From: Candidatus Tectomicrobia bacterium
Lineage (GTDB): Bacteria; UBA8248
DNA length: 64,000 nucleotides
Assembly (NCBI GenBank): GCA_016192135.1
Contig: JACPUR010000017.1
Span: 301,160-365,159, forward strand
Direction of reading: 5' to 3'
Both the position numbers and the translations under genes were made by a program. The number at the start of each line of letters is the position of its first letter. Position 1 is the first letter of the stretch. The notes below the pieces were generated by a model that saw only the letters and a list, made by a program, of their open reading frames with translations, ran no database searches and had not been told where the DNA came from. Positions 1 to 64,000 of the stretch are shown piece after piece.

Positions 1-2
1 CC

Positions 3-443
3 CTGCTGCGCCGCGAGCCTCCCTTCGGGGTGGACGCGGAGGGGATGGTGCTGGGGGCGCTCCTCGAGAAGCCGGAGGGTTGCCTCCCGCTGTTCGAGGG
101 CTTCGACCCCCGGTCGCTCCGGCCCGGAAGCTCGATCTGGAGCCGGGGGTTCGAGAGCCAGCTCGCGGCCCTCTCCCTCGCCGCCGGAACCCCGGCCCTC
201 CGCGGGGGGTGCCTCTCCGTTCGGAGGCTGGAGGATGGGAGGCTCCGCCTCCGGGTTTTGGATGGCAAGCTGGACCTGCTCGCCCATGAGGAAGGACTCA
301 AAAGCCAGGCAGCCCGCCTGCGCGCCGTGATTCAGGATGTCCTGAGGGAACCGCCCGCCTCGGAACGGATCGAGTTGGATCTCACGTTCCCGGGCCGCGT
401 CGTCGTCCGGCCCATCGGACAGGATGGAGGAGCGAAAGGATGA
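3..443 (+). CDS. ftsQ: Cell division protein FtsQ, C-terminal part (5' end outside window)
   Basis: The reading frame is open from the first bases, so the start lies outside the window. The visible 146 residues begin LLRREPPFGVDAEGMVLG, which matches the FtsQ/DivIB beta domain pattern (a basic residue-E-P-P stretch followed by a D-x-x-G turn). FtsQ is a bitopic inner-membrane divisome protein that links early and late division proteins. The stop overlaps the ftsA start (ATGA at 440-443), and the following ftsA and ftsZ support the assignment. The POTRA and membrane segments are not in the window. Confidence 0.8.
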   Translation: MLRREPPFGVDAEGMVLGALLEKPEGCLPLFEGFDPRSLRPGSSIWSRGFESQLAALSLAAGTPALRGGCLSVRRLEDGRLRLRVLDGKLDLLAHEEGLKSQAARLRAVIQDVLREPPASERIELDLTFPGRVVVRPIGQDGGAKG

Positions 444-1687
444 GCAAACGGGGCGACGTGCTGGTGGGCCTCGACATCGGCACCTCAAAGATCTGCGTGG
501 TCGTGGCCGAGGTGAACGAGGACGGCTCGCTCGAGATCGTCGGCCTCGGCAAGCATCCGTCCAAGGGCCTCAACCGCGGGTCGGTGGTGAACATCGATCA
601 GACGGTGGAGTCCATCCGCGCCGCGGTGGAGGAGGCGGAGTTCATCAGCGGCACGCCCATCCGCTCCGCCTATGTCGGGGTGGCGGGCGGCCACATCCGC
701 AGCTTCAACACCAACGGGATCGTGGCCATCAAGAGCAAGATCGTCACCAAGGAGGACATCGACCGGGTGGTCGAGCAGGCGCGGGCGGTCACCATGCCGG
801 CCGATCACGAGATCATCCATGTCCTTCCGCAGGAGTACATCGTGGACGAGCAGGAGGGCATCACCGAGCCGATCGGCATGGCCGGGGTGCGCCTCGAGTC
901 CAAGGTCCACATCGTCTCGGGCGCCATCCCGGCCATCCAGAACATCTCGCGGAGCGTGGAACGGGCGGGCCTCTCGGTGGAGAGGCTCGTCCTGCAGCCG
1001 CTGGCCTCATCGCTGGCGGCGCTCACCGAGGACGAGCGGGACCTGGGCGTGGCCGTGGTGGACATCGGCAGCGGCACCTCGGACGTTGCGGTCATCAGCG
1101 GCGGGGCGCTCCGCTACACGGCGATCGTGCCGGTGGCCGGGAACCACGTCACCCGCGACATCGCCATCGGGCTCCGGACGCCCGACTACCAGGCCGAGCG
1201 CATCAAGAAGGAGTACGGCTGCGCCGTGGCCTCGCGGCTCGCCCACGACGAGGAGATCGAGGTGCCGAGCGTGGGAGGCCGGCCGCCCCGGGTGCTCAGC
1301 CGCCAGATGCTGGCGGAGATCATCGAGCCCCGCATGGAAGAGGTATTCACCCTCATCCGCCGGGAGATCCAGAAGAGCGGGATGGAGGATCTCCTCCCGG
1401 CCGGCGCCGTCCTGACCGGCGGGGCCAGCATGATGGAGGGCATCGAGGATCTGGCGGAGCGCGTGCTGCAGCTTCCGGTTCGGCGGGGCGCGCCGCTGGG
1501 CATCGGCGGCCTCGTGGATATGGTGAACGGCCCCATGTTTTCGACGGGGGTCGGTCTGGCGATCTACGCGATGCGGACGATGGGCCCGCAGGGCCGGCGC
1601 GGCTGGCTTCCCGGCGGAGCCCGGAACGGTTCCATTCGAACGGCGAAGGACAGGATCCGCCACGTGCTGGCGAGCATTTTCCGCTGA
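440..1687 (+). CDS. ftsA: Cell division protein FtsA
   Basis: FtsA is the actin-like ATPase that tethers FtsZ filaments to the inner membrane. The 415-residue length is normal. Visible motifs are the phosphate-1 loop [12 protein letters not shown] near residue 11, the phosphate-2 motif [13 protein letters not shown] near residue 205, and the adenosine motif [10 protein letters not shown] near residue 325. The last residues (about [11 protein letters not shown]) form the amphipathic membrane-targeting helix typical of FtsA. The ATG overlaps the ftsQ stop, and ftsZ follows after 52 bp. Confidence 0.97.
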
Positions 1688-1739
1688 GATTCGGGGTGCC
1701 GAGGGGGCGCTTCCCGGAATCGGGCCAAGGGGGGCAACG

Positions 1740-2885
1740 ATGAGCGACTTGATGTTCAACCTAGCGGAGGAAACCGCCTGCCGGGCGAGGATCGCCGTCA
1801 TCGGCGTCGGCGGCGGGGGCGGCAACGCGGTCAACACCATGATTGCGTCGGGCATGGACGGGGTGCAGTTCATCGCCGCGAACACGGACCACCAAGTGCT
1901 GGAACGGTCCCTCGCTCCGGAGAAGATGCAGCTCGGTCTCGCGCTGACGAACGGCCTGGGGGCGGGCGGGAACCCGGAGGTCGGCCGGAAGGCGGCGCTC
2001 GAGGACGCCGAGCGCATCGCCGGGCTCCTGGATGGGCTGGACATGGTCTTCGTGACCGCGGGAATGGGCGGAGGCACGGGGACGGGCGCCGCGCCGGTCA
2101 TCGCCCGCATCGCCAAGGAGGCGGGCATCCTGACGGTCGGCGTGGTCACCAAGCCCTTCGATTTCGAGGGGCCGCGCCGCCGGACCCAGGCGGAACAGGG
2201 CATCAACGAGCTGCGGGAGTCGGTGAACACCCTCATCACCATCCCCAACCAGCGCCTCCTCGGCATGGTCGAGCGAACGACGCCTATCACCGAGGCCTTC
2301 CAGAAGGCGAACAACGTCCTGCTCCAGGCCTGCAAGGGCATCGCGGACCTCATCACTACGCCCGGTCTCATCAACCTCGATTTCGCCGACGTGCGCACCA
2401 TCATGCGCGACATGGGCGGCATGGCCCTCATGGGGAGCGGGACCGGGACGGGCGAGAACCGCGCCGTCATCGCCGCCCAGAACGCCATCAGCAGCCCTCT
2501 GCTCGAGGAGGGCTCCATCCAGGGCGCCCGGGGCGTGCTCATCAACATCACGGGCGGCAACGATCTATCCCTGTTCGAGGTGAACGAGGCCTGCAGCCTC
2601 GTCCACGGCTCGGCCCACGAGGATGCCAACATCATCTTCGGTTCGGTGATCGATCCCTCGATGGAGAACAAGGTCTGCGTGACGGTCATCGCCACCGGTT
2701 TCGGGCGGGAGGGCCTCCGCGAAGTGCCCCGGACGGAGGTGGAGGCGACCGGCACCGACGGGCGCAAGCTCTCCGTGCCGGCCTACGTCCGCATGCGGAC
2801 CAATAAAAAGGATGCCGCCCTGAGCTATCAGCTGGAGGAAGACGATCTCGACGTCCCAACCTTCCTCCGCAAGCAGGCCGATTGA
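1740..2885 (+). CDS. ftsZ: Cell division protein FtsZ
   Basis: FtsZ is the tubulin-like GTPase that forms the division ring. The 381-residue protein has the glycine-rich start [11 protein letters not shown], the tubulin signature [10 protein letters not shown] near residue 107, and the synergy-loop region in the C-terminal half. It ends in the conserved peptide [13 protein letters not shown], which binds FtsA and other partners. The variable linker before that tail is very short (about 20 residues). The ATG is preceded by an AAGGGGGG Shine-Dalgarno-like run. A GC-rich hairpin follows the stop. Confidence 0.98.
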
Positions 2886-2892
2886 CCCCCAC

Positions 2893-2929
2893 TGCGCCGC
2901 GCCGGGCGGCTTTTCCCCGGCGCGGCGCA
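2893..2929 (+). terminator. GC-rich hairpin after ftsZ
   Basis: A perfect 14-bp inverted repeat (2893-2906 with 2916-2929) with a 9-base loop lies 8 bp after the ftsZ stop. There is no T-run behind it, so intrinsic termination is uncertain. It may act as an RNA 3'-end stabiliser or an attenuating hairpin before the pgeF promoter. Confidence 0.4.
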
Positions 2930-3000
2930 TCCCCCGAAGCGGCCAGGGGGGGCCGGCGGGCCCCCCCTGGCCCCCACCCCTCCGCGCCAAGCCCCGTTTC

Positions 3001-3030
3001 TTGAGCCGGATTGCTCACTCTCACTATAAT
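3001..3030 (+). promoter_or_regulatory. Predicted sigma-70 promoter for pgeF-yggS
   Basis: The -35 element is TTGAGC at 3001-3006 and the -10 is a perfect TATAAT at 3025-3030, with an 18-bp spacer. The predicted start of transcription is about 45 bp before the pgeF ATG. This would separate the downstream genes from ftsZ transcription. Confidence 0.6.
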
Positions 3031-3081
3031 GGCGGGTTACGCCGATTCGCCGCGGGGGCCTGAAAAGCCTGGAGCTCGCCG

Positions 3082-3876
3082 ATGCGCCATCTGGAAAGCC
3101 ATGAGTCGGGCGGGGTGGAGGTGTTCCGCTCGCCCCTCCTGGACGCGCTGCCCTTCATCCGCCACGGTTTCAGCACGAGGCGAGGAGGGGTGAGCGAGGG
3201 GGAATTCCGCTCCCTCAACCTGGGCCAGGCCAAGGGGGAGGATTCCGAGCGGGTCCGGGAGAATCGCCGGCGCTTCTTTCAGGTGGCGGAAATGGAGCCG
3301 TCCCGGGTGGCCGAGGTCCGCCAGGTCCACGGGACCGCGGTCGTCGCCGCGGACGAGATTCCCGAAGGAGCACGGGTGGAGGCGGACGGAGTGCTGACGG
3401 CCGAGCCGGGCGTGGCGGTGGCCGTCCAGACGGCGGATTGCCTCCCGGTCCTGCTCGCGGACGCCCGCCGCCGGGCGGTGGCGGCGGTCCACGCCGGGAG
3501 GAAGGGAATCGGGGCCGGCGTCCTGGCGGAGGCGGTTCGCCGGATGGGAGAGCGATTCGGGAGCCGCCCGGAAGACCTCGTGGCGGGGCTCGGGCCGGCC
3601 ATCTCGGGGGCCTGCTATGAGGTAGGCGAGGAATGCCTGCCCCCCTTCCGGGAACGCTACCCGGACTGGCGGGACTTCTCCATCCCCCTGGGGCGGGGAA
3701 AGTGGCTCCTGGACCTCCCGGAGGCCGCGCGGCGCCAGTTGGCCGCCGCCGGGATTCCCGGGGAGCGGATCGGCCCCCCCGGGCCCTGCACGTTCTCCGA
3801 GTCGGCCCGCTTCTTCTCCTACCGGCGCGACGGCGCCCCGACGGGCCGGCTGTGGGCGATCATCGTGGTGTTTTGA
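3082..3876 (+). CDS. pgeF: Peptidoglycan editing factor PgeF / multicopper polyphenol oxidase-like (YlmD family)
   Basis: This is a 264-residue protein of the YfiH/YlmD/LACC1 family. Members act on purine nucleosides (adenosine deaminase and phosphorolysis activities have been described), and the E. coli member is linked to quality control of the peptidoglycan stem peptide. It begins with the conserved HGFSTRRGGVSEG stretch (about residues 28-40). The metal-site region with ADCLPVLLAD and the VHAGRKG histidine follows at about 115-140. Position directly behind ftsZ and before yggS matches the ylmD-ylmE order near ftsZ in Gram-positive genomes. Confidence 0.9.
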   Translation: MRHLESHESGGVEVFRSPLLDALPFIRHGFSTRRGGVSEGEFRSLNLGQAKGEDSERVRENRRRFFQVAEMEPSRVAEVRQVHGTAVVAADEIPEGARVEADGVLTAEPGVAVAVQTADCLPVLLADARRRAVAAVHAGRKGIGAGVLAEAVRRMGERFGSRPEDLVAGLGPAISGACYEVGEECLPPFRERYPDWRDFSIPLGRGKWLLDLPEAARRQLAAAGIPGERIGPPGPCTFSESARFFSYRRDGAPTGRLWAIIVVF

Positions 3877-3902
3877 GGTCTTTTTTCCATGAGAAGCGGC
3901 GC

Positions 3903-4607
3903 ATGACCTCCCTCAATGAGCGCTTGGAAAGCGTCCGGGCGCGCATCGCCGCCGCGGCGCGCCGGGCGGGCCGCCGGCCGGAAGAGGTCCGCCTGGTGGC
4001 CGTCTCCAAGACCCGGCCGCCGGAGCGGGTGGCGGAGGCGATCCATGCCGGGGTGGAGATTATCGGCGAGAACCGGGTCCAGGAGGCCCGGGACAAGCGC
4101 CTCGCCATGGACCCCGCTCTCGCCGGACGGGCCCAGTGGCACCTGATCGGGAGCCTTCAGCGCAACAAGGCCCGGCAGGTCATTGGCCTATTCGACATGG
4201 TCGAGACGGTGGATTCCCTCCCGCTGGCCGAGGAGCTGGCGCGGCGGGCGGAGGCGTCGGGGGCGGCGCCCCTGCGGGTGCTCCTCCAGGTCAATACGGG
4301 GGAGGAGTCCCAGAAGGGGGGGGCGGCCCCCGCGGCCCTGCCGGGGCTGTTGGAAGGGGCCTCCCGGCTGGAGGCCCTCCGGGTGGAGGGCCTCATGTGC
4401 ATTCCCCCCCTGGGCCGGGCGCCCGAGGAAAGCCGCCCCCATTTCAGGCTCCTGCGAAAGCTCCGGGACGAGGCCCAGGGGAGGGGTTTCGCCTCCCTGC
4501 GGGAGCTTTCCATGGGCATGTCCGGGGATTTCGAGCTCGCCATCGAGGAGGGGGCCACCTTCGTGAGGATCGGGACGGCCATCTTCGGCCCCCGGCCTCC
4601 CCGGTAA
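3903..4607 (+). CDS. yggS: Pyridoxal phosphate homeostasis protein (YggS/PROSC family)
   Basis: This is a PLP-binding alanine-racemase-fold protein that buffers free pyridoxal 5'-phosphate. The ATG at 3903 gives 234 residues, typical of the family, and starts 26 bp after pgeF. Upstream extension has no family similarity. The PLP lysine lies in VAVSKTRPPE (about residues 34-43). The family motifs IGENRVQEA and WHLIGSLQRNKAR, and the late phosphate-binding region LSMGMSGDFELAIEEGAT, are all present. Location next to proC and pgeF is the standard context. Confidence 0.95.
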   Translation: MTSLNERLESVRARIAAAARRAGRRPEEVRLVAVSKTRPPERVAEAIHAGVEIIGENRVQEARDKRLAMDPALAGRAQWHLIGSLQRNKARQVIGLFDMVETVDSLPLAEELARRAEASGAAPLRVLLQVNTGEESQKGGAAPAALPGLLEGASRLEALRVEGLMCIPPLGRAPEESRPHFRLLRKLRDEAQGRGFASLRELSMGMSGDFELAIEEGATFVRIGTAIFGPRPPR

Positions 4608-4694
4608 GCCCTCCTCTGGCAAGTTGACCGCCGCGGCCCGGTGGGTTGAAATGCGCCCCAGTCGATCCCTCATCCGGCACAAGGAGAACGAATC

Positions 4695-5519
4695 GTGGCG
4701 TCCGGCCGGCTTGCCGTCATCGGCGGCGGGAACATGGGGGAGGCCCTCGCCAAGGGCATGATGAGCGCCCGCTACGCGGGGGCGGATTCCCTGATCATCG
4801 CCGAGCCCGTCGAGGCGCGGGCCCGCTACCTCCGGGAAACGCACGGTTTGCAGGTGGTTTCCGGGGCGGCGGAGGCGGCGGGCCAGGCCGAGAAGGTGGT
4901 CTTCGCCGTCAAGCCGCAGGCGCTGGGGGCGGTGCTGTCTTCCCTGAAGGGGGTTATCGGACCGAGGCATCTCCTCATCTCGATCGTGGCGGGAGCCCCC
5001 ACCCGGCGCTTCGTGGAGGCGTTCGGGGAAGGCACCCGGATCGTCCGCGTCATGCCCAACACCCCCGCCCTCATCGGGCAGGGCGCCGCGGGCCTCGCCG
5101 CCGGCGGAGGGGCGAAAGCCGGGGACTTGGCCGAGGCCCGGAGAATGCTTGAGTCGGTGGGGAAGGCGGTCGAGGTTCCCGAAGGCCTGATGGACGCCGT
5201 GACCGGCCTCTCGGGAAGCGGCCCGGCGTATGTCTTCGTCTTCATCGAGGCCCTGGCGGACGGGGGGGTGCGGGCCGGCTTGCCCCGGGATCAGGCCCTC
5301 CTCCTGGCGGCCCAGACGGTGCTGGGCGCGGCCAGGATGCTCCTCGATACGGGGGAGCATCCGGGGCGCCTCAAGGACATGGTGGCCTCCCCCGGGGGGA
5401 CGACCATCGCCGGGCTGCACGCCCTGGAGAGCGGCGGCTTCCGCAACGCGGTGATGGACGCCGTGCTCGCAGCGACGCGGCGGAGCGCCGAGCTGGGCAG
5501 GGGCGAGAGCGCCGTCTGA
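4695..5519 (+). CDS. proC: Pyrroline-5-carboxylate reductase
   Basis: ProC reduces pyrroline-5-carboxylate to proline with NAD(P)H in the cytosol. The GTG start at 4695 is preceded by AAGGAG at good spacing. The 274-residue protein has the Rossmann start LAVIGGGNMGEALAKG, the conserved RVMPNTPALIGQG (about residues 116-128), and the C-terminal signature near SPGGTTIAGLHALE. It is followed after 20 bp by yggT. Confidence 0.96.
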   Translation: MASGRLAVIGGGNMGEALAKGMMSARYAGADSLIIAEPVEARARYLRETHGLQVVSGAAEAAGQAEKVVFAVKPQALGAVLSSLKGVIGPRHLLISIVAGAPTRRFVEAFGEGTRIVRVMPNTPALIGQGAAGLAAGGGAKAGDLAEARRMLESVGKAVEVPEGLMDAVTGLSGSGPAYVFVFIEALADGGVRAGLPRDQALLLAAQTVLGAARMLLDTGEHPGRLKDMVASPGGTTIAGLHALESGGFRNAVMDAVLAATRRSAELGRGESAV

Positions 5520-5539
5520 GCGGGCGAGAAGGAGAGCGA

Positions 5540-5836
5540 ATGTTCCTGTTCGGGAACCTCATCCACGCCGTGGCGGTGCTGCTGAGCTACGTTCTCACGA
5601 TCTACATCTGGGTCATTATCATTCGCGCGTTGATTTCGTGGGTGAATCCGGATCCTTACAACCCCATCGTGCAGATCCTTCACCGCGTCACAGAGCCGGT
5701 GCTCGCGCCGGTGCGCAGGCGTTTGCCGGACTTCGGGGGCCTCGACATCAGTCCCATCGTGGTCCTGCTCATTATCTTTTTCCTTCAGAGTTTCCTGGTG
5801 GCGAGCCTCATGGACCTGGCTCGTCTACTTCGATGA
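5540..5836 (+). CDS. YggT family membrane protein
   Basis: This is a 98-residue protein with two hydrophobic segments (about residues 8-30 and 72-93). Between them sits the family signature ALISWVNPDPYNPIVQILHRVTEPVL. YggT/YlmG proteins are small integral membrane proteins of poorly known role, possibly in osmotic tolerance or division-site and nucleoid distribution. The ATG has AAGGAGAG upstream. The stop overlaps the start of the DivIVA-domain gene, as in the ylmG-divIVA order of other bacteria. Confidence 0.9.
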   Translation: MFLFGNLIHAVAVLLSYVLTIYIWVIIIRALISWVNPDPYNPIVQILHRVTEPVLAPVRRRLPDFGGLDISPIVVLLIIFFLQSFLVASLMDLARLLR

Positions 5837-6402
5837 CGGCGGGAGAGGCGATGAGAATGACCGGCGAGGACATCCGGAGGCAGGAGTTCCCCATTCGGCT
5901 GCGGGGCTACAACCGGCTCGACGTGGACGCCTTTCTGCACGCGGCCGCCGACGCCGTGGACGAGCTGATGCGGCGGAACGAGGAGCTCGATGGGCGGTGC
6001 GCGGAGCTGACGGCGCAGGTGCAGGCCCTCAAGGAGCGCGAAGAAACCCTCCAGCGGGCCCTGGTGGCGGTAAACGACCTCCGGGAGGAGGCGGGCCGCC
6101 GCGCCCAGGAGATCCGCCAACAGGCGGAGCGCGAGGCCGAGCGGATGGCGGAGGAAGCGGAGGAGGCCGCGCGGAGGGTGCGCGAGGACGCGGAGTCGGA
6201 GGTCGTCCGCATGCGGGAGGAGGCCGAGGCCCTGCTCCACCGGCAGGGGAAGATGGTCCGGTCGATGCTGGACACCATCCGGGCCCAGCTTCGCCTGGCC
6301 GAGCAGGAGGACGAGCGCCTCGGCCACGATCTGGCGCGGCTCGAGGGCCGGGAGGGGGGTAAGGTCATCTCCATCTCCAAGGCGGAGGGAGATCGCCCGT
6401 GA
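5833..6402 (+). CDS. DivIVA domain-containing protein
   Basis: This 189-residue protein carries the DivIVA N-terminal membrane-binding motif IRRQEFPIRLRGYNRLDVDAFL cut by one turn (about residues 14-35). A long Glu/Arg-rich coiled coil follows (about 40-165). DivIVA proteins sense negative curvature at poles and septa and recruit partners. I chose the ATG at 5833 because it overlaps the yggT stop; ATGs at 5851 and 5857 are alternatives. Most Gram-negatives lack a ftsZ-linked DivIVA, so this placement is informative about lineage. Confidence 0.85.
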   Translation: MTAGEAMRMTGEDIRRQEFPIRLRGYNRLDVDAFLHAAADAVDELMRRNEELDGRCAELTAQVQALKEREETLQRALVAVNDLREEAGRRAQEIRQQAEREAERMAEEAEEAARRVREDAESEVVRMREEAEALLHRQGKMVRSMLDTIRAQLRLAEQEDERLGHDLARLEGREGGKVISISKAEGDRP

Positions 6403-6725
6403 TTCCGGTCCGCCGCGAGGCGGACGGGTCGAGTTTCGAGGTGCAGGTTCAGCCGCGCTCGTCGCGGGCCGCCATCGAGGGTGAGAGGGAAGGCGCCCTG
6501 CGGCTCCGTCTCACGGCCCCGCCCGTCGAGGGGGCCGCCAACCGGCAATGCATCGAGCTCCTGTCCGAGGCGCTGGGCGTCCCCAAGAGCGCGGTCGTCA
6601 TCGTCTCCGGCGCCACGGCCAGGCGAAAGCGCGTCCGGGTGCGGGGCCTGGAGCCGGAGGCCGCCGAGGCGAAGCTGAGGGCGCTTTGCCGGGGCGGCGC
6701 GGAAGGCGAGGGAGAAGGAAGGTGA
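6399..6725 (+). CDS. DUF167 (YggU family) protein
   Basis: This 108-residue protein contains the family core [14 protein letters not shown] (about 12-25) and [14 protein letters not shown] (about 32-45), followed by the [12 protein letters not shown] strand. DUF167 proteins are small alpha/beta proteins of unknown biochemical role, often next to yggT and proC as here. The GTG start overlaps the previous stop, and its own stop overlaps the mtnA start, indicating translational coupling. Confidence 0.88.
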
Positions 6726-7774
6726 GCGAGTTCGGGAACTTTCGAACCCTGGAATACGTGGACGGTGCGCTCCGGCTGATCGATCAGCGCCGCCTGCCTA
6801 CCGAGGAAGTGTACGTGGACTGCCGGACGGAGGAGGAGGTGGCCGAGGCCATCCGCTCCATGGTGGTGCGGGGAGCGCCGGCCATCGGCGTCGCGGCGGC
6901 CTACGGGATGGCCATCGCCGCGCGGCGGGCGGCGGGGGGATCACCGGCGGAGCAGCGGGAGGCGCTGGAGCGGGCGGCGGTCCTTCTGGAATCCACCCGG
7001 CCCACGGCGGTCAACCTGTTCTGGGCGATCGAGCGCATGCGGGCGGCCGCTCGCGAGAGCCGCTCCTCCGGCGAGAAGCTGGCCCGGGAGCTCCTCGATC
7101 TGGCGGAGGAGATGCGCCGCGAGGACCATGCCGTCTGCCGCCGGATCGGTGACATCGGGGCGGATTTGCTGCCGGGCGGCGTGGCCCTCCTCACGCACTG
7201 CAACGCGGGCGCGCTGGCGACGGCGGGGTACGGGACGGCCACGGGGGTGATCCGCAGCGGTTTCCGGGACGGGAAGGTGACGCGGGTATTCGTGGACGAG
7301 ACGCGGCCCTACCTTCAGGGCTCGCGCCTGACCGCCTGGGAGCTCGACCGGGACGGGATTCCCGTCGTGCTCATCACGGACAACATGGCGGCCTACTGCA
7401 TGCGTCTGGGCAAGGTGGGCGCCGTGGTGGTGGGGGCGGACCGGGTGGCGGCGAACGGGGACGTGGCCAACAAGATCGGCACCTACGGGCTGGCCATCCT
7501 GGCCCGGGAGCATGGCGTCCCATTCTACGTCGCGGCTCCCATCAGCACGATCGACCTGAAGACCGCGCGAGGGGAGGATATTCCCATCGAGGAGCGGCCG
7601 GGCCAGGAATTGAGGAGCATCGGCGGCCGGAGCATCGCACCCGAGGGAGTGGAGGTATTCAATCCGGCGTTCGATGTGACGCCCGCCCGGCTGGTGGATG
7701 CCCTGATTACGGAGCGGGGGGTGGTTAGATTCTCCCGCGGGGAGCGCCTGGAGAGGCTCTTCTCTGCTTCGTAA
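6722..7774 (+). CDS. mtnA: S-methyl-5-thioribose-1-phosphate isomerase
   Basis: MtnA converts methylthioribose-1-phosphate to methylthioribulose-1-phosphate in methionine salvage. It is also used in related salvage of 5-deoxyribose. The GTG start at 6722 overlaps the upstream TGA and gives 350 residues, the family length. Motifs include [13 protein letters not shown] (about 49-61), the catalytic cysteine in [13 protein letters not shown] (about 157-169), and the catalytic aspartate in [19 protein letters not shown] (about 238-256). No other salvage genes are in the window. Confidence 0.95.
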
Positions 7775-7795
7775 GGTGCCAAAATGCGGAATTGG

Positions 7796-7825
7796 TTGAC
7801 TTTCCGGGCGGCCCGGGGCTATAAA
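7796..7825 (+). promoter_or_regulatory. Promoter of tRNA-Asp
   Basis: The elements are TTGACT (7796-7801) and TATAAA (7820-7825) with an 18-bp spacer, about 40 bp before the mature tRNA. The bases just after the -10 (CCGGGA) form a GC-rich discriminator, which is typical of stable-RNA promoters under stringent control. Confidence 0.7.
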
Positions 7826-7863
7826 CCGGGACGCCCAGCCCGCCAGGCCGGGTATCTCATCGG

Positions 7864-7940
7864 GGGGCTGTAGCGAAGCCGGTTATCGCGCTGGCCTGTC
7901 AAGCCAGAGATCGCGGGTTCGAGTCCCGTCAGCCCCGCCA
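7864..7940 (+). tRNA. tRNA-Asp (anticodon GUC)
   Basis: This is a 77-base cloverleaf with CCA encoded. The acceptor stem GGGGCTG pairs with CAGCCCC, and the discriminator is G. The anticodon loop CTGTCAA gives GUC, reading GAC/GAU. The T arm has GGGTTCGAGTCCC. It has its own promoter and terminator. Confidence 0.97.
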
Positions 7941-7950
7941 GCTTTCCTTC

Positions 7951-7986
7951 AGATGGTTGCGGATATCCGCAACCATCTTTTTTTTT
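7951..7986 (+). terminator. Intrinsic terminator of tRNA-Asp
   Basis: A 28-base perfect inverted repeat (7951-7964 with 7965-7978; the centre must open to make a loop) is followed by an uninterrupted T-run to 7986. It lies 10 bp after the encoded CCA. Confidence 0.88.
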
Positions 7987-8053
7987 GCGTGCGGATCCCT
8001 TCCTCGCTTCTTTTGGGGCCCGGCTCCGGGACATTTCGTGAATAATGGAATCC

Positions 8054-8062
8054 TGGTATACT
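8054..8062 (+). promoter_or_regulatory. Possible extended -10 promoter for the ABC binding-protein gene
   Basis: TGG followed by TATACT forms an extended -10 element, but the -35 region is poor. Transcription from here would give a leader of about 130 bases. That leader contains a 13-base near-perfect direct repeat (GCCGGAATRTGCA at 8113-8125 and 8131-8143). Confidence 0.35.
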
Positions 8063-8201
8063 TCTTGTCTGAGCCCGTATCGAAATGGGGAGGTTTCCTG
8101 CGGATTCCGTGTGCCGGAATATGCAAGGGAGCCGGAATGTGCAGTCGCGGGGGATATTTTTTCCCAAGCCGCCGACATCACGAGAACAAGGGGAGGTTCG
8201 T

Positions 8202-9191
8202 ATGAAACGTGCGGGGAAATTCTGGGCTGGGTTGGCCCTGGCGGGCCTGATGCTCGCCTCGGGATGGAGCGCCGAAGGGGCGCAGAAATTCCGCGTCGGA
8301 ATCCACCGCGCCCTGTTCGGCTCCTTCGAGGTTGTGGCCGACCGGATGGGTTACTGGAAAGCGGAGGGCCTGGATTACAACGTCGCCTACTTTAAGCAGG
8401 GCAAGCTGATGAACCGGGCCATCATCCAGGGAGACCTGGACGTGGGGACGACCGGGTTCGCCCCCTTCGTTACCTCCGTGTCGAAGGGCGCCAAGCTGAC
8501 CGGCATCGCGGTGACGACTGATCTCTGCGCCCAGCAGCGCGTCATGGTCGCGAAGAACTCGCCCATCAAGAGCATCAAGGATCTGAAAGGTAAGACCTTC
8601 GCCACCCTCATCGGCACGAGCGTGGATCAGTCGTTTAGGACCTATGTCCTCCCGCGCCACGGCTTGACCGAGAAGGACCTGAAATGGCTCAACGTCGTCA
8701 CCACCGACCGGGTGGCGGCCCTGGTGTCGGGGAACGCGGACGCGGCCCTCGTCGGGGATCCCCAGGCCGAGATCGCGGCTCAGAAGGGGCTGGTCAGGGA
8801 TATCGAGGATTTGTGCGCTTACGACCGACCGCGGATGATGCACATCGGCAATCCGCAGACGATCAAGGCGAACCCGGATCAGTACGTGAAGTATTTCAGG
8901 GGATGGCTGAAGGCGATGCAGCTGCTGAAGAGCGATCCCGAGAAGTTCGCCAAGGTCTATCACGAGGCCCTGACGGAGGTGGGCGACAAGACGGAGTATT
9001 CGGTCGTCCTGGCCACCCTGAAGCGGCTGACGACGACCCCCGAGTTCAACGACGAGATCCGCAAGAACCTGACCGAGATCGCCGCGATGCAGAAGAAGCT
9101 GGGCTGGATCAAGAACCCTCCGAATTTCTCGAAGGGCGCGGCGATGGATGATTCCATGCTGAAGAAGGCGTCCACCGCCAGCGCCAATTAG
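8202..9191 (+). CDS. ABC transporter substrate-binding protein (NMT1/SsuA/TauA-like)
   Basis: This 329-residue periplasmic binding protein starts at the ATG at 8202, preceded by AAGGGGAGG. A signal peptide of about 26 residues ends near GWSAEGA. The mature protein shows the nitrate/sulfonate/taurine-binding pattern: a short first strand, ADRMGYWKAEGLD, NRAIIQGDLDVGTTGFAPF, and an IKSIKDLKGKTFA strand. The ligand is not identifiable; aliphatic sulfonates, nitrate-like anions or pyrimidine precursors are all used by this family. The matching permease and ATPase are on the opposite strand just downstream. A strong terminator follows. Confidence 0.88.
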   Translation: MKRAGKFWAGLALAGLMLASGWSAEGAQKFRVGIHRALFGSFEVVADRMGYWKAEGLDYNVAYFKQGKLMNRAIIQGDLDVGTTGFAPFVTSVSKGAKLTGIAVTTDLCAQQRVMVAKNSPIKSIKDLKGKTFATLIGTSVDQSFRTYVLPRHGLTEKDLKWLNVVTTDRVAALVSGNADAALVGDPQAEIAAQKGLVRDIEDLCAYDRPRMMHIGNPQTIKANPDQYVKYFRGWLKAMQLLKSDPEKFAKVYHEALTEVGDKTEYSVVLATLKRLTTTPEFNDEIRKNLTEIAAMQKKLGWIKNPPNFSKGAAMDDSMLKKASTASAN

Positions 9192-9208
9192 TTCTCAAGC
9201 GGGCTGCG

Positions 9209-9245
9209 CAAAAAGCCCCGGGGCGTCCTGCCCCGGGGCTTTTTG
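9209..9245 (+). terminator. Intrinsic terminator after the binding-protein gene
   Basis: A 16-bp perfect stem (9209-9224 with 9230-9245) with a GTCCT loop has an A-run on the left arm and a T-run on the right. It can therefore act in both directions. It lies 17 bp after the stop. Confidence 0.85.
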
Positions 9246-9383
9246 CCGCTTCGCGCCGGGCGCGGCGGGTCAACATGAGGACGCCCGCGTTCCTGGTGGC
9301 GGCTCTTCCTCTTGCCTGTGGCAGAGGGTCTTTCAAATAAACTCTGGAGGACGAAGGTCCGGATTGTCCTTTTGTCCCAAAGG

Positions 9384-9409
9384 AAAAGCCCCGGGAAAAA
9401 ATCCCGGGG
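9384..9409 (-). terminator. Intrinsic terminator for the permease-ATPase operon
   Basis: An 8-bp GC stem (9389-9396 with 9402-9409) with an A5 loop on the plus strand is followed, when read on the minus strand, by CTTTTCC. It sits about 40 bp beyond the permease stop. Confidence 0.65.
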
Positions 9410-9449
9410 TCCGTTTCGGATCGGACGGATGGACCGAGGGGCCTGCGGG

Positions 9450-10367
9450 CTAGACCTTCTTGTTCTGCCCACCCATCGCTTCCATCATCCCCCACCGGAT
9501 GACGGTCCGCTTTTCGACGGGCTGGAAGAGCACCTTCTCCAAGAGAAATCCGAAAACGCCCAGGATCGACAGCGCCACCATCATGAAGGCGATGTCGAGG
9601 AATTCCTGGGCGTCGAAGATGCCGGCCGAAAGCCCCCACTTGATCCCGCTGAAAGCCTCGGCGCCTACGCCGGCACGCCAGGCGCGGGCCATCCCGATCC
9701 GGAACCCGCTCATGATCATCGGAAGGGAGCCGGGGATGACGACCGTGCGGAAGATGGTCATCTTGTTGGCATTCATGGACTGGGCGGCCCGGATCCAAAC
9801 GGGATTGACGGTCTTCACCCCCGTCCATACCGCCATGGTAATGGGCAGAAATGTGGCAAACCCAGTGATGATGATGACGGTCTGGTTTCCAAGGCCGAAC
9901 CAGATTACCGCCATGGGCACCCAGGCCAGGGCCGGAATCGGCAGGAGCACGGCGATGAGGGGATAGCAGAACGATTCCCATAAGGCGAAGCGGCCCATCA
10001 GAACGCCGATGATGACCCCAAAGATCGCGCCCAGCAGGAACGCAAACGGCAACCGCCAAGCGGTGTGGAAAGTGTGCCATAAGATGGGGCTCTGGAAGAA
10101 GTAGTAGAAATAATCGAAGAGCCCCAGGGCTGGATTTTCCTGAATCGCGTCCATCAGGGGGCCCATCAGAAGCTCCCACCCGCGATAGGCGATGGCGTCC
10201 AGGGTGGGGAAGAGCTGGCCCAGGTTCCCCTTCGCCTGCATGGCGGCGATCTGCCATATGGTCAGGATCACCAGAAAAGGATAGGCTGGCCGCAGCTTCT
10301 GCCAGATCGAGGACGTCTTTTTCTTTTCAGTCATGTCCGGCGTGGGAAGAGTCTGGGCTTCCTGCAC
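9450..10367 (-). CDS. ABC transporter permease (nitrate/sulfonate/taurine type)
   Basis: This 305-residue inner-membrane protein of the BPD_transp_1 family has about six hydrophobic segments. The first is at about 29-45 and the last at about 262-282. The cytoplasmic EAA loop that docks the ATPase is visible as AAQSMNANKMTIFRTVVIPG (about 190-209). The region between segments 1 and 2 is longer than in SsuC. An internal ATG at residue 12 is an alternative start. It follows the ATPase gene by 12 bp in the same operon and is convergent with its likely binding protein. Confidence 0.9.
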   Translation of the reverse strand: MQEAQTLPTPDMTEKKKTSSIWQKLRPAYPFLVILTIWQIAAMQAKGNLGQLFPTLDAIAYRGWELLMGPLMDAIQENPALGLFDYFYYFFQSPILWHTFHTAWRLPFAFLLGAIFGVIIGVLMGRFALWESFCYPLIAVLLPIPALAWVPMAVIWFGLGNQTVIIITGFATFLPITMAVWTGVKTVNPVWIRAAQSMNANKMTIFRTVVIPGSLPMIMSGFRIGMARAWRAGVGAEAFSGIKWGLSAGIFDAQEFLDIAFMMVALSILGVFGFLLEKVLFQPVEKRTVIRWGMMEAMGGQNKKV

Positions 10368-10379
10368 GGTGTTGCCCTC

Positions 10380-11123
10380 TCAGGTGCGAATCAGCCGGTC
10401 GATTTCCCGCTGCAACTCGATGAACTCCAACGCGAGGGCGTCCCGGGGCCGGGCGAAATTCACCGGGATGATTTCACGGATGCGGCCCGGGCGCGGGATG
10501 AAGACCGCGACGCGGTTGCCCAAATAAACCGCCTCGCTGAGGTTGTGCGTCACATAGACGACCGTCTTCTTCGTCTTCTGCCACACGTCCACCGTCAGTT
10601 CCTGGAGTTCTTCGCGCGTCTGGGCGTCGAGCGCCCCGAAGGGCTCGTCCATGAGCAGGATCTGGGGGTCGAACGCAAGCGCCCGGGCAACGGCCACCCT
10701 CTGCCGCATGCCGCCAGAGAGGTTGTGGGGATAAAAGTCCGCAAACTCCTCGAGCCGGACGAGGCGGAGGTACTCCATCGCAATCTTCTTCCGCTCCTCG
10801 GCGGGTACTTTCCGGATTTCGAGGCCATATTCGACGTTCTTGCGCGCGGTCCGCCAGGGGAAGAGGGCATACTCCTGGAACACCACCCCCTTGTCATAAT
10901 CATCGTTGAGGGGCTTCCCGTCCATCAGGACTTGTCCTGCGGTGATTTCGACGAAGCCGGCGAGGATGTTCAGGAGCGTGGTCTTGCCGCAGCCGGAGAG
11001 CCCGACCAGACAGAGGAATTCGCCGTCCTGGATATCCAGATTGATGTTCTCAAGCGCGTGAACGCGGCGCTCGGGCGTGTCATACACCTTTCGGAGGTTC
11101 CGGATTTGAATTTTCGCCACCAT
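10380..11123 (-). CDS. ABC transporter ATP-binding protein (SsuB/TauB/NrtD type)
   Basis: This 247-residue ATPase has Walker A GLSGCGKTT (about residue 39), the Q-loop at VVFQEYALFPWRT, the signature LSGGMRQRVAVARA (about 140), Walker B ILLMDEPFGALD (about 160), and the switch histidine in VVYVTHNLSEA. FQEYALFPW is typical of the taurine/nitrate/sulfonate subfamily. It is the first gene of a two-gene operon with the permease. Confidence 0.93.
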   Translation of the reverse strand: MVAKIQIRNLRKVYDTPERRVHALENINLDIQDGEFLCLVGLSGCGKTTLLNILAGFVEITAGQVLMDGKPLNDDYDKGVVFQEYALFPWRTARKNVEYGLEIRKVPAEERKKIAMEYLRLVRLEEFADFYPHNLSGGMRQRVAVARALAFDPQILLMDEPFGALDAQTREELQELTVDVWQKTKKTVVYVTHNLSEAVYLGNRVAVFIPRPGRIREIIPVNFARPRDALALEFIELQREIDRLIRT

Positions 11124-11205
11124 CGGGGGGTCTCATTCTCCCTGGGATAAGGGGACGAATCGGCGGAAAATGCCTCCAGTTTTCGACAGATTTGGGCTTG
11201 CTCCG

Positions 11206-11233
11206 ATAATAGCAAAAACTCACCCATAAACAA
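11206..11233 (-). promoter_or_regulatory. Promoter and inverted repeat upstream of the ABC ATPase
   Basis: On the minus strand the elements are TTGTTT (11228-11233) and TATTAT (11206-11211) with a 16-bp spacer, about 80 bp before the ATPase start. A 7-bp inverted repeat (CCCATAA at 11223-11229 and TTATGGG at 11240-11246) straddles the -35, so it is a candidate operator for a substrate-responsive regulator. Confidence 0.5.
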
Positions 11234-11309
11234 GCATAATTATGGGAAATGTCGCTCGAAGACGGCTGAATTCAGGGAACAGCGGGAAGGGGCCCGCCGG
11301 GAAATCCTG

Positions 11310-11346
11310 CCCTCTCCCCGGACCCCCAGGGGGGCCGGGGAGAGGG
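11310..11346. repeat. Intergenic GC-rich hairpin
   Basis: A 12-bp perfect stem (11310-11321 with 11335-11346) encloses a second C5/G5 pairing. It lies just beyond the stop of the cytochrome c prime gene and has no T-run. It resembles the hairpins at 16968-17002 and 38231-38254 in composition (CT-rich arm against AG-rich arm) and is probably a dispersed element. Confidence 0.5.
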
Positions 11347-11354
11347 TTCGGACC

Positions 11355-11840
11355 TCAGCTTTTCTTCTTGGGCGGCTGCCGGAATTCCTTGTGGCAGGCC
11401 GCGCAGTTGGAACCCATCGCCTTGACGGCCGCCTCGGTCTTTTGCTTGTCCTTGGTCCGGGCGGCCTCCACCACCTCCCGGGAGTCGTTCAGCATCTTCG
11501 AGGCGATCCGGTCGAATTTGGCCTTCTCCTCCCAGATTTTGGGGAGGGCGGTCGTCTTCCCGGCCAGGTCCTTCTTCTCGAAAGCCTCCCCGATGCCCAG
11601 GGCGTTTTCCCCGATTTCGCTGGCGAGCATGACAACCTTGGGGTATTCCCCCGCCTTGAGCGCCCCGTTGAGGGCCTTCATGGCCTTGGCGTTGCCCTGC
11701 ATCAGCTTCTTGCGGCCCGCGACCGCCTTGCTGTCTTTCTGTTCCTGCGCCGCCTCGAGGGCCGACCAGCCGCCCATGAGCGAAGCCGCGACGAGAATGG
11801 CCGCCGCCCCCAAAAGTGCCGCCCGCACCTTCCCGACCAT
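11355..11840 (-). CDS. Cytochrome c prime-like (class II c-type cytochrome)
   Basis: This is a 161-residue exported protein with a signal peptide of about 31 residues ending near SALEAA. The only heme motif, CAACH, lies at the very C-terminus (about residues 148-152), preceded by a four-helix-bundle-like alpha-helical sequence. C-terminal heme attachment is diagnostic of the cytochrome c prime / c556 class. The ATG at 11840 is preceded by GGGGAGA. Likely roles are periplasmic electron transfer or NO binding; which one cannot be told from the sequence. Confidence 0.85.
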   Translation of the reverse strand: MVGKVRAALLGAAAILVAASLMGGWSALEAAQEQKDSKAVAGRKKLMQGNAKAMKALNGALKAGEYPKVVMLASEIGENALGIGEAFEKKDLAGKTTALPKIWEEKAKFDRIASKMLNDSREVVEAARTKDKQKTEAAVKAMGSNCAACHKEFRQPPKKKS

Positions 11841-11985
11841 CGGAGATCTCCCCTTAATGATTGTCCAATGACGAATCCCCCGATCCCGCCGGAGGCCACG
11901 AATCTTGTCGAACGAATGCTTCATTATACCGAAAAGTTCCGTTCATAGGAAAGCGGCCCGGCCCGCGGCGGCGGGCCGGGATGGA

Positions 11986-12013
11986 TTGACAGGGCGCCTT
12001 TCTCCGGCACAAT
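11986..12013 (+). promoter_or_regulatory. Predicted promoter for the CaiB/BaiF gene
   Basis: A consensus TTGACA (11986-11991) and CACAAT (12008-12013) are separated by 16 bp. The transcript would start about 20 bp before the ATG. Confidence 0.55.
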
Positions 12014-12040
12014 GAAACTTCGGACGACGTGGAGGACGCG

Positions 12041-13282
12041 ATGCCGGAGAGCGGGCCGCTGCCCCTGGAGGGGCTGCGCATCCTGGCGGTGGAGCAGTTC
12101 GGGGCGGGGCCCCTCGGGACCATGATCCTGGCGGACCTGGGCGCCGAGGTCATCAAGATCGAGAATCCGGCCACCCAGGGGGATTCGGCGCGGCCCGTGC
12201 CGCCCTACCCTCTTCCGAACAACGACAGCTATTATTTCCAAGGCTTCAACCGGAATAAGAAGAGCGTGGCGCTCGACATCGTGGCGCCCGAGGGCCGCGA
12301 GATTCTCCACAAGCTGGTGGCCCGCTCGGACGTGCTTTTCTCCAACTGCAAGGGGACGGACCCCGAGAAGCTCCAGCTCACCTACAAACACCTGGGCCTC
12401 TACAACGAGCGCCTGGTCTGCTGCTTTCTCTCCGGCTTCGGCATGACCGGCCCCCGCGCCTCCGAGCCCGCCTACGACTACCTCATGCAGGCCTACGCCG
12501 GGATCATGAGCCTCACCGGCGAACCGGGCGCCCCCCCGGCCAAGGCGGGGGTCAGCTTCGTGGACTATTCGGGTGGTTATCTCGGCATGCTCGGCCTGAT
12601 GACCGGCCTGTGGGAAGTGAGCCGGACGGGCCGGGGGCGGGACATCGACGTCTCGCTCCTCGAGGGCGCCGCCTATCAGCTCGGATATCTGGCCACCTGG
12701 GCGCTCAACTGCGGGCACGTGCCCCAGCGGTTTCCCCACAGCGCCCACCCCTCCCTCGTCCCCTCCCAGAATTTCGAAACCAAGGACGGCTGGGTGAGCG
12801 TCCTGTGCATGAAGCACCGGTTCTATCCCATCCTGGTGGAGAAGATGGGTCGCCGCGAGCTGGCCGCCGACCCCCGTTTCCGGACCCAGAAGGACCGCTT
12901 CGACAACCGGGACGCCCTGCTCGAAATTCTCTCCCGGGAATTTCGGACCCGAACCACGGCGGAATGGTCCGCCCTCCTGGCCGGCCATGTGCCCTTCGCG
13001 CCCGTCAACACCGTGGTCGAGGCCCTCGAAGACCCCCAGATCAGGGCCCGGGGGATGATCGTCGAGGTCGAGCATCCCGCCGCCGGGATCATGCAGATGC
13101 TGGGCTGCCCCATCCGGGTTCCCGGCGCCCGGATGCGCTGGAACCGGGCGCCCTACATGGGAGAGCACACACGGGAAGTGCTCTGCGAGCTGGCCGGCCT
13201 GCGCGAGGGGGAGCTGGAAGCCCTCCGGACCAAGGGAGTGGTGGAGTGGACGGAGCCTTCCGCTCCGGAGGGGAGGGCATAG
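12041..13282 (+). CDS. CaiB/BaiF family CoA transferase (family III)
   Basis: This 413-residue family III CoA transferase moves CoA between organic acids through an aspartyl-CoA thioester intermediate. It opens with LEGLRILAVEQFGAGPLGT and the CoA-site ADLGAEVIKIENP. The catalytic aspartate is expected in SEPAYDYLMQAYAGIM (about residues 142-157). Substrate is unknown (formyl-CoA, carnitine, bile acid and succinyl-CoA relatives share the fold). The ATG at 12041 has GGAG six bases upstream; a GTG at 12029 is less likely. It stands alone between a promoter and a terminator. Confidence 0.92.
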   Translation: MPESGPLPLEGLRILAVEQFGAGPLGTMILADLGAEVIKIENPATQGDSARPVPPYPLPNNDSYYFQGFNRNKKSVALDIVAPEGREILHKLVARSDVLFSNCKGTDPEKLQLTYKHLGLYNERLVCCFLSGFGMTGPRASEPAYDYLMQAYAGIMSLTGEPGAPPAKAGVSFVDYSGGYLGMLGLMTGLWEVSRTGRGRDIDVSLLEGAAYQLGYLATWALNCGHVPQRFPHSAHPSLVPSQNFETKDGWVSVLCMKHRFYPILVEKMGRRELAADPRFRTQKDRFDNRDALLEILSREFRTRTTAEWSALLAGHVPFAPVNTVVEALEDPQIRARGMIVEVEHPAAGIMQMLGCPIRVPGARMRWNRAPYMGEHTREVLCELAGLREGELEALRTKGVVEWTEPSAPEGRA

Positions 13283-13296
13283 ACCCGGCGGCCTCG

Positions 13297-13326
13297 AGAA
13301 TAACCCTAAAGGGGTAGTTATTCTTT
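13297..13326 (+). terminator. Probable terminator after the CaiB gene
   Basis: AGAATAAC (13297-13304) pairs with GTTATTCT (13317-13324). Inner C/G pairs extend the stem, and TT then follows. The T-run is short. Confidence 0.5.
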
Positions 13327-13353
13327 GAACCCTTTCGGGCTTGATTCGCAGTT

Positions 13354-13435
13354 TGAAATTTTGTGGGGTAAATCACTGAAATTTCGTCTCGGGTCAACAA
13401 CTTAGCTGTTGACCAAATTGTACACAAAAGATAAT
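13354..13435 (+). promoter_or_regulatory. Operator/promoter block upstream of the FecR-domain gene
   Basis: This AT-rich stretch stands out from its surroundings. It contains the direct repeat TGAAATTT at 13354-13361 and 13377-13384 (23 bp apart, about two helical turns). It also contains a perfect 8-bp inverted repeat GGTCAACA/TGTTGACC (13392-13399 and 13407-13414), whose right arm includes a TTGACC -35-like element, and GATAAT at 13430-13435 (15-bp spacer). The arrangement suggests a regulated promoter. Confidence 0.45.
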
Positions 13436-13505
13436 TTACGCCTGTATCCAATTGCGACATTCTTCATGTTCGCCGGCCAATGGACCAGTTGTAGGAGATG
13501 CATCC

Positions 13506-16500
13506 GTGCAGAAGAGCATTCTCTCCCGAGCCCTCGTTCTCGCCTCGTCGATCATCGCCGTTCTGCTCCTCTGGCCGGTGGATGCCTTGCCCCAGGCCGG
13601 TTCCACCGTGACCAAGGGCTCCTTCGTCGAGCGGTTTTTCGTCAACCGCTTCAGCCGCTCGCCCAACGCCCGCGACTATGTGCCCGCCAACATCGAGTCC
13701 CTGCCACCGGCCGAGCGCTACGCGGCCGTGGTGAAGGGCCTGAGCGATAAGGGCGTCGTGGCCCTCGTGGGGAGCCAGCCCGGCGACCCGCTGACCCGGC
13801 TCGAGTTCGTCACGCTCACCTACATCCTCGCCGGCGGCCCTCCGGGCAAGAGCCTGGCCGAGCAGAAGGAGTTCCTCCGCTCCAAGGGCGTCCTGGACCG
13901 CAACGACATCGGCTTCATCAAGACGTACCAGGGCGACGTCACCGTCACCCGGACGGGGCAGGAGCAGGCGCAGAAGGTCACCGGCGCCGAGCCCGTCCTC
14001 TTCCGCGACGTGGACGAAACCTCCGTCGGAGCCAAGATGGAGCTCCAGTTCGACGACGGCAGCGTCCTCTCCATCGGCGAGGACACCGCCATCACGATCG
14101 ACGAGATGATCTACGAGCCGGTTTCCGGGCGGCGCTCCATCCAGCTCCGGATGACCGTAGGCACCATCAAGGTCGATGCCGCGCCCAACACCCATCCGCA
14201 GTCCCGCTTCAACGTGGTGACGCCCAGCATGGTGGCCGGGGTGCGCGGCACCGTCTTCGCCATGGTCGTGAACGCCCAGGGCGCCACCAAGCTCATCACC
14301 CTCCGGGGCCTCGTGGGCGCCCGCCCCCTCCGGGCCGGGGAGGCGCGGCCCCGCACGCGGCGCGAGCTTCAGCAGGCGGGGGGCCGGGCCGGGACGACGA
14401 CCCAGGCGCCGCCCGCCGCCGCCGCCGTGGTGCCGGGGCAGGCGGGCCAGGCCCAGGAGGTCGTGGTCGGCGCCGGGCAGACGACCGAGGTGTCCTCCGC
14501 CGGGGCCCCCACGGCCGTCCAGCAGGCGACCCAGCAGGACATCCAGCAGGTGAACCAGGCGACCGCCGTCACGGCGCCGGCCCAGGCGGCCGCCGTCACC
14601 ACCACCCAGGTGCAGCAGACCAGCGTCATCGTCACCACCGCCACCAAGGCGTCGGCCGAGTCGGCGGTCCAGTCGAAGCAGGAAGCCCGCGAGCAGCTGG
14701 CCGTCAAGCCGACCACCGAGGACAAGGGCGATGCCACCACGGAACTGGTCGAGGTGGGCAAGGACACCGTCCTGGGCGGCTCCACCACCACCCCCACCAC
14801 CGCCGCCGTCGATCCTCTCGCCGGCCTGACGGGGGACTCCCTCAAGACCGCTTTCCTGAAGCTCACCGACACCCAGCAGGCGGAGAAGTTCGGTGGGCTC
14901 ACCACCTCCCAGCAGCGCGACCTGTTGGCGAGGATGAACCAGACCGAGTCCGAGGCCCTCCTGGCCCGCTTCAAGCCCAGCTCCCCCTTCACCGCGAAGG
15001 TGCTGGATTCCCTGCTCGACTACGGCGCGGTCTCCCAGGAGTTCTCACTCTCCGTCACAAGCAGCCTCCTGTGGCCGGGCGGGGTGGTCGAAAGCCGGAG
15101 CGGCCTCCTCAACCGCATCGGCATCCTCCTCGACAACCTGACGCCCGAGCAGGTGGTGGAGTTCGCCAACTGCGAGGATAACCACCCCACCCGCATCTGC
15201 GTGGGGAGCAACACCTCGGCTGGCAATTTCGACTGGTTCACGAACACCAGCGTAAATGACGATGAATTCACGACCCTGGGGGCGGCGGTGGCGACGGCCC
15301 TGAGCCGGGAGCTCGACCGCCTCGCCCAGGCCGGGGGCGTCCTCAACCGGCCCCACGGGCCCCAGGCCGGCGTCCCCACCCAGATGATCCTCGCCACGGC
15401 CTCCGGGGACGACATCTTCCCCTCCGGCGCCAACGAGAACACCTTCTTCACCCTCGCCAATGGGCGAAAGCTCGACCCCTGGTTCGTCGCCGCCGAGATC
15501 ATGTTCAATCTCGATGACCACCTCCCCGATCCGCTGAGTGTCACGGACCAAGCCACGCAGGACATCTGGGGCGGCGCCATGCGCCCCTCCGTCTACACCG
15601 GCAGGAACGGCGTCTACCAGGCCGGGCAGCTGCGCGCCGACGCGTTTGGGGACGGAGGGTTGATTAACGTCTCCTCCCGCGTCGCCGCCCTCAACGCGAA
15701 CGGCTTCCTCTCCTACGCCGTCCAGGTGGAGGAGGACATCGTCAACGCGGCCGCGAAGGTCATCCACGACCTGAACGCCTCCACGTTCGCGGGCAGCAGC
15801 AACATCATCAATCTCATCGACAGCCAGATCGAGGCGAGCACCATCCGGGCGCGCGACGCCCACTGGCAGGCCGTGGCCGACGCCCGGGCCGGGGTGGTGT
15901 TCTTCAACGGCGAGGGCCGCCGGGTCCGCGCCCAGCAGTACGTCTACCGGCCCGCGTCGAGCCCCGATCAGGTGCGATTGGTCGCGATCACCCTCGGCGA
16001 GCGGGGATCGGGACTCGGCTACATCGACGGCCGGGCCCAGTTCCAGAGCGGCCAGATGCCGACCACAGCCGCGGGCATCCGCGACCTGCCCTGGAACTCC
16101 TACTTCAGCGTGATGTACACGGGCGGTCCGTCCTTCTGCGCGAGCTCAGGATGCTTCATGGTGGTCGGAAGCCCCCAGAACAGCCCTCTCCTATCGAGCC
16201 TGAGGGTGGAAATCGGGAACGAGACGCCGGGGGAGTTCTTCCGGGAGGAAATCCTCGGTATCAGCAGCCGGTCGACCCTCTCCACCTTCAATTTCGCCGG
16301 GACTTCATTGGGCAGCCACACCGTCCAGTTCGTGGACGGCCCGCACAACCTGATCGTCAAGAGCCTGCCGGTATTCGGCACCACCGCGAAGACCTTCAGC
16401 ACTCCGACCAACTCGGCGTTCAATCCCCGGCTGGGCGCGTTCAGCGTTAGCAGCGGCCTCCCCGGCCAGATTCCGAGCGGCCAGTTCCGCGTCTATCCGG

Positions 16501-16925
16501 TCGAGTTCCACCCCAACGCCAATGTCCGCAACGGCCAAGATCAAAACAACCCGGCGGGCTTCAACTACTTCATGAACGATGCGGGCACCGTCCGGTCCTT
16601 CCCCGTCCGCTTCTCCGTCCTGGGGGATTCCACGACGCAGGCCAACTCGGGCCTCCAGACCTCGACCTGCGGCTCCGGGTCATCTCCTTGCGGCTTTAGC
16701 GCCGTCAAGTTCAACACCATATGGGATGCCCTCCGGGTGAACCTGAGCGATGCGACGGCGAACCCGGAAAGCAACCTGCCCACGATCAACATCGGGCCCA
16801 ACATTCTGGGCATCCGGGCGCCCGCGGTTTCGTCCATCACCGGGACCACATTTTTCCAGCAGGACATCCGCTCGGCCTTCATCCCCTTCCCGCGCATGAT
16901 CTGGAGGGGGGATTCCGAGTTCTAG
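13506..16925 (+). CDS. Large exported FecR-domain protein
   Basis: The GTG at 13506 has AGGAG eight bases upstream and starts a clear signal peptide (KSILSRALVLASSIIAVLLL, cleavage near DALPQA), giving 1139 residues. A FecR domain spans roughly residues 140-260. It includes the hallmark strand FNVVTPSMVAGVRGTVFAM, which in this family reads as a VxTPxxxxxVRGTxF motif. A Gln/Thr/Ala-rich low-complexity linker follows (about 290-420). The remaining 700 residues are unrecognised, with paired cysteines near CEDNHPTRIC, CASSGC and CGSGSSPCG. FecR domains classically pass surface signals, but large secreted FecR proteins like this often sit beside CHASE2 cyclases. No TonB receptor or ECF sigma factor is nearby. 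Confidence 0.8.
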   Translation: MQKSILSRALVLASSIIAVLLLWPVDALPQAGSTVTKGSFVERFFVNRFSRSPNARDYVPANIESLPPAERYAAVVKGLSDKGVVALVGSQPGDPLTRLEFVTLTYILAGGPPGKSLAEQKEFLRSKGVLDRNDIGFIKTYQGDVTVTRTGQEQAQKVTGAEPVLFRDVDETSVGAKMELQFDDGSVLSIGEDTAITIDEMIYEPVSGRRSIQLRMTVGTIKVDAAPNTHPQSRFNVVTPSMVAGVRGTVFAMVVNAQGATKLITLRGLVGARPLRAGEARPRTRRELQQAGGRAGTTTQAPPAAAAVVPGQAGQAQEVVVGAGQTTEVSSAGAPTAVQQATQQDIQQVNQATAVTAPAQAAAVTTTQVQQTSVIVTTATKASAESAVQSKQEAREQLAVKPTTEDKGDATTELVEVGKDTVLGGSTTTPTTAAVDPLAGLTGDSLKTAFLKLTDTQQAEKFGGLTTSQQRDLLARMNQTESEALLARFKPSSPFTAKVLDSLLDYGAVSQEFSLSVTSSLLWPGGVVESRSGLLNRIGILLDNLTPEQVVEFANCEDNHPTRICVGSNTSAGNFDWFTNTSVNDDEFTTLGAAVATALSRELDRLAQAGGVLNRPHGPQAGVPTQMILATASGDDIFPSGANENTFFTLANGRKLDPWFVAAEIMFNLDDHLPDPLSVTDQATQDIWGGAMRPSVYTGRNGVYQAGQLRADAFGDGGLINVSSRVAALNANGFLSYAVQVEEDIVNAAAKVIHDLNASTFAGSSNIINLIDSQIEASTIRARDAHWQAVADARAGVVFFNGEGRRVRAQQYVYRPASSPDQVRLVAITLGERGSGLGYIDGRAQFQSGQMPTTAAGIRDLPWNSYFSVMYTGGPSFCASSGCFMVVGSPQNSPLLSSLRVEIGNETPGEFFREEILGISSRSTLSTFNFAGTSLGSHTVQFVDGPHNLIVKSLPVFGTTAKTFSTPTNSAFNPRLGAFSVSSGLPGQIPSGQFRVYPVEFHPNANVRNGQDQNNPAGFNYFMNDAGTVRSFPVRFSVLGDSTTQANSGLQTSTCGSGSSPCGFSAVKFNTIWDALRVNLSDATANPESNLPTINIGPNILGIRAPAVSSITGTTFFQQDIRSAFIPFPRMIWRGDSEF

Positions 16926-16967
16926 TCCCATCCCCCGTTCAAGGAGTGCATGGGGAGTGGCTGAGTT

Positions 16968-17002
16968 CCCCTCCACCCCCTCCGTCAGAGGGGGTGGAGG
17001 GG
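16968..17002. repeat. Perfect 15-bp intergenic hairpin
   Basis: The arms at 16968-16982 (CT-rich) and 16988-17002 (AG-rich) are perfectly complementary, with loop CGTCA. It lies between the FecR-domain gene and the barrel gene. No T-run follows, so it is more likely a dispersed palindrome than a terminator, although it could attenuate. Confidence 0.55.
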
Positions 17003-17082
17003 TAAAAGGCATCGGGGTTCCAGTGTGAGCGGCCTGTCCTGATATAGGCTGGCTTCATCATTCCGCACCCGAAGGGGGAAAC

Positions 17083-18762
17083 ATGCGCCGCCGCTTGATT
17101 GCCGTTGCCGCCTTCGCTGTGGGGGTTTGCCTCTCCGCCCCGGCCCAGGCTTCCGAGGCCTCTCTCTACAGATTGACGCCCGGGGGGAACCTCGAACCGG
17201 GGGACACGGGGAAGAAGCCTCCCATCGGTCTCCTCCATCCCGATCACGAGCCCTACGCGCCGCCCGCGGCTGCGGCGCCCAAGGGCGGCCCCTGGCAGGT
17301 GGCCCAGGCGCCTTCGCCAAAGGCTACGGCGCCCGAGGGCGCGCCTCCTTCGCCGACGCTGGCTCCGCTGCCCCAGGGCTCGCGGCAGACGGCCCAGGCG
17401 ACGCCGCGGCCTGAGTCTCCCGCCTTGGGGGCGGGCTTCTTCACCCGCAACTGGGAAGGGGTGCGGAAGTTCTTCGAGGAGCGCGTGCAGCTCGTCCGCT
17501 TCAACGTGGAGGGGCTGTTCAACTACTCCGAGTTCCAGACGGGCAGCACCCAGGGCCCCCTCGAGGGCGGCCGCTTCTCGGGCGTCGTCGCCCCCGCCAT
17601 CCGCCTGACCGAGGACACGGCCCTCGTCTTCGTCTACAACGCCTCGTATAACCGCGACCTGCAGGTCTTCCGGGAGGACGAGGGCCCCCGCCAGCGGAGC
17701 GAGGAGCAGCGCCATGAGTTCATCGCCCTCCTCTCGCAGGACTATGTCCGGCCCTTCGGCATCGGCTGGATCAACCGCCTGACCCTCAGCCCCTCCGTCT
17801 TCCAGACATACGTCTTCACCCGGCAGACCGCGGCGGAGGACTGGGGGAACGGCATCCCGCTGAGCGGGATCGAGAAGTTCAAGGGCCTATACGACTATTG
17901 GGACCGCGGTGCGGGCTACGAGGTGAAGCTCCTCCACGAGCGGGAGGGCGAGCGCAAGCACAGCCTCGCGGCCGCGATTCAGGCCTACCAGCGGCACTAC
18001 CGCAACTTCATCTCGCTCGCCCGGCAGCAGGACCCTGCCTCGGCCGAGCCCAAGTTCGAGAAGGACTACGAGGGCATCCTCTACCGCCTGACCTATGAGT
18101 TCCTGGCCCCTCAGAACACCTCCGTGCGGCTGGCCTACTCGCGCCTGGACCGCTATTTCACCGACGACCGGGCCCGCGTCGATCCCCTCGTGGTGACGGG
18201 GGTGCCCGGCGAGCGGCGCATCGACACGACGGACACGGTGGACGGCCGGGTGGCCCGCGAGGCGCCCTTCGTGCGCGGCCTCGTCCTGGCCCTCGGCGGA
18301 GGCGTGAGCTACAACCAGAGCAACTCCGGCTTCAACGACACCCTGGCCCCGCTGCCGGCGGCCGGCGTCTTCAGCGACCAGTACTACGACTACTGGAGCT
18401 TCCGGGTGGAGCCCGAGCTCATCTACTCCCGCGAGGTGAACAGCCGTTTCCTGGGCCTGCCGATCAAGGGGGTGATGACGTTCTCCCTCAACTATTCATA
18501 CGACCGCAGGGCCTACAAGGATCGCAAGGCCAAGGACAAGGACGGCGGCTTCCGGGACGCGGGGGTGGGGGACAAGGACGAGATCGAGGTGGACGTCACC
18601 CACACCATCTCTCCCCGGCTGGTGTACCAGTTCCACAAGAGCTGGGCCCTCCTGCTGGAGGCCCGGCGCACCATCGCCCGCTCGAATTTCGAGGACGAGC
18701 GGGTCTTCCGCTACAACTACGACATCAACAGCATCGGCGTGGGGATCCAGTACCGGTACTAG
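17083..18762 (+). CDS. Putative outer-membrane beta-barrel protein
   Basis: This 559-residue protein has a signal peptide (MRRRLIAVAAFAVGVCLSAP, cleavage after AQA). A Pro/Ala-rich linker follows (about 45-130). After it comes a long region of alternating hydrophobic and polar strands rich in Tyr/Phe/Arg, ending in the aromatic terminal strand SIGVGIQYRY, as expected for recognition by the Bam machinery. No named family is recognised. It follows the FecR-domain gene by 157 bp on the same strand and may be its surface partner or exporter. Confidence 0.65.
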   Translation: MRRRLIAVAAFAVGVCLSAPAQASEASLYRLTPGGNLEPGDTGKKPPIGLLHPDHEPYAPPAAAAPKGGPWQVAQAPSPKATAPEGAPPSPTLAPLPQGSRQTAQATPRPESPALGAGFFTRNWEGVRKFFEERVQLVRFNVEGLFNYSEFQTGSTQGPLEGGRFSGVVAPAIRLTEDTALVFVYNASYNRDLQVFREDEGPRQRSEEQRHEFIALLSQDYVRPFGIGWINRLTLSPSVFQTYVFTRQTAAEDWGNGIPLSGIEKFKGLYDYWDRGAGYEVKLLHEREGERKHSLAAAIQAYQRHYRNFISLARQQDPASAEPKFEKDYEGILYRLTYEFLAPQNTSVRLAYSRLDRYFTDDRARVDPLVVTGVPGERRIDTTDTVDGRVAREAPFVRGLVLALGGGVSYNQSNSGFNDTLAPLPAAGVFSDQYYDYWSFRVEPELIYSREVNSRFLGLPIKGVMTFSLNYSYDRRAYKDRKAKDKDGGFRDAGVGDKDEIEVDVTHTISPRLVYQFHKSWALLLEARRTIARSNFEDERVFRYNYDINSIGVGIQYRY

Positions 18763-18790
18763 GGTTCCGCCAACTCCGTCAATCACGTCT

Positions 18791-18818
18791 GTAGGGGCGA
18801 CCGGCCGGTCGCCCCTAC
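18791..18818. repeat. Dispersed 28-bp palindrome, GTAGGGGCG family
   Basis: This is a perfect palindrome whose half-site is GTAGGGGCGACCGG. It lies in the 111-bp gap between the convergent barrel gene and TPR lipoprotein gene. The same outer frame recurs at 52910, 52962, 56111 and 62741. Confidence 0.8.
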
Positions 18819-18873
18819 GTATTTCAGGATGAGGGTTTTGCCGCCTCGCCCCTGCGCAGGGGGCGCCGCCCCG

Positions 18874-19569
18874 CTAGCGGCCCTTCCCCGTGCGCCGTAC
18901 CCTCTCGAGGAAGATCAGGTTGTTCCACACCTCCAGCGCCCGTTCCTTGTCCTCCCGCTTCTGGAAAATAGCCAGGGCCTGCTTGAAGTGGGCCTCCGCC
19001 TCGTCCAGGCGGTCGAGGGCGAGGAGGAGCCGGCCGATGTTGTTGTGGGTGATCGCCGCCCCCTGATCCCGCCCGAGGCGGAGGTCGATCTGCAGGGCCT
19101 CCTGGAGGCGCCGGAGCGCGTCCCCGGGGGCTCCCAGCCGGCGGTGCAGGCGCGCGATGTCGTAGAGGTCGCTCGCGACCTTGGCCTCGGCCAGGCGGAG
19201 CGCGTCCTGCGGCGCCCCCGCCCGCCGGGCCTCCTCGAGCGCCTTCCGGTCCAGGGAGAGCACCCTGAGCATGTAGGAGAGGGCCTCCCGCCAGCGCTCC
19301 GCCTGGATGTGGACCAGGGCTATGGCGTGCAGGCTGGAGGTGACCCCGAGGGAGTTCCCTTCCTTCGCGGCGAGGGCGGCCGCCGCCTCGAAGCGCTCCA
19401 GGGCCTTTTGGGTGTTCCCCTGCTGGATGGCGAGCTGGCCTTCCTGATAGATCCGCTGGGCGCGGGAGGGCTCCGGCGGAGGCGGAAGGGGGCCGCACCC
19501 CGCCAGAAGGAGCGCGGCCAGGGAGGCGGCGCAGGCGAAAAGCCGCCGGACCCGGCCTTCCGGCCTCAT
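18874..19569 (-). CDS. TPR-repeat lipoprotein
   Basis: This 231-residue predicted lipoprotein has signal and lipobox LAALLLAGC with Cys near residue 25. Then come four to five tetratricopeptide-like helical pairs, for example IYQEGQLAIQQGNTQKALERF, HNNIGRLLLALDRLDEAEAHF and the AIFQKREDKERALEVWNNL helix. TPR arrays bind partner proteins. Its ATG overlaps the cyclase stop (ATGA), so it is co-translated with the CHASE2 cyclase and probably scaffolds that system at a membrane. Confidence 0.82.
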   Translation of the reverse strand: MRPEGRVRRLFACAASLAALLLAGCGPLPPPPEPSRAQRIYQEGQLAIQQGNTQKALERFEAAAALAAKEGNSLGVTSSLHAIALVHIQAERWREALSYMLRVLSLDRKALEEARRAGAPQDALRLAEAKVASDLYDIARLHRRLGAPGDALRRLQEALQIDLRLGRDQGAAITHNNIGRLLLALDRLDEAEAHFKQALAIFQKREDKERALEVWNNLIFLERVRRTGKGR

Positions 19570-21866
19570 TTCGAGGTCATGATGAAGGCGCCGTTCCAGT
19601 TCTTGGGCGGGGGGTCGACGATGTAATCCTCGCATCGCTTCACCATGGATTTGCAGGGGCCGTCCGTCTTGTCCAGGGCGAGTCCCTCGCCGAAGAGGCC
19701 CATGGCCTCGTCGAAGCGGCGGGCGCGGTAGCTGAGCAGGCCCTGGTGGTAGAGCTCCAGCACTTTCTTCTTGGTGTCGGAGAGCTGCCCCTTCTTCGCG
19801 ACCAGTTCGTAGATGGGGACCGGCTCCGCCTTTCCGACCACGTTGATGAGGTCCAGCTCGCGGGCCTCGACGGCGTGCTTGCCCTCTTCGTAGGTGAGCG
19901 AGCCGATCATGATGGCGCTGCCGTACTGCTTGTTCGCTCCCTCGAACCGGGCGGCGGTGTTCACCGTGTCGCCCATCATCGTGTAGTCCATCCGGGTGCG
20001 GGAGCCCATGTTGCCCACGACCGCCGGCCCTGTGTTGAGGCCGACCCGCATGTAGAGCTCCTTCACGCCCCGCGCCTTCCAGACGCCGCGCAGGCGGACC
20101 ATGGCCTCCTGCATGTCCAGCGAGACGTGGCAGGCCCGGACGGCGTGATCGGACATGGGGTGGGGCGCGCCGAAGAAGGCCACGATGGCGTCCCCCTCGT
20201 ATTTGTCCACGGTCCCGTCGTAGCGGAGGATGATGTCCGTCATCTCGGAGAGGTACTCGTTGAGGAGGGCGACCAGCTCCTCCGGTGACATGGACTCGGA
20301 AACCGAGGTGAAGCCGGCCACGTCGGAAAAGAACGCGGTAATCTCCTTGCGCTCGCCGCCCAGCTTGAGGAGGCTCGGATTGGACACGATCTCGGCGACC
20401 ACCTTTGGGGAGAGGTAGGTGCCGAAGGCCGACTGGATGAAACGCTTCTGCTGCTCCTCGATGACATAGTGATAGAGCGTCATGCCGCCGTAGAGGACGG
20501 CCCCCGTGAGGAGGGGATAGGCCGCGCTCAGCCACCAGCCGTGGCGGGCGAAGAGATACTGGTTGAGGCCCACCACCAGGACCAGCGCGGCCGCGGCCGC
20601 GGCGCCCCCCCCGGCCGCGCCGGTGCGGGGAAGCACGAGGGTGCCCGCCAGGCCCAGCAGGAGAATCGTCCCGGCCGTGAACAGGCCGCCCCACCAAGGT
20701 TCGCTCAGGAAATCGCCCCGGATCATGTTGTCGAGCACCGTCGCGTGGATGGCGACGCCCGGGATGGCCTTGTCGAACGGCGTGACGCGGAGGTCGGCCA
20801 GGGCGATGGCGGTGGGGCCGATCAGCACGATCTTGTTCCTGAAGGCTTGGGGCGGGGCCTGCTCCCGGCCTTCCACGATGTCCACGATGGAATAGACGGG
20901 AAAGGAGGAGATGCCGCCGATGTAGTTGATGAGCATCTCCCCCTGGTTATTGGTGGGAATCGCGATGTTCCGGCGGCCCGTGATCGCCACCTTCTCCACG
21001 CCCAAGGTGTCGATGAAAAAGAGTGTGGTGCCGCGCAGGTAGCGCTCCAGGGCGCGGAGGGCCAGGGGCCCGAAGAGGAAATCCTGCTCCCCGGGGATCT
21101 CCACCATGTCCTGGTACTTGACGATCAGGGGGAAGCGGCGGACGGCGCCGTCCTGGTCGGGCCGGAGGCTGAAGTAGCCGCTGCCCCGCGCCGATCGGGT
21201 CAGCCCGGCCAAGTTCGACTCGACCGCCTCGGCCCGGGGCAGCCAGACTTTCTTTAGGCTCGCGCCGGGAGCCTTGCGGACGGCGTTGTATTTCGAGTTG
21301 CGGATGTTCTCGAGGAAGCTGTTCTTCTCCTCGGCGCTCAAGTGCTGAATGGTGTCGGCGGAGAAGTGGAAGAAGTAGCCGAGCAGGGTCCGCCCCGACC
21401 GCTTGAGCGCCTCCGCAAAGATGCGGTCGTGGTCGGATGCGGCGATGGCCTTGTCGAGCTCCGCGAGCACCTGGGGCGGGGCGGCCGCGCCGTCGGCGGA
21501 CATCCGGCTCCGGAGGACCTTGAGGCTTTCGATACCGCCGGAGATGTCGGAGGAGGAGAAGACCACGTCGTAGGCGATGACGCGGGCGCCGTAGGAGACG
21601 AGCCGATCCACGAGCCGGGCCTGGGTGGTGAAGGGCCAGGGCCAGCGGCCGAGCTGGTCGATGCTCTTTTCGTCGATGGCCGCGATGACGACGTCGGGGG
21701 CGGCCTTCTTGGGACCCCGGGCGAGGAAGCGGATGTCGGATATGAGGAGATCGAGGCGCTGGATGATGGCGGAATCGCCCACGAAGATGAGCAGCATGAG
21801 GCCGGTGAGCAGGAGGCCCACCGTCGTGCTGTTGATCTGGAAGAGCCGTTTCAGGAAATTGGGCAT
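19566..21866 (-). CDS. CHASE2-domain adenylate cyclase
   Basis: This is a 766-residue membrane sensor cyclase. An N-terminal membrane segment (about 12-32) is followed by a CHASE2 extracytoplasmic domain (about 40-360) containing PDVVIAAIDEKSIDQLGRWPWP. Three further membrane segments (about 385-470) precede a class III cyclase domain (about 510-690). Metal-binding Asp residues lie in FFSDVAGF and GDAIVAFFG. The lysine in DKYEGD and the aspartate in RMDYTMMGD are the adenine-selecting pair, so the product is predicted to be cAMP. I chose the ATG at 21866 because it starts the first membrane region cleanly; an upstream in-frame ATG at 21947 exists. Confidence 0.93.
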   Translation of the reverse strand: MPNFLKRLFQINSTTVGLLLTGLMLLIFVGDSAIIQRLDLLISDIRFLARGPKKAAPDVVIAAIDEKSIDQLGRWPWPFTTQARLVDRLVSYGARVIAYDVVFSSSDISGGIESLKVLRSRMSADGAAAPPQVLAELDKAIAASDHDRIFAEALKRSGRTLLGYFFHFSADTIQHLSAEEKNSFLENIRNSKYNAVRKAPGASLKKVWLPRAEAVESNLAGLTRSARGSGYFSLRPDQDGAVRRFPLIVKYQDMVEIPGEQDFLFGPLALRALERYLRGTTLFFIDTLGVEKVAITGRRNIAIPTNNQGEMLINYIGGISSFPVYSIVDIVEGREQAPPQAFRNKIVLIGPTAIALADLRVTPFDKAIPGVAIHATVLDNMIRGDFLSEPWWGGLFTAGTILLLGLAGTLVLPRTGAAGGGAAAAAALVLVVGLNQYLFARHGWWLSAAYPLLTGAVLYGGMTLYHYVIEEQQKRFIQSAFGTYLSPKVVAEIVSNPSLLKLGGERKEITAFFSDVAGFTSVSESMSPEELVALLNEYLSEMTDIILRYDGTVDKYEGDAIVAFFGAPHPMSDHAVRACHVSLDMQEAMVRLRGVWKARGVKELYMRVGLNTGPAVVGNMGSRTRMDYTMMGDTVNTAARFEGANKQYGSAIMIGSLTYEEGKHAVEARELDLINVVGKAEPVPIYELVAKKGQLSDTKKKVLELYHQGLLSYRARRFDEAMGLFGEGLALDKTDGPCKSMVKRCEDYIVDPPPKNWNGAFIMTSK

Positions 21867-22046
21867 CGTCCGGCCGTCGAAAGCCTCTTTCCATGTCCAT
21901 GATGGAAGCCGTCGGGCAAGTATGGCATACAAGGCCAGCCCGTGCACGAGCCGCTCCCGGGCCGATGCGGCGCCCTTGTTGGCCTTGGGCGGCTTGGCTT
22001 AGGATGAAGCGCGGCCGAAATCATCCGCCATCAGAAAGGGATTCCG

Positions 22047-22475
22047 ATGCCCAATTTGCCCGTCCCGCAGGTGGTCAATTCCCTCGATGTGTCGGAGGAC
22101 AAGGCCTACGAGCCCCCCTACGCCATCCGCTGGGGGGTGGACCGCGAGACCACCGGCACCAAGACCATCACCATGGGCCGCACGATCATCCCTCCCCGCG
22201 GCAGGAACCGCCTCCACTACCACAAGAACTGCGACACGACCATCTATGTGGTGAAAGGGCCCATCAATATCTACTGGAAGAAAGGCGAGGACATCCAGGG
22301 GCGCGAAGTCAAGCAGGGGCACTTCGTCTACTTCCCGTGCGGCTGCATCCACGGGCAGGAGAATCCCAGCAAGACCGAGCCCGCCGAGCTCATCTTCACG
22401 TACGGCGGCATGCCCAATAAGGATGCCGCCGGGACCACCTTCGTGGACGATCCGCGGGACCCCCTCCGGGATTGA
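22047..22475 (+). CDS. Cupin-domain protein
   Basis: This 142-residue single-cupin protein has motif 1 as GRNRLHYHKNCDTTIYVVKG (metal ligands H-x-H and a following acidic/polar residue, about 52-71). Motif 2 is near GHFVYFPCGCIHGQEN (about 90-105). Cupins of this kind are mononuclear metal dioxygenases, isomerases or sugar-binding proteins; the sequence does not decide which. It is followed after 32 bp by the SUMF1-like gene. Confidence 0.85.
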   Translation: MPNLPVPQVVNSLDVSEDKAYEPPYAIRWGVDRETTGTKTITMGRTIIPPRGRNRLHYHKNCDTTIYVVKGPINIYWKKGEDIQGREVKQGHFVYFPCGCIHGQENPSKTEPAELIFTYGGMPNKDAAGTTFVDDPRDPLRD

Positions 22476-22507
22476 GCTGTGGGTCCCTCCGCCCGCTGGA
22501 GCGTGAA

Positions 22508-23395
22508 ATGCGCATCGCAAGCCTAGGCCGGGCCGCACTGTGGGCGAGCCTTATCATAATAGCGGCGGGCCCCGGCCTCGCCCAGGCGGCGCCCCGAACC
22601 CAGGTTTCTTCCTCGGACGGCGCGACGCTGGTCTACGTCCCGGCCGGAGCCTTCCTCATGGGCAGCGACAAGGGAGACAAGAACGAGCGCCCGCAGCGCA
22701 GGGTGCAGCTCTCGGCCTTCTGGATCGATCAGGCCGAGCTCACCGCGTCCCGCTTCGCCCGCTTCGCCGGGGCCACCGGCCACCGGACGGCCGCCGAGAA
22801 GGAGGGCTGGGCCTGGGTGTGGGACGAGACCCTGAAGAAGGGCGAGGGGGACTGGCGCCGAGAGAAGAACGTGAGCTGGCGCAACCCGGCCGGAAAGGGC
22901 TCGGACTGGAAGGCGATGCCGGAACAGCCGGTCAGCCAGGTGGGCTGGGCCGACGCGGAGGCCTACTGCCGCTGGGCGGGGCGGCGCCTGCCCACCGAGG
23001 CGGAGTGGGAGCGCGCCGCGCGCGGCGGCGACGGCCGGAAGTACCCCTGGGGAAACCAGAAGGAGCCATCGCGAGCGAACCTCAAGGGCGCGGCGGACGG
23101 CTTCCCGGGCGTGGCGCCCGCGGGCCGCTTCCCGCAAGGGGCCAGCCCCTTCGGCGCCCTCGACATGGCCGGGAACGTGTGGGAGTGGGTGGCCGACTGG
23201 TACCACCCCCAGGCGTATCAGACGATGGCGGCCAAGGACCCGAAGGGTCCTGCGAAGGGCACCCGCCGGCTGGTGCGGGGGGCCGCCTGGGGGAGCCCGA
23301 TCGATTGGGCCACCACCACCAACCGCTACGACCGGCCGCCCGCCTACCGGAACAACAAGATCGGCTTCCGCTGCGCCCAGGACGCGAAGGAATAG
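22508..23395 (+). CDS. SUMF1/FGE-fold exported protein lacking the catalytic cysteines
   Basis: This 295-residue protein has a signal peptide (MRIASLGRAALWASLIIIAA, cleavage near AQAAPR) and a complete formylglycine-generating-enzyme fold. Seen in order are VPAGAFLMGSDKGD, VSQVGWADAEAYCRWAGRRL, TEAEWERAARGG, DMAGNVWEWVADWY and KIGFRCA. The late segment that carries the two active-site cysteines in true FGEs here reads NRYDRPPAYRNNKIGFRCA. It therefore lacks the Cys pair, so sulfatase activation is unlikely. It may be a structural or binding relative. It is convergent with the cytochrome operon. Confidence 0.88.
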   Translation: MRIASLGRAALWASLIIIAAGPGLAQAAPRTQVSSSDGATLVYVPAGAFLMGSDKGDKNERPQRRVQLSAFWIDQAELTASRFARFAGATGHRTAAEKEGWAWVWDETLKKGEGDWRREKNVSWRNPAGKGSDWKAMPEQPVSQVGWADAEAYCRWAGRRLPTEAEWERAARGGDGRKYPWGNQKEPSRANLKGAADGFPGVAPAGRFPQGASPFGALDMAGNVWEWVADWYHPQAYQTMAAKDPKGPAKGTRRLVRGAAWGSPIDWATTTNRYDRPPAYRNNKIGFRCAQDAKE

Positions 23396-23408
23396 GATAG
23401 TTTTTCAA

Positions 23409-23440
23409 GAAAGAAACCCCGGGACGCCGGGGCTTCTTTC
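23409..23440. terminator. Shared hairpin terminator between convergent genes
   Basis: A 14-bp stem with one mismatch (23409-23422 with 23427-23440), with A-rich and T-rich outer parts, lies 14 bp after the SUMF1-like stop and 14 bp after the propeller-gene stop. It may serve both strands. Confidence 0.55.
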
Positions 23441-23453
23441 GGGTTGCCGCCGG

Positions 23454-24470
23454 CTAGCGGCTGGCCAGCGGTTTGCTCCCGGAGGCGGGCACAACCAGCA
23501 CGCCGTGGGCGCCGTTGCCGGTCCTGATCCGCTGAAGGTTGACGTGCTTCCGGGCGTCCATCACCCATACCTCCCGCGAGTCGCGGTTGGTGACGTAGGC
23601 GAGAGCGCCGTCCGGAGTGATGGCGATGAGATCCGGCCGCGCGCCCTGCTTCACGTAAGCCGCTTCCTTGTGATCGGGCAGGGAATGGACCACCACCGCG
23701 CCGCGGTGAGGCAGGGTGATGTAGAGAAAACGGCCATCCGGCGTCACCAGGGCGTCGTGGGGCTCGTCCTGGAGCTTCACCGTCTGGACGATCTCGTGGG
23801 TGCCGGTGTCCACTACGCTGTAGGACTTGCGCTCCCCATTCATGATGTAGAGCCATTTGCCGTCCTTGCTGAGATCGAGGCCTTCGATGTAGTGGCCCGC
23901 CTCGATCTGCTTGAGCGGCTTGCGCGTGGCGAGGTCCACCACGGAGACGTCCTCGCTCAACTCGTTCGCCACGTAGGCGAAGCGCCCGTCGCGGGATATC
24001 TTGATGTTCACCGGGTTGTTCCCGCCGTGCTCGATGAGGCCCGCCAGCCGTCCCGTGGCCACCTCCAGGACGGTGACGTTGTCGGAGTAGGTGTTGACGA
24101 AGTAGGCGAACTTCCCATCGGGCGCGAAGGCGAGGTTGTAGGGGTCGCGGCCGGCCCGGACGCTCTTCACGAAGCGCATCTCCTGGGCGTCGAAGATGCG
24201 GACCTCGGACCTCCCGTCGTTGATGATGTACACGTGCCGGCCGTCGGGGGCGAGGGCGAGGCGGTTCGACTTGGGCCCGGCGGGCAGGGTTCGGAGGACC
24301 TTGCCCGTCTCGCGCGAGATGACGCTCAGGGTGGAGTCGCGGGTGTTCGTCACGAGGATCCGCTCTTCCCGGGCGCCGGCGCCCCAGGCCGGAGGCCCTC
24401 CCCAGGCCGCCAGGAGGGCGATCGCCGCCGCTCCCGCGAGGCGGCGGTGCAGGGCCGGCGGGCGCTTCAT
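23454..24470 (-). CDS. Exported YVTN-type beta-propeller protein (cytochrome d1-like domain)
   Basis: This 338-residue protein has a signal peptide (AGAAAIALLAAWGG, cleavage near AWGA). Seven or so propeller blades follow, with repeats of the form TPDGRxxYVTN: APDGRHVYIIND, APDGKFAYFVNT, SRDGRFAYVANE, SKDGKWLYIMNG, TPDGRFLYITLP and TPDGALAYVTNR. It belongs to the 40-residue YVTN / NirF-like propeller group. No heme d1 ligands can be assigned. It is the last gene of a four-gene operon with two cytochromes and a MauG-like peroxidase (ATGA overlap with the preceding cytochrome). Confidence 0.88.
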   Translation of the reverse strand: MKRPPALHRRLAGAAAIALLAAWGGPPAWGAGAREERILVTNTRDSTLSVISRETGKVLRTLPAGPKSNRLALAPDGRHVYIINDGRSEVRIFDAQEMRFVKSVRAGRDPYNLAFAPDGKFAYFVNTYSDNVTVLEVATGRLAGLIEHGGNNPVNIKISRDGRFAYVANELSEDVSVVDLATRKPLKQIEAGHYIEGLDLSKDGKWLYIMNGERKSYSVVDTGTHEIVQTVKLQDEPHDALVTPDGRFLYITLPHRGAVVVHSLPDHKEAAYVKQGARPDLIAITPDGALAYVTNRDSREVWVMDARKHVNLQRIRTGNGAHGVLVVPASGSKPLASR

Positions 24471-24916
24471 GGCTTTGCTCCTTCCATATCCAGGGATTGG
24501 GGAGGCTGCTTTCCCTGCTCGCGGAGGAAGCGATCCTTCGCCTTGGGGTCGAACCGGCACCTGCACAGCTTGCGGACGTGGGCGACGAGGTCGCGGATCT
24601 CCTCCGCCGCGAGCGTGTGCCCCCAGGGAGGCATGATGGGCGAGAGGTCGCTGGCGCCGCCCCCGCGGGTGATGGTGCGGGTCATGTCCTCGTCCGAGAA
24701 CTGGGCCATGTCCCGCCCGTCGGTCAGGTTGCGGGGGCTGACGGGGAGTTTGGCCGTGTTGTTCACGCCCTTCCCGTCCCCGCGCGGGCCGTGGCATTGG
24801 ATGCAGTACCACTGGAAATTCTGCTCCGCCGCCGGGCGGGGGCGCTCCTGGGCCCGGGCGGATTCCCCGGGAGCGAGCGAAGCCGTGAAAAGCAGGAGAA
24901 AGACGGCGAGTCTCAT
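24467..24916 (-). CDS. Monoheme c-type cytochrome
   Basis: This 149-residue exported class I cytochrome has a signal peptide of about 22 residues ending near ARAQ. The heme motif is CIQCH followed by GPRGDGKG (about 38-50). A probable axial methionine lies in SPIMPPWGHTL (about 103). A Cys-containing tail (LCRCRFDPKAKDRFLREQ) follows the heme domain. It overlaps both neighbours by four bases, giving tight coupling in the MauG-cytochrome-propeller operon. Confidence 0.9.
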   Translation of the reverse strand: MRLAVFLLLFTASLAPGESARAQERPRPAAEQNFQWYCIQCHGPRGDGKGVNNTAKLPVSPRNLTDGRDMAQFSDEDMTRTITRGGGASDLSPIMPPWGHTLAAEEIRDLVAHVRKLCRCRFDPKAKDRFLREQGKQPPQSLDMEGAKP

Positions 24917-25629
24917 TTGAAGGTCGCGATATAGGCGGCGAGGGCGATGAGATCCTGCTCGGACAAGGGCGTGAAGGCGGTCGACCCGTACCGGGGCATG
25001 CGCCCGTTGGGGGCGTAGCGGTCCCCGGACTTGAGAAGGGCCACGATGAAGTCGGGCCGGAGCCTGCGACCGGCGTCGACGAGGTGCGGCGCCGAGAATC
25101 CCCCCACCTCCACCGGCTCCCGGTACACCGTCTTGCGGATGTGTACCATGTGGCAGGCGTAGCAGGGTTGCTCCTTCTGGAAGAGGATCCGCGCCCGGCG
25201 GAGCACCTGCCGGGGAACCTTCTCCCCCCAGGCTGGGACGACCCCCGAGGGCATCTCCGGGTCCTTCAGGCTCTCGAGGTAGAGAGCGACCTCCCCGGCC
25301 TCCGCGGGCGCAAGGGCCGGATGCGGGGTCTTCCCCTTTTCCATCGTCCCCCACTTCACGCCCCGGAACGCCTGGGGCTTGGCGAGCCATCCCTTCAGAT
25401 AGCCGGGCCGGAACTTGCTCCCGGCGTACCAGAGAGAAGGCCCCTTGATCGCGTGGCGCTCGGTGACGGGAATTTTCGCCTCGGGACCCTGGGCGGTATG
25501 GCATTCCCCGCAGCCCCGCCGGAGGAAGATATCCTTCCCCTTCTCCTGTCCCATGGCTGGCGAAGCGGCCAGCAGGAAGAGGAGGACCGCCCATCCCGGC
25601 AGCGATTCGCGGCCGGCAAGACGGCGCAT
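24913..25629 (-). CDS. Diheme c-type cytochrome
   Basis: This 238-residue exported protein has signal LPGWAVLLFLLAASPAMG. Its two heme motifs are CGECH (about 39-43) and CYACH (about 153-157). Possible Met ligands lie in GTMEKGKTPHPALAP and RYAPNGRMPRYG. I used the ATG at 25629, which has AGGTGA upstream. A GTG at 25638 overlapping the preceding TGA is the alternative. It probably passes electrons between the peroxidase-like protein and the monoheme cytochrome. Confidence 0.88.
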   Translation of the reverse strand: MRRLAGRESLPGWAVLLFLLAASPAMGQEKGKDIFLRRGCGECHTAQGPEAKIPVTERHAIKGPSLWYAGSKFRPGYLKGWLAKPQAFRGVKWGTMEKGKTPHPALAPAEAGEVALYLESLKDPEMPSGVVPAWGEKVPRQVLRRARILFQKEQPCYACHMVHIRKTVYREPVEVGGFSAPHLVDAGRRLRPDFIVALLKSGDRYAPNGRMPRYGSTAFTPLSEQDLIALAAYIATFK

Positions 25630-25634
25630 GAAGA

Positions 25635-26732
25635 TCACCTAGGCATCTCCGGCGCCGCCACTTTCGGGAACCGTCCGGTCAGGGTCCTGATGAAAGCCGC
25701 GAGGTCCTTCTTCTCTCCCGGGGTCAGCTTCAGGGGGAAGATGTCCGGGTCGAGGTTCGGGTTGGGATGGCCGCCCTTGTCGTAGAAGTCGATCACCTCT
25801 TCCAGCGTATTGAACCTTCCGTCGTGCATGTAGGGGGCGGTCAGGGCGGCGTCCCGGATGGAGGGCGTCTTGAACTTCCCGCGGTCCTTCGGCTCCTTGG
25901 TGATCTCCTCGCGCCCGAGCTCAGGCTTCTTTCGGTCCATCCCGATGCCGATGTTGTGAAACTTGTTGTCGGTGAAGGGGGCGCTGAACTCGTCCACCAG
26001 GTGGCACTTCACGCACTGCGCCTTGGTCTTGAAGAGTTCGAAGCCCCGCTTGGCCTCCGCCGGTACTGCCGATTCGGCCCCCTCGAATCTCCAGCGGTCG
26101 AAGGGGGAGCCGCCCGAGAGGAGGGTGCGCTCGAAGGAGGCGATGGCCTTGGCGGTCCGGTCGAGGGAGACGGCGGGATCGCCGAAGGCGCGCCGGAAAG
26201 CCTCCCGGTAGGCGGGGATGGCGCCCAGCACCCGCACCACCCGCTCCTCGCTCGAGGCCATCTCGGCGGGGTTGAGGATAGGCCCCTGCGCCTGCTCCTC
26301 CAGGGTCTTCGCCCGCCCGTCCCAGAATTGGCTGGTGTAGTACGCGGCGTTCAGGACGGTGGGGACGTTGCGGACGCCCAGCTTGCCCTCGACTCCCACG
26401 CCGTATTGCCGGGCGTTGGAGAAGCCCCGGTCGGGCATGTGGCAGGTGGCGCAGGCCACCGTGCCATCCGCCGAGATACGCTTCTCGAAGAAGAGCAGCC
26501 GCCCCAGCTCCACCTTTTCGCGGGTCATGGGGTTATCGGCGGGAATGAGGATGTCGTCCAGCCCCAAGGGGGGCGGGGGCGGAAACTCGGCCTCTCCCGC
26601 CGGAGAGGCCGCCTGGGCCGGCCGGGAGGGGCCGGCGGGACCCTCCGGCCCGCCGAACGCAAGGATGACGAAGACAGCCGCCCCAATGGATAAGGCGGCT
26701 TGGCGAAGACTTGGCTTTCCCAGCAACACCAA
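25635..26732 (-). CDS. MauG/CcpA-type diheme cytochrome c peroxidase
   Basis: This 365-residue periplasmic diheme enzyme has heme motifs CATCHMPDRGFS (about 95-106) and CVKCHLVDEFSAPF (about 240-253). Family segments LGRLLFFEKRIS, GVRNVPTVLNAAY, FWDGRAKTLEEQAQGP, KTPSIRDAALTAPYMHDG and TLEEVIDFYDKGG are all present. Members reduce hydrogen peroxide or, as MauG, oxidise protein side chains to make cofactors. The first codon is TTG at 26732; several GTG/TTG codons follow, so the exact start is uncertain. It is the first gene of the operon. Confidence 0.93.
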   Translation of the reverse strand: MVLLGKPSLRQAALSIGAAVFVILAFGGPEGPAGPSRPAQAASPAGEAEFPPPPPLGLDDILIPADNPMTREKVELGRLLFFEKRISADGTVACATCHMPDRGFSNARQYGVGVEGKLGVRNVPTVLNAAYYTSQFWDGRAKTLEEQAQGPILNPAEMASSEERVVRVLGAIPAYREAFRRAFGDPAVSLDRTAKAIASFERTLLSGGSPFDRWRFEGAESAVPAEAKRGFELFKTKAQCVKCHLVDEFSAPFTDNKFHNIGIGMDRKKPELGREEITKEPKDRGKFKTPSIRDAALTAPYMHDGRFNTLEEVIDFYDKGGHPNPNLDPDIFPLKLTPGEKKDLAAFIRTLTGRFPKVAAPEMPR

Positions 26733-26820
26733 CCTCAGGGGGCGGATGGAATACCTGCTTGAATTATAACATAAAACGCAGATTTTTCAGCCGCTTCCGC
26801 CCAAACGGGCCATTTAGGTC

Positions 26821-27219
26821 CTATTTCCGCTGCAGGAGCTCGATCACCACCCCGTCCGGCGCCTCGATGAAGGCAATCTGGGTGGAGGGGTTGAACTGAG
26901 TGGGCTCCACGGTGAACTTCACCCCCTTGCCCTTGAGGTCCGCGCAGTAGGCCTTGAAGTCGAGGCTGCCCTTCACCTGGAAGCCGAAATGGTCGGTGCC
27001 CCACTCGAGGGTGTGCTTGTCCTTGGCGGCTTCGCCCGGCCTCTGGCCCCGGACGATCACCTTGGCTCCGCCGAAGTCGATGTAGATCTGGGGCGCCCCC
27101 CGGACCTCGTGCGACGCCGCGACTTTGCCGCCCAGCTTTTCGACGAACCATTTGGCGGATGCATCGGGGTTCTGGCTGATGACATGGATGTGATCGAAGG
27201 AGAGGTTGCCGTCGCTCAT
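26821..27219 (-). CDS. VOC (glyoxalase/bleomycin-resistance) family protein
   Basis: This 132-residue protein has two beta-alpha-beta-beta-beta modules: DHIHVISQNPDASAKWFVEKLGG at the start (split here for length) and WGTDHFGFQVKG in the middle. It ends FIEAPDGVVIELLQRK, where the glutamate is the usual metal ligand. Specific activity cannot be assigned. It is similar in layout to the VOC protein at 43690, suggesting paralogy. Confidence 0.85.
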   Translation of the reverse strand: MSDGNLSFDHIHVISQNPDASAKWFVEKLGGKVAASHEVRGAPQIYIDFGGAKVIVRGQRPGEAAKDKHTLEWGTDHFGFQVKGSLDFKAYCADLKGKGVKFTVEPTQFNPSTQIAFIEAPDGVVIELLQRK

Positions 27220-27238
27220 GTGGAGCCTCCGTAGGGCC

Positions 27239-27889
27239 TCAGCCGGCCCAGGTGATGTCGCCGAACTCTCCCCTCCTCGGGCGGCCGGCGGCCTTGAATT
27301 GGACGTATTCTTTCTTGCTCTGGTCCACGGTGCTGTTGGCGCCGTGGCCGGGGTAGAGCACCGTATCGTCCGGCAGCGTCAGCACCTTCTTCTCGATCGA
27401 CTCGAGCGAGATGAGGAGCTGCTCGTGGCTCCATGTCTTGCCCGGCCCGCCGGGAAAGATGGTGTCCCCGCAGACGCAGTGCCCAGGATAGTAGTACATG
27501 AGCATCCCGCGGCAATGCCCGGGGGTGTGGATGGCGCGGAGGGAAACCGTGCCGAACGTGATCTCCTGCCCGTCGCGGATCTCGAAGTCGGGCCGGATGC
27601 CGAACTCCTTTGCGTCCTCGGGATGGAGGCCGAGAGGGGCGCCGGTGCGCTTGCGGACCTCGGCCAGGGCGTCGATGTGGTCTCCATGGCTGTGAGTCTG
27701 TAGGATGTATTTGGGCTTGATCCCCTTGCAGGCGGCCAGGATCTCGTCGGCGGAATGGGATGTATCGATGATGACGCTCTCCTGGCTCGGCTTGGCGACC
27801 ATGACATAGACGTTGTTGCTGTACGGCCCGATGTTGAGTTTCTTCAGGGTGAGCTCGGGCAGCTCGACCGTCTGGTCGTATTGGCCCAT
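27239..27889 (-). CDS. MBL-fold metallo-hydrolase
   Basis: This 216-residue protein has the full zinc-binding set: THSHGDHID (about 78-86), the HTPGHCRGM histidine (about 136), the bridging aspartate in CGDTIFPGGPG (about 153), and a late histidine in LYPGHGAN (about 188). The layout matches the glyoxalase II / persulfide-dioxygenase-like group. The substrate is unknown. The ATG at 27889 has GGAGG nine bases upstream and is preferred over an upstream in-frame ATG at 27931. It is 19 bp upstream of the VOC gene, and both may act on thioester or glyoxal-type compounds. Confidence 0.88.
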   Translation of the reverse strand: MGQYDQTVELPELTLKKLNIGPYSNNVYVMVAKPSQESVIIDTSHSADEILAACKGIKPKYILQTHSHGDHIDALAEVRKRTGAPLGLHPEDAKEFGIRPDFEIRDGQEITFGTVSLRAIHTPGHCRGMLMYYYPGHCVCGDTIFPGGPGKTWSHEQLLISLESIEKKVLTLPDDTVLYPGHGANSTVDQSKKEYVQFKAAGRPRRGEFGDITWAG

Positions 27890-28017
27890 GGGCGTCGCCT
27901 CCAGGAGGGGGGCGGGTCTTTCCGCTGGCATGCAAAGGCGGTCAGGCCGCGAGGGAGGTGCGCTTCGATTTTAATCGCAGCCGCCGGGGGACCACAACCG
28001 GGCCCGAGGAGAGGCGG

Positions 28018-28722
28018 ATGGGCAGCCAATATATCTTTGTAAACATGGCGGTGACGCTCGACGGCAAGATCGCCGCCGCCGGCCGGGAGCCCTTCTCGCT
28101 CGGCTCGGAGGCAGACCGGAGGGAGATGGACCGCCTCCGGGCGGAGGCCGACATCGTCCTCTGGGGCGGGGAAACCCTGCGGGCCACCCGAAGTTCCGCC
28201 CGCATCCGGAACCCGGAGCTGACCGCGGCGCGGGCGTCCTCGGGACGCCCGCCTCAGCCGGCCAACGGGGTCATCACGCTGAGCGGGAACATCCCTCCGT
28301 CCGCCAAATGGTTCGACGCCCAGGATGTGCGGCGGTTCATCTTCACCGGCGACCAGGGCGCCCCCGCGGCCGAGGCCGCGGCGCGCGGCCGGGCCGAGGT
28401 GGTGGTCCTGGGCGGCCGGGAGGTCACCGCCTCCGCCCTGCTGGCCGCCCTGGCGAAGCGGGGCATGGAGAGGGTGCTGCTGGAGGGGGGCGGGAGCGTC
28501 CATTGGATGTTCGCCCGGGAGGGCCTCCTGGACGCCCTCCACGTCACCCTGACGCCCTGGCTGGCGGGCGGGACCGCGGCCCCCACCCTCCTCGACGGCG
28601 AGGGCTTCCCCTCCGGAAGTTTCCTCCGCCTGCGGCTCGAGGAGGTGCGGCGGGAGGGGGAGGAGATCTTCCTCCGCTACCGGGTGGACCGCCCGAATGC
28701 CGGGAACCCTCCCGCACGTTGA
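28018..28722 (+). CDS. RibD C-terminal / dihydrofolate reductase-like protein
   Basis: This 234-residue protein starts QYIFVNMAVTLDGKIAAAG, with the family's DGK motif. Also present are LRAEADIVLWGGETLRAT (about 40-57) and MERVLLEGGGSVHWMFAREG (about 156-175). Stand-alone RibD-C proteins reduce pyrimidine or pterin-like substrates with NADPH. No other riboflavin genes are nearby, so the substrate is open. The ATG at 28018 follows GAGGAGAGG. It is divergent from the MBL gene. Confidence 0.87.
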   Translation: MGSQYIFVNMAVTLDGKIAAAGREPFSLGSEADRREMDRLRAEADIVLWGGETLRATRSSARIRNPELTAARASSGRPPQPANGVITLSGNIPPSAKWFDAQDVRRFIFTGDQGAPAAEAAARGRAEVVVLGGREVTASALLAALAKRGMERVLLEGGGSVHWMFAREGLLDALHVTLTPWLAGGTAAPTLLDGEGFPSGSFLRLRLEEVRREGEEIFLRYRVDRPNAGNPPAR

Positions 28723-28802
28723 ACGGAGGGTGAGGCTGTGGTAGTGATTGGTCTTCCCGGCTCCCGGTTTGCGGGCTCCTCCTCCCTGGAAGGAATGACC
28801 CA

Positions 28803-29789
28803 GTGGCCACGAAGGCGAAACCCAAGTCCCCCTCCCGCGCCATGCCGCGGGAAGGTTTCCTCCGGATGTACCGGAACATGCTCCGCATCCGCCGCTTCGA
28901 GGAGAAGACAGACGAGCTCTTCATGGCGGGGCGGATCAAGGGCGCCGTCCACGTGAGCATCGGCCAGGAGGCCTGTTCGGTGGGTGTCTGTTCGGCCCTG
29001 AACCAGGACGATGCCATCCTGACCACCCACCGGGGGCACGGGCACTCCATCGCGAAGGGGACCCGCCTCAACGAGATGATGGCCGAGCTCCTGGGGAAGG
29101 CGACCGGCCTGTGCAAGGCCCGGGGCGGCTCCATGCACATCGCCGACATTTCCAAGGGCCACTACGGCGCCCACTCCATCGTGGGGGCCAACATGCCCAT
29201 GGCCGCCGGGATGGGCCTGGCTTTCCAGCTCGAGGGGAAGGGCCGGGTGGCGGTCGTCTTCTTCGGGGACGGGGCCTCCAACCAGGGCAGCTTCCACGAG
29301 TCCCTGAACCTGTGCGCCATCTGGAAGCTCCCGGTCGTCTTCTTCTGCGAGAACAACCACTACGCGGTGAGCTTCCACGTGAACCGCTCGACGGCGGTGC
29401 GCGACATCAGCCTCCGCGCGCAGTCCTACAACGCCCCGGGCGTCACGGTGGACGGCATGGACGTGATGGCCGTCTACGAGGCCACCCGGGAGGCCGTCGC
29501 CCGGGCACGGCGGGGCGAGGGACCCTCCTTGATCGAGGCCAAGACCTACCGGTTCTTCGGGCACTCGCGCGGGGACCCGCAGTTCGGCCCCTACCGGACG
29601 AAGGAGGAGGTCGAGCGGTGGCGCAAGCGCGACCCTCTCATCGTGGCCGAGAAGATGTTCAAACCGACCGAGGCTGAAAAAAAGGCCATCCAGGCCGAGG
29701 TGGACAAGGAGATGGCCACGGCCATCGAGTTCGCCGAGAAGAGCCCCGACGCCGCCCTCTCGTCGGCTCTCGAGGACGTCTACGCGTAA
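28803..29789 (+). CDS. 2-oxo acid dehydrogenase E1 component, alpha subunit
   Basis: This 328-residue thiamine-diphosphate enzyme subunit has the TPP motif GDGASNQGSFHESLNL ending in the NN of FFCENN (about 155-185). It also has HRGHGHSIAKG (about 77) and KARGGSMHIAD (about 106). The fit is to PdhA/AcoA-type decarboxylases of the pyruvate or acetoin dehydrogenase kind. The GTG start at 28803 is used. The beta subunit follows after 35 bp. No lipoyl E2 gene is adjacent, and the only E3-like gene in the window is 23 kb away. Confidence 0.93.
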   Translation: MATKAKPKSPSRAMPREGFLRMYRNMLRIRRFEEKTDELFMAGRIKGAVHVSIGQEACSVGVCSALNQDDAILTTHRGHGHSIAKGTRLNEMMAELLGKATGLCKARGGSMHIADISKGHYGAHSIVGANMPMAAGMGLAFQLEGKGRVAVVFFGDGASNQGSFHESLNLCAIWKLPVVFFCENNHYAVSFHVNRSTAVRDISLRAQSYNAPGVTVDGMDVMAVYEATREAVARARRGEGPSLIEAKTYRFFGHSRGDPQFGPYRTKEEVERWRKRDPLIVAEKMFKPTEAEKKAIQAEVDKEMATAIEFAEKSPDAALSSALEDVYA

Positions 29790-29824
29790 CCAGCCGGCGC
29801 GGCGGCCGCGCCAGGGAGAAGGAC

Positions 29825-30805
29825 ATGCGTGAGATTACCTTCGTCGACGCCCTGAACGAAGCTCTCCACGAGGAGATGGAGCGGGACCCCAAGGTCTTCG
29901 TCATCGGCGAGGACGTCGAGCTGGCCTATGTCTTCGGCGTCACCAAGGGATTGGCCGCGCGCTTCGGCAAGGAGCGCGTGCGGGACACCCCAATCAGCGA
30001 GCTCGGCATCGTCGGCGCCGGCGTCGGGGCGGCGATGGCGGGCTACCGGCCCGTCATCGAGATCATGTTCATGGACTTCATCATGCTGGCGATGGATCCC
30101 CTCATCAACCAGGCGGCCAAGCTCCGCTACATGCTGGGCGGGCAGATCTCGGTGCCCATGGTGGTCCGCACCCCGGGTGGGGGCGGGGTCCAGTACGGCC
30201 CCACCCACAGCCAGTGCCTGGAGGCCTGGTTCATGCAGATGCCGGGCATCAAGGTGGCCGTGCCGAGCAACCCCGCGGACGGCAAGGGCCTCCTCAAGGC
30301 GGCCATCCGGGACGACAACCCGGTCCTCTTCGTCGAGCACAAGATGCTCTACAAGCAGAAGGGACTGGTGCCTGAGGGTGAGCACCTCGTCCCCTTCGGA
30401 AAGGCCGAGGTGAAGCGTCCCGGCTCGGACGTGACTCTCGTTGGCGTCGGCTACCAGGTGGTGAACTGCCTCCGGGCGGCCGAGGCGCTCGCGGGGGAGG
30501 GCATCAGCGCCGAGGTCGTCGATCCGCGTACCCTGGCCCCCCTCGACACGGCCACGCTGGCCGAATCCGTCCGCAAGACCGGCCGGTGCGTGGTGGTGGA
30601 GGAGGGCCATCTGCGCAGCGGGGTGGGCTCCGAGATCGCGGCGGCCATCCAGGCGGAGGCGTTCGACTACCTGGACGCCCCCATCGGCCGCATCGCCGCC
30701 CTGGACGCCCCCATCCCCTTCGAGCCCAGGCTGGAGGAGTTCGTCCTCCCCAGCCCGGGAAAGATCGTGAAGGCGGCCAAGGAGGCGGTGGGCGCCGCGG
30801 TGTGA
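29825..30805 (+). CDS. 2-oxo acid dehydrogenase E1 component, beta subunit
   Basis: This 326-residue partner of the alpha subunit begins REITFVDALNEALHEEMERD. It has VFVIGEDVELAYVFGVTKGL (about 24-43) and TPISELGIVGAGVGAAMAGY (about 57-76), followed by VRTPGGGGVQYGPTHSQ (about 115). The pair forms the alpha2beta2 decarboxylase. Pyruvate, acetoin or branched-chain acids are possible substrates; the PdhB/AcoB-like length and motifs favour pyruvate or acetoin. Confidence 0.93.
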   Translation: MREITFVDALNEALHEEMERDPKVFVIGEDVELAYVFGVTKGLAARFGKERVRDTPISELGIVGAGVGAAMAGYRPVIEIMFMDFIMLAMDPLINQAAKLRYMLGGQISVPMVVRTPGGGGVQYGPTHSQCLEAWFMQMPGIKVAVPSNPADGKGLLKAAIRDDNPVLFVEHKMLYKQKGLVPEGEHLVPFGKAEVKRPGSDVTLVGVGYQVVNCLRAAEALAGEGISAEVVDPRTLAPLDTATLAESVRKTGRCVVVEEGHLRSGVGSEIAAAIQAEAFDYLDAPIGRIAALDAPIPFEPRLEEFVLPSPGKIVKAAKEAVGAAV

Positions 30806-30826
30806 CGGCGAATGTCCGGAGAAGAA

Positions 30827-31270
30827 ATGGGCCTGACCGGCGTCAACCACACGAGCTTCACCGTCTCCGACGTGAAGGTTTCGGCCAAGTGGTACTGTGA
30901 AAAGCTCGGCTTCGAGGTCATGTCGGACACCCTCCGGGACCCTCGCTATTGCGAGATGGTGACCGGCGTCCCCGGCGCCCACCTGCACATCATCTACGTG
31001 CGGGGGGCCGGCTATCCGATCGAGTTGATCCAGTACATCGGCGGGGCGGGTGTGAAGATCGACACCGCCACCAACAACGTGGGGAGCGCCCACGTCTGCT
31101 TCAATGTGGATGATTTGAACGCCATGTACGCTGATTTGAAGAGCAAGGGCGTCCGCTTCATGTCCGCCCCCGTGGGCATCCCCGAGGGGCCGAACAAGGG
31201 CGGGCTGGTCGTCTACATGGAAGATCCGGACGGCAACACGCTGGAACTCATCCAGCCTCCCCGCCGCTGA
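30827..31270 (+). CDS. VOC family protein
   Basis: This 147-residue glyoxalase-fold protein begins VNHTSFTVSDVKVSAKWYCE, has AHVCFNVDDLNAMYADLKSK in the middle, and ends VVYMEDPDGNTLELIQPP with the metal-ligand glutamate. I chose the ATG at 30827 because GGAGAAGA precedes it at proper spacing; the ATG at 30812 is in frame. It is 21 bp behind the E1 beta gene and probably cotranscribed with it, perhaps acting on a related keto acid. Confidence 0.85.
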   Translation: MGLTGVNHTSFTVSDVKVSAKWYCEKLGFEVMSDTLRDPRYCEMVTGVPGAHLHIIYVRGAGYPIELIQYIGGAGVKIDTATNNVGSAHVCFNVDDLNAMYADLKSKGVRFMSAPVGIPEGPNKGGLVVYMEDPDGNTLELIQPPRR

Positions 31271-31304
31271 GCCACTCACCAGCGCCCCGCTTTCCCGGCC
31301 AGCC

Positions 31305-31324
31305 CGGAAGGGTATACCCTTCCG
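31305..31324. promoter_or_regulatory. 20-bp perfect palindrome upstream of the RND operon
   Basis: The half-site is CGGAAGGGTA and the palindrome is exact. It lies 35 bp after the VOC stop and 60 bp before the adaptor start, a natural place for an operator of the efflux operon. No regulator gene is adjacent. Confidence 0.45.
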
Positions 31325-31384
31325 CTGGAGGAAGCCGCTCCTTCCCCGCCTATCTGCGCATTTCCTTCCGTTTGAGGGGGAGCC

Positions 31385-32725
31385 GTGAACCTCCGGCTCG
31401 ACCAAAACCGCCACTTCGTCCTGGCCGCCGCCGGCGTGCTCCTGGCGGGCCTCCTCATTTCCTTTGTTCTGATCCGCAGCCGGCCCACCCCGGTGGTGAC
31501 GCGCCCCGAGGCGGAGGGCCGCCTCGTGCGGGGCATGCGCCTCGAACGGAAGGAGAAGGCCCTCTGGGTGACGGGCTACGGCACCGTCCGCCCGAAGACC
31601 GAGGTGCAGCTCGTGCCCGAGGTCTCGGGGAGGTTCATCCGGCGCTCGGCGGGCCTCCGGAGCGGGGGCTTCATCCAAAAGGGAGAACTGCTCTTCGAGG
31701 TGGACCCCCGGGACTATGAGCTCGCGGTGGCCCAGCGCCAGGCGCAGATTGCCCAGCTCGAGGCGGACATCCAGCGCCTGAACCAGGAGGAGAAGAACAA
31801 CCGGACGGCCCTCAAGATCGCCGAGCGCCAGCTCAAGCTGGTCGGAACCGAGCTGGAGCGCAACCGGAAGCTGCGGCAGGAAGGGGTGGTTTCCCCCACC
31901 CAATTCGAGAACACCCTGCAGGCTTTTCTCCGGCAGGAGCAGCTCGCCCTCCAGTCGCGTACCGCCCTGGACCTCATCCCTCCCCAGCTCGCCCAAAAAC
32001 GGGCCGCCCTGCGCGTCTCGCAGGCCCAGCTCGAGGAGGCTAGGCTGGCCCTCGAGCGGACAAAGTACCATGCGCCGTTCGACGGGCGGGTGCGCCAGGC
32101 CAAGATCGAGGTGGGCGATTATGTCCGGGCGGGGCAGTCCATCGGGGCCATCCACGACATGTCGGTGGTGGAGATCCCGGTCTCGGTCCCCGTGGAGGAC
32201 GCCCGCTGGGCCTTCCGGCGGACGGAGGGCGTGGTCCAGTTCCCCCGCAGCCGGGAGGAGGTCCAGCAGTTCTTCCCCAGCGCCGAGGTGCTGTGGAACC
32301 GCTTCGGCCAGGACTTCCGCTGGGAGGGCCAGGTGACGGTGGTCGAGGCCGGCCTGGATGAGGCCACCCGCGCCGTCACCCTCATCGTGGAGGTCCCCGA
32401 GCCGCTCAAGGACTGGGCGCCCGGGCGGCACCCGCCCCTCATCGCCGGGATGTTCGTGCAGGCGCGCATCCGGGGCATCACGGTGCGCGACGTTTTCGTC
32501 ATCCCGCGGACGGCTCTCCATGCGGACGACGTGGTCCATGTCCTCAATGACGGCCGCCTCGACATCCGCAAGGTGCAGGTGCTGCGGAAGGACGAGAGCG
32601 AAGCGGTCGTTCAGAACGGAGTCCGGGAGGGCGAGTGGGTCATCCTCTCGCCCATTCCGGAGCCGGTGCCGGGCCTGAAGCTGCGCCTGGCCGACGGGAA
32701 CCGGGCCGGGGAGCGGAAACGGTGA
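31385..32725 (+). CDS. RND efflux periplasmic adaptor (HlyD/MexA-like)
   Basis: This 446-residue membrane-fusion protein has an N-terminal membrane anchor (FVLAAAGVLLAGLLISFVLI, about 11-30). A lipoyl-like half with VQLVPEVSGRFIRRSAGLRS is followed by a long coiled-coil hairpin (about 115-225, rich in AQLEADIQRL-type heptads) and then the second lipoyl half LERTKYHAPFDGRVRQAKIE. The beta-barrel domain follows. The GTG start follows GAGGGGGAG. The stop overlaps the pump start, so the two are coupled. Confidence 0.92.
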   Translation: MNLRLDQNRHFVLAAAGVLLAGLLISFVLIRSRPTPVVTRPEAEGRLVRGMRLERKEKALWVTGYGTVRPKTEVQLVPEVSGRFIRRSAGLRSGGFIQKGELLFEVDPRDYELAVAQRQAQIAQLEADIQRLNQEEKNNRTALKIAERQLKLVGTELERNRKLRQEGVVSPTQFENTLQAFLRQEQLALQSRTALDLIPPQLAQKRAALRVSQAQLEEARLALERTKYHAPFDGRVRQAKIEVGDYVRAGQSIGAIHDMSVVEIPVSVPVEDARWAFRRTEGVVQFPRSREEVQQFFPSAEVLWNRFGQDFRWEGQVTVVEAGLDEATRAVTLIVEVPEPLKDWAPGRHPPLIAGMFVQARIRGITVRDVFVIPRTALHADDVVHVLNDGRLDIRKVQVLRKDESEAVVQNGVREGEWVILSPIPEPVPGLKLRLADGNRAGERKR

Positions 32726-35700
32726 GAAGCCTCATCGCGCTCTTCGCCCGGAACCGCGTCATGGCCAACATCCTGATGTGGTTCTTCATCCTCATCGGCC
32801 TCCTCGCCCTCCTCAACATCCGCAGCGAGCTCATTCCGCAGTTTTCCCTGGACCGGATCCAGGTGCAGATCATTTGGGAGGGGGCGAGCCCCGAGGAGGT
32901 GGAGGAGGGCGTATGCATCAAGGTGGACGAGGCGCTGACGGGCGTCGAGGGGGTGAAGACCATCACCTCGACCGCGTTCGAGGGCCGATGCGCCACGGTG
33001 GCGGAGCTCTATTCGTGGGTCCGGGACCGGAGGAAGGCTCTTGACGACGTAAAGAACGCCGTGGACCGCGTCGAGACATTCCCGGAGAGCACCGAGAGGC
33101 CCGTCGTCACCGAGATCAAGCGGCTCGACCAGGTGCTGGACCTCGCACTGTACGGCGACGTGCCCGAGGTCGCGCTCAAGCGCGTGGCCGAGGAGGTGAA
33201 GGAGGACCTCCTCAACATCCCGGGCATTTCCCAAGTGATCGTGCGGGGGCTCCGGGAGTGGGAGATCTCGATAGAGGTTTCCGAGGCCACCTTGCGGGCG
33301 CACAACCTCACCTTCGAGGGCCTGGCCGACATCATCCGGAAGAATGTCCTGGATCTCTCCGGCGGCGACGTCCGCTCGCCCGAGCGCCGCATCCGCATCC
33401 GCACCATCGGGAAGCGCTACACGGGACGCGAGTTCGAGGCATTGCCCATCCTCACCCGCCCGAACGGCACCATCCTGCGCCTGGGGGAGATCGCGCGGGT
33501 GACGGATGGCTTTGCCGAGAGCGACAAGACCGGTCGCTTCAACGGGAAGCCCGCCGCCCTCATCGTGATCTACAAGACCGATGAGGAGGACGCCCTCGAG
33601 ATCGCCGCGCTGGCCCGCGAATATGTCCGGACGAAGCGGTCGCAGCTCCCGCCCAGCCTCTCGCTCGACGCGTGGGCCGACACCTCCCGCCTCATCCGGG
33701 ACCGCATGGACCTCTTGCTGCGGAACGGCCGCCAGGGCCTAGTCCTCATCTTCCTCACCCTGTGGCTCTTCCTGAACATCCGCCTCTCCCTCTGGGTGGC
33801 GATGGGCCTTCCCGTGGCCGTGATGGCCGCGCTCGGCTTCATCACCTTCTGGGGCGGCACCCTGAACATGATCACCCTCTTCGCCTTCATCATGGTGATC
33901 GGCATGCTGGTGGACGACGCCATCGTGGTGGCGGAGAACATCTACACCCGGATGAAGAGGGGCGAGGACTTCATCACGGCGGCGGTGGAGGGAACCGCCG
34001 AGGTGGCCTGGCCCGTCATCGCCACGATCACCACCACCATCATCGCCTTCCTGCCGCTCATGTTCGTGCAGGGCACGCTCGGGAAATTCCTGGCCATCCT
34101 GCCGGTCGGGATTATCGCTTCCCTCGTAGCCTCGCTGTTCGAGGCCCTGTTCATCCTCCCGGCCCACCTGGGGCACTGGTTCAAGTTTCCCCGGGAGGGG
34201 AGCCGCGGCTTCCGCATTCGCCAGCGGGTGGACGGCTGGGTAGCCTGGGTCGTGGAGAGTTTGTATGCGCCCTCCCTGCGGTTCTGCCTGAAGGCCCGGT
34301 ACCTGGTGGCGGCGGCCGCCGCCGCGTTGTTCCTGGTGACGGTATCCCTGGTGGCGGGGGGGCACGTGCGCTTCGTCTTCTTTCCCCGGTTCGATTCGGA
34401 TTGGGTCGAGGCGAAGCTCCTCTTTTCGGAGGGAACGCCTGTCGAGCGGACGGCCGAGGCCGCCCGGCGGATCGAGCGGGTGGCGATGAATCTCAACGCC
34501 GAGTTCAAGACGAAGAGCGGGGAGCCACTCGTCAAGCACGTCTTCACCGTTCTGGGGGAGCAGATCGGGCCCAACCTCACCGAGGAAGGCAGCCACGCCG
34601 CCCAGGTCATCGTGGAGATGCTCCCCTCCGAGCTGCGCGGGATCGGCAGCACCGAGATCGTCAACGGGTGGCGGGAGCGGACGGGCGAGATCCCCGACAC
34701 CGTCAGCCTGATATTCCAGGCGTCGGGGGCCCAGCCGCCGGGAGGAAAGCCGCTGGAGATCCAGTTCGCGGGGGGCGACCTGGACATCCTCCGCCGGGTT
34801 TCGGATGAGCTGAAGGCCGAGTTGAGGAAATACCCGGGCGTATACGACATCGAGGACGACTTCCGCCCGGGAAAATCCGAGCTCCGCGTCACCCCGACCC
34901 AGCAGGGGCGGCTGCTGGGGGTGAGCCTGCAGGATCTGGCGAACCAGCTCCGGGCGCGGTTCTTCGGGCTGGAGGCGCTCCGCCTTCAGCGCGGCCGGGA
35001 GGACGTGAAGGTGAAGCTCCGCTACCCCTTGGGAGAGCGCCAGAGCCTGGGGGATGTGGAGAACGCGCGCATCCGCACCCCCTCCGGGGCGGAGATCCCT
35101 TTCTCCGAGGTGGCCCGGGTGGACGTGGAGCGGGGCCTCGCGCAGATCAAGCGCGTGGACCGGCGCCGGGCGGTGACTGTCTCCGCCGAGGTGGACGACG
35201 CCCGCGCCAACGCAACGGAGATCATGAACGATCTTCGGGCGAAGTTTTTCCCTCCCCTCCAGGGGCGTCACCCGGGCGTGCGCGTCCGCTTTGAGGGCCA
35301 GACAAAGGAGTCGAGAGAGTCCCTCGCGAGCCTGCAACTGGGTTTCCTGGTCGCCTTGGCGAGCATTTTTGTGAACTTGGCTATCATGTTCCGCAGCTAT
35401 TTTCAGCCCCTGGTGGTGATGAGCGCCATCCCCTTCGGCATCGTGGGCGCCATCTGGGGGCACATCGTCATGGGGCTGGACATTTCCATGATGAGCCTGA
35501 TGGGGATCGTGGCCCTCGCGGGGGTGGTGGTGAACGACTCCCTCGTGCTGCTCGACTTCGTGAACCGCAACATCGCCTCCGGAATGCCCGTCGAGGAGGC
35601 GCTTCACCACGGGGGAGTATCCCGCTGGCGGGCCATCCTGATGACCACCCTTACCACCGTGGCCGGCCTGGCTCCCATGCTGGCGGAGAAGAGCTTCCAG

Positions 35701-35901
35701 GCCCAGTTCCTCATCCCGATGGCGGTGAGCCTCAGCTTCGGGCTCCTGTTCTCCACGGCCATCACCCTGATCCTCGTGCCGGTCATCGTCCTGATCGGAA
35801 ACGACGCGACCCGCCTCTTCTGGCGCGGGTGGCTGGGCCGCTGGCCGAGCCGGGAGGAGGTGGACGTGCACTCGCCGGAGGCGCTCCGGCCATCCGCCTA
35901 G
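32722..35901 (+). CDS. RND family efflux permease
   Basis: This 1059-residue inner-membrane proton-driven pump starts with a GTG overlapping the adaptor stop. The N-terminus RSLIALFARNRVMANILMWF is a typical first helix. The proton-relay signature is visible in helix 4 as IMVIGMLVDDAIVVAENIYTR (about 391-411; two adjacent Asp). Two large periplasmic loops and a second six-helix set follow, with IVALAGVVVNDSLVLLDFVN near 930. No TolC-type outer channel is encoded nearby. The substrate is unknown. Confidence 0.94.
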   Translation: MRSLIALFARNRVMANILMWFFILIGLLALLNIRSELIPQFSLDRIQVQIIWEGASPEEVEEGVCIKVDEALTGVEGVKTITSTAFEGRCATVAELYSWVRDRRKALDDVKNAVDRVETFPESTERPVVTEIKRLDQVLDLALYGDVPEVALKRVAEEVKEDLLNIPGISQVIVRGLREWEISIEVSEATLRAHNLTFEGLADIIRKNVLDLSGGDVRSPERRIRIRTIGKRYTGREFEALPILTRPNGTILRLGEIARVTDGFAESDKTGRFNGKPAALIVIYKTDEEDALEIAALAREYVRTKRSQLPPSLSLDAWADTSRLIRDRMDLLLRNGRQGLVLIFLTLWLFLNIRLSLWVAMGLPVAVMAALGFITFWGGTLNMITLFAFIMVIGMLVDDAIVVAENIYTRMKRGEDFITAAVEGTAEVAWPVIATITTTIIAFLPLMFVQGTLGKFLAILPVGIIASLVASLFEALFILPAHLGHWFKFPREGSRGFRIRQRVDGWVAWVVESLYAPSLRFCLKARYLVAAAAAALFLVTVSLVAGGHVRFVFFPRFDSDWVEAKLLFSEGTPVERTAEAARRIERVAMNLNAEFKTKSGEPLVKHVFTVLGEQIGPNLTEEGSHAAQVIVEMLPSELRGIGSTEIVNGWRERTGEIPDTVSLIFQASGAQPPGGKPLEIQFAGGDLDILRRVSDELKAELRKYPGVYDIEDDFRPGKSELRVTPTQQGRLLGVSLQDLANQLRARFFGLEALRLQRGREDVKVKLRYPLGERQSLGDVENARIRTPSGAEIPFSEVARVDVERGLAQIKRVDRRRAVTVSAEVDDARANATEIMNDLRAKFFPPLQGRHPGVRVRFEGQTKESRESLASLQLGFLVALASIFVNLAIMFRSYFQPLVVMSAIPFGIVGAIWGHIVMGLDISMMSLMGIVALAGVVVNDSLVLLDFVNRNIASGMPVEEALHHGGVSRWRAILMTTLTTVAGLAPMLAEKSFQAQFLIPMAVSLSFGLLFSTAITLILVPVIVLIGNDATRLFWRGWLGRWPSREEVDVHSPEALRPSA

Positions 35902-35911
35902 CTCCGGCGCC

Positions 35912-35940
35912 TTGACGGCCCCCGGCGTCGGCATTGTAAT
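35912..35940 (+). promoter_or_regulatory. Predicted promoter of the ADH-queF-tenA operon
   Basis: TTGACG (35912-35917) and TGTAAT (35935-35940) are separated by an ideal 17 bp, about 65 bp before the dehydrogenase ATG. Confidence 0.55.
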
Positions 35941-36005
35941 AGGCCCCTCATCCGGCGGATTTACGCCACAACGGGTTCCGGCCATTGACAGGGAGAAGCC
36001 GGTTC

Positions 36006-37106
36006 ATGTCCACGACGAACGGCATCCGCTACGGCGCCGACGTGAAGAAAAGGATGGAGGCGGTCATCCTGACCGCGCCCATGAAGTTCGAGATCGGCGA
36101 GGTCGAGACCCCGGCCCCGGGACACGGCGAGGTCCTCGTCCGGGTGGAGAGCACCACCATCTGCGGGACCGACATCGAGATCATCAAGGGAAACCACGCC
36201 CCCCGCTGGCCGCCCAGGTACCCGGCCATCCTGGGGCACGAGTGGGCGGGGAAGGTCGTGGCCATGGGTCCGGGCACCGAGGGCTTCGGCCTCGAGATGG
36301 GCGACCACGTGGCCGGCACGAGCCACGCCGGCTGCGGTGCCTGCCGCATGTGCCTCACCGGCCGCTACAACCTTTGCCTGAACTACGGCAAGGCCGTGAC
36401 CGGCCACCGGCAGTACGGCCACATCACCCAGGGGTCCTACGCCGAGTACGTCGTCAACAACATGCGGGCCCTCCACAAGATGCCCAAGGAGATGCCCTTC
36501 GACGTGGGCTCCTGCGTGGACCCGGCCGGCTGCGGCCTCTGGACGGCCAAGCGGGCCGGCATTAACCCGGGGGACACCGTGGTGATCCTGGGCTCGGGGC
36601 CCATCGGGGTCTTCGCCTTCGAGTCGGCCCGCGCCCTGGGCGCCGGGCGGGTGATCGTGGTGGGGGGAGGCAAGCGCCTCGAGATCATCGCCGCCCAAGG
36701 CGCCGAGACGGTGGACTACCGCAAGGGCGGGGTGCCGGAGAAGATCAAGGCCCTGACGTCCGGCCGGATGGCCAACGTCGTGCTCGAGACCGCCGGGACC
36801 ACCGACAGCTTCAAGTGGACGGTGGACTGCGGCGGCAAGGGCGCCCGCATCGGCATCACCGGCATCCCGGACAACATCCCCGACCTGGCCTGGAAGCGGG
36901 TGGTCCTCGAGGAGATGGACATCTTCGGGGTGCGCGCCAACCCCAACTGCGGGGACGAGGTGGTGGCCCTCATCCAGGCCGGGCGCATCAGGGTCCAGCC
37001 CTATATCACCCACCGCTTCCCCCTGCGGCAGTACAAGGAGGCCTTCGAGGCCTTCGCGGCGCGCAAGGACGGGGCCCTGCTGGTCAATCTGACGCCCGGC
37101 GCATGA
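36006..37106 (+). CDS. Zinc-dependent alcohol/polyol dehydrogenase (MDR family)
   Basis: This 366-residue medium-chain dehydrogenase has catalytic zinc ligands in ICGTDIEIIKG and GHEWAGKVVA. The structural-zinc cysteines are in HAGCGACRMCLTGRYNLC (written here in part), and the Rossmann motif is VILGSGPIGVFAFE (about 190-203). The pattern is closest to threonine or sorbitol dehydrogenase-like enzymes. The ATG at 36006 follows AGGGAGAAG. It is 12 bp upstream of queF. Confidence 0.92.
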   Translation: MSTTNGIRYGADVKKRMEAVILTAPMKFEIGEVETPAPGHGEVLVRVESTTICGTDIEIIKGNHAPRWPPRYPAILGHEWAGKVVAMGPGTEGFGLEMGDHVAGTSHAGCGACRMCLTGRYNLCLNYGKAVTGHRQYGHITQGSYAEYVVNNMRALHKMPKEMPFDVGSCVDPAGCGLWTAKRAGINPGDTVVILGSGPIGVFAFESARALGAGRVIVVGGGKRLEIIAAQGAETVDYRKGGVPEKIKALTSGRMANVVLETAGTTDSFKWTVDCGGKGARIGITGIPDNIPDLAWKRVVLEEMDIFGVRANPNCGDEVVALIQAGRIRVQPYITHRFPLRQYKEAFEAFAARKDGALLVNLTPGA

Positions 37107-37118
37107 ACGGGGAACCCG

Positions 37119-37517
37119 ATGGCGGACGAGCGGAAGTACGGCGCGCGGATGATCGCGGAGGCGAGGCTTGAGGCGGTGCCCAACCCCTCGCGGGAGCGGG
37201 ACTATCTCATCGACTTCACCATCCCCGAGTTCACCTGCCTCTGCCCCATCAGCAACTTTCCGGACTTCGCCATCATCCGCATCCAGTACGTGCCGGGCGA
37301 GACCATCGTGGAGCTCAAGTCCCTCAAGCTCTACATCAACCGCTTCCGCGACCAGGAGATCTTCCACGAGCAGGCGGTGAACCGGATTCTGAACGACCTC
37401 GTCGCGGCCTGCTCGCCCAAGTGGGCCTGGGTGGAGGGCGACTTCAACGTCCGCGGCAACATCAAGACCAAGATTCGCGCCGTCCACGGCACCCGCCCTC
37501 CGGGCGTGCCTGACTGA
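37119..37517 (+). CDS. queF: NADPH-dependent 7-cyano-7-deazaguanine reductase
   Basis: QueF reduces preQ0 to preQ1 in queuosine biosynthesis. The 132-residue length is the short (YkvM-like) form. The catalytic cysteine is in [14 protein letters not shown] (about 39-52). The QueF motif [20 protein letters not shown] (about 68-87) is intact. It lies between the zinc dehydrogenase and tenA; no other queuosine genes are in the window. Confidence 0.96.
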
Positions 37518-37526
37518 GGGTCCAAG

Positions 37527-38189
37527 GTGGAGCGCTTCCGGGAGGAACTTCGGGCGGCGGCCGCCCCGGTCTGGGAGGCCATCCACCGGCACCCCTTCGT
37601 CCGGGAGGTGGGCGGGGGCGCCATCTCACCCGAGCGCTTCGGCTACTTCATCTGCCAGGACTATCTCTACCTCCAGGACTTCGCCCGGGCCCTCCAATTG
37701 ACTGGCGCGAAGGCGGCCGCCCAGGACGACCTCGAAACCTTCGCCGAGCACGCCGCCAATTGCGTCCGGGTGGAACGGGCCCTGCACGCGGGGCTGGCCG
37801 CCCGGGCTGGGGTGAGCGAACGGCTGGGGGTGGACCCTCCCGGGCCCGCCACCCTGGCCTACACCCGCCACCTCCTGGCCACGTGCCGGGCGGGAAGCTT
37901 GGCCGTGGGCCTGGCCGCCCTGCTCCCTTGCTACTGGATCTACCGGGAGGTCGGGCTGCGCCTGGCCAGGAGCCTCCCGGCCGACCCTCTCTGCGCCGAG
38001 TGGATCTCCGTCTACGCCGGCGATGTCTATGGAGGGCTGGTCGAGGCCCAGCTCGCCCTGGCGGACCGACTGGGCCCTTCCCTGGGAAGCCTGGAGCGCG
38101 CCCGGGCGCGCGAGGCCTTCCTCCTCTCCAGCCGCTACGAGTGGATGTTCTGGGAGCAGGCCTACCGCCTGGAGAAATGGCCGCTCTAG
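37527..38189 (+). CDS. TenA family protein (thiaminase II / PqqC-like fold)
   Basis: This 220-residue all-helical protein has FICQDYLYLQDFARAL (about 45-60), LPCYWIYREVG (about 133-143, containing the position of the TenA active-site cysteine), and a C-terminal EWMFWEQAYRLEKWP segment. TenA salvages the thiamin pyrimidine by hydrolysing aminopyrimidine. Because the cysteine is present, I favour this role over a PqqC-type role. The GTG start is 9 bp after queF. Confidence 0.87.
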   Translation: MERFREELRAAAAPVWEAIHRHPFVREVGGGAISPERFGYFICQDYLYLQDFARALQLTGAKAAAQDDLETFAEHAANCVRVERALHAGLAARAGVSERLGVDPPGPATLAYTRHLLATCRAGSLAVGLAALLPCYWIYREVGLRLARSLPADPLCAEWISVYAGDVYGGLVEAQLALADRLGPSLGSLERARAREAFLLSSRYEWMFWEQAYRLEKWPL

Positions 38190-38230
38190 GACGGGAGGTC
38201 CAAATACTTTGATCGTCCCATAAATGCCTT

Positions 38231-38254
38231 CTCCCTCCCCCTCCGGGGGAGGGG
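38231..38254. repeat. Intergenic CT/AG-rich palindrome
   Basis: A CCCTCCCCC arm faces a GGGGGAGGG arm around TCC. It lies in the 273-bp gap between tenA and the molybdenum hydroxylase gene. It is the same kind of element as at 16968-17002 and is probably dispersed in the genome. The rest of the gap shows only a weak TTGACC near 38354 without a good -10. Confidence 0.5.
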
Positions 38255-38462
38255 GAAAGAGCCGGGCAGGATGTCTCGCTTCATGGACCTCTGCCTCGCG
38301 CCCACCCGCCTTGACTTCATCTCCAGTTCCCGGCCAGGAGGGCCGGCTTTCTTGACCCCCGGGCGCGGGGGCCGCAGAATGGCGGTCCTGTTTTCCCGAT
38401 AACGGCCGTCGGCGCCCCGTCCGTTCGGCCGGGCGGCGCCGATTCTCAATCCGGAGGCGGCG

Positions 38463-40724
38463 ATGAACGACTATAAGGTGGCGGGGAAGGGCCTGGCGAG
38501 GATTGACACGCCCGACAAGGCGGCCGGCACGGCCTGCTTCGGGGCCGACGTGCCGGCGGTCCGGCCCCTGGCGGGCCGGGTCCTCGGGACCCCGCACGCT
38601 TTCGCGCGCGTCCTCTCGGTGGACGCCTCCCGGGCGAGGAAAATCCCCGGGGTGCGCTACGTGCTCACGCGCGACGAGTGCCCGGACATCCGCTTCGGCG
38701 GGGACATCAAGGATCAGAGCTGGCTCGGCAAGGACGGCTACGTGCGCTACGTGGGCGATCCCGTCGCCGCCGTGGCGGCCGAGACGCCCGAGGCGGCCCA
38801 GGCGGCGATAGACGCCATCCGGGTGCGCTACGAGCCCCTCGCCCCCGTCGTCGACCCCATCGCCAGCCGGGAGGGGAGGACCCTCCTCGTCCACGAGGAC
38901 TGGAAAGAGCTCAAGGGCCTGGGGCCCCAGGCCGAGGGCAACGTTCTCGGCCGTTTCGAGAAGACGCTCGGCGATCCCGGCGCCGCCTTCGCCCAGGCCG
39001 ACGTGGTGCTCGAGCACACGTTCCGGACCCCTCACGTGCACGCGGGCTACATCGAGCCCCACGCCTGCACGGCCGAGGCCGGGGCCGACGGGAAAGTGAC
39101 CGTCTGGACCACCACCCAGGACGCCTGGGCCATCCGCGCCGACGTGGCCGAGGCGCTGGGCCTCCCGGCGACCAAGGTGCGGGTCATCCCCACCGAGATC
39201 GGCGGGGGCTTCGGCTCCAAGCTCAAGAGCATCTACGAGCACATCGCCGCCCTCCTGGCGCTGAGGACCGGCCGGGCCGTGCGCATGGAGATGTCCCGCG
39301 AGGAGGACCACCGGGCGGTCAACCCGCGCCATCCCCACGTTTTCACCATCAAGACCGGAGTGAAACGGGACGGCACCCTGGTCGCCCGCGAGATGGACGT
39401 CACCATGGATCACGGCGCCTACGGGCGCGGCGCCCCCTTCCAGTGCAGCAGCAAGATGGTCATGGCCTCCGCCCTCTACCGCGTCTCGGGCGTCCGGGTG
39501 AAGGCTTGCACGGTCTACTCCAACGCCCCGGTGGCAGGCCCCGTCCGCGCCCCCAGCGGGCCGCAGTACCACTTCGCGACCGAGGTCCACACCGACATCG
39601 TCGCCCGCGAGCTGGGCATGGATCCCCTCGAGTTCCGCCGCAAGAACGCCCTTCGGCCGGGCGACAAGACCCTGGCTGGCGTGACCCGCGACGACGCCAT
39701 GGCGAAGGTGATGGAGCGGGCCGCGGCCGAGGTGCGCTGGGGCCAGCCCGTCCCCCGCCGCCCGGACCTCCCGGAGGAGGAAGGCTGGCGGTACGGCCGG
39801 GGCATCGCCTGCGGCTTCTGGCACGGCCCGGGCGAGGCCTCGAGCTGCTCCCTCCGGCTGAATCCAGACGGCACGGTCCAGATGATGTCGGGCACGGTGA
39901 ACCTGACCGGGGCCAGCACCTCCCTCTGCCAGCTCGTGGCCGAGGAGCTGGGCCTGGGGCTCGACCACGTCCGCTACGCCGTGGGGGACACCGACACCGT
40001 CCCGCAGTCCACCGCCGCCTCGGGCAGCAAGGCGACGCGCTCGGTGGCGGGGGCCGCGATGAAGGCGGTGAAGGACCTCCGCAAGAAGATCCTGGAGGTG
40101 GCGGGGGCCAAGCTGGAGGCCGCGCCGGGGGACCTGCTCATCGAGGAGGGGAAGGTGAAGGTGGCCTCCGCGCGGGACCGCTTCCTCACCCTCGCTCAGG
40201 TGGCCAAGGCCGCGCCCGAGGTGACCGGCTACCTCATCGGAGACGGGGCGAGCCCCCGGCCCCCGGCCTGCCCCATCTACACCGCGCAGGCGGCCGAGGT
40301 GGCGGTGCACCCGGAGCTCGGCGAGGTGCGGGTGCTGCGCCTCGTGGGCGTCCAGGACGTGGGCTTCGCCATCAACCCCCTCTCGGTCGAGGGTCAGATC
40401 GAGGGGGCGATGGTCCAGGGAATGGGCCTAGCCCTCATGGAGGAGCAGTTCCGCCACCCGAACGGGCGGCTCAGCGGAGAAACCCTGCACGAGTACCTCC
40501 TCCCGACCAGCATGGACATGCCGGAACTGAAGGTCATCCTCTACGACAACCCGGCCGAGGGGACCCCCTTCGGAATGCGCGGGGTGGGGGAGCCCCCCAT
40601 CGTGGCCACCGCCGCCGCCATCGTGAACGCGATCCAGGACGCGGTGGGCGTGCCCTTCTTTTCCATTCCGGTCGGCCCCCATCATCTGCGGAAAGCCCTC
40701 GCTGCCGTGGGCAACGGCGCTTAA
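38463..40724 (+). CDS. Xanthine dehydrogenase-family molybdopterin-binding subunit
   Basis: This 753-residue molybdenum hydroxylase large subunit has the family start DKAAGTACFGADV, the substrate-domain EIGGGFGSKLKS (about 240-251), the Moco-binding region GPVRAPSGPQYHFATE (about 359-374), and the late catalytic glutamate in MRGVGEPPIVATAAA (about 706-720). Related enzymes oxidise aldehydes, purines or aromatic CoA thioesters. The [2Fe-2S] and FAD subunits normally encoded next to it are missing from both sides, so partners must be elsewhere. It is followed after 44 bp by the AhpD-like gene. Confidence 0.92.
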   Translation: MNDYKVAGKGLARIDTPDKAAGTACFGADVPAVRPLAGRVLGTPHAFARVLSVDASRARKIPGVRYVLTRDECPDIRFGGDIKDQSWLGKDGYVRYVGDPVAAVAAETPEAAQAAIDAIRVRYEPLAPVVDPIASREGRTLLVHEDWKELKGLGPQAEGNVLGRFEKTLGDPGAAFAQADVVLEHTFRTPHVHAGYIEPHACTAEAGADGKVTVWTTTQDAWAIRADVAEALGLPATKVRVIPTEIGGGFGSKLKSIYEHIAALLALRTGRAVRMEMSREEDHRAVNPRHPHVFTIKTGVKRDGTLVAREMDVTMDHGAYGRGAPFQCSSKMVMASALYRVSGVRVKACTVYSNAPVAGPVRAPSGPQYHFATEVHTDIVARELGMDPLEFRRKNALRPGDKTLAGVTRDDAMAKVMERAAAEVRWGQPVPRRPDLPEEEGWRYGRGIACGFWHGPGEASSCSLRLNPDGTVQMMSGTVNLTGASTSLCQLVAEELGLGLDHVRYAVGDTDTVPQSTAASGSKATRSVAGAAMKAVKDLRKKILEVAGAKLEAAPGDLLIEEGKVKVASARDRFLTLAQVAKAAPEVTGYLIGDGASPRPPACPIYTAQAAEVAVHPELGEVRVLRLVGVQDVGFAINPLSVEGQIEGAMVQGMGLALMEEQFRHPNGRLSGETLHEYLLPTSMDMPELKVILYDNPAEGTPFGMRGVGEPPIVATAAAIVNAIQDAVGVPFFSIPVGPHHLRKALAAVGNGA

Positions 40725-40768
40725 GCGGTTCGCGTTCATGTAAAAGTAAAAAAAGGAGAGGCGGGAGC

Positions 40769-41434
40769 ATGGCGGTGAACGAGAAGACGGGCCTCACGCC
40801 GGAGATGGGCGTGAGCGAGGAGATGATGGTCTGCCCGGTGCCCCGGGTGCCCTTCGTTTCTCCGGACAACATCCCGGAGGACATCCGGGAGGAGCTCATG
40901 CCCAGCTACAACTGGGCGGTGGAGATGTGGGGCACGGTGCCGCGCTACCTCCAGATGCTGGGGCACGCCCCGGTCCTGGTCGAGGCCTGGATGCTGCTCG
41001 ATCAGAAGCTCCGCACCAACCGGCTCAAGACCGCCCCGGACTACATCCTCATCATGGAGCTCGTCATCGTGAAGACGGCGCTCCACACCCAATGCAACAA
41101 CTGAGTGGGGCACAACGTGGAGCTCGGTCGAGCTCTGGGCCTCACGGCGGAGCAGATTGACCTCCTCGACGGGGATCGGTGGGAGGGGAGCCCCCTCTTC
41201 TCCGGCAAGGAGAAAGCGGCCATCCGCTGGGCGGACGAGGTGACGAACCTGAGGGCCAAGCGGAACGACTTCGCCTTCGAGGAGATGAAGAAGCACTTCA
41301 CCACGCGCCAGATCGTGGAGCTCACCTTCGTGTGCGGCATGTGGAACCTCTCCGGCCGGGTGGCCGAGGCCCTCCGCCTCGTGGTCGAGCCGCCCGGGGG
41401 GCGCATCGCGTTCCAAGAAAAGGACATGCGCTAG
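40769..41434 (+). CDS. Predicted selenoprotein: AhpD/carboxymuconolactone decarboxylase-like with CxxU active site (in-frame TGA at 41102-41104)
   Basis: The frame opens at an ATG preceded by AAAAGGAGAGGCGGGAG and runs to 41434, interrupted only by TGA at codon 112. Reading TGA as selenocysteine gives 221 residues. The residues around it are ELVIVKTALHTQCNN-U-VGHNVELGRALGLT. This reproduces the AhpD catalytic layout: Glu twelve residues before the first Cys, C-x-x-U, then His three residues later. Cys-containing relatives typically read C-x-Y-C-V-G-H at the same spot, so U replaces the second redox cysteine. The downstream 109 codons remain in frame and read as the family C-terminus (TNLRAKRNDFAFEEMKKHF). 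A hairpin starts immediately after the TGA. Expected role is a thiol peroxidase or disulfide reductase. The alternative is a nonsense mutation splitting the gene. Selenocysteine machinery is not in the window. Confidence 0.78.
41105..41145 (+). promoter_or_regulatory. Candidate bacterial SECIS element
   Basis: Directly after the TGA, 41105-41111 pairs with 41139-41145 (7 bp, one G-U). Above an internal loop, GAGCTC (41120-41125) pairs with GAGCTC (41130-41135) around the tetraloop GGTC (41126-41129). The apical GGU lies 21 bases after the TGA. The E. coli fdhF SECIS also has GGUC in its apical loop at nearly the same distance. The match to the bacterial SECIS layout is by eye. Confidence 0.68.
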
Positions 41435-41496
41435 GGACGGAGGGGGTGCGGTGGCCTTGCGGCCGCAAGGGAGAAAGCCCGGCGGCGGACGGGAAT

Positions 41497-43068
41497 CTAG
41501 GGTGTCTTGGGCTTTCCCGGAAGAACCCAGACGAGGGGCAAAATCCCCCCGAGAATGATCATCATGAACCAAAAGGTGTCGTTGTAGGCGAGCATGGCGG
41601 CCTGCTGGTTCACCACGTGGTCCACGATGGCATACGCCTTGGTGTGGGCCGTCGCAGGATCCATCCGCTGGCCGGCGAGAATGTCCATCAAACTTCCGTG
41701 GTACTCCACGAAGGCCCCGTTGAACTCGTTTACGTAGCCGACCAGCCCCACCCGGTGCGTGGCGCTCCGGCGCTCGACCAGGGTGGCCAGAAGGGCGAAG
41801 CCCATGTTCCCGCCGATGACCCGGCCCAAGTCGTAGAGGCTGGCCGCGGCGGTCGTCTCCGCCGGGAGAACGCCCCGAATCGCAATGGTTGTGTTCGTCA
41901 CGAAGACGCAGGGCATCCCGATCCCCATGACGATGAGCGGCTGGACCATGTTCCAGAACCCCGCGTCCAGGGAGAGCTGGGACAGCCCGTAGAAGGAGTA
42001 GAGAATGCAAGACATGCCGAAGGTCATGGTAAGGCGCGGGTCCACCACGTTGAACAGCCGGCCCACCAGCGGCATCATGAGGAAAAGCGCTATCCCGCGC
42101 GGCAGGAGAACGATGCCGGAGTCGTAGGCGGTGTAGCGGAGAAGGGCCTGAAGGAACTGGGGCAGGATGAAGGTGGAGCCGAACAGCGCCAGGGCGAAGA
42201 GCAGGATAATGGCCGAGCCCACGCTCAATTGAAGGTGGCGCAGGAGGCGGAAGTTCACGATGGGTTCCGCGGCCTTAAGCTCCCACACGACCAGCAATAC
42301 ACCCGCCGCCGCCGTGGCCGCGGTCCAGCCCACGATGAAGCTGGATTCGAACCAGTTGTTCTCCTGGCCCCGCTCCAGAATGATCTGGAGGCCGATCATG
42401 CTCACCAAGAGGAAGAGTATCCCGCCCCAGTCCACCCCCTTGATGCCCCGCTTCAAGTAGGAAGGGTCCTGCACATACAGGTGCACGAGCAGCATCCCCG
42501 CCAGGCAGAAGGGGATGTTGATGTAGAAAATCCACGGCCAGCCGTACCGTTCCGTGAGCCAGCCTCCCACCACGGGCCCCATCGCGGGGGCCAGCACCAC
42601 GCCCATCCCGAAAATGGCCATGGCCATGCCTTGCAAGCGGGGCGGATAGCTCTCCCGGAGGATGGCTTGGGAGATCGGAATCAGAGGCCCTCCGCCCAAG
42701 CCCTGGATCGCGCGGTAGAAGATCATCTCGCCGAATGAGGTGGATGTCCCCGCCAGGATGGAACCCAGGCTGAACAGCACGTAGGAGAGAAGGTAGAAGC
42801 GCTTCCGCCCCAAGAGGGTGCTCCACCAGCTGGTCATGCAGATCATGATGAGCTGGGCGATGCTGTAGCTGGTTGCCACCCAGGTGATGGAGGAGATGTC
42901 CGCCCCGAACGCCCCCTGCATGTGCGGGAGGGCGACGTTCACCACGCTGACGTCCATCACGGAGATGAACTGGCCGAAGAGGACGGCCAGGGTGATCATG
43001 GATCGGGAGGCCGTCCTGGATGCGGGGGCCGCCGGCTGCGGGCTCGTCTCCAACGGCGCGCCCGCCAT
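41497..43068 (-). CDS. MFS drug exporter of the DHA2 (EmrB/QacA) family
   Basis: This 523-residue protein has about 14 membrane segments. Motif D1 appears as ISVMDVSVVNVALPHMQG after helix 1, motif A as WWSTLLGRKRFYL (about 81-93), and motif C as GVVLAPAMGPVVGGWLTERY (about 156-175). A long final hydrophilic-hydrophobic unit is typical of the family. The usual HlyD-type partner EmrA is not adjacent. The ATG at 43068 is preferred over the preceding TTG. Substrate is unknown. Confidence 0.93.
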   Translation of the reverse strand: MAGAPLETSPQPAAPASRTASRSMITLAVLFGQFISVMDVSVVNVALPHMQGAFGADISSITWVATSYSIAQLIMICMTSWWSTLLGRKRFYLLSYVLFSLGSILAGTSTSFGEMIFYRAIQGLGGGPLIPISQAILRESYPPRLQGMAMAIFGMGVVLAPAMGPVVGGWLTERYGWPWIFYINIPFCLAGMLLVHLYVQDPSYLKRGIKGVDWGGILFLLVSMIGLQIILERGQENNWFESSFIVGWTAATAAAGVLLVVWELKAAEPIVNFRLLRHLQLSVGSAIILLFALALFGSTFILPQFLQALLRYTAYDSGIVLLPRGIALFLMMPLVGRLFNVVDPRLTMTFGMSCILYSFYGLSQLSLDAGFWNMVQPLIVMGIGMPCVFVTNTTIAIRGVLPAETTAAASLYDLGRVIGGNMGFALLATLVERRSATHRVGLVGYVNEFNGAFVEYHGSLMDILAGQRMDPATAHTKAYAIVDHVVNQQAAMLAYNDTFWFMMIILGGILPLVWVLPGKPKTP

Positions 43069-43546
43069 CAACCGGCGGTATTCTTCTGGGCCCGCCCGGG
43101 ATCGGAGAACGCATGGGGGCGGCGCGAGTACCGGATGTCCAGCCCGGCCTGGCCCCTCAAGTCCCCGGAGGATGAGAAGAGAGGGGAGAGAATGAAAAGA
43201 CTCATCTGCCAGTCATTCTTATGCGAAGGGGCGGTTCACCGGAACGGTTCAGCAGCATCAGCCATGGCCTTTTCCCGCTGATTTTAGCACCATCGGGCGA
43301 ATTTCCCCATGCCCATGGGGGGCCCAAACCGGACCGCAGCCCGGCGCTTTCCCCAAGCCCAGGCTCATTCGGGCCGATTGGCTCCGCCGCGGGCCTGGTT
43401 CCGCTTCCATGGCTCCGCAAAACCTGGCAAAAGAGGGGAGGCCGCTTTGGTTGCGCCTTTTCCCCCGCTTGGATAAGGTTCCTGGCGCCCATCGGAAATT
43501 CGATGGCGGGCCGGCCCGCTTGAATCATCCCTCAGAAGGACGCACG
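43069..43546. other. Intergenic region without a supported gene
   Basis: This 478-bp stretch separates the MFS gene from a short forward gene. Open frames here have proline- and serine-rich, family-less translations and no good ribosome site, so I call none. I see no strong terminator or promoter. CCCATGCCCATGGGGGG near 43307 is a weak local palindrome only. Confidence 0.5.
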
Positions 43547-43699
43547 ATGGACGAGCGCCCCCTCCGGTCCCTCGGCAAGAGCTATCCGCGCGAAGTCGGA
43601 CCCGACATGGTCGCGGGCCTCACCCAGTTCGTGGAGGACATCCGGCGGCTGAGCGGGGATTTCATCGGAATACACTTAGGAGACGCGGAATGGCGGTGA
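43547..43699 (+). CDS. Short hypothetical protein upstream of a VOC gene
   Basis: This 50-codon frame has ATG at 43547 after AGAAGGACG. It overlaps the VOC gene start by 10 bases. The translation (MDERPLRSLGKSYPREVGPD at the start, FIGIHLGDAEWR at the end) looks like a real soluble peptide, but I recognise no family. It could be a leader or coupling peptide, or chance. Confidence 0.4.
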   Translation: MDERPLRSLGKSYPREVGPDMVAGLTQFVEDIRRLSGDFIGIHLGDAEWR

Positions 43700-44085
43700 C
43701 GGGAACCTATCATCACGTCCACATCCTCAGCCGCGACCCGGACGCCTCGGCGGCCTGGTACGCCAGGGTGCTGGGCGGCGAGGTCGGGCAGCGCTCGGAA
43801 TTCAAGGGCGGCATCAACGTGCAGATGAAGCTGGGCGAGTCCAGCTTCTTCATCCGGGGGCTGCGCCCCGGGGAGAGCGCCGAGACCCGGGGCGAGGGCC
43901 AGACCTTCGGGATCCATCACCTCGGCGTGTGGGTGGACGACATCGAGGAGACGGTCAAGCAGTTCCTCCAGGCGGGCGGGGAGCTCCTCGACCCTGTCTC
44001 CACGGGCATGACGGGCAACCTCGTCGCCTTCGTCAAGGGGCCGGACGGGGTCGTCTTCGAGTTCCTCCAGCCGCCGAGGGGGTAG
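43690..44085 (+). CDS. VOC family protein
   Basis: This 131-residue glyoxalase-fold protein begins YHHVHILSRDPDASAAWYAR, has FGIHHLGVWVDDIEETVKQF in the middle, and ends VKGPDGVVFEFLQPPRG, with metal ligands H and E at the expected ends of each module. It is similar in layout to the VOC protein at 26821-27219. It is followed three bases later by an ABM-domain gene, suggesting a two-gene unit. Confidence 0.87.
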   Translation: MAVTGTYHHVHILSRDPDASAAWYARVLGGEVGQRSEFKGGINVQMKLGESSFFIRGLRPGESAETRGEGQTFGIHHLGVWVDDIEETVKQFLQAGGELLDPVSTGMTGNLVAFVKGPDGVVFEFLQPPRG

Positions 44086-44088
44086 CCC

Positions 44089-44394
44089 ATGGCCGGGCGC
44101 GTCCACCTCTTCGTGACCCTGAAGCCCAGGCCCGGCCGGGAGGGCGGCCTCGACGCCCTCCTGCGCGGCATGTGCGGCCCCTCGCGCGCCGAGGCGGGCT
44201 GCCTGCGCTACGACCTCTTCGCCCCCGCCGAGGGGGGCGGCGCGCGCCACCTCATCGAGTGCTGGCGCGACCAGGCCGCGCTCGACGCCCACCGCGAGGA
44301 GCTCCACTACAAGGACTTCCGCTCCCGGGTCGGCGATCTGGTCGAAGGCGCGCCGGCCGTCCTCTTCCTCCGGGAGGTGGACGCCGCCTCCTGA
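44089..44394 (+). CDS. Antibiotic biosynthesis monooxygenase (ABM) domain protein
   Basis: This 101-residue ferredoxin-like-fold protein has HLFVTLKPRPGREGGLDALL at the N-terminus, SRAEAGCLRYDLF (about 35-47), and LIECWRDQAALDAHREELHY (about 57-76), the standard ABM pattern. These small cofactor-free or heme-binding oxygenases act on quinones or other planar substrates. The start is 3 bp after the VOC stop. Confidence 0.85.
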   Translation: MAGRVHLFVTLKPRPGREGGLDALLRGMCGPSRAEAGCLRYDLFAPAEGGGARHLIECWRDQAALDAHREELHYKDFRSRVGDLVEGAPAVLFLREVDAAS

Positions 44395-44428
44395 GGGGCC
44401 TTCGTTCCGCTCCTTGCCTCTATCGGCG

Positions 44429-44467
44429 CGAAGGGCTCCGGCCTCGGCCGGGGCCCTTCGGTTTTTT
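44429..44467 (+). terminator. Intrinsic terminator after the ABM gene
   Basis: CGAAGGGC (44429-44436) pairs with GCCCTTCG (44453-44460) around an inner GC stem, followed by GTTTTTT. It also separates the convergent DinB gene. Confidence 0.8.
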
Positions 44468-44481
44468 CGTGGAGAGAAGGG

Positions 44482-45009
44482 CTACGCCCGGGTCCAGCGC
44501 TTGGCCTCGAAGAGGCCGCGCAGGTAGATGGCCTGCCCGGCGTGCTGGGTGTTGTCCGCGACGATGCTCACGAGGCGCACCCCCACCGTGGGCATCGGGT
44601 CGTACTGGGGCTCGTCGAGGACGTGGTCGAGGTCGGCCGGCCGGACCCTGGCCAGGTAGGCCTTGCTCCGCGCGAAGACGGCGTCCTGGTAGGCCAGCAG
44701 GAGGTCCGGGGAGTCCACCTTGAAGGCCGCCACCTCCTCGAAGGTGTGGCCCTGGCCCGTCTCCTCGTCGTTGGGCTTCATCCCGAAGCGGGCGTGCCAG
44801 CCCCCGCTCGTCCACAGCTCGGGCTGGCCGGCCAGGTCCGACATGTGGTCGTCCTGCACCCGGGTGAGGTGCCAGGCGAGCCAAGCCATGGAGTTGGCGT
44901 GGGGCGCGGGCATGCGGCAGAGCATCTCGGCCGGGGCGCCCTCGAGCGCGCGGTGCAGGATGGCGTTGATGCGGCTCAAGGCATCGGCGAGGAGCGCGGC
45001 GCCTTCCAT
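44482..45009 (-). CDS. DinB family protein
   Basis: This 175-residue four-helix protein of the DinB/YfiT metal-binding superfamily has histidines typical of the metal site in MAWLAWHLTRVQDDH (about 42-56) and NTQHAGQAIYLRG (about 153-165). Related members are bacillithiol or mycothiol S-transferases or maleylpyruvate isomerase-like enzymes. Starting at the ATG at 45009 places GGAGG six bases upstream. Confidence 0.85.
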   Translation of the reverse strand: MEGAALLADALSRINAILHRALEGAPAEMLCRMPAPHANSMAWLAWHLTRVQDDHMSDLAGQPELWTSGGWHARFGMKPNDEETGQGHTFEEVAAFKVDSPDLLLAYQDAVFARSKAYLARVRPADLDHVLDEPQYDPMPTVGVRLVSIVADNTQHAGQAIYLRGLFEAKRWTRA

Positions 45010-45100
45010 GACGGTCCTCCTGTAAGGTGAAAGATGAGCCGGCGCGGCGGGCTCCACTATAGGGCAGGGGGGAGCCTCCGGGCGAGCGCCCGGGGGATTC

Positions 45101-45970
45101 TCAGCCCACCGGCTTGAGCGTCACCAGCACGGCCCCCGCCACGATGAGCAATGCGCCCGACGGCACCCGCCAGGTGATGAACTCGGCCCGGCGCAGCAGG
45201 ATGAGCGCGAGGATGACCGTGAAGATCGGGGAGACCTGGACCAGGGGCACCACCCGGTAGATCTCCCCCCGCTGGAGCGCGATGGCGAAGAAGATGTGCG
45301 CCGCCCCGGCCACCGCGCCGCAGAGCAGGAAGGGCGGCAGCGCCCGGCGGATGTCCCCCGCGGCCCTCCCGCGGCGGTTGAGGAAGGCGAAGGCCGCCAC
45401 GACCGGGAAGGCAGTCCCCAGGGCCACCACCACGGCCGCGAGCGGGTTCGGGAAGCCCGGCAGGCCCTTCCGCCAGCAGATGGCGCCCGCGGCCCCCGCC
45501 AGGGCCGCCAGGACGGGCCAGAGGGCGTCCGCCCGCCGCCACCGGCCCTCCGTCCGCCCCGAGGAGACGAGCGCCACCCCGGCCACCACCAGCAGCACCC
45601 CCGCCAGGTGGAACCACGCGGGGCGCTCCCCGAGGAAGACAATGGCCAGGGCCGCCGCGAAGAGGGGCGACACCCCCTTGATGGAGGCGGCGCGCGAGAC
45701 GCCTATCTTGGAGATGCCGATCATGAAGAAGATCGAGAAGAGGGCCGGCTGCCCCACCCCTCCCGCCATCACCCAGAGGTAGTCCGGGCCCAGCGGGGGG
45801 AAGTCGAAGCCCAGGACGGGCGCCAGGACGAAGAAGAAGCCGAGCTGCGCGCCCTGGGAGAGCACCGAGCCGATGAAGGCGTGGGTGTGCTGGAGCCCGG
45901 CGCGGATGAGCAGATCCGCCACGGCGAAGGAGACCGCCGTCGCCAGGGCGCAGAGGACGACGATGTCCAC
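45101..45970 (-). CDS. EamA/DMT family transporter
   Basis: This 289-residue membrane protein has ten hydrophobic segments in two EamA halves. The first starts VLCALATAVSFAVADLLIRA. The second half holds the conserved PLVQVSPIFTVILALILLRR segment before the last helices. Likely an exporter of small metabolites. I chose the GTG at 45970 because GGGGAGG is five bases upstream; the TTG at 45973 is too close. Confidence 0.87.
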   Translation of the reverse strand: MDIVVLCALATAVSFAVADLLIRAGLQHTHAFIGSVLSQGAQLGFFFVLAPVLGFDFPPLGPDYLWVMAGGVGQPALFSIFFMIGISKIGVSRAASIKGVSPLFAAALAIVFLGERPAWFHLAGVLLVVAGVALVSSGRTEGRWRRADALWPVLAALAGAAGAICWRKGLPGFPNPLAAVVVALGTAFPVVAAFAFLNRRGRAAGDIRRALPPFLLCGAVAGAAHIFFAIALQRGEIYRVVPLVQVSPIFTVILALILLRRAEFITWRVPSGALLIVAGAVLVTLKPVG

Positions 45971-46050
45971 CAAATCCTCCCCCGCCCAGCGCCCGCCGGG
46001 TGAGCCACAAGAATAAGCCCGGGCGCGAGGCCCGGGCCATCAAGAGTCCG

Positions 46051-46126
46051 TGGTGGAGGCGAGGGGGCTCGAACCCCTGACCTCGTGGGTGCGATCCACG
46101 CGCTCTCCCAGCTGAGCTACGCCCCC
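46051..46126 (-). tRNA. tRNA-Ala (anticodon CGC)
   Basis: This is a 76-base cloverleaf with encoded CCA. The acceptor GGGGGCG pairs with CGCCTCC, giving the G3-U70 wobble that is the alanine identity element. The D arm is GCTCAGCTGGGAGAGC, the anticodon loop ATCGCAC reads CGC (codon GCG), and the T arm has GGGGTTCGAGCCCC. Confidence 0.96.
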
Positions 46127-46230
46127 ACAGAAGCCCTGTGAAGGTAGGGCAAGGGCCTTGAGGTGTCAAGGTGAGTGTTAGACAAAAACCTAGTGGTCCT
46201 GGCCGTGCAGATGGGGCGGAACCTATGCCG

Positions 46231-46488
46231 TCAAGAAGCGCGGGGGAGATCGAGGTTCTTGAGGTTCCGCGAGGAGAGCCAGCGCATGCCCAGGCCGATG
46301 GCGTAGCGGTCGGCCTCGTCGCGGGTCAGGAAGACGCGCTCCCGGGGCCCGAAGAGCTTCTGCTCGCGCACGGCCGTGCCCGCGACGCGGCCCACGCGTG
46401 CCTCGGCGGCCCAGCCGCCGGTGGTGAGGGGATAGGAGGCCGCCTCGATGAAGACCTCGGGCGTGAGCCAGACCTTCTTCTTCTGCAT
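46231..46488 (-). CDS. Small hypothetical protein
   Basis: This 85-residue protein starts MQKKKVWLTPEVFIEAASYP and has a basic, soluble C-terminal half (FLTRDEADRYAIGLGMRWLS). No family is recognised and the ribosome site is weak. It lies between tRNA-Ala and the structured tandem array and could be transcribed with the array. Confidence 0.5.
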   Translation of the reverse strand: MQKKKVWLTPEVFIEAASYPLTTGGWAAEARVGRVAGTAVREQKLFGPRERVFLTRDEADRYAIGLGMRWLSSRNLKNLDLPRAS

Positions 46489-46527
46489 GAGACACCGGCG
46501 AGGCGGAGGCGGCGCGGATAATATGGG

Positions 46528-46906
46528 GAGGGCCGGAGGAGGGCCCCCTAGGCCATCCTCCGGCCCTCGGCCCGCCGCAGAGTCCGCCCGTGTCCCCCGC
46601 GACGGGAATCCCGTTTTCAGGGAGGGCCGGAGGGCAGCCCCCTAGGCCACCATCCGGCCCTCGGCCCACCGCAGAGTCCGCCCGTGTCCCCCGCGATGGG
46701 AATTCCGTTTTCAGGGAGGACCGGGAGCCGGCCCCCTAGGCCTTCTCCCGGTCCTCGAACCTGTCGCAGAGTCCGCCCGTGTCCCCGGCGACAGGTGTTC
46801 ATTTTTTTTGGTGAGGGCCGGGGGGCAAGCCCCCTAGGCCGTCCCCCGGCCCTCGTCCCGTCGCAGAGTCCGCCCGTGTCCCCGGCGACGGGAATTCTGG
46901 TCTTCG
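46528..46906 (-). repeat. Four-copy tandem array of a 94-97 bp two-hairpin element, candidate structured RNA
   Basis: Copies start at 46528, 46622, 46716 and 46813, and the last ends at the nrdJ stop. Each holds hairpin A (13, 10, 12 and 12 bp; arms at 46528/46556, 46622/46653, 46716/46745, 46813/46843) around a loop containing GCCCCCTAGGCC. Hairpin B follows (8 bp; arms at 46571/46599, 46665/46693, 46760/46788, 46857/46885) around AGAGTCCGCCCGTGTCCCC, which is identical in all copies. Stem bases differ between copies but stay paired: GGCC/GGCC versus GACC/GGTC in A, and CCCG/CGGG versus CCTG/CAGG and CCCA/TGGG in B. A C-A mismatch in B of copies 1 and 2 becomes a G-U wobble on the minus strand, so I favour minus-strand RNA, downstream of nrdJ. 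I do not recognise the family. Confidence 0.8.
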
Positions 46907-49900
46907 CTAGGAGCACCCGCTCGTCGCGCCGCAGTCGAGGCACTTGAGGCAGGTGCCGTTGCGGACGACGGCGAACGAGCCGCAGTCGCCGCAGGCCTCG
47001 CCGACGTAGCCCTTGAACTTCGCCTCCTCGGCCACGCCGCCCCGGCGGGAGACGGAGGATTCGGAAGCCTGCGCCTCCTTGCGGAAGTGCAGGTGCAGGT
47101 GCTCGCTCTTGGGGGTGTCGGTCTTCGAGAAGGGAAGGAGGGTCTGCACCTCCTCCGCCTCCTCGGCGTCGAACTCGGGGATCTCGTCCTTGGGCCGGCC
47201 GAGGGTGTCGCTCCGGAGGTCCTCGGGCATCACCTGGGCCAGCTCCTGGCGGCCGAGGTAGGAGATGGCCAGCTCGCGGAAGATGTAGTCGATGATCGAG
47301 GTGCTCATCTTGATGGCGCGGTTGCCGTCCACGACGCCGCTCGGCTCGAAGCGGGTGAAGACGAAGGCGTCGACGAACTCGTCCAGGGGGACTCCGTGCT
47401 GGAGGCCGAGCGAGATGGCGATGGCGAAGCAGTTCATCAGGCTGCGGAAGGCGGCGCCTTCCTTGTGCATGTCGATGAAGATTTCGCCGAGCGCCCCGTC
47501 CTCGTACTCGCCGGTGCGGAGGTAGACCTTGTGGCCGCCCACGATGGCCTTCTGGGTGTAGCCCGCGCGCCGGGTGGGGAGCTTGCGCCGGCCGCCCTTG
47601 TGGATGACGTAGCGGCGCACGATCTGCCGGGCGACGCGGACGGGGACGCTCTCGGCCGGGGCTTCCTCGCCGATGCCCTCGAAGATGTCCGCCTCGTGCT
47701 GGGCGGCGAGGGGCTGGCTGAGCTTGGAGCCGTCGCGGTAGATGGCGATGGCCTTGGTCATCCGCCGCCAGGACTCGTGGTAGAGGTCCTGGATGTCCAG
47801 GATGGTGGCCTCGGTGGGCATGTTGATGGTCTTGCTGATCGCGCCCGAGATGAAGGGCTGGGCCGCGGCCATCATGCGCACGTGGGCCATGGGGCTGATG
47901 TAGCGCTTGCCGTCGCGGCCGCACTTGCTGGCGCAGTCGAAGACGGGGAGGTGCTCCTCCCGGATGTGCGAGGCGCCCTCGATGGTCATCTTGCCGCAGA
48001 CGTAGTCGTTGGCCTCGCGGATCTGGGCCGGGGTGAAGCCGATGGCCTCGAGGAGGTTCAGGTCCCAGGCGCCGAGCTGCTCGTCCGAGAGGCCCAGGCG
48101 CTCGCGGCAGAACTCCACCCCCAGGATGTGCTTGTTGAAGGCGAACGGGAGCTCGAAGGCGCCCTCGAGCGCGGCCTCGATCCGCTCGAGGGCCTTGTCG
48201 GTGAAGCCCTTGGCCTTGAGCGTCTCGGGGTTGATGTGAGGGGCGCTCGTCAGGGTGCCCCGGCCGCGGCAGTAAGCCACGATGTCGCGGATCTGGTCCT
48301 CGGCGTAGCCCAGGCGCCGGAGCGCCGCGGGGACGGACTGGTTGATGATCTTGAAGTAGCCCCCGCCGGCCAGTTTCTTGAACTTGACCAGGGCGAAGTC
48401 GGGCTCGATGCCGGTCGTGTCGCAGTCCATCACCAGCCCGATGGTGCCCGTGGGGGCGATGACGGTGGCCTGGGCGTTGCGGAAGCCGTTGCGGTAGCCG
48501 AGCGCCAGGGCTTCGTCCCAGGCCTCGCGGGCCGCCTCGAGGAGGTAGGCCGGGCAGCGGGCCGGGTCGATGCCCGCCGGGGCCTTGGAGAGCATCTCGT
48601 ACTCCGCGGCGGGGGCGGCGTAGGCCGCGCGGCGATGGTTGCGGAGCACGCGCAGCATGTGCTCGCGGTTGGCGTGGTAGCGCGGGAAGGGCCCGAGCTC
48701 CCCGGCCATCTCGGCGCTGGCCGCGTAGGAGCAGCCCGTCATGACCGAGCTGACGGCGCCGCACCAGGCCTCGCCCTCGGGCGAGTCGTAGGGGATGCCG
48801 AGCAGCATGAGCATGGTGCCCAGGTTGGCGTAGCCCAGGCCCAGGGTGCGGTAGTCGTAGGAGCGCTGGGCGATGGCCTCGCTGGGGAACTGGGCCATGA
48901 GGACGGAGATCTCGAGCACCACCGTCCAGACGCGGACGGCGTGGCGGAAATCCTCCACGCGGAAACGGCCGCTCTCCAGGTCCAGGAAGCGGACGAGGTT
49001 CAGCGAGGCCAGGTTGCAGGCCGTGTCGTCGAGGAACATGTACTCCGAGCATGGGTTCGACGCGTTGATGCGGCCGTCGGCGGCGCAGGTGTGCCAGTCG
49101 TTGATGGTGGTGTCGAACTGGAGGCCCGGGTCGGCGCAGCACCAGGCGGCGTAGCCGATCTCGTCCCAGAGCTTCTTCGCCGGGACCTCCCGCGCGACCT
49201 TGCGGTCGGTGCGGCGGATGAGCTTCCAGGGCTCGTTCTTGAGGGCGGCGGCCATGAAGGCGTCGGCGATGCGGACGGAGTTGTTCGAGTTCTGGCCGGA
49301 GACCGTGGTGTAGGCCTCGCCCTCCCAGTTGGTGTCGAACTCCTCGATCTGGATGTCGTCCTGGGTCTTGCCCTGCTGGGCGAGCTGCATGGCGCGGAAG
49401 ATGTAGTTGTCCGGCACGCCCGCCCGGCGGGCCTCGAGGATGGCCCTTCGCAGCTCGGGGTTCTTGTCCGGGCGCAGGAGGCCGCCGTTGAGATCGGCCT
49501 TCCCCTCGGGCCGGCAGGCGGCCAGGATGGCGCCCATGTGGCGGCGGCACATTCGGCTGCCCGAGACGAGGGCGGCCACCTTCTGCTCCTCGCGGACCTT
49601 CCAGTTGACGAACTCCTCGATGTCCGGGTGGTCCACGTCGAGGGTGACCATCTTGGCCGCGCGGCGGGTGGTGCCGCCCGACTTGATGGCGCCGGCCGCG
49701 CGGTCGCCGATCTTGAGGAAGCTCATGAGGCCGGAGCTGCGCCCGCCGCCCGAGAGGGACTCCCCGTCGGCGCGCAGGGTGCCGAAGTTGGTGCCCGTGC
49801 CGGAGCCGTACTTGAAGATGCGGGCCTCGCGGGTCCAAAGATCCATGATGCCGCCTTCGTTCACGAGGTCGTCCTTGACGGACTGGATGAAGCAGGCGTG

Positions 49901-50488
49901 CGGCTGGGGGCGCTCGTAGGCGCTCCGGGAGCGCTGGAGCTCGCCCGTCTCCGGGTCGCAGTAGTAGTGGCCCTGGGAGGGGCCGGCGATGCCGTAGGCC
50001 CAGTGGAGCCCGGCGTTGAACCACTGGGGGGAATTGGGCGCGGCCATCTGGGCGGCCAGCATGTGGACCAGCTCGCCGTAGAAGACGCGGGCGTCCTCCT
50101 CGCTCCCGAAGTAACCGTGCTTCCAGCCCCAGTAGGTCCAGCAGCCGGCCATCCGGTGGAAGACCTGCCGGGCGTCCGTCTCGCCGCCCGAGCGCTGGGC
50201 CTCGGGGATTTGCTCGAGGGCGCCCTTGTCCGGCTCGGACCGCTGCAGCCACTCGGGCACCCCCTCCTCGGCCACCCTGGCGAGGCGGGCCGGCACCCCC
50301 GCCTTCCGGAAGTACTTCTGCGCCAGGATGTCCACCGCCACCTGGGACCAGCTCTCGGGCACCAGGATGTCCTTGGCCTCGAAGACCACTGAGCCGTCCG
50401 GGTTGACGATGCGGGAGGTGCGGGGGACGAACTGGATTCCAGCGTAGGGTTCGTTCCCGATCCGGGTGAAATGCCGCGGGATTTTCAT
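46907..50488 (-). CDS. nrdJ: Adenosylcobalamin-dependent (class II) ribonucleotide reductase
   Basis: NrdJ reduces ribonucleotides to deoxyribonucleotides using an adenosylcobalamin-derived thiyl radical and does not need oxygen. The 1193-residue protein has N-terminal [15 protein letters not shown] (about 206-220), the active-site block [20 protein letters not shown] (about 483-502), the radical-loop region [17 protein letters not shown], and a C-terminal zinc-ribbon with four CxxC-type cysteines ([17 protein letters not shown]). The ATG at 50488 gives the family start MKIPRHFTR. The ATG at 50500 is directly abutted by GGAG and is less likely. It is monocistronic, with a NrdR-like promoter region upstream and the tandem hairpin array downstream. 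Confidence 0.96.
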
Positions 50489-50894
50489 ATTCCTTGCCAT
50501 CTCCAATGCCCCTGGCTCTCCAGGGGGGCGAGCGGCCAATGATCGAATCCACTTTCGTATTTTATTTGTATGATTCTGCCATTTCAACCCCGGGGGTGCC
50601 TGAACTACTGGCCGCCCCGGGAAACCGCGGCCCCCCGCCCCATCCACCTGGCCCGCGCCCCATTTCCAATCCACCGCGCGGCGAGCCAAATGAAGGGTCA
50701 CATCTAGTGGTTAAAGGCCGCTGTGACACTAAATGTAGATGGGCCAATTGAGGGGTGTCAATAGGAAAAAAGGCAATTTCCACAAAATATTGACTTTGCT
50801 CACAGGTTATCCCCAGGGAATGGGGGTACGGGGGCGGGGGAGCGGTCCGAAATATGGCAGGCGAGGGTAAGGCAAATGAAATGGAATGGGAATC
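50489..50894. other. nrdJ leader and promoter region
   Basis: This 406-bp non-coding gap is AT-rich near 50700-50815. It holds the nrdJ promoter described separately, a roughly 237-base leader, a hairpin close to the nrdJ start (CCCCTGG/CCAGGGG, about 50507-50524), and TTATCCCCA at 50808-50816, one base from a DnaA-box consensus. I find no B12-box or other cobalamin-riboswitch landmark in the leader. Confidence 0.5.
50732..50795 (-). promoter_or_regulatory. nrdJ promoter with two NrdR-box-like sites
   Basis: On the minus strand, TTGACA (50756-50761) and TACATT (50732-50737) are 18 bp apart. A NrdR-like box at 50726-50741 (ACACTAAATGTAGATG on plus, 11 of 16 by eye) covers the -10. A second at 50780-50795 (CCACAAAATATTGACT, 12 of 16) lies upstream of the -35. 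NrdR represses nrd operons through paired boxes. The 54-bp spacing is close to five helical turns but larger than the usual spacing. Confidence 0.45.
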
Positions 50895-51857
50895 TTACTT
50901 CCCCTTTCGGGCGACCTCCCCACGCCAGTAGTCGAGCGTGTCGCGCAGCGTGCGCTCGAAGGGGATCTCGGGCCGCCAGCCGGTGTCGGCCTCGAGGCGG
51001 GCGAAGGAGGCCTTCCCGTAGGGCGGGTCGGCCGGGCGCTCGAGGGCGGGGTCGCGCTCCACCCGAACCTTGACCCGGCTCATCCCCAGGAGAAGCTCGA
51101 GGGCGTCCCCCACCCGGCGCGGGGCCCCGGTGCAGACGAGATAGCCCCCGCCCGCCCGGCCCCGCCCGGCGGCCAACGCGTAGGCGCGCACCACATCCCG
51201 CACGTCGGCGAAGTCGCGCCAGGCGTCGAGGTTCCCCGCCCGCAGGACGGGCTCCTGGAGCCCCGCCTCCATCCGGGCCAGCTCGCACGCGAAGCGCGAG
51301 AGCACCGTCTTGACCGCCTGGCGGGGCCCGGCGTGGTTGGTGGGCCGCATCCGCACGAGAGGGAACCCGGCCGCCCCGGCTATCTGCCCCGCGACGAGGT
51401 CCAGCGCGAGCTTGCTCACCGCGTAGGGGTTGAGGGGGGCGAAGGGGCTCTCCTCCCGGGTGACGGCCGCGGGGGAACCCATCCCGTAAATCTCGGCGGA
51501 GGTCACCATCACCGCGCGCAGCCCCTCGCGGAAGGGGAGGCAGGCCTCCAGCAGGCGGATTCCGCACGTCACGTTGGCGTGGAAGGTGGCGGCCGGGTCC
51601 TTCCATGAGGCGTGCACGGAGCTCTGGGCCGCGAGGTGGAAGACCCATCCCGGCCTCTCGGCGCGCATGAGGCCCTCGATCCGCCCGGCGTCGAGGAGGT
51701 CCCCCTCGTGGAGGGCGATCCGGCCCGCGAGGTGGCGCAGGTTTTGGGTGCTGGCGCCCGGCTGGACGAGGCCCGAGACCTCGTGGCCCTGGGAGAGGAG
51801 GAGGTCGGCGAGGTGGCTTCCCGCGAAGCCCCCGACGCCGGTGATGAAGGCCTTCAA
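50895..51857 (-). CDS. NAD-dependent epimerase/dehydratase (extended SDR, sugar-nucleotide)
   Basis: This 320-residue extended SDR has NAD motif ITGVGGFAGSHLADLL (about 5-20), HLAAQSSVHASW (about 74-85), the serine in MVTSAEIYGMG (about 117-127), and catalytic YxxxK in NPYAVSKLALD (about 143-153). The likely product class is GDP-4-keto-6-deoxymannose or rhamnose-type sugars. The TTG start overlaps the stop of the next gene upstream (TTGA), so it is translationally coupled. Strong similarity to that gene (both end in GW-x-PEIPFERTL) indicates tandem duplication. Confidence 0.88.
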   Translation of the reverse strand: MKAFITGVGGFAGSHLADLLLSQGHEVSGLVQPGASTQNLRHLAGRIALHEGDLLDAGRIEGLMRAERPGWVFHLAAQSSVHASWKDPAATFHANVTCGIRLLEACLPFREGLRAVMVTSAEIYGMGSPAAVTREESPFAPLNPYAVSKLALDLVAGQIAGAAGFPLVRMRPTNHAGPRQAVKTVLSRFACELARMEAGLQEPVLRAGNLDAWRDFADVRDVVRAYALAAGRGRAGGGYLVCTGAPRRVGDALELLLGMSRVKVRVERDPALERPADPPYGKASFARLEADTGWRPEIPFERTLRDTLDYWRGEVARKGK

Positions 51858-52813
51858 GAACGCTCCCGCCAGTAGGCCAGGATGTCGTCGAGGGTCCGCT
51901 CGAAGGGGATCTCGGGCTTCCAGCCGGTGGCCCCGTGGAACTTCGAGAAGTCCCCCTCTAGTATCTGCACGTCCGAGGGCCGCATCCGCGCGGGGTCGGG
52001 CGCGACGCGCACCTTCACCTTGGAGCGCGCGAGGAGGAGGTCCAGCACCTCGCGGATGACCCAGCTCCGGCCCGAGCAGATGTTGTAGACCTCGCCCGGC
52101 TCGCACTTCTCGAGCGAGAGCCGGTAGGCCCGCACGATGTCGCGCACGTCGGTGTAGTCGCGGCGGGCGTCGAGGTTCCCCACCCGGATGACGGGCTCCT
52201 GCCGCCCCTTCTCGATGTCCACGATCTGCTTGGCGAAGTTGCTCTCGACGAACACGTCCCCCCGCCGGGGCCCCGTGTGGTTGAAGGCCCGGGTGCGCAC
52301 GATCTTCATCCCGAAGCTCTGGTGGTACTGGTAGCCCAGCATGTCGGCCCCGACCTTGCTGACGCCGTAGGGGGAGAGGGGCCGGAGCGGGTTCTCCTCC
52401 CGGATGGGCACCTCGTCCGGGCGCACCATGCCGTACTCCTCGCTGCTCCCGGCCACCTGTATCCAGGGGTCGAGGCCCGCCTGCCGCACCGCCTCGAAGA
52501 GGTGGAGGGTGCCCAGCACGTTGGTGTGGAGGCTCTCCTCCGGGGCGTGCCAGGAGGTGGGCACGAAGCTCTGGGCCGCGAGGTGGAAGATCTTCTCGGG
52601 CCGCACCTGCGCCACGGCCCGGGTGACCGAGACCTGGTCCCTCAGGTCGCACTCGACGATGGATATCTTCCGGCTCAGGTGGTCGATGTGCTCGGTGCGG
52701 CTGCGCCAGCGGCGCATGCCGAAGACCTCGAGCCCCGGCTGCCCCAGCAGGTGCTCGGCCAGGTGGCTGCCCACGAAGCCGGTGATGCCCGTGATGAGGA
52801 CCCGCTGCGCCAT
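51854..52813 (-). CDS. GDP-mannose 4,6-dehydratase/RMD-like extended SDR
   Basis: This 319-residue SDR has NAD motif ITGITGFVGSHLAEHL (about 7-22), HLAAQSFVPTSWHAPEESLH (about 77-96), the serine in VAGSSEEYGMV (about 119-129), YGVSK (about 149-153), and RAFNHTGPRRGDVFVES in the nucleotide-sugar region. This matches GDP-mannose dehydratase and GDP-6-deoxy-D-mannose reductase subgroups. It likely makes a deoxysugar donor for surface polysaccharide together with the overlapping downstream paralogue. ATG at 52813 follows GGAGG. Confidence 0.9.
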   Translation of the reverse strand: MAQRVLITGITGFVGSHLAEHLLGQPGLEVFGMRRWRSRTEHIDHLSRKISIVECDLRDQVSVTRAVAQVRPEKIFHLAAQSFVPTSWHAPEESLHTNVLGTLHLFEAVRQAGLDPWIQVAGSSEEYGMVRPDEVPIREENPLRPLSPYGVSKVGADMLGYQYHQSFGMKIVRTRAFNHTGPRRGDVFVESNFAKQIVDIEKGRQEPVIRVGNLDARRDYTDVRDIVRAYRLSLEKCEPGEVYNICSGRSWVIREVLDLLLARSKVKVRVAPDPARMRPSDVQILEGDFSKFHGATGWKPEIPFERTLDDILAYWRERS

Positions 52814-52909
52814 CGAAGCCTCCTTCGCCGTGAGCCGGGGGAATCCTAGAGGAGCCCTCCCGGGCCGTCAATGATTTCACGCCTGGGCCCCAGCCCGGCG
52901 GATCGTGAG

Positions 52910-52937
52910 GTAGGGGCGTATTGCAATACGCCCCTAC
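52910..52937. repeat. Dispersed 28-bp palindrome, GTAGGGGCG family
   Basis: This is a perfect palindrome with half-site GTAGGGGCGTATTG. It lies in the gap between the divergent SDR gene and lpdA, 24 bp from a second copy. Confidence 0.8.
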
Positions 52938-52961
52938 GGTGGCCGGTGGCGATCCTGGTAC

Positions 52962-52987
52962 GTAGGGGGGCGGCCGGTCGCCCCTAC
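52962..52987. repeat. Dispersed palindrome, imperfect copy of the GTAGGGGCG family
   Basis: GTAGGGGGGCGG on the left faces CGCCCCTAC on the right around CCGGT. It has the same outer frame as 18791-18818, with a two-base insertion on the left arm. Confidence 0.65.
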
Positions 52988-53091
52988 AGACATGGTCGTG
53001 GCGGCATTGGCCTGTAACGTGGTTTGACCGGGGCCGGGGCGGGAGGGAGTATAGACAGGATTCGCGAGGCTTCCCCCCGACGGAGGACATC

Positions 53092-54498
53092 ATGGCATCC
53101 CCCACCTACGATCTGGCCGTGATCGGAGGAGGCCCCGCCGGCTACGTGGCCGGGGTGCGGGCCGCCCAGAGCGGCGGCCGCTGCGTCGTCATCGAGCGCG
53201 ACGCCCTGGGCGGCACCTGCCTCAACTGGGGCTGCATCCCGAGCAAGAGCCTCATCGCCTCGGCCGCCCTCCTGCGCAACATCCGGAGCGCCGCCGACTA
53301 CGGCATCGAGGTGAAGGAGGCGCGCGGCGACCTGAACGCCATGGTCGAGAAGGCCGAGAAGATCGTGGCCGGTCTCGTGAGCGGCATCGCGGCCCTCTTC
53401 AAGGCCAACAAGGTGGACCACATCGCCGGGGACGCCGTCATCGAGGGCAAGGGCCAGCTCCGCGTCAAGCTCAAGGAGGGCGGCGAGGCGGAAGTGCGGG
53501 CCGAGAGGATACTCATCGCCACGGGCTCCCGCCCGGCCCAGATTCCCGCGTTCCCCCTGGACGGGAAATACATCATCTCGAGCGACCAGGCCGTGCACCT
53601 GCGGGAGCTGCCCCGGCGCCTCCTCATCGTGGGGGCCGGGGTCATCGGCTGCGAGTTCGGCTGCCTCTACCGCGAGCTGGGGGCCGAGGTCACCATGGTC
53701 GAGCTCCTCGACCGCGCGCTTCCCCTCGGGGACGCCGACGTCTCGAAGCTCATCGAGCGCGAGATGAAGAAGCAGAAGATCAAGCTCCTGACCGGCAAGA
53801 AGATCCTCAAGGTCGAACGGAAGGGGAGCGAGATGGTGGCCGAGGTCGAGGGCGCCGAGCCCCTGGCGGCCGACCTCGTGCTCGTCTCCATCGGGCGCAC
53901 CATGAACACCGACAAGCTCGGCCTCGACAAGATCGGGGTCAAGCTGGGGCGGCGCGGGGAGGTGCTCGCGGACAAGGGCATGCGCACCAGCGTCCCCGGC
54001 GTCTTCGCCGCGGGCGACTGCATCGGGGGCCTCATGCTCGCCCACGTCGCCTCGGCCGAGGGCATCGTCGCCGCCGAGAACGCCATGGGCGCCGACATCG
54101 AGATGAACTACCGCGGCATCCCCGCCGGCATCTTCACCCACCCCGAGGTCGGCACGGCGGGGATGAGCGAGGAGGAGGCCCGCCGGGACGGGCGCGAGGT
54201 GCGGGTGGGCCGCTTCCAGATGCGCGCCCTGGGCAAGGCCCAGGCCGAGCGCGCCCTGGCCGGAGAGGTCAAGGTCATCGCCGACGCCCGGACGGACGAG
54301 CTCCTGGGCGTCCACGTCGTGGGCGAGCACGCCGCCGACCTCGTGCACGAGGCCGCCCTGGCCATCCGCCACGGAATGACCGCCGCCGATCTGGCCGAGG
54401 TCGTCCACGCCCATCCCACCCTCTCCGAGGCCCTCATGGAGGCCGCCGAGGACGTCCACGGCACCGCCATCCACGTGCCCCCCAAGAAGGCGCGGTAG
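53092..54498 (+). CDS. lpdA: Dihydrolipoyl dehydrogenase (E3)
   Basis: LpdA reoxidises dihydrolipoamide with FAD and NAD in 2-oxo acid dehydrogenase or glycine cleavage complexes. The 468-residue protein has FAD motif LAVIGGGPAGYVAGVRAAQ (about 7-25), redox pair GGTCLNWGCIPSK (about 40-52), NAD motif IVGAGVIGCEFGC (about 182-194), FAD motif 2 GVFAAGDCIGG (about 303-313), and the catalytic His-Glu in VVHAHPTLSEALMEA (about 443-457). It is the only E3 in the window and may serve the E1 alpha/beta pair at 28803-30805. Confidence 0.95.
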   Translation: MASPTYDLAVIGGGPAGYVAGVRAAQSGGRCVVIERDALGGTCLNWGCIPSKSLIASAALLRNIRSAADYGIEVKEARGDLNAMVEKAEKIVAGLVSGIAALFKANKVDHIAGDAVIEGKGQLRVKLKEGGEAEVRAERILIATGSRPAQIPAFPLDGKYIISSDQAVHLRELPRRLLIVGAGVIGCEFGCLYRELGAEVTMVELLDRALPLGDADVSKLIEREMKKQKIKLLTGKKILKVERKGSEMVAEVEGAEPLAADLVLVSIGRTMNTDKLGLDKIGVKLGRRGEVLADKGMRTSVPGVFAAGDCIGGLMLAHVASAEGIVAAENAMGADIEMNYRGIPAGIFTHPEVGTAGMSEEEARRDGREVRVGRFQMRALGKAQAERALAGEVKVIADARTDELLGVHVVGEHAADLVHEAALAIRHGMTAADLAEVVHAHPTLSEALMEAAEDVHGTAIHVPPKKAR

Positions 54499-54962
54499 CA
54501 GGTAGGCCGGGGGATTCACCTGGCCGCCCTTTTTTGGGGGAATTACCCGGTATTACCGGCAACTAGCCGCAACTATCGGCAACTGTGAGCAAGTGGCGGC
54601 AACTTTCTCCCCTCCTTCCCCCCCTTTCTTTTCATTCTCTCTGGAATTTTTGGGCTGGAATATCGTGAAATATCGTGAAATTCGCGCCATTTCTTTGCGT
54701 GCCCGCGTTTGCGGGATTCGGACCGGCGAGCCCGTCCCCGCCCCCGGCGGGCGCCCGCCCACCGGGCAAGATAGGCCCCGGAGGAGAAAAGCCCGTTACA
54801 CCAATTTCGTCCAATTTCGCGCTGGTTCGTGGTTGGGGGGGTGAATCTCTCCAAGGTGCCGGACATAGCAAGGGCCTGGGGGTTTCCCCCCAGGCCCTTT
54901 TGCTCGTTCGTGGCAGCGCGGCGTCCGCCGCCAGCGTCAGTTCCAATCAGCTTCGGAGTGGC
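54499..54962. repeat. Intergenic region with three sets of 10-bp tandem repeats
   Basis: No gene is supported here. Three runs share an exact 10-bp period. Five degenerate units of CGGCAACTAN type cover 54556-54605 (aactagccgc, aactatcggc, aactgtgagc, aagtggcggc). Two copies of tatcgtgaaa fill 54661-54680. Two of ccaatttcg(t/c) fill 54801-54820. The 10-bp phase puts each motif on one helix face, as in arrays that bind a protein cooperatively. A terminator lies at the distal end. Confidence 0.55.
54870..54901. terminator. Terminator hairpin between lpdA and the Cys-rich gene
   Basis: A 13-bp stem AAGGGCCTGGGGG with its complement (54870-54882 and 54887-54899) is followed by T residues. It lies 62 bp beyond the stop of the minus-strand Cys-rich gene and could end transcription from either side. 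Confidence 0.6.
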
Positions 54963-55748
54963 CTAAGAACGCGGGCCGCGCCCCGGAATCAGCTGAGGCA
55001 TTGCGAGGAGCTGGTCGCCCCGGTGGGAGAAGGCGCCCGATTGTTCGGGCAGGGCCTCGGGGCAATAATACCCCGAGGGGCAGAGCGTCGGCTGCACGGA
55101 GCCCCGCGGGCAGTACCTCCCCGCCGGACATGCCGGCCCAGCGGCGGCCAATCCCGCGGTCGGGCAGTAATATCCTCCCGGGCAGGGTATCGCCCACGAC
55201 GTGCCCGGCGGGCAGTACCTTCCCGCCGGGCAGGGGCCCATTGGGTTCACGGAACGCCCAGGGCAGTAGCTCCCCCCCGGGCACACGGGTCCGACGGCGG
55301 TCATTCCTGCGGTCGGGCAGTACCTCCCTGGTGGGCACGTCACCGGCGCGCCTCCGGGACAGTATAAACCCGGGCTGCACACGGGCCCGGGGGCCGCCTG
55401 GGCATTGGACACGCACATTCTCCCCGGCGGGCAGGGTACCGGCCACGCGGAGCCCTGCGGGCAGTACTGCCCGGCAGCGCATTGCTTGTTCGCGTTCGCG
55501 GAGCCCGGCGGACAGAATCTCCCCCCCGGGCAGATGATTTTTTGGGTGCCTCCGCCGACTCTGGGGCAATAGTAGCCGGCAGGACAAGGCGCGCACCCTT
55601 TGCTGGGCGCCGGAGCCGGGTATGTCCCGACCAGACAATTGTTGGGCGGTAGTTGCGCCCCCGCGACGGATGGCCCGCCCAGGACCAAGGCCAGGAGAAG
55701 GACGGCGAATCCGATCAGGAGAAGGCGGCGGGATGGTTCACCTTGCAT
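54963..55748 (-). CDS. Exported cysteine-rich repeat protein (CPxGxYCPxG repeats)
   Basis: This 261-residue protein has ATG at 55748 after GAGGAGGG and signal LLLIGFAVLLLALVLGG with cleavage near AGAQ. The mature part is almost entirely about 12 repeats of the form C-P-x-G-x-Y/F-C-P-x-G, for example CPAGYYCP, CPGGRFCPPG, CPPGRYCPTAG, CPGGSYCPG and CPSGYYCPE. Paired cysteines every 8 or so residues suggest a rod of disulfide-linked loops, as in Cys-rich extracellular repeats better known in eukaryotes and protists. I recognise no bacterial family with an assigned role. Surface or periplasmic placement is inferred from the signal peptide. Confidence 0.75.
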   Translation of the reverse strand: MQGEPSRRLLLIGFAVLLLALVLGGPSVAGAQLPPNNCLVGTYPAPAPSKGCAPCPAGYYCPRVGGGTQKIICPGGRFCPPGSANANKQCAAGQYCPQGSAWPVPCPPGRMCVSNAQAAPGPVCSPGLYCPGGAPVTCPPGRYCPTAGMTAVGPVCPGGSYCPGRSVNPMGPCPAGRYCPPGTSWAIPCPGGYYCPTAGLAAAGPACPAGRYCPRGSVQPTLCPSGYYCPEALPEQSGAFSHRGDQLLAMPQLIPGRGPRS

Positions 55749-56063
55749 GGATTTTCCCTCCTCGGGAAAAACGGGTCGAACATGCTTCGGGAACGTAAGG
55801 TTGCGGGCGCCGCCAGCAGACGCCGGGGCTGCCTCGGCGGGGATGGGGAGGAGGGCGGTGGGCCCCGCAGAAAGAGATGGCCATGGTCCTCCATCCCCTG
55901 CTCGAAGGGCCTGCAAAAATTTCTCGTCACAGAACGGAAGCTTTGTCTCCGTATAAGATCACGGTGGACTTTTTGTATGCAAAAGAATCTCCTTTTGTAA
56001 TTTGGGGCACATATTTGTGTTTTAAGGCTCCCGAGAAGCGGACCGTCCGGTCCTCAGAATAAA

Positions 56064-56086
56064 AGGGCGGGTTTGAAACCCGCCCT
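56064..56086. repeat. Intergenic palindrome with GGGCGGGTTT arms
   Basis: Eleven-base arms AGGGCGGGTTT and AAACCCGCCCT surround one G. It is followed by TAC and lies 24 bp from a GTAGGGGCG-family element, so the two may form one composite repeat. Confidence 0.65.
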
Positions 56087-56110
56087 ACGGGTGGACAATG
56101 ACAGGGTAAT

Positions 56111-56162
56111 GTAGGGGCGAGGCATGACTTCGGCGAGCTCAGTCGAGCCGCCTCGCCCCTAC
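56111..56162. repeat. Dispersed palindrome, long-loop member of the GTAGGGGCG family
   Basis: GTAGGGGCGAGGC (56111-56123) pairs with GCCTCGCCCCTAC (56150-56162) around a 26-base centre. The arms match the family frame; the larger centre is unlike the 28-bp copies. Confidence 0.7.
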
Positions 56163-56235
56163 AGAGTCACAGGCGAATTAGACGCCTCTCCGCCCCTTTT
56201 CGAATCGAAAGGGGTGTCTTGGCCTGCCGGGGTCC

Positions 56236-59200
56236 TTAATCCCGTCCGGCGCCTGCGTGAATCTCCAGCCTCCTCCGGCGGAACCGGCCCAGGCCGCCCA
56301 TCTTCTTCTGGAGGAGGTCCAGGTACACGTACACGACGGGGGTCAGGTAGAGGGTGATGAGCTGCGAGATCAGGAGCCCTCCCACCACGGCCAGGCCCAG
56401 GGGCCGGCGCGCGCCGGCCCCGGCGCCGATGCCCAGCGCGATGGGCAGGGCGCCCAGCAGGGCGGCCATCGTCGTCATCATGATCGGGCGGAAACGGATG
56501 AGGCAGCCCTCGTAGATGGCGTCCACGGGGCTCTTGCCCTCGTTCCGCTCGGCCTCCAGGGCGAAGTCGATCTGCATGATGGCGTTCTTCTTCACGATGC
56601 CGACCAGCATGATGAGGCCGATGAAGGAGTAGATGTTGAGGTCGTTGCCGAAGATCAGGAGGGTCAGCAGCGCGCCCAGGCCCGCCGAGGGCAGGCCCGA
56701 GAGGATCGTGATGGGGTGGATGAAGCTCTCGTAGAGGATCCCCAGGACAATGTAGATGAACAGGATGGCGACGATGAGCAGCAGGCCCATCCCCTGGAAC
56801 GAGGACTGGAACGCCTGGGCGGTGCCCTGGAAGCTCGTGGTCATGGAGGCGGGCAGCGTCTCCCGTGCGACCGCCTGCACCTTCGACACCGCGTCTCCCA
56901 GCGAGACGCCGGGGCGCAGGTTGAAGGAGAGGGTGACCGCCGGGAGCTGGCCGTAGTGGGCGATGGCCTGGGGGCCCATGTCCTCGGTGAAGCTGGCGAC
57001 CGTGGCCAACGGGACGAGCTGGCGCTGCTGGGATTGGATGTAGAGCTTCGAGAGCACCGCCGGGTCCGCCTGGAACCTGGGCTCCAGCTCCAGGAGCACC
57101 CGGTACTGGTTGTTCGGGGCGTAGATGGTGGAGATCCAGCGCGGCCCGTAGGCGTTGGCCAGCGCGGCCTCGACCTGCTGGGCGGAGATGCCCAAGCTCG
57201 CCGCCTTGTCCCGGTCGAGGGAGACCCTGAGCTGCGGGTTCTTGATCTGGAGGTCGCTGGTCACGTCCTGCAGCTCCGGCAGGGCCCTCAGCTTGTTCTC
57301 CAGGAGGGGCGCCGCGGAGTAGAGCTCCTTGAGGTCCGGGCTCTGGAGGGTGAACTGGTACAGGCTCTTGGAGAGCCGGCCCCCGATGCGGATGGCCGGC
57401 GGGTTCTGCATGAAGACGTTGATGCCCGGGACGCCGCTCAGCTTGACCCGCAGCACCTGAATCACGCCGTTCACGTCCAGCTGCCGCTCCGAAGGCGGCA
57501 CGAGGCGGTAGAACATCCGCCCGAAGTTCTGGCCGCCCATGCTGGCGGAGGCGGGGCCTCCGACGCCGGAGAAGAACTGGGCGATATTGGGGTCCCGCTG
57601 GGCGATCCGCGCCAGCTCCTGCTGCCGCTCGCCGAGGGCCTGGAACGAGGTTCCCTGGGGGGCCTCGGTGACGACGAAGATCTGGCTGGTGTCCTCGTCG
57701 GGGATGAAGCCCTTGGACACCTTCACGAAGAGGAAGCCCGTCAGCACCAGGACGATGAGGTTGACCATGAGCGTCGAGAACCGGTGGCGCAGGACCCAGC
57801 CCAGGCTGCCCTTGTAGAGGCTGAACATCCCCTCGAACACGCGCTCGGAGGCGTTGTAGAAGCGGCCGTGCCTCTCCTCGGAGGGCGGGCGGAGGAAGCG
57901 GCTGCAGAGCATGGGCGTCAGGGTGAGGGAAACCACGCCCGAGATGAGAATGGCGGCCACGATGACCACCGAGAACTCGCGGAACAGCCGTCCGACGATG
58001 CCGCCCATGAACAGCACGGGGATGAAGACGGCCGCCAACGAGATGGTCATCGACAGGATCGTGAACCCAATCTCTCGCGAGCCCTTCAGGGCCGCCTCCA
58101 GAGGGCGTTCGCCCATTTCCATGTGGCGGACGATGTTCTCCAGCATGACGATGGCGTCGTCCACCACGAACCCGATGGAGAGGGTGAGGGCCATCAGCGA
58201 GAGGTTATCGATCGAGAAGCCCAGGGGGTACATGACCGCGAACGTGCCGACGATGCTCATCGGCAGGGCCAGGCTGGGGATGACCGTCGCCGAGAGGTTC
58301 CGGAGAAAGAGGAACACGACCATCACCACCAGGGCGAAGCTGAGCAGCAGGGTGAACTGGACGTCCTCGACGGACTCGCGGATGGTGACCGAGCGGTCGT
58401 ACAGGGTGTGCAGCTCGACCGAGGGCGGCAGGTAGGTCCGCAGCTTGGGCAGGGTTTCCTTGACGGCGTCCGCCACCGCGACCGTGTTGGCGCCCGGCTG
58501 GCGCTGGATGGCGAGGATCATCCCCCGCTGGCTGCCGTTCTTGTTCACGAACCAGGCCGCCTGCTTGTCGTCCTCGGAGCTGTCCACCGCGCGGCCGATG
58601 TCCCGGAGCCGGACCGGGGCGCCGTTCCGGTAGGCCACGACGATCGATCCGTAGGGGGCGGCGCTCAACAGCTGGCCGGCCGACTGGATGGTGAAGGTGC
58701 GGTGCGGCCCGCTCAGCGTCCCGACGGGAAGATTGACGTTGGCGTTCTGGATGGCGGTTTCCACCTCGTTGATGCCGATGCCGCGGCTGGCCATGGCGTC
58801 CGGATCGAGCTGCACGCGCACCGCGTACTTCTGGGTGCCGAACACGTTCACCTGGGCCACGCCCTCGATCATGGAGATGCGGTCGGCCATGATGGTCTGG
58901 GCGTATTCGTTGAGCTGCCAGAGCGGCATCGTCCGGGAGGTCAGGGCGATGTAGAGGATCGGCGTGTCCGCGGGGTTGACCTTCTGGTAGGTCGGCGGCG
59001 AGGGCATGTTCGGCGGCAGCAGCCGGCTGGCCTGGGTGATGGCCGCCTGGATGTCGGGCGGGACGTCGTTGATGTTGCGGCTCAGGTCGAATTGAAGGGT
59101 GATCTGGGTGTAGCCGAGGGTGCTCACGGAGTTCATCGAGGACAAGCCGGAGATGGTGGAGAACTGGCGCTCCAGCGGGGTCGCCACGGCCGAGGCCATC

Positions 59201-59373
59201 GTCTCCGGGCTGGCCCCCGGGATGCTGGCGGACACCAGGACGGTGGGGAAGTCCACGTTCGGCAGATCGCTCACGGGCAGCAGGCGGTAGGCCGCGGCCC
59301 CGAACATGAGCATGCCGACCATGACCAGCGTCGTGGTCACGGGCCGCCGGATGAACAGCTCGGAGAGGTTCAT
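56236..59373 (-). CDS. RND multidrug efflux permease (HAE1-like, MdtB/MdtC/AcrB group)
   Basis: This 1045-residue pump starts MNLSELFIRRPVTTTLVMVG. Other motifs are GASPETMASAVATPLE near 57 and the proton-relay Asp pair in LSIGFVVDDAIVMLENI (about 398-414). The second membrane half carries GLIMLVGIVKKNAIMQIDFA (about 930-949). The single-gene organisation and GIVKKNAIM motif fit the MdtB/MdtC-like group of hydrophobe/amphiphile pumps. It is the last gene of a TetR-adaptor-pump operon, 25 bp after the adaptor. Confidence 0.95.
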   Translation of the reverse strand: MNLSELFIRRPVTTTLVMVGMLMFGAAAYRLLPVSDLPNVDFPTVLVSASIPGASPETMASAVATPLERQFSTISGLSSMNSVSTLGYTQITLQFDLSRNINDVPPDIQAAITQASRLLPPNMPSPPTYQKVNPADTPILYIALTSRTMPLWQLNEYAQTIMADRISMIEGVAQVNVFGTQKYAVRVQLDPDAMASRGIGINEVETAIQNANVNLPVGTLSGPHRTFTIQSAGQLLSAAPYGSIVVAYRNGAPVRLRDIGRAVDSSEDDKQAAWFVNKNGSQRGMILAIQRQPGANTVAVADAVKETLPKLRTYLPPSVELHTLYDRSVTIRESVEDVQFTLLLSFALVVMVVFLFLRNLSATVIPSLALPMSIVGTFAVMYPLGFSIDNLSLMALTLSIGFVVDDAIVMLENIVRHMEMGERPLEAALKGSREIGFTILSMTISLAAVFIPVLFMGGIVGRLFREFSVVIVAAILISGVVSLTLTPMLCSRFLRPPSEERHGRFYNASERVFEGMFSLYKGSLGWVLRHRFSTLMVNLIVLVLTGFLFVKVSKGFIPDEDTSQIFVVTEAPQGTSFQALGERQQELARIAQRDPNIAQFFSGVGGPASASMGGQNFGRMFYRLVPPSERQLDVNGVIQVLRVKLSGVPGINVFMQNPPAIRIGGRLSKSLYQFTLQSPDLKELYSAAPLLENKLRALPELQDVTSDLQIKNPQLRVSLDRDKAASLGISAQQVEAALANAYGPRWISTIYAPNNQYRVLLELEPRFQADPAVLSKLYIQSQQRQLVPLATVASFTEDMGPQAIAHYGQLPAVTLSFNLRPGVSLGDAVSKVQAVARETLPASMTTSFQGTAQAFQSSFQGMGLLLIVAILFIYIVLGILYESFIHPITILSGLPSAGLGALLTLLIFGNDLNIYSFIGLIMLVGIVKKNAIMQIDFALEAERNEGKSPVDAIYEGCLIRFRPIMMTTMAALLGALPIALGIGAGAGARRPLGLAVVGGLLISQLITLYLTPVVYVYLDLLQKKMGGLGRFRRRRLEIHAGAGRD

Positions 59374-59398
59374 CCGCGCGGCTCCCGGGAAAGGCGGA

Positions 59399-60574
59399 TC
59401 ATGGCGCCGCCTGCGGCTTCGCCGCCGTCGCCTTGCCTTTCTCTTCTTCCTTGATCTGGACTTTGGAGTTGTTCACGAGGCGCAACTGCCCGGTGGTCAC
59501 CACGCGCTCCCCGGCCCGCAGGCCGTTCTCGACGATGACGTCCTGGCCGTGGGCCTGGCCCGTCACCACGGGCCGCATCTCGGCCGTCAGGTCGGGCTTG
59601 ACGACGAATACGTATTGGCCCTCCTGGCCCGGCTGCACCGCCTGGGAGGGGACGAGGACGGCGTGCGGAATCGTCCTGAGCCGCAGCGTGACGTTGACGA
59701 ACTGCCCCGGCCACAGCGCCTCGTCCTGGTTGGGGAATTGGGCCCGGAGCATGATCGTTCCCGTCGAGGCGTCGACCGTGTTGTTGACGACGGCCAGCTC
59801 CCCCTCGGCCCGGCGGGAGGTGTCCCCGGGAACCGCCGCCACGACCTTCAGCGGCCCCCTGGCCATCCGATCCCGGATCTCGCCCAGGTGCCGCTCCGGC
59901 ACGGAGAAGTCCACGTAGATGGGCCGGATCTGGTTGATGACGGCCATCACGGTCTCGTTTTCCTTGATCATGTTCCCTTCGTTGACCAGCAGGGTGCCAA
60001 TCCGGCCTTCGATGGGCGAATGGATATAGCAGTACGAAAGCTGGAGCCGGGCGTTCTCGACGGCGGCCTTGTCGCTCGCGACCGCGGCGACGAGCGAGTC
60101 CACCGCCGCCCGGTTCTGATCCAGGGTCGCCGCCGAGATGACCCGGGTCTTGGCCAGTTCCTCGGCCCGGCGCATGTCCGCCTTGGCCTTCACGAGGAGC
60201 GCCTCGTCCTTCCGCATGTTCGCCTGGGTCTGCTCCAGGGCGGCCTGGAAGGGGCGCGGGTCGATGGTGAAGATCATCTGTCCCGACTGGACATGATCCC
60301 CCTCCTTGAACGCCGCGCGCATCAACTGCCCGGCCAGCCGGGACTTGATCGACACCTTGGAAAAGGCGGTCACCGTCCCGATGGCGTGCAGCTCCACCGG
60401 CACCTCCGCGCCGCGGGCGGCGGCCACGGCGACCGGCACGGGGGGACGCCCGGTCCTCGCGGCCTTTGAGGCGGGCTCCTCGCTCCGCGAGCAGCCGGCG
60501 GCGAAGGCGAGGACGGCCAGCGCGACGGCCGCGCGGCATGGAGAGGAAGCTCTTGCCCAGCCCAGCCATTTCAT
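59399..60574 (-). CDS. RND efflux periplasmic adaptor lipoprotein (MdtA/AcrA-like)
   Basis: This 391-residue membrane-fusion protein has lipobox LAFAAGC (Cys near 28). Lipoyl halves are at SRLAGQLMRAAFKEGDHVQ and LSYCYIHSPIEGRIGTLLVN, joined by a coiled-coil hairpin (about 105-165). A beta-barrel domain holds RPIYVDFSVPERHLG. A charged Lys/Glu/Ala tail ends the protein. It bridges the pump to an outer-membrane channel that is not encoded here. Confidence 0.93.
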   Translation of the reverse strand: MKWLGWARASSPCRAAVALAVLAFAAGCSRSEEPASKAARTGRPPVPVAVAAARGAEVPVELHAIGTVTAFSKVSIKSRLAGQLMRAAFKEGDHVQSGQMIFTIDPRPFQAALEQTQANMRKDEALLVKAKADMRRAEELAKTRVISAATLDQNRAAVDSLVAAVASDKAAVENARLQLSYCYIHSPIEGRIGTLLVNEGNMIKENETVMAVINQIRPIYVDFSVPERHLGEIRDRMARGPLKVVAAVPGDTSRRAEGELAVVNNTVDASTGTIMLRAQFPNQDEALWPGQFVNVTLRLRTIPHAVLVPSQAVQPGQEGQYVFVVKPDLTAEMRPVVTGQAHGQDVIVENGLRAGERVVTTGQLRLVNNSKVQIKEEEKGKATAAKPQAAP

Positions 60575-60608
60575 GCGGCGTTCCTTTCCGGCGCGGCCTT
60601 CCGGAGGC

Positions 60609-61274
60609 TCAGTTCCTGGCCGCGACGCACGATTTCCCCACCCCTTGCAGCGCCCCCAGCGAGAACCGGGTGATGTGATCGGCCAGCCTTTCGATGTCGG
60701 CCGGCGAATAGTCTTGTTCCGGGAAAAGGCGGCTGATGATGGGCCGGCAGTTGTAGTAGAAGAGACACTGGCCGATGATGCTGCGGGCGCTGAGCCTCAC
60801 CTGCTCCGAATTCGCCGGTTCGCCGAGGATCTCCCCGACGAGCTCGAGCAGCTTGGCCGTCCGGGGCCGGACGAATTTCGCGATTAGATCGTCGAGCGCC
60901 GCCGTCGGTTGGCTCATCTCGCTCGCCAGCAGCTTGCTGTGCCAGGCGGGGCGCCCCTCGTCGAAAATCCGAAGCAGATAGGAGCGCACGAAGGCGCGCA
61001 GGCGCTGCGCGGGGGTCGCGTCGCCCTCAAGCCCGATGTCATGGGGGAACTTCTGGTGGGAGCACTGGTAGGCGTACTCCAGCACCGCGGTGTAGAGTGA
61101 TTCCTTGCCGCCGAAATGGTAATTGACCGCCGCCCCGTTGGTCCGGGCCCGGGCGCAGATCTTCCGGACCGTCGCCTTGTGGAACCCAGTCTCGGCGAAG
61201 ATTTCCCCCGCGGCTTCGATGAGCCGCTGTTTGGTTTCGAACTGCTGCTCCGGGCTCAGGATTTCCTCGCGCAT
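60609..61274 (-). CDS. TetR family regulator of the RND operon (CecR-like)
   Basis: This 221-residue regulator has an N-terminal TetR helix-turn-helix: RLIEAAGEIFAETGFHKATV followed by RKICARARTNGAAVNYHFGG (about 17-56). Its C-terminal ligand domain looks like the CecR/DUF1956 group (AFVRSYLLRIFDEGRPAWHS). It is the first gene of the operon with adaptor and pump, 34 bp apart, and its own promoter carries the inverted repeats described at 61316-61354, so autoregulation with the pump is expected. Confidence 0.92.
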   Translation of the reverse strand: MREEILSPEQQFETKQRLIEAAGEIFAETGFHKATVRKICARARTNGAAVNYHFGGKESLYTAVLEYAYQCSHQKFPHDIGLEGDATPAQRLRAFVRSYLLRIFDEGRPAWHSKLLASEMSQPTAALDDLIAKFVRPRTAKLLELVGEILGEPANSEQVRLSARSIIGQCLFYYNCRPIISRLFPEQDYSPADIERLADHITRFSLGALQGVGKSCVAARN

Positions 61275-61580
61275 CGTGGACCCGCTCCCATGAAGGATTT
61301 CGAGAGGCGGTTGAATTTAAACGCTAGTTTAAAACATATGTTTGAAACGATCAACCGGCAAGGGGGGGGCGGGTCGTCCCAGGCGGTGTGGAATCCTCGA
61401 TCCGCGCCCGCGCCAGGCCGAATCCCTTATGAGTCTTCAGGAAATTCCAGGGAAATTTTGGAAATCTCCGCTCGCAGGTTTCCGGCGCCCGGGGTCAACG
61501 GCTTCCCGGAGATCCCGCCGCGCAGCCCGAGCCCGAGGTTCAGCCGTGCGAGATGGTCACTCGAGGGGCGCCCATCCCCC
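61275..61580. other. Gap between tetR operon and aminotransferase gene
   Basis: This 306-bp non-coding stretch holds the tetR promoter-operator near its left end. The remaining bases (about 61360-61580) show no recognisable gene, and I see no clear terminator for the upstream aminotransferase gene. Confidence 0.45.
61316..61354 (-). promoter_or_regulatory. tetR operon promoter with overlapping operator palindromes
   Basis: On the minus strand, TTGATC (61349-61354) and TAAACT (61326-61331) are 17 bp apart. The spacer is filled by a 22-bp near-perfect palindrome (61327-61348, centre AACATATGTT, one mismatch per arm). A second perfect repeat TTTAAAC/GTTTAAA (61316-61322 and 61327-61333) covers the -10. 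This is classic placement for TetR autorepression. Confidence 0.7.
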
Positions 61581-62594
61581 TCAATACGGTATCTCGATCA
61601 GCCTGTCCTTCCCCCCCTTCATGTCCTCCTTCAAGACTTCGAGCAGCGCCTTGGCGGCGGGGCCGGGCCGGCCGGTGCCTATCTTCTGGCCGTCCCACTC
61701 GACGATGGGGGCGACGTTGATGGAGCTGCCGATGAACATCATCTCGTCGCTCCGCTTGGCCTCGGCCAGGGGGATGTCGCGCACCTGGAAGTCCTTGACG
61801 ATGCCCTTCCGCATGGCGCCCGGCATGAGCTCGATGAGGCGCTTCGAGGTGCAGCCCGAGAGGATGTGGTCGAACTTGGGGTGGAGGAAGACGCCCCCCT
61901 TCACGAAGGCCACGTTCATGTTGGAGCCTTCGCCCACGTTCCCGGCCGGGTCCACGAAGACGCCGTTGTCCAGGCCCCGCTCCCGGGCCTCGAGCTGCAT
62001 GAGGACGTTGGGGAGGTAGTTGGTGCTCTTGGTCGTGGCGTAGAGGGGGGGCTTGATGGGGTAGGTGGTGGTCATCACCTTCATGCCCTGGGTGTAGTAG
62101 CTCTCGGGGTAGGCGAGCCCCGGGAAGATCATGACGAAGAACCCCGCCTCGGCCCCCTTGGCGGGCGAGAGCTCGAGGCTCCCGGGCCCGGAGGAGAGCC
62201 AGTAGCGGATGGAGCCCTCGCGCGCGCCCGAGGCGGCGGCCGTCTGGATGATGATGCGCCGCATCTCCTCCTTGGGGGGGTCGACCTTGAGCTTCGAGGA
62301 CTCGGCCGAGCGCATGAAGCGGTCGAGGTGGGCGTCCAGGTCGTAGATCTTGCCCTCCACGATGGCGGCCGTGTCGAAGATGCCGTGCCCGCGGTGCACC
62401 AGGTGGTCGTCGAAGGGCAGCACCATGAGGGCCGGGTCGGTCACCACGCCGCCGAGCTGGCTGGAGTAGAAGGCGTAGTAGCGGACCTCCTGCCTGCGCC
62501 GCAGGGCCTCGAGCTTCCGGAGGACGTCCGCCCCCTGGAGGAGGGGCAGCTTCTGGGCGTCGGATGAGGGGGGCGTGGGGGGCGTCGAAGCCAT
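61581..62594 (-). CDS. Class IV PLP aminotransferase (branched-chain or D-amino acid type)
   Basis: This 337-residue fold-type IV aminotransferase has FDDHLVHRGHGIFDTAAIVEG cut near residue 65, the PLP lysine in ATTKSTNYLPNVLMQLEARE (about 188-207; Lys in TKSTNY), the phosphate-loop area near GEGSNMNVAFV (about 222), and SSINVAPI near the end. The HRGHGIFDT start resembles plant-type D-amino acid or BCAT-like enzymes; the substrate is not certain. ATG at 62594 follows GGAGG-like bases. Confidence 0.9.
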   Translation of the reverse strand: MASTPPTPPSSDAQKLPLLQGADVLRKLEALRRRQEVRYYAFYSSQLGGVVTDPALMVLPFDDHLVHRGHGIFDTAAIVEGKIYDLDAHLDRFMRSAESSKLKVDPPKEEMRRIIIQTAAASGAREGSIRYWLSSGPGSLELSPAKGAEAGFFVMIFPGLAYPESYYTQGMKVMTTTYPIKPPLYATTKSTNYLPNVLMQLEARERGLDNGVFVDPAGNVGEGSNMNVAFVKGGVFLHPKFDHILSGCTSKRLIELMPGAMRKGIVKDFQVRDIPLAEAKRSDEMMFIGSSINVAPIVEWDGQKIGTGRPGPAAKALLEVLKEDMKGGKDRLIEIPY

Positions 62595-62897
62595 GGGGGG
62601 GGTCTCCTCCGGCTGGTTCCTTGGGGGTGGCCGCGGCGAAAGGACGAGGAATCGGGAAGACGCGCGGAACAGCCCTATCTTGCCCCGGGGGGCTGGGTTT
62701 CGGCAAGGCGGAGGGCTGATGGAGGTTCGCCCTGCCAGCCGTAGGGGCGGCCCCCCGTGGCCGCCCCCCAGTTCGATAGGGCAGGCACGGGGGCCTGCCC
62801 CTACAGGAAGGCGATTGGCGGCGGCCATTCCCGCCAAAAATAATCCGTCCCACCACATGGATGGGACGGATCTTCTATCTGTTGCCGCGCCATGGTC
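62595..62897. other. Intergenic region upstream of the aminotransferase gene
   Basis: This 303-bp gap between two minus-strand genes is occupied in part by the composite palindromic repeat at 62741-62804. No gene is supported. GATCCGTCCCAT and ATGGGACGGATC arms at about 62845-62873 form another inverted repeat that may end transcription of the upstream cytochrome gene. Confidence 0.5.
62741..62804. repeat. Composite dispersed palindrome, GTAGGGGCG family
   Basis: The element opens with GTAGGGGCGGCC and closes with GCCTGCCCCTAC. Two inner hairpins are visible: GGGGCGGCC/GGCCGCCCC near 62744-62767 and GGGCAGGC/GCCTGCCC near 62779-62801. It looks like two family members fused. Confidence 0.65.
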
Positions 62898-63566
62898 CTA
62901 GTTCGCCTTCGGCCGGAGCGAGCGCATGTAGGCCAGGATGTTGGCCATCTCGGCCCCGCTCAGGGTGGGCCAGGTGAGCTTCGCCTCGCGCGCCATGGAC
63001 ACCATGGTGGGGGCGTGGCGGAGCATCCGGCCGGCGAACTCCTCCTCGCCCAGCATGGAGGCGGCCACGGGGGCCAGGTCGGGGCCCAGGCGCCCGCCCT
63101 TGCCCACCGGCCCGTGGCACTTCTGGCAGGTGGCGCCGAAGAGGATGGCGCCCAGCCGGGCATCGCCCTGGAAGGCGTAGGAGGAGCCGCCCCGGACGTT
63201 CAGGGAGTGGAGGTAGGTGAAGAGGTCGGAGAGCTCGCTGTCGCGGAACAGGGGCCAGGCGAGGCCCTGCTCCCGCATGGCCTCCTCCATCAGGGGGACG
63301 TGGTTCCACATCACGGAGGCGCCCAGGAGGGCCGAGGCGTAGACGGTGACGCGGGTGAGGTCGGGGCCCCTCAGCTTGCCCCGGACCTCCTGCCCGCCCC
63401 GGCCCTTGACCGCGTGGCAGGTGGAGCAGCCGCGGGCGTCGAAGAGGTGCCTCCCGGCCTCGACCTGCTCCTTGAGGGGCCGCTCGGCCGCCCCGCCGGC
63501 GGAGGGCCAGGGGAGCGCCAGGGCGCAGAGGATTGAAACCGCCAGCAGAGCGATGCGCAGGCGCAT
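62898..63566 (-). CDS. Diheme c-type cytochrome
   Basis: This 222-residue exported protein has signal LRIALLAVSILCALALPWPS and ATG at 63566 after GAGGAGAGG. Two class I heme domains carry CSTCHAVKGRGG (about 47) and CQKCHGPVGKGG (about 146), with probable Met ligands in SVMWNHVP and ILAYMRSL. It is 90 bp downstream of an Fe-S oxidoreductase gene on the same strand, so the two may form one electron-transfer unit. Confidence 0.9.
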   Translation of the reverse strand: MRLRIALLAVSILCALALPWPSAGGAAERPLKEQVEAGRHLFDARGCSTCHAVKGRGGQEVRGKLRGPDLTRVTVYASALLGASVMWNHVPLMEEAMREQGLAWPLFRDSELSDLFTYLHSLNVRGGSSYAFQGDARLGAILFGATCQKCHGPVGKGGRLGPDLAPVAASMLGEEEFAGRMLRHAPTMVSMAREAKLTWPTLSGAEMANILAYMRSLRPKAN

Positions 63567-63656
63567 GGTTTTCCTCTCCTCAGCGGGTGCCGGTCGCTGG
63601 GAGGGCCTGTCCACAATATGGCAGTCCGGCCGCGGTTCCGCAACGCCCGGGCCGCC

Positions 63657-64000
63657 CTACTCCAGCGCCTCGGCCACCAGCTCGGCGATGTCGGCCGCTC
63701 GGATGCTCTTTTCGGGGTCCTTGGCCTTCAGGGCGTCCTCGAACATCTGCATGCAGAAGGGGCAGGAGACGGCGGCCACCTTGGAGCCCGAGGCCTTCAC
63801 GTCCTCGAGCCGCATGTGGTTGATGCGGGTTTTCGGGCTGTCGTCCATCCAGGCGTAGCCCCCGCCCGCCCCGCAGCAGAGCGAGCGGTCGCGCGAGCGC
63901 CGGAGCTCGCGGTAGTCCCCCGAGATCCGGTGGAGGACCTCGCGCGGGGCCTCGAACACCCCGTTGTGCCGGCCCAGGTAGCAGGGGTCGTGGTAGGTGA
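63657..64000 (-). CDS. Fe-S oxidoreductase with CCG domain (HdrD/GlpC-like), C-terminal part
   Basis: The frame is open to the window edge, so the N-terminus is missing. The visible part starts TYHDPCYLGRHNG and continues with SLCCGAGGGYAWMDD and AAVSCPFCMQMFED. These are the second cysteine-rich (CCG) domain of heterodisulfide reductase D / glycolate oxidase subunit-type proteins, which bind an unusual [4Fe-4S] cluster. Its electron acceptor may be the diheme cytochrome encoded next. Confidence 0.9.
   Translation of the reverse strand, partial: TYHDPCYLGRHNGVFEAPREVLHRISGDYRELRRSRDRSLCCGAGGGYAWMDDSPKTRINHMRLEDVKASGSKVAAVSCPFCMQMFEDALKAKDPEKSIRAADIAELVAEALE

Follow-up and report, generated by a model that had tools for sequence, protein, structure and literature searches.

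A predicted CMD/AhpD-like CxxU selenoprotein gene beside a molybdenum hydroxylase gene in an uncultured Candidatus Tectomicrobia bacterium

The window analysed here, a stretch of DNA of 64,000 nucleotides, belongs to a 3.9-Mb MAG that is 97% complete and is most closely related to genomes with the labels Candidatus Tectomicrobia and Nitrospinota. It carries a putative selenoprotein gene immediately downstream of a molybdenum hydroxylase gene, with the following features at and around the locus:

35985..37106, + strand: zinc-type alcohol dehydrogenase (ADH) gene, part of a conserved gene order
37119..37517, + strand: QueF-like nitrile reductase gene, part of the same conserved gene order
38463..40724, + strand: molybdopterin-binding (XdhA/CoxL-type) large subunit of a molybdenum hydroxylase (Pfam MoCoBD_1/2, Ald_Xan_dh_C)
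40754..40759, + strand: ribosome-binding site AGGAGA, 5' of the ATG, recognised from its sequence
40769..41434, + strand: predicted CMD/AhpD-like selenoprotein gene, 221 aa, active site CNNU (Cys109, Sec112, His115, Asn116)
41102..41104, + strand: in-frame UGA, codon 112, probably read as selenocysteine (TGA in 19 of 19 close relatives; Cys in homologues)
41120..41135, + strand: predicted bacterial SECIS hairpin, stem GAGCUC/GAGCUC, apical loop GGUC (pairing, covariation, and codon constraint)

Translation of 40769-41434 gives 111 codons, a TGA, 109 codons, and a TAG stop, for 221 residues in all, exactly the frame that an earlier note on this DNA had read. The well-spaced ATG described there also holds, with AGGAGA upstream and a start codon position common to the gene and its orthologues, and the TGA does lie three residues past the conserved Cys, in the order CNNU (Cys109 to Sec112) and then VGH.

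The UGA is strictly conserved. All 19 distinct sequences compared have TGA as codon 112, none has Cys there, and the frame is kept; this set, compiled from nine orthologues of public genomes and more from the genome set, comprises the studied gene, 15 orthologues, and three close paralogues, 59-87% identical and drawn from independent assemblies, so that a chance in-frame TGA is excluded. Purifying selection is seen on both sides of the codon in the same 19 sequences, with pooled pN/pS values of 0.34 before the UGA and 0.24 after it, which are rough because pooled synonymous differences are near saturation; the nearest pairs give dN/dS values of 0.32-0.52 upstream of the TGA and 0.24-0.25 downstream. 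A Cys aligns with Sec112 in a 37%-identical homologue without Sec at that place (L030; Roseibium), as does the second Cys of the CxxC in 2gmy and 2ijc; Cys homologues at position 112, which the earlier note had proposed to look for, are therefore present. That the gene is a pseudogene, its TGA a nonsense mutation or sequencing error and its halves decaying, has a negligible probability: selD is missing from the assembly and the two halves would be annotated as fragments, but the orthologue comparison refutes it, neither a frameshift nor a different sense codon (the pattern that the earlier note had linked to a pseudogene) occurring in the 19 sequences, and both the purifying selection and a covarying hairpin downstream of the TGA speak against decay.

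This hairpin, GAGCUC-GGUC-GAGCUC, begins 16 nt after the UGA and can pair fully. In a wider set of 49 sequences (orthologues and paralogues), 87.1% of cells are paired, against 71.9% in shuffles, and covariation is 0.503 against 0.260, none of 500 shuffles reaching as high, with the caveat that kinship alone can lift sequences above such shuffles without any structure. Two further results are free of this weakness: pairing falls to 58% or less in the 49 sequences when the partner strand is slid, and the highest synonymous constraint among 212 six-codon windows is found in the one starting at codon 118, inside the hairpin (0.86, against a mean of 0.51). The helix is the best among all hairpin registers tested, and the GGTC loop is present in 38 of the 49 sequences. 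At the loop-closing pair, C-G (29 sequences) gives way to U-A (17 sequences) through a synonymous Leu codon change coupled with an Arg/Gln change. Among 17 close relatives, all cells are paired, including one compensatory change from A-U to G-C; covariation is weak within this group because the hairpin hardly varies, and the covariation support comes from the wider set. An Rfam search around the UGA gave no match near a gathering score.

Much of the machinery for selenocysteine insertion is encoded in the same genome. Genes for selA (540 bits, over the cut-off) and selB (389 bits) adjoin each other on contig C15, and a tRNA-Sec with anticodon TCA is found on contig C28; tRNA-Sec scores over the cut-off in 16 of the 18 genomes of the family. 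The earlier note had made selA, selB, selC, and selD a check on its reading, and the first two and the tRNA-Sec were recovered, whereas no selD over the cut-off was found in the MAG. Fourteen of 17 family relatives (G001-G017) do carry a selD over the cut-off, the selD gene in each case containing an in-frame TGA itself, and its absence here is therefore likely to be an assembly gap. The selD candidates in the MAG were rejected as weak partial matches, the best being a ThiL-like gene beside a ThiE-like gene (names that come from a reading of the translations).

An open frame under TGA as a residue does not by itself prove Sec, and general read-through or a code change of the Trp type might instead place another amino acid at this codon. 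Two neighbouring genes, ADH and QueF, are terminated by TGA, however, so that the codon is an ordinary stop here and a general code change is not indicated; all ten orthologous CMD genes measured terminate with TAG or TAA. With Cys at the homologous position and selA, selB, tRNA-Sec, and a SECIS element at hand, such a reassignment can be set aside as exceedingly improbable. The conserved TGA, the insertion genes, the covarying GGUC-loop hairpin, the codon constraint, the purifying selection, and the Cys homologues together argue that 40769-41434 is an intact gene for an AhpD/CMD-like CxxU selenoprotein whose UGA is read as Sec (probability about 0.96, judged from sequence comparisons), in agreement with the 221-residue selenoprotein that the earlier note had proposed. 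An uncultured lineage would thus gain a well-supported subgroup of selenoproteins whose SECIS covaries.

The AlphaFold model of the product is all-helical, with a mean pLDDT of 70.9 (about 90 at residues 131-180 and about 70-80 round the active site), and its structure matches (6k40, Z 18.3; 2prr, Z 18.0) extend over residues ~22-212; the predicted fold is AhpD-like. With CMD (PF02627; Pfam gathering cut-off 23), the studied protein scores 21.7 bits and its orthologue L024 24.9 bits, and paralogues and a Cys homologue score 35-56 bits. The Deinococcus and Ralstonia peroxidase-related AhpD-like proteins (6k40, 2prr, and 2oyo) are the best structural matches, with Z about 18, but they are Cys enzymes without Sec and only ~20% identical to the studied protein. 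The all-helical fold is also that of P. aeruginosa PA0269 and M. tuberculosis AhpD, whose Cys pair aligns with Cys109 and Sec112 (PMC3141380); the N-terminus of the studied protein is ~60 residues longer than that of PA0269.

In AhpD-like proteins of known structure, two Cys and a His are reported as invariant, with the His at the second Cys +4 (PMC3141380). The corresponding position (U+4) is Asn116 here, and His115 stands one residue earlier, at U+3; the HN pair recurs in 54 of 60 paralogues. Glu97 does lie 12 residues before Cys109, as the earlier note observed, but the AhpD signature that the note saw in it is not upheld: of 60 CxxU/SxxU proteins, 39 have E at the position and 12 have Q, and the close relatives have E or Q, so that Glu97 is no conserved signature. 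In two orthologues (L028 and L029), Ser at codon 109 replaces the first Cys (SDYU) and the Sec is kept, so that a CxxU selenenylsulfide is not obligatory across the group. The AhpD-like label is consequently apt as regards fold and CxxC/U pair; it does not extend to the His position, and to the Glu only in part. Taken together, Asn116/His115, the E/Q exchange, and SDYU favour Sec as the essential residue and speak against an assumed AhpD proton relay, which, as far as the alignments indicate, is not fully kept.

Selenoproteins of this kind have long been described, and what is new here is the membership. Knowledge of AhpD-like CxxU selenoproteins goes back to 2005, with members described in the Sargasso Sea and GOS surveys (PMC1088965; PMC2398784, AhpD-like 1 and 2), in line with what the earlier note says of marine metagenomes, and CxxU AhpD-like and CMD selenoproteins are reviewed in PMC13188914. 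The Sargasso/GOS proteins resemble the present one in CMD/AhpD homology, the CxxU motif, a predicted SECIS in the coding region, and Cys homologues elsewhere; they differ, in a comparison made at the level of these features and not sequence by sequence, from the CNNU followed by xxHN and the adjoining molybdenum hydroxylase seen here. The best NCBIfam matches, NF053654 (GroundWater_YciW, YciW-related (seleno)protein; 50 bits against a cut-off of 310) and TIGR01926 (peroxidase-related enzyme; 28.7 bits against 81.8), share the domain and motif, with scores so far under the curated cut-offs that the protein is not a member of either family as defined; no NCBIfam model reaches its cut-off for the studied subgroup. 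A search of a plasmid collection returned distant matches only, below 60% identity.

In the mechanism proposed here, SelB, Sec-tRNA(UCA), and the GGUC-loop SECIS hairpin would together place Sec at position 112, and the product would be an all-helical AhpD-like protein of 221 residues whose redox pair is CxxU. Sec112 may act as the nucleophile on a peroxide, disulfide, or similar electrophile; Cys109 could then resolve it as a selenenylsulfide, and a thiol or dihydrolipoyl donor might regenerate the selenoprotein. Thiol/peroxide chemistry of this sort is somewhat favoured, although the displacement of the His by one residue and the variability of Glu97 mean that peroxidase chemistry is not assured. 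The same two features fit an alternative that competes with the proposed chemistry and not with the recoding, namely that the selenoprotein is a reductive enzyme acting on a specific electrophile (for example in dehalogenation, as Bmp8), the CMD selenoproteins of the clade serving different substrates. The Bmp8 debrominase has the same fold and matches the model with Z 16.4, the paralogue expansion is large, and the existence of SxxU forms points to a reaction for which the first Cys is dispensable; the peroxidase-related AhpD-like proteins are nevertheless the closer structural matches, and such a role on a specific electrophile seems less likely than thiol/peroxide chemistry. With its SxxU variants and shifted His, the group offers a way of testing what Sec does in an AhpD-like fold.

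The gene for the molybdenum hydroxylase ends 44 bp before the selenoprotein ATG. All orthologous loci examined have it as the immediate upstream neighbour, at a distance of 24-44 bp in the ten that were measured, and the neighbouring genes tested include none recognised as encoding an FeS or FAD subunit, in keeping with the orphan hydroxylase of the earlier note; four Fer2_2 genes occur elsewhere in the genome. The paralogue loci examined (mostly with flanks of ~1.2 kb) have no hydroxylase relative beside the gene, which makes the association specific, as far as tested, to the studied orthologue group. Genes for an RND permease, ADH, and QueF are also kept upstream, and with so long a conserved gene order the adjacency may simply reflect synteny inside a single bacterial family. 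Co-transcription of the selenoprotein with the hydroxylase, which it might protect or serve, for example by clearing reactive by-products, is a more speculative step than the chemistry above, and we put forward a functional link between the two only tentatively. An improbable further reading is that the single-subunit hydroxylase has the selenoprotein as its own dedicated redox partner in place of the FeS/FAD subunits missing from the locus, the selenoprotein being one line in a radiation of CMD selenoenzymes across the lineage that took up different substrates. Two loci encode, downstream of the selenoprotein gene, another molybdenum hydroxylase subunit of 37% identity (L021:7307-9586 and L022:5019-7145).

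Less expected than the selenoprotein itself are the two SxxU orthologues and a family-wide expansion of its relatives. All 18 genomes of the phylum examined (one family) carry several CMD relatives, mostly with one TGA; the counts are no lower than 4 for the present genome, 10 for G011, and 14, all TGA-bearing, for G008. The whole family thus appears to run many CMD/AhpD-like paralogues, mostly selenoproteins, which ordinary gene callers would truncate. A search of 43 genomes of other lineages with the studied protein gave a match in three of them, in no case with an internal stop, and a crude and insensitive scan of the 64-kb window gave no convincing further Sec-type TGA. The expansion may already be described in the literature; a search for selenoproteins in Tectomicrobia or Nitrospin* found no paper in the library searched. 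An unrooted tree of 60 Sec and 9 non-Sec rows implies about five changes between the two states, in a direction that the tree does not give. Three further CxxU CMD selenoprotein genes were located in the genome studied (C4:70420, C4:88166, and C21:12610; L057, L058, and L059), and two frames of G008 (L070 and L075) contain two CMD units each, one SxxC and one CxxU.
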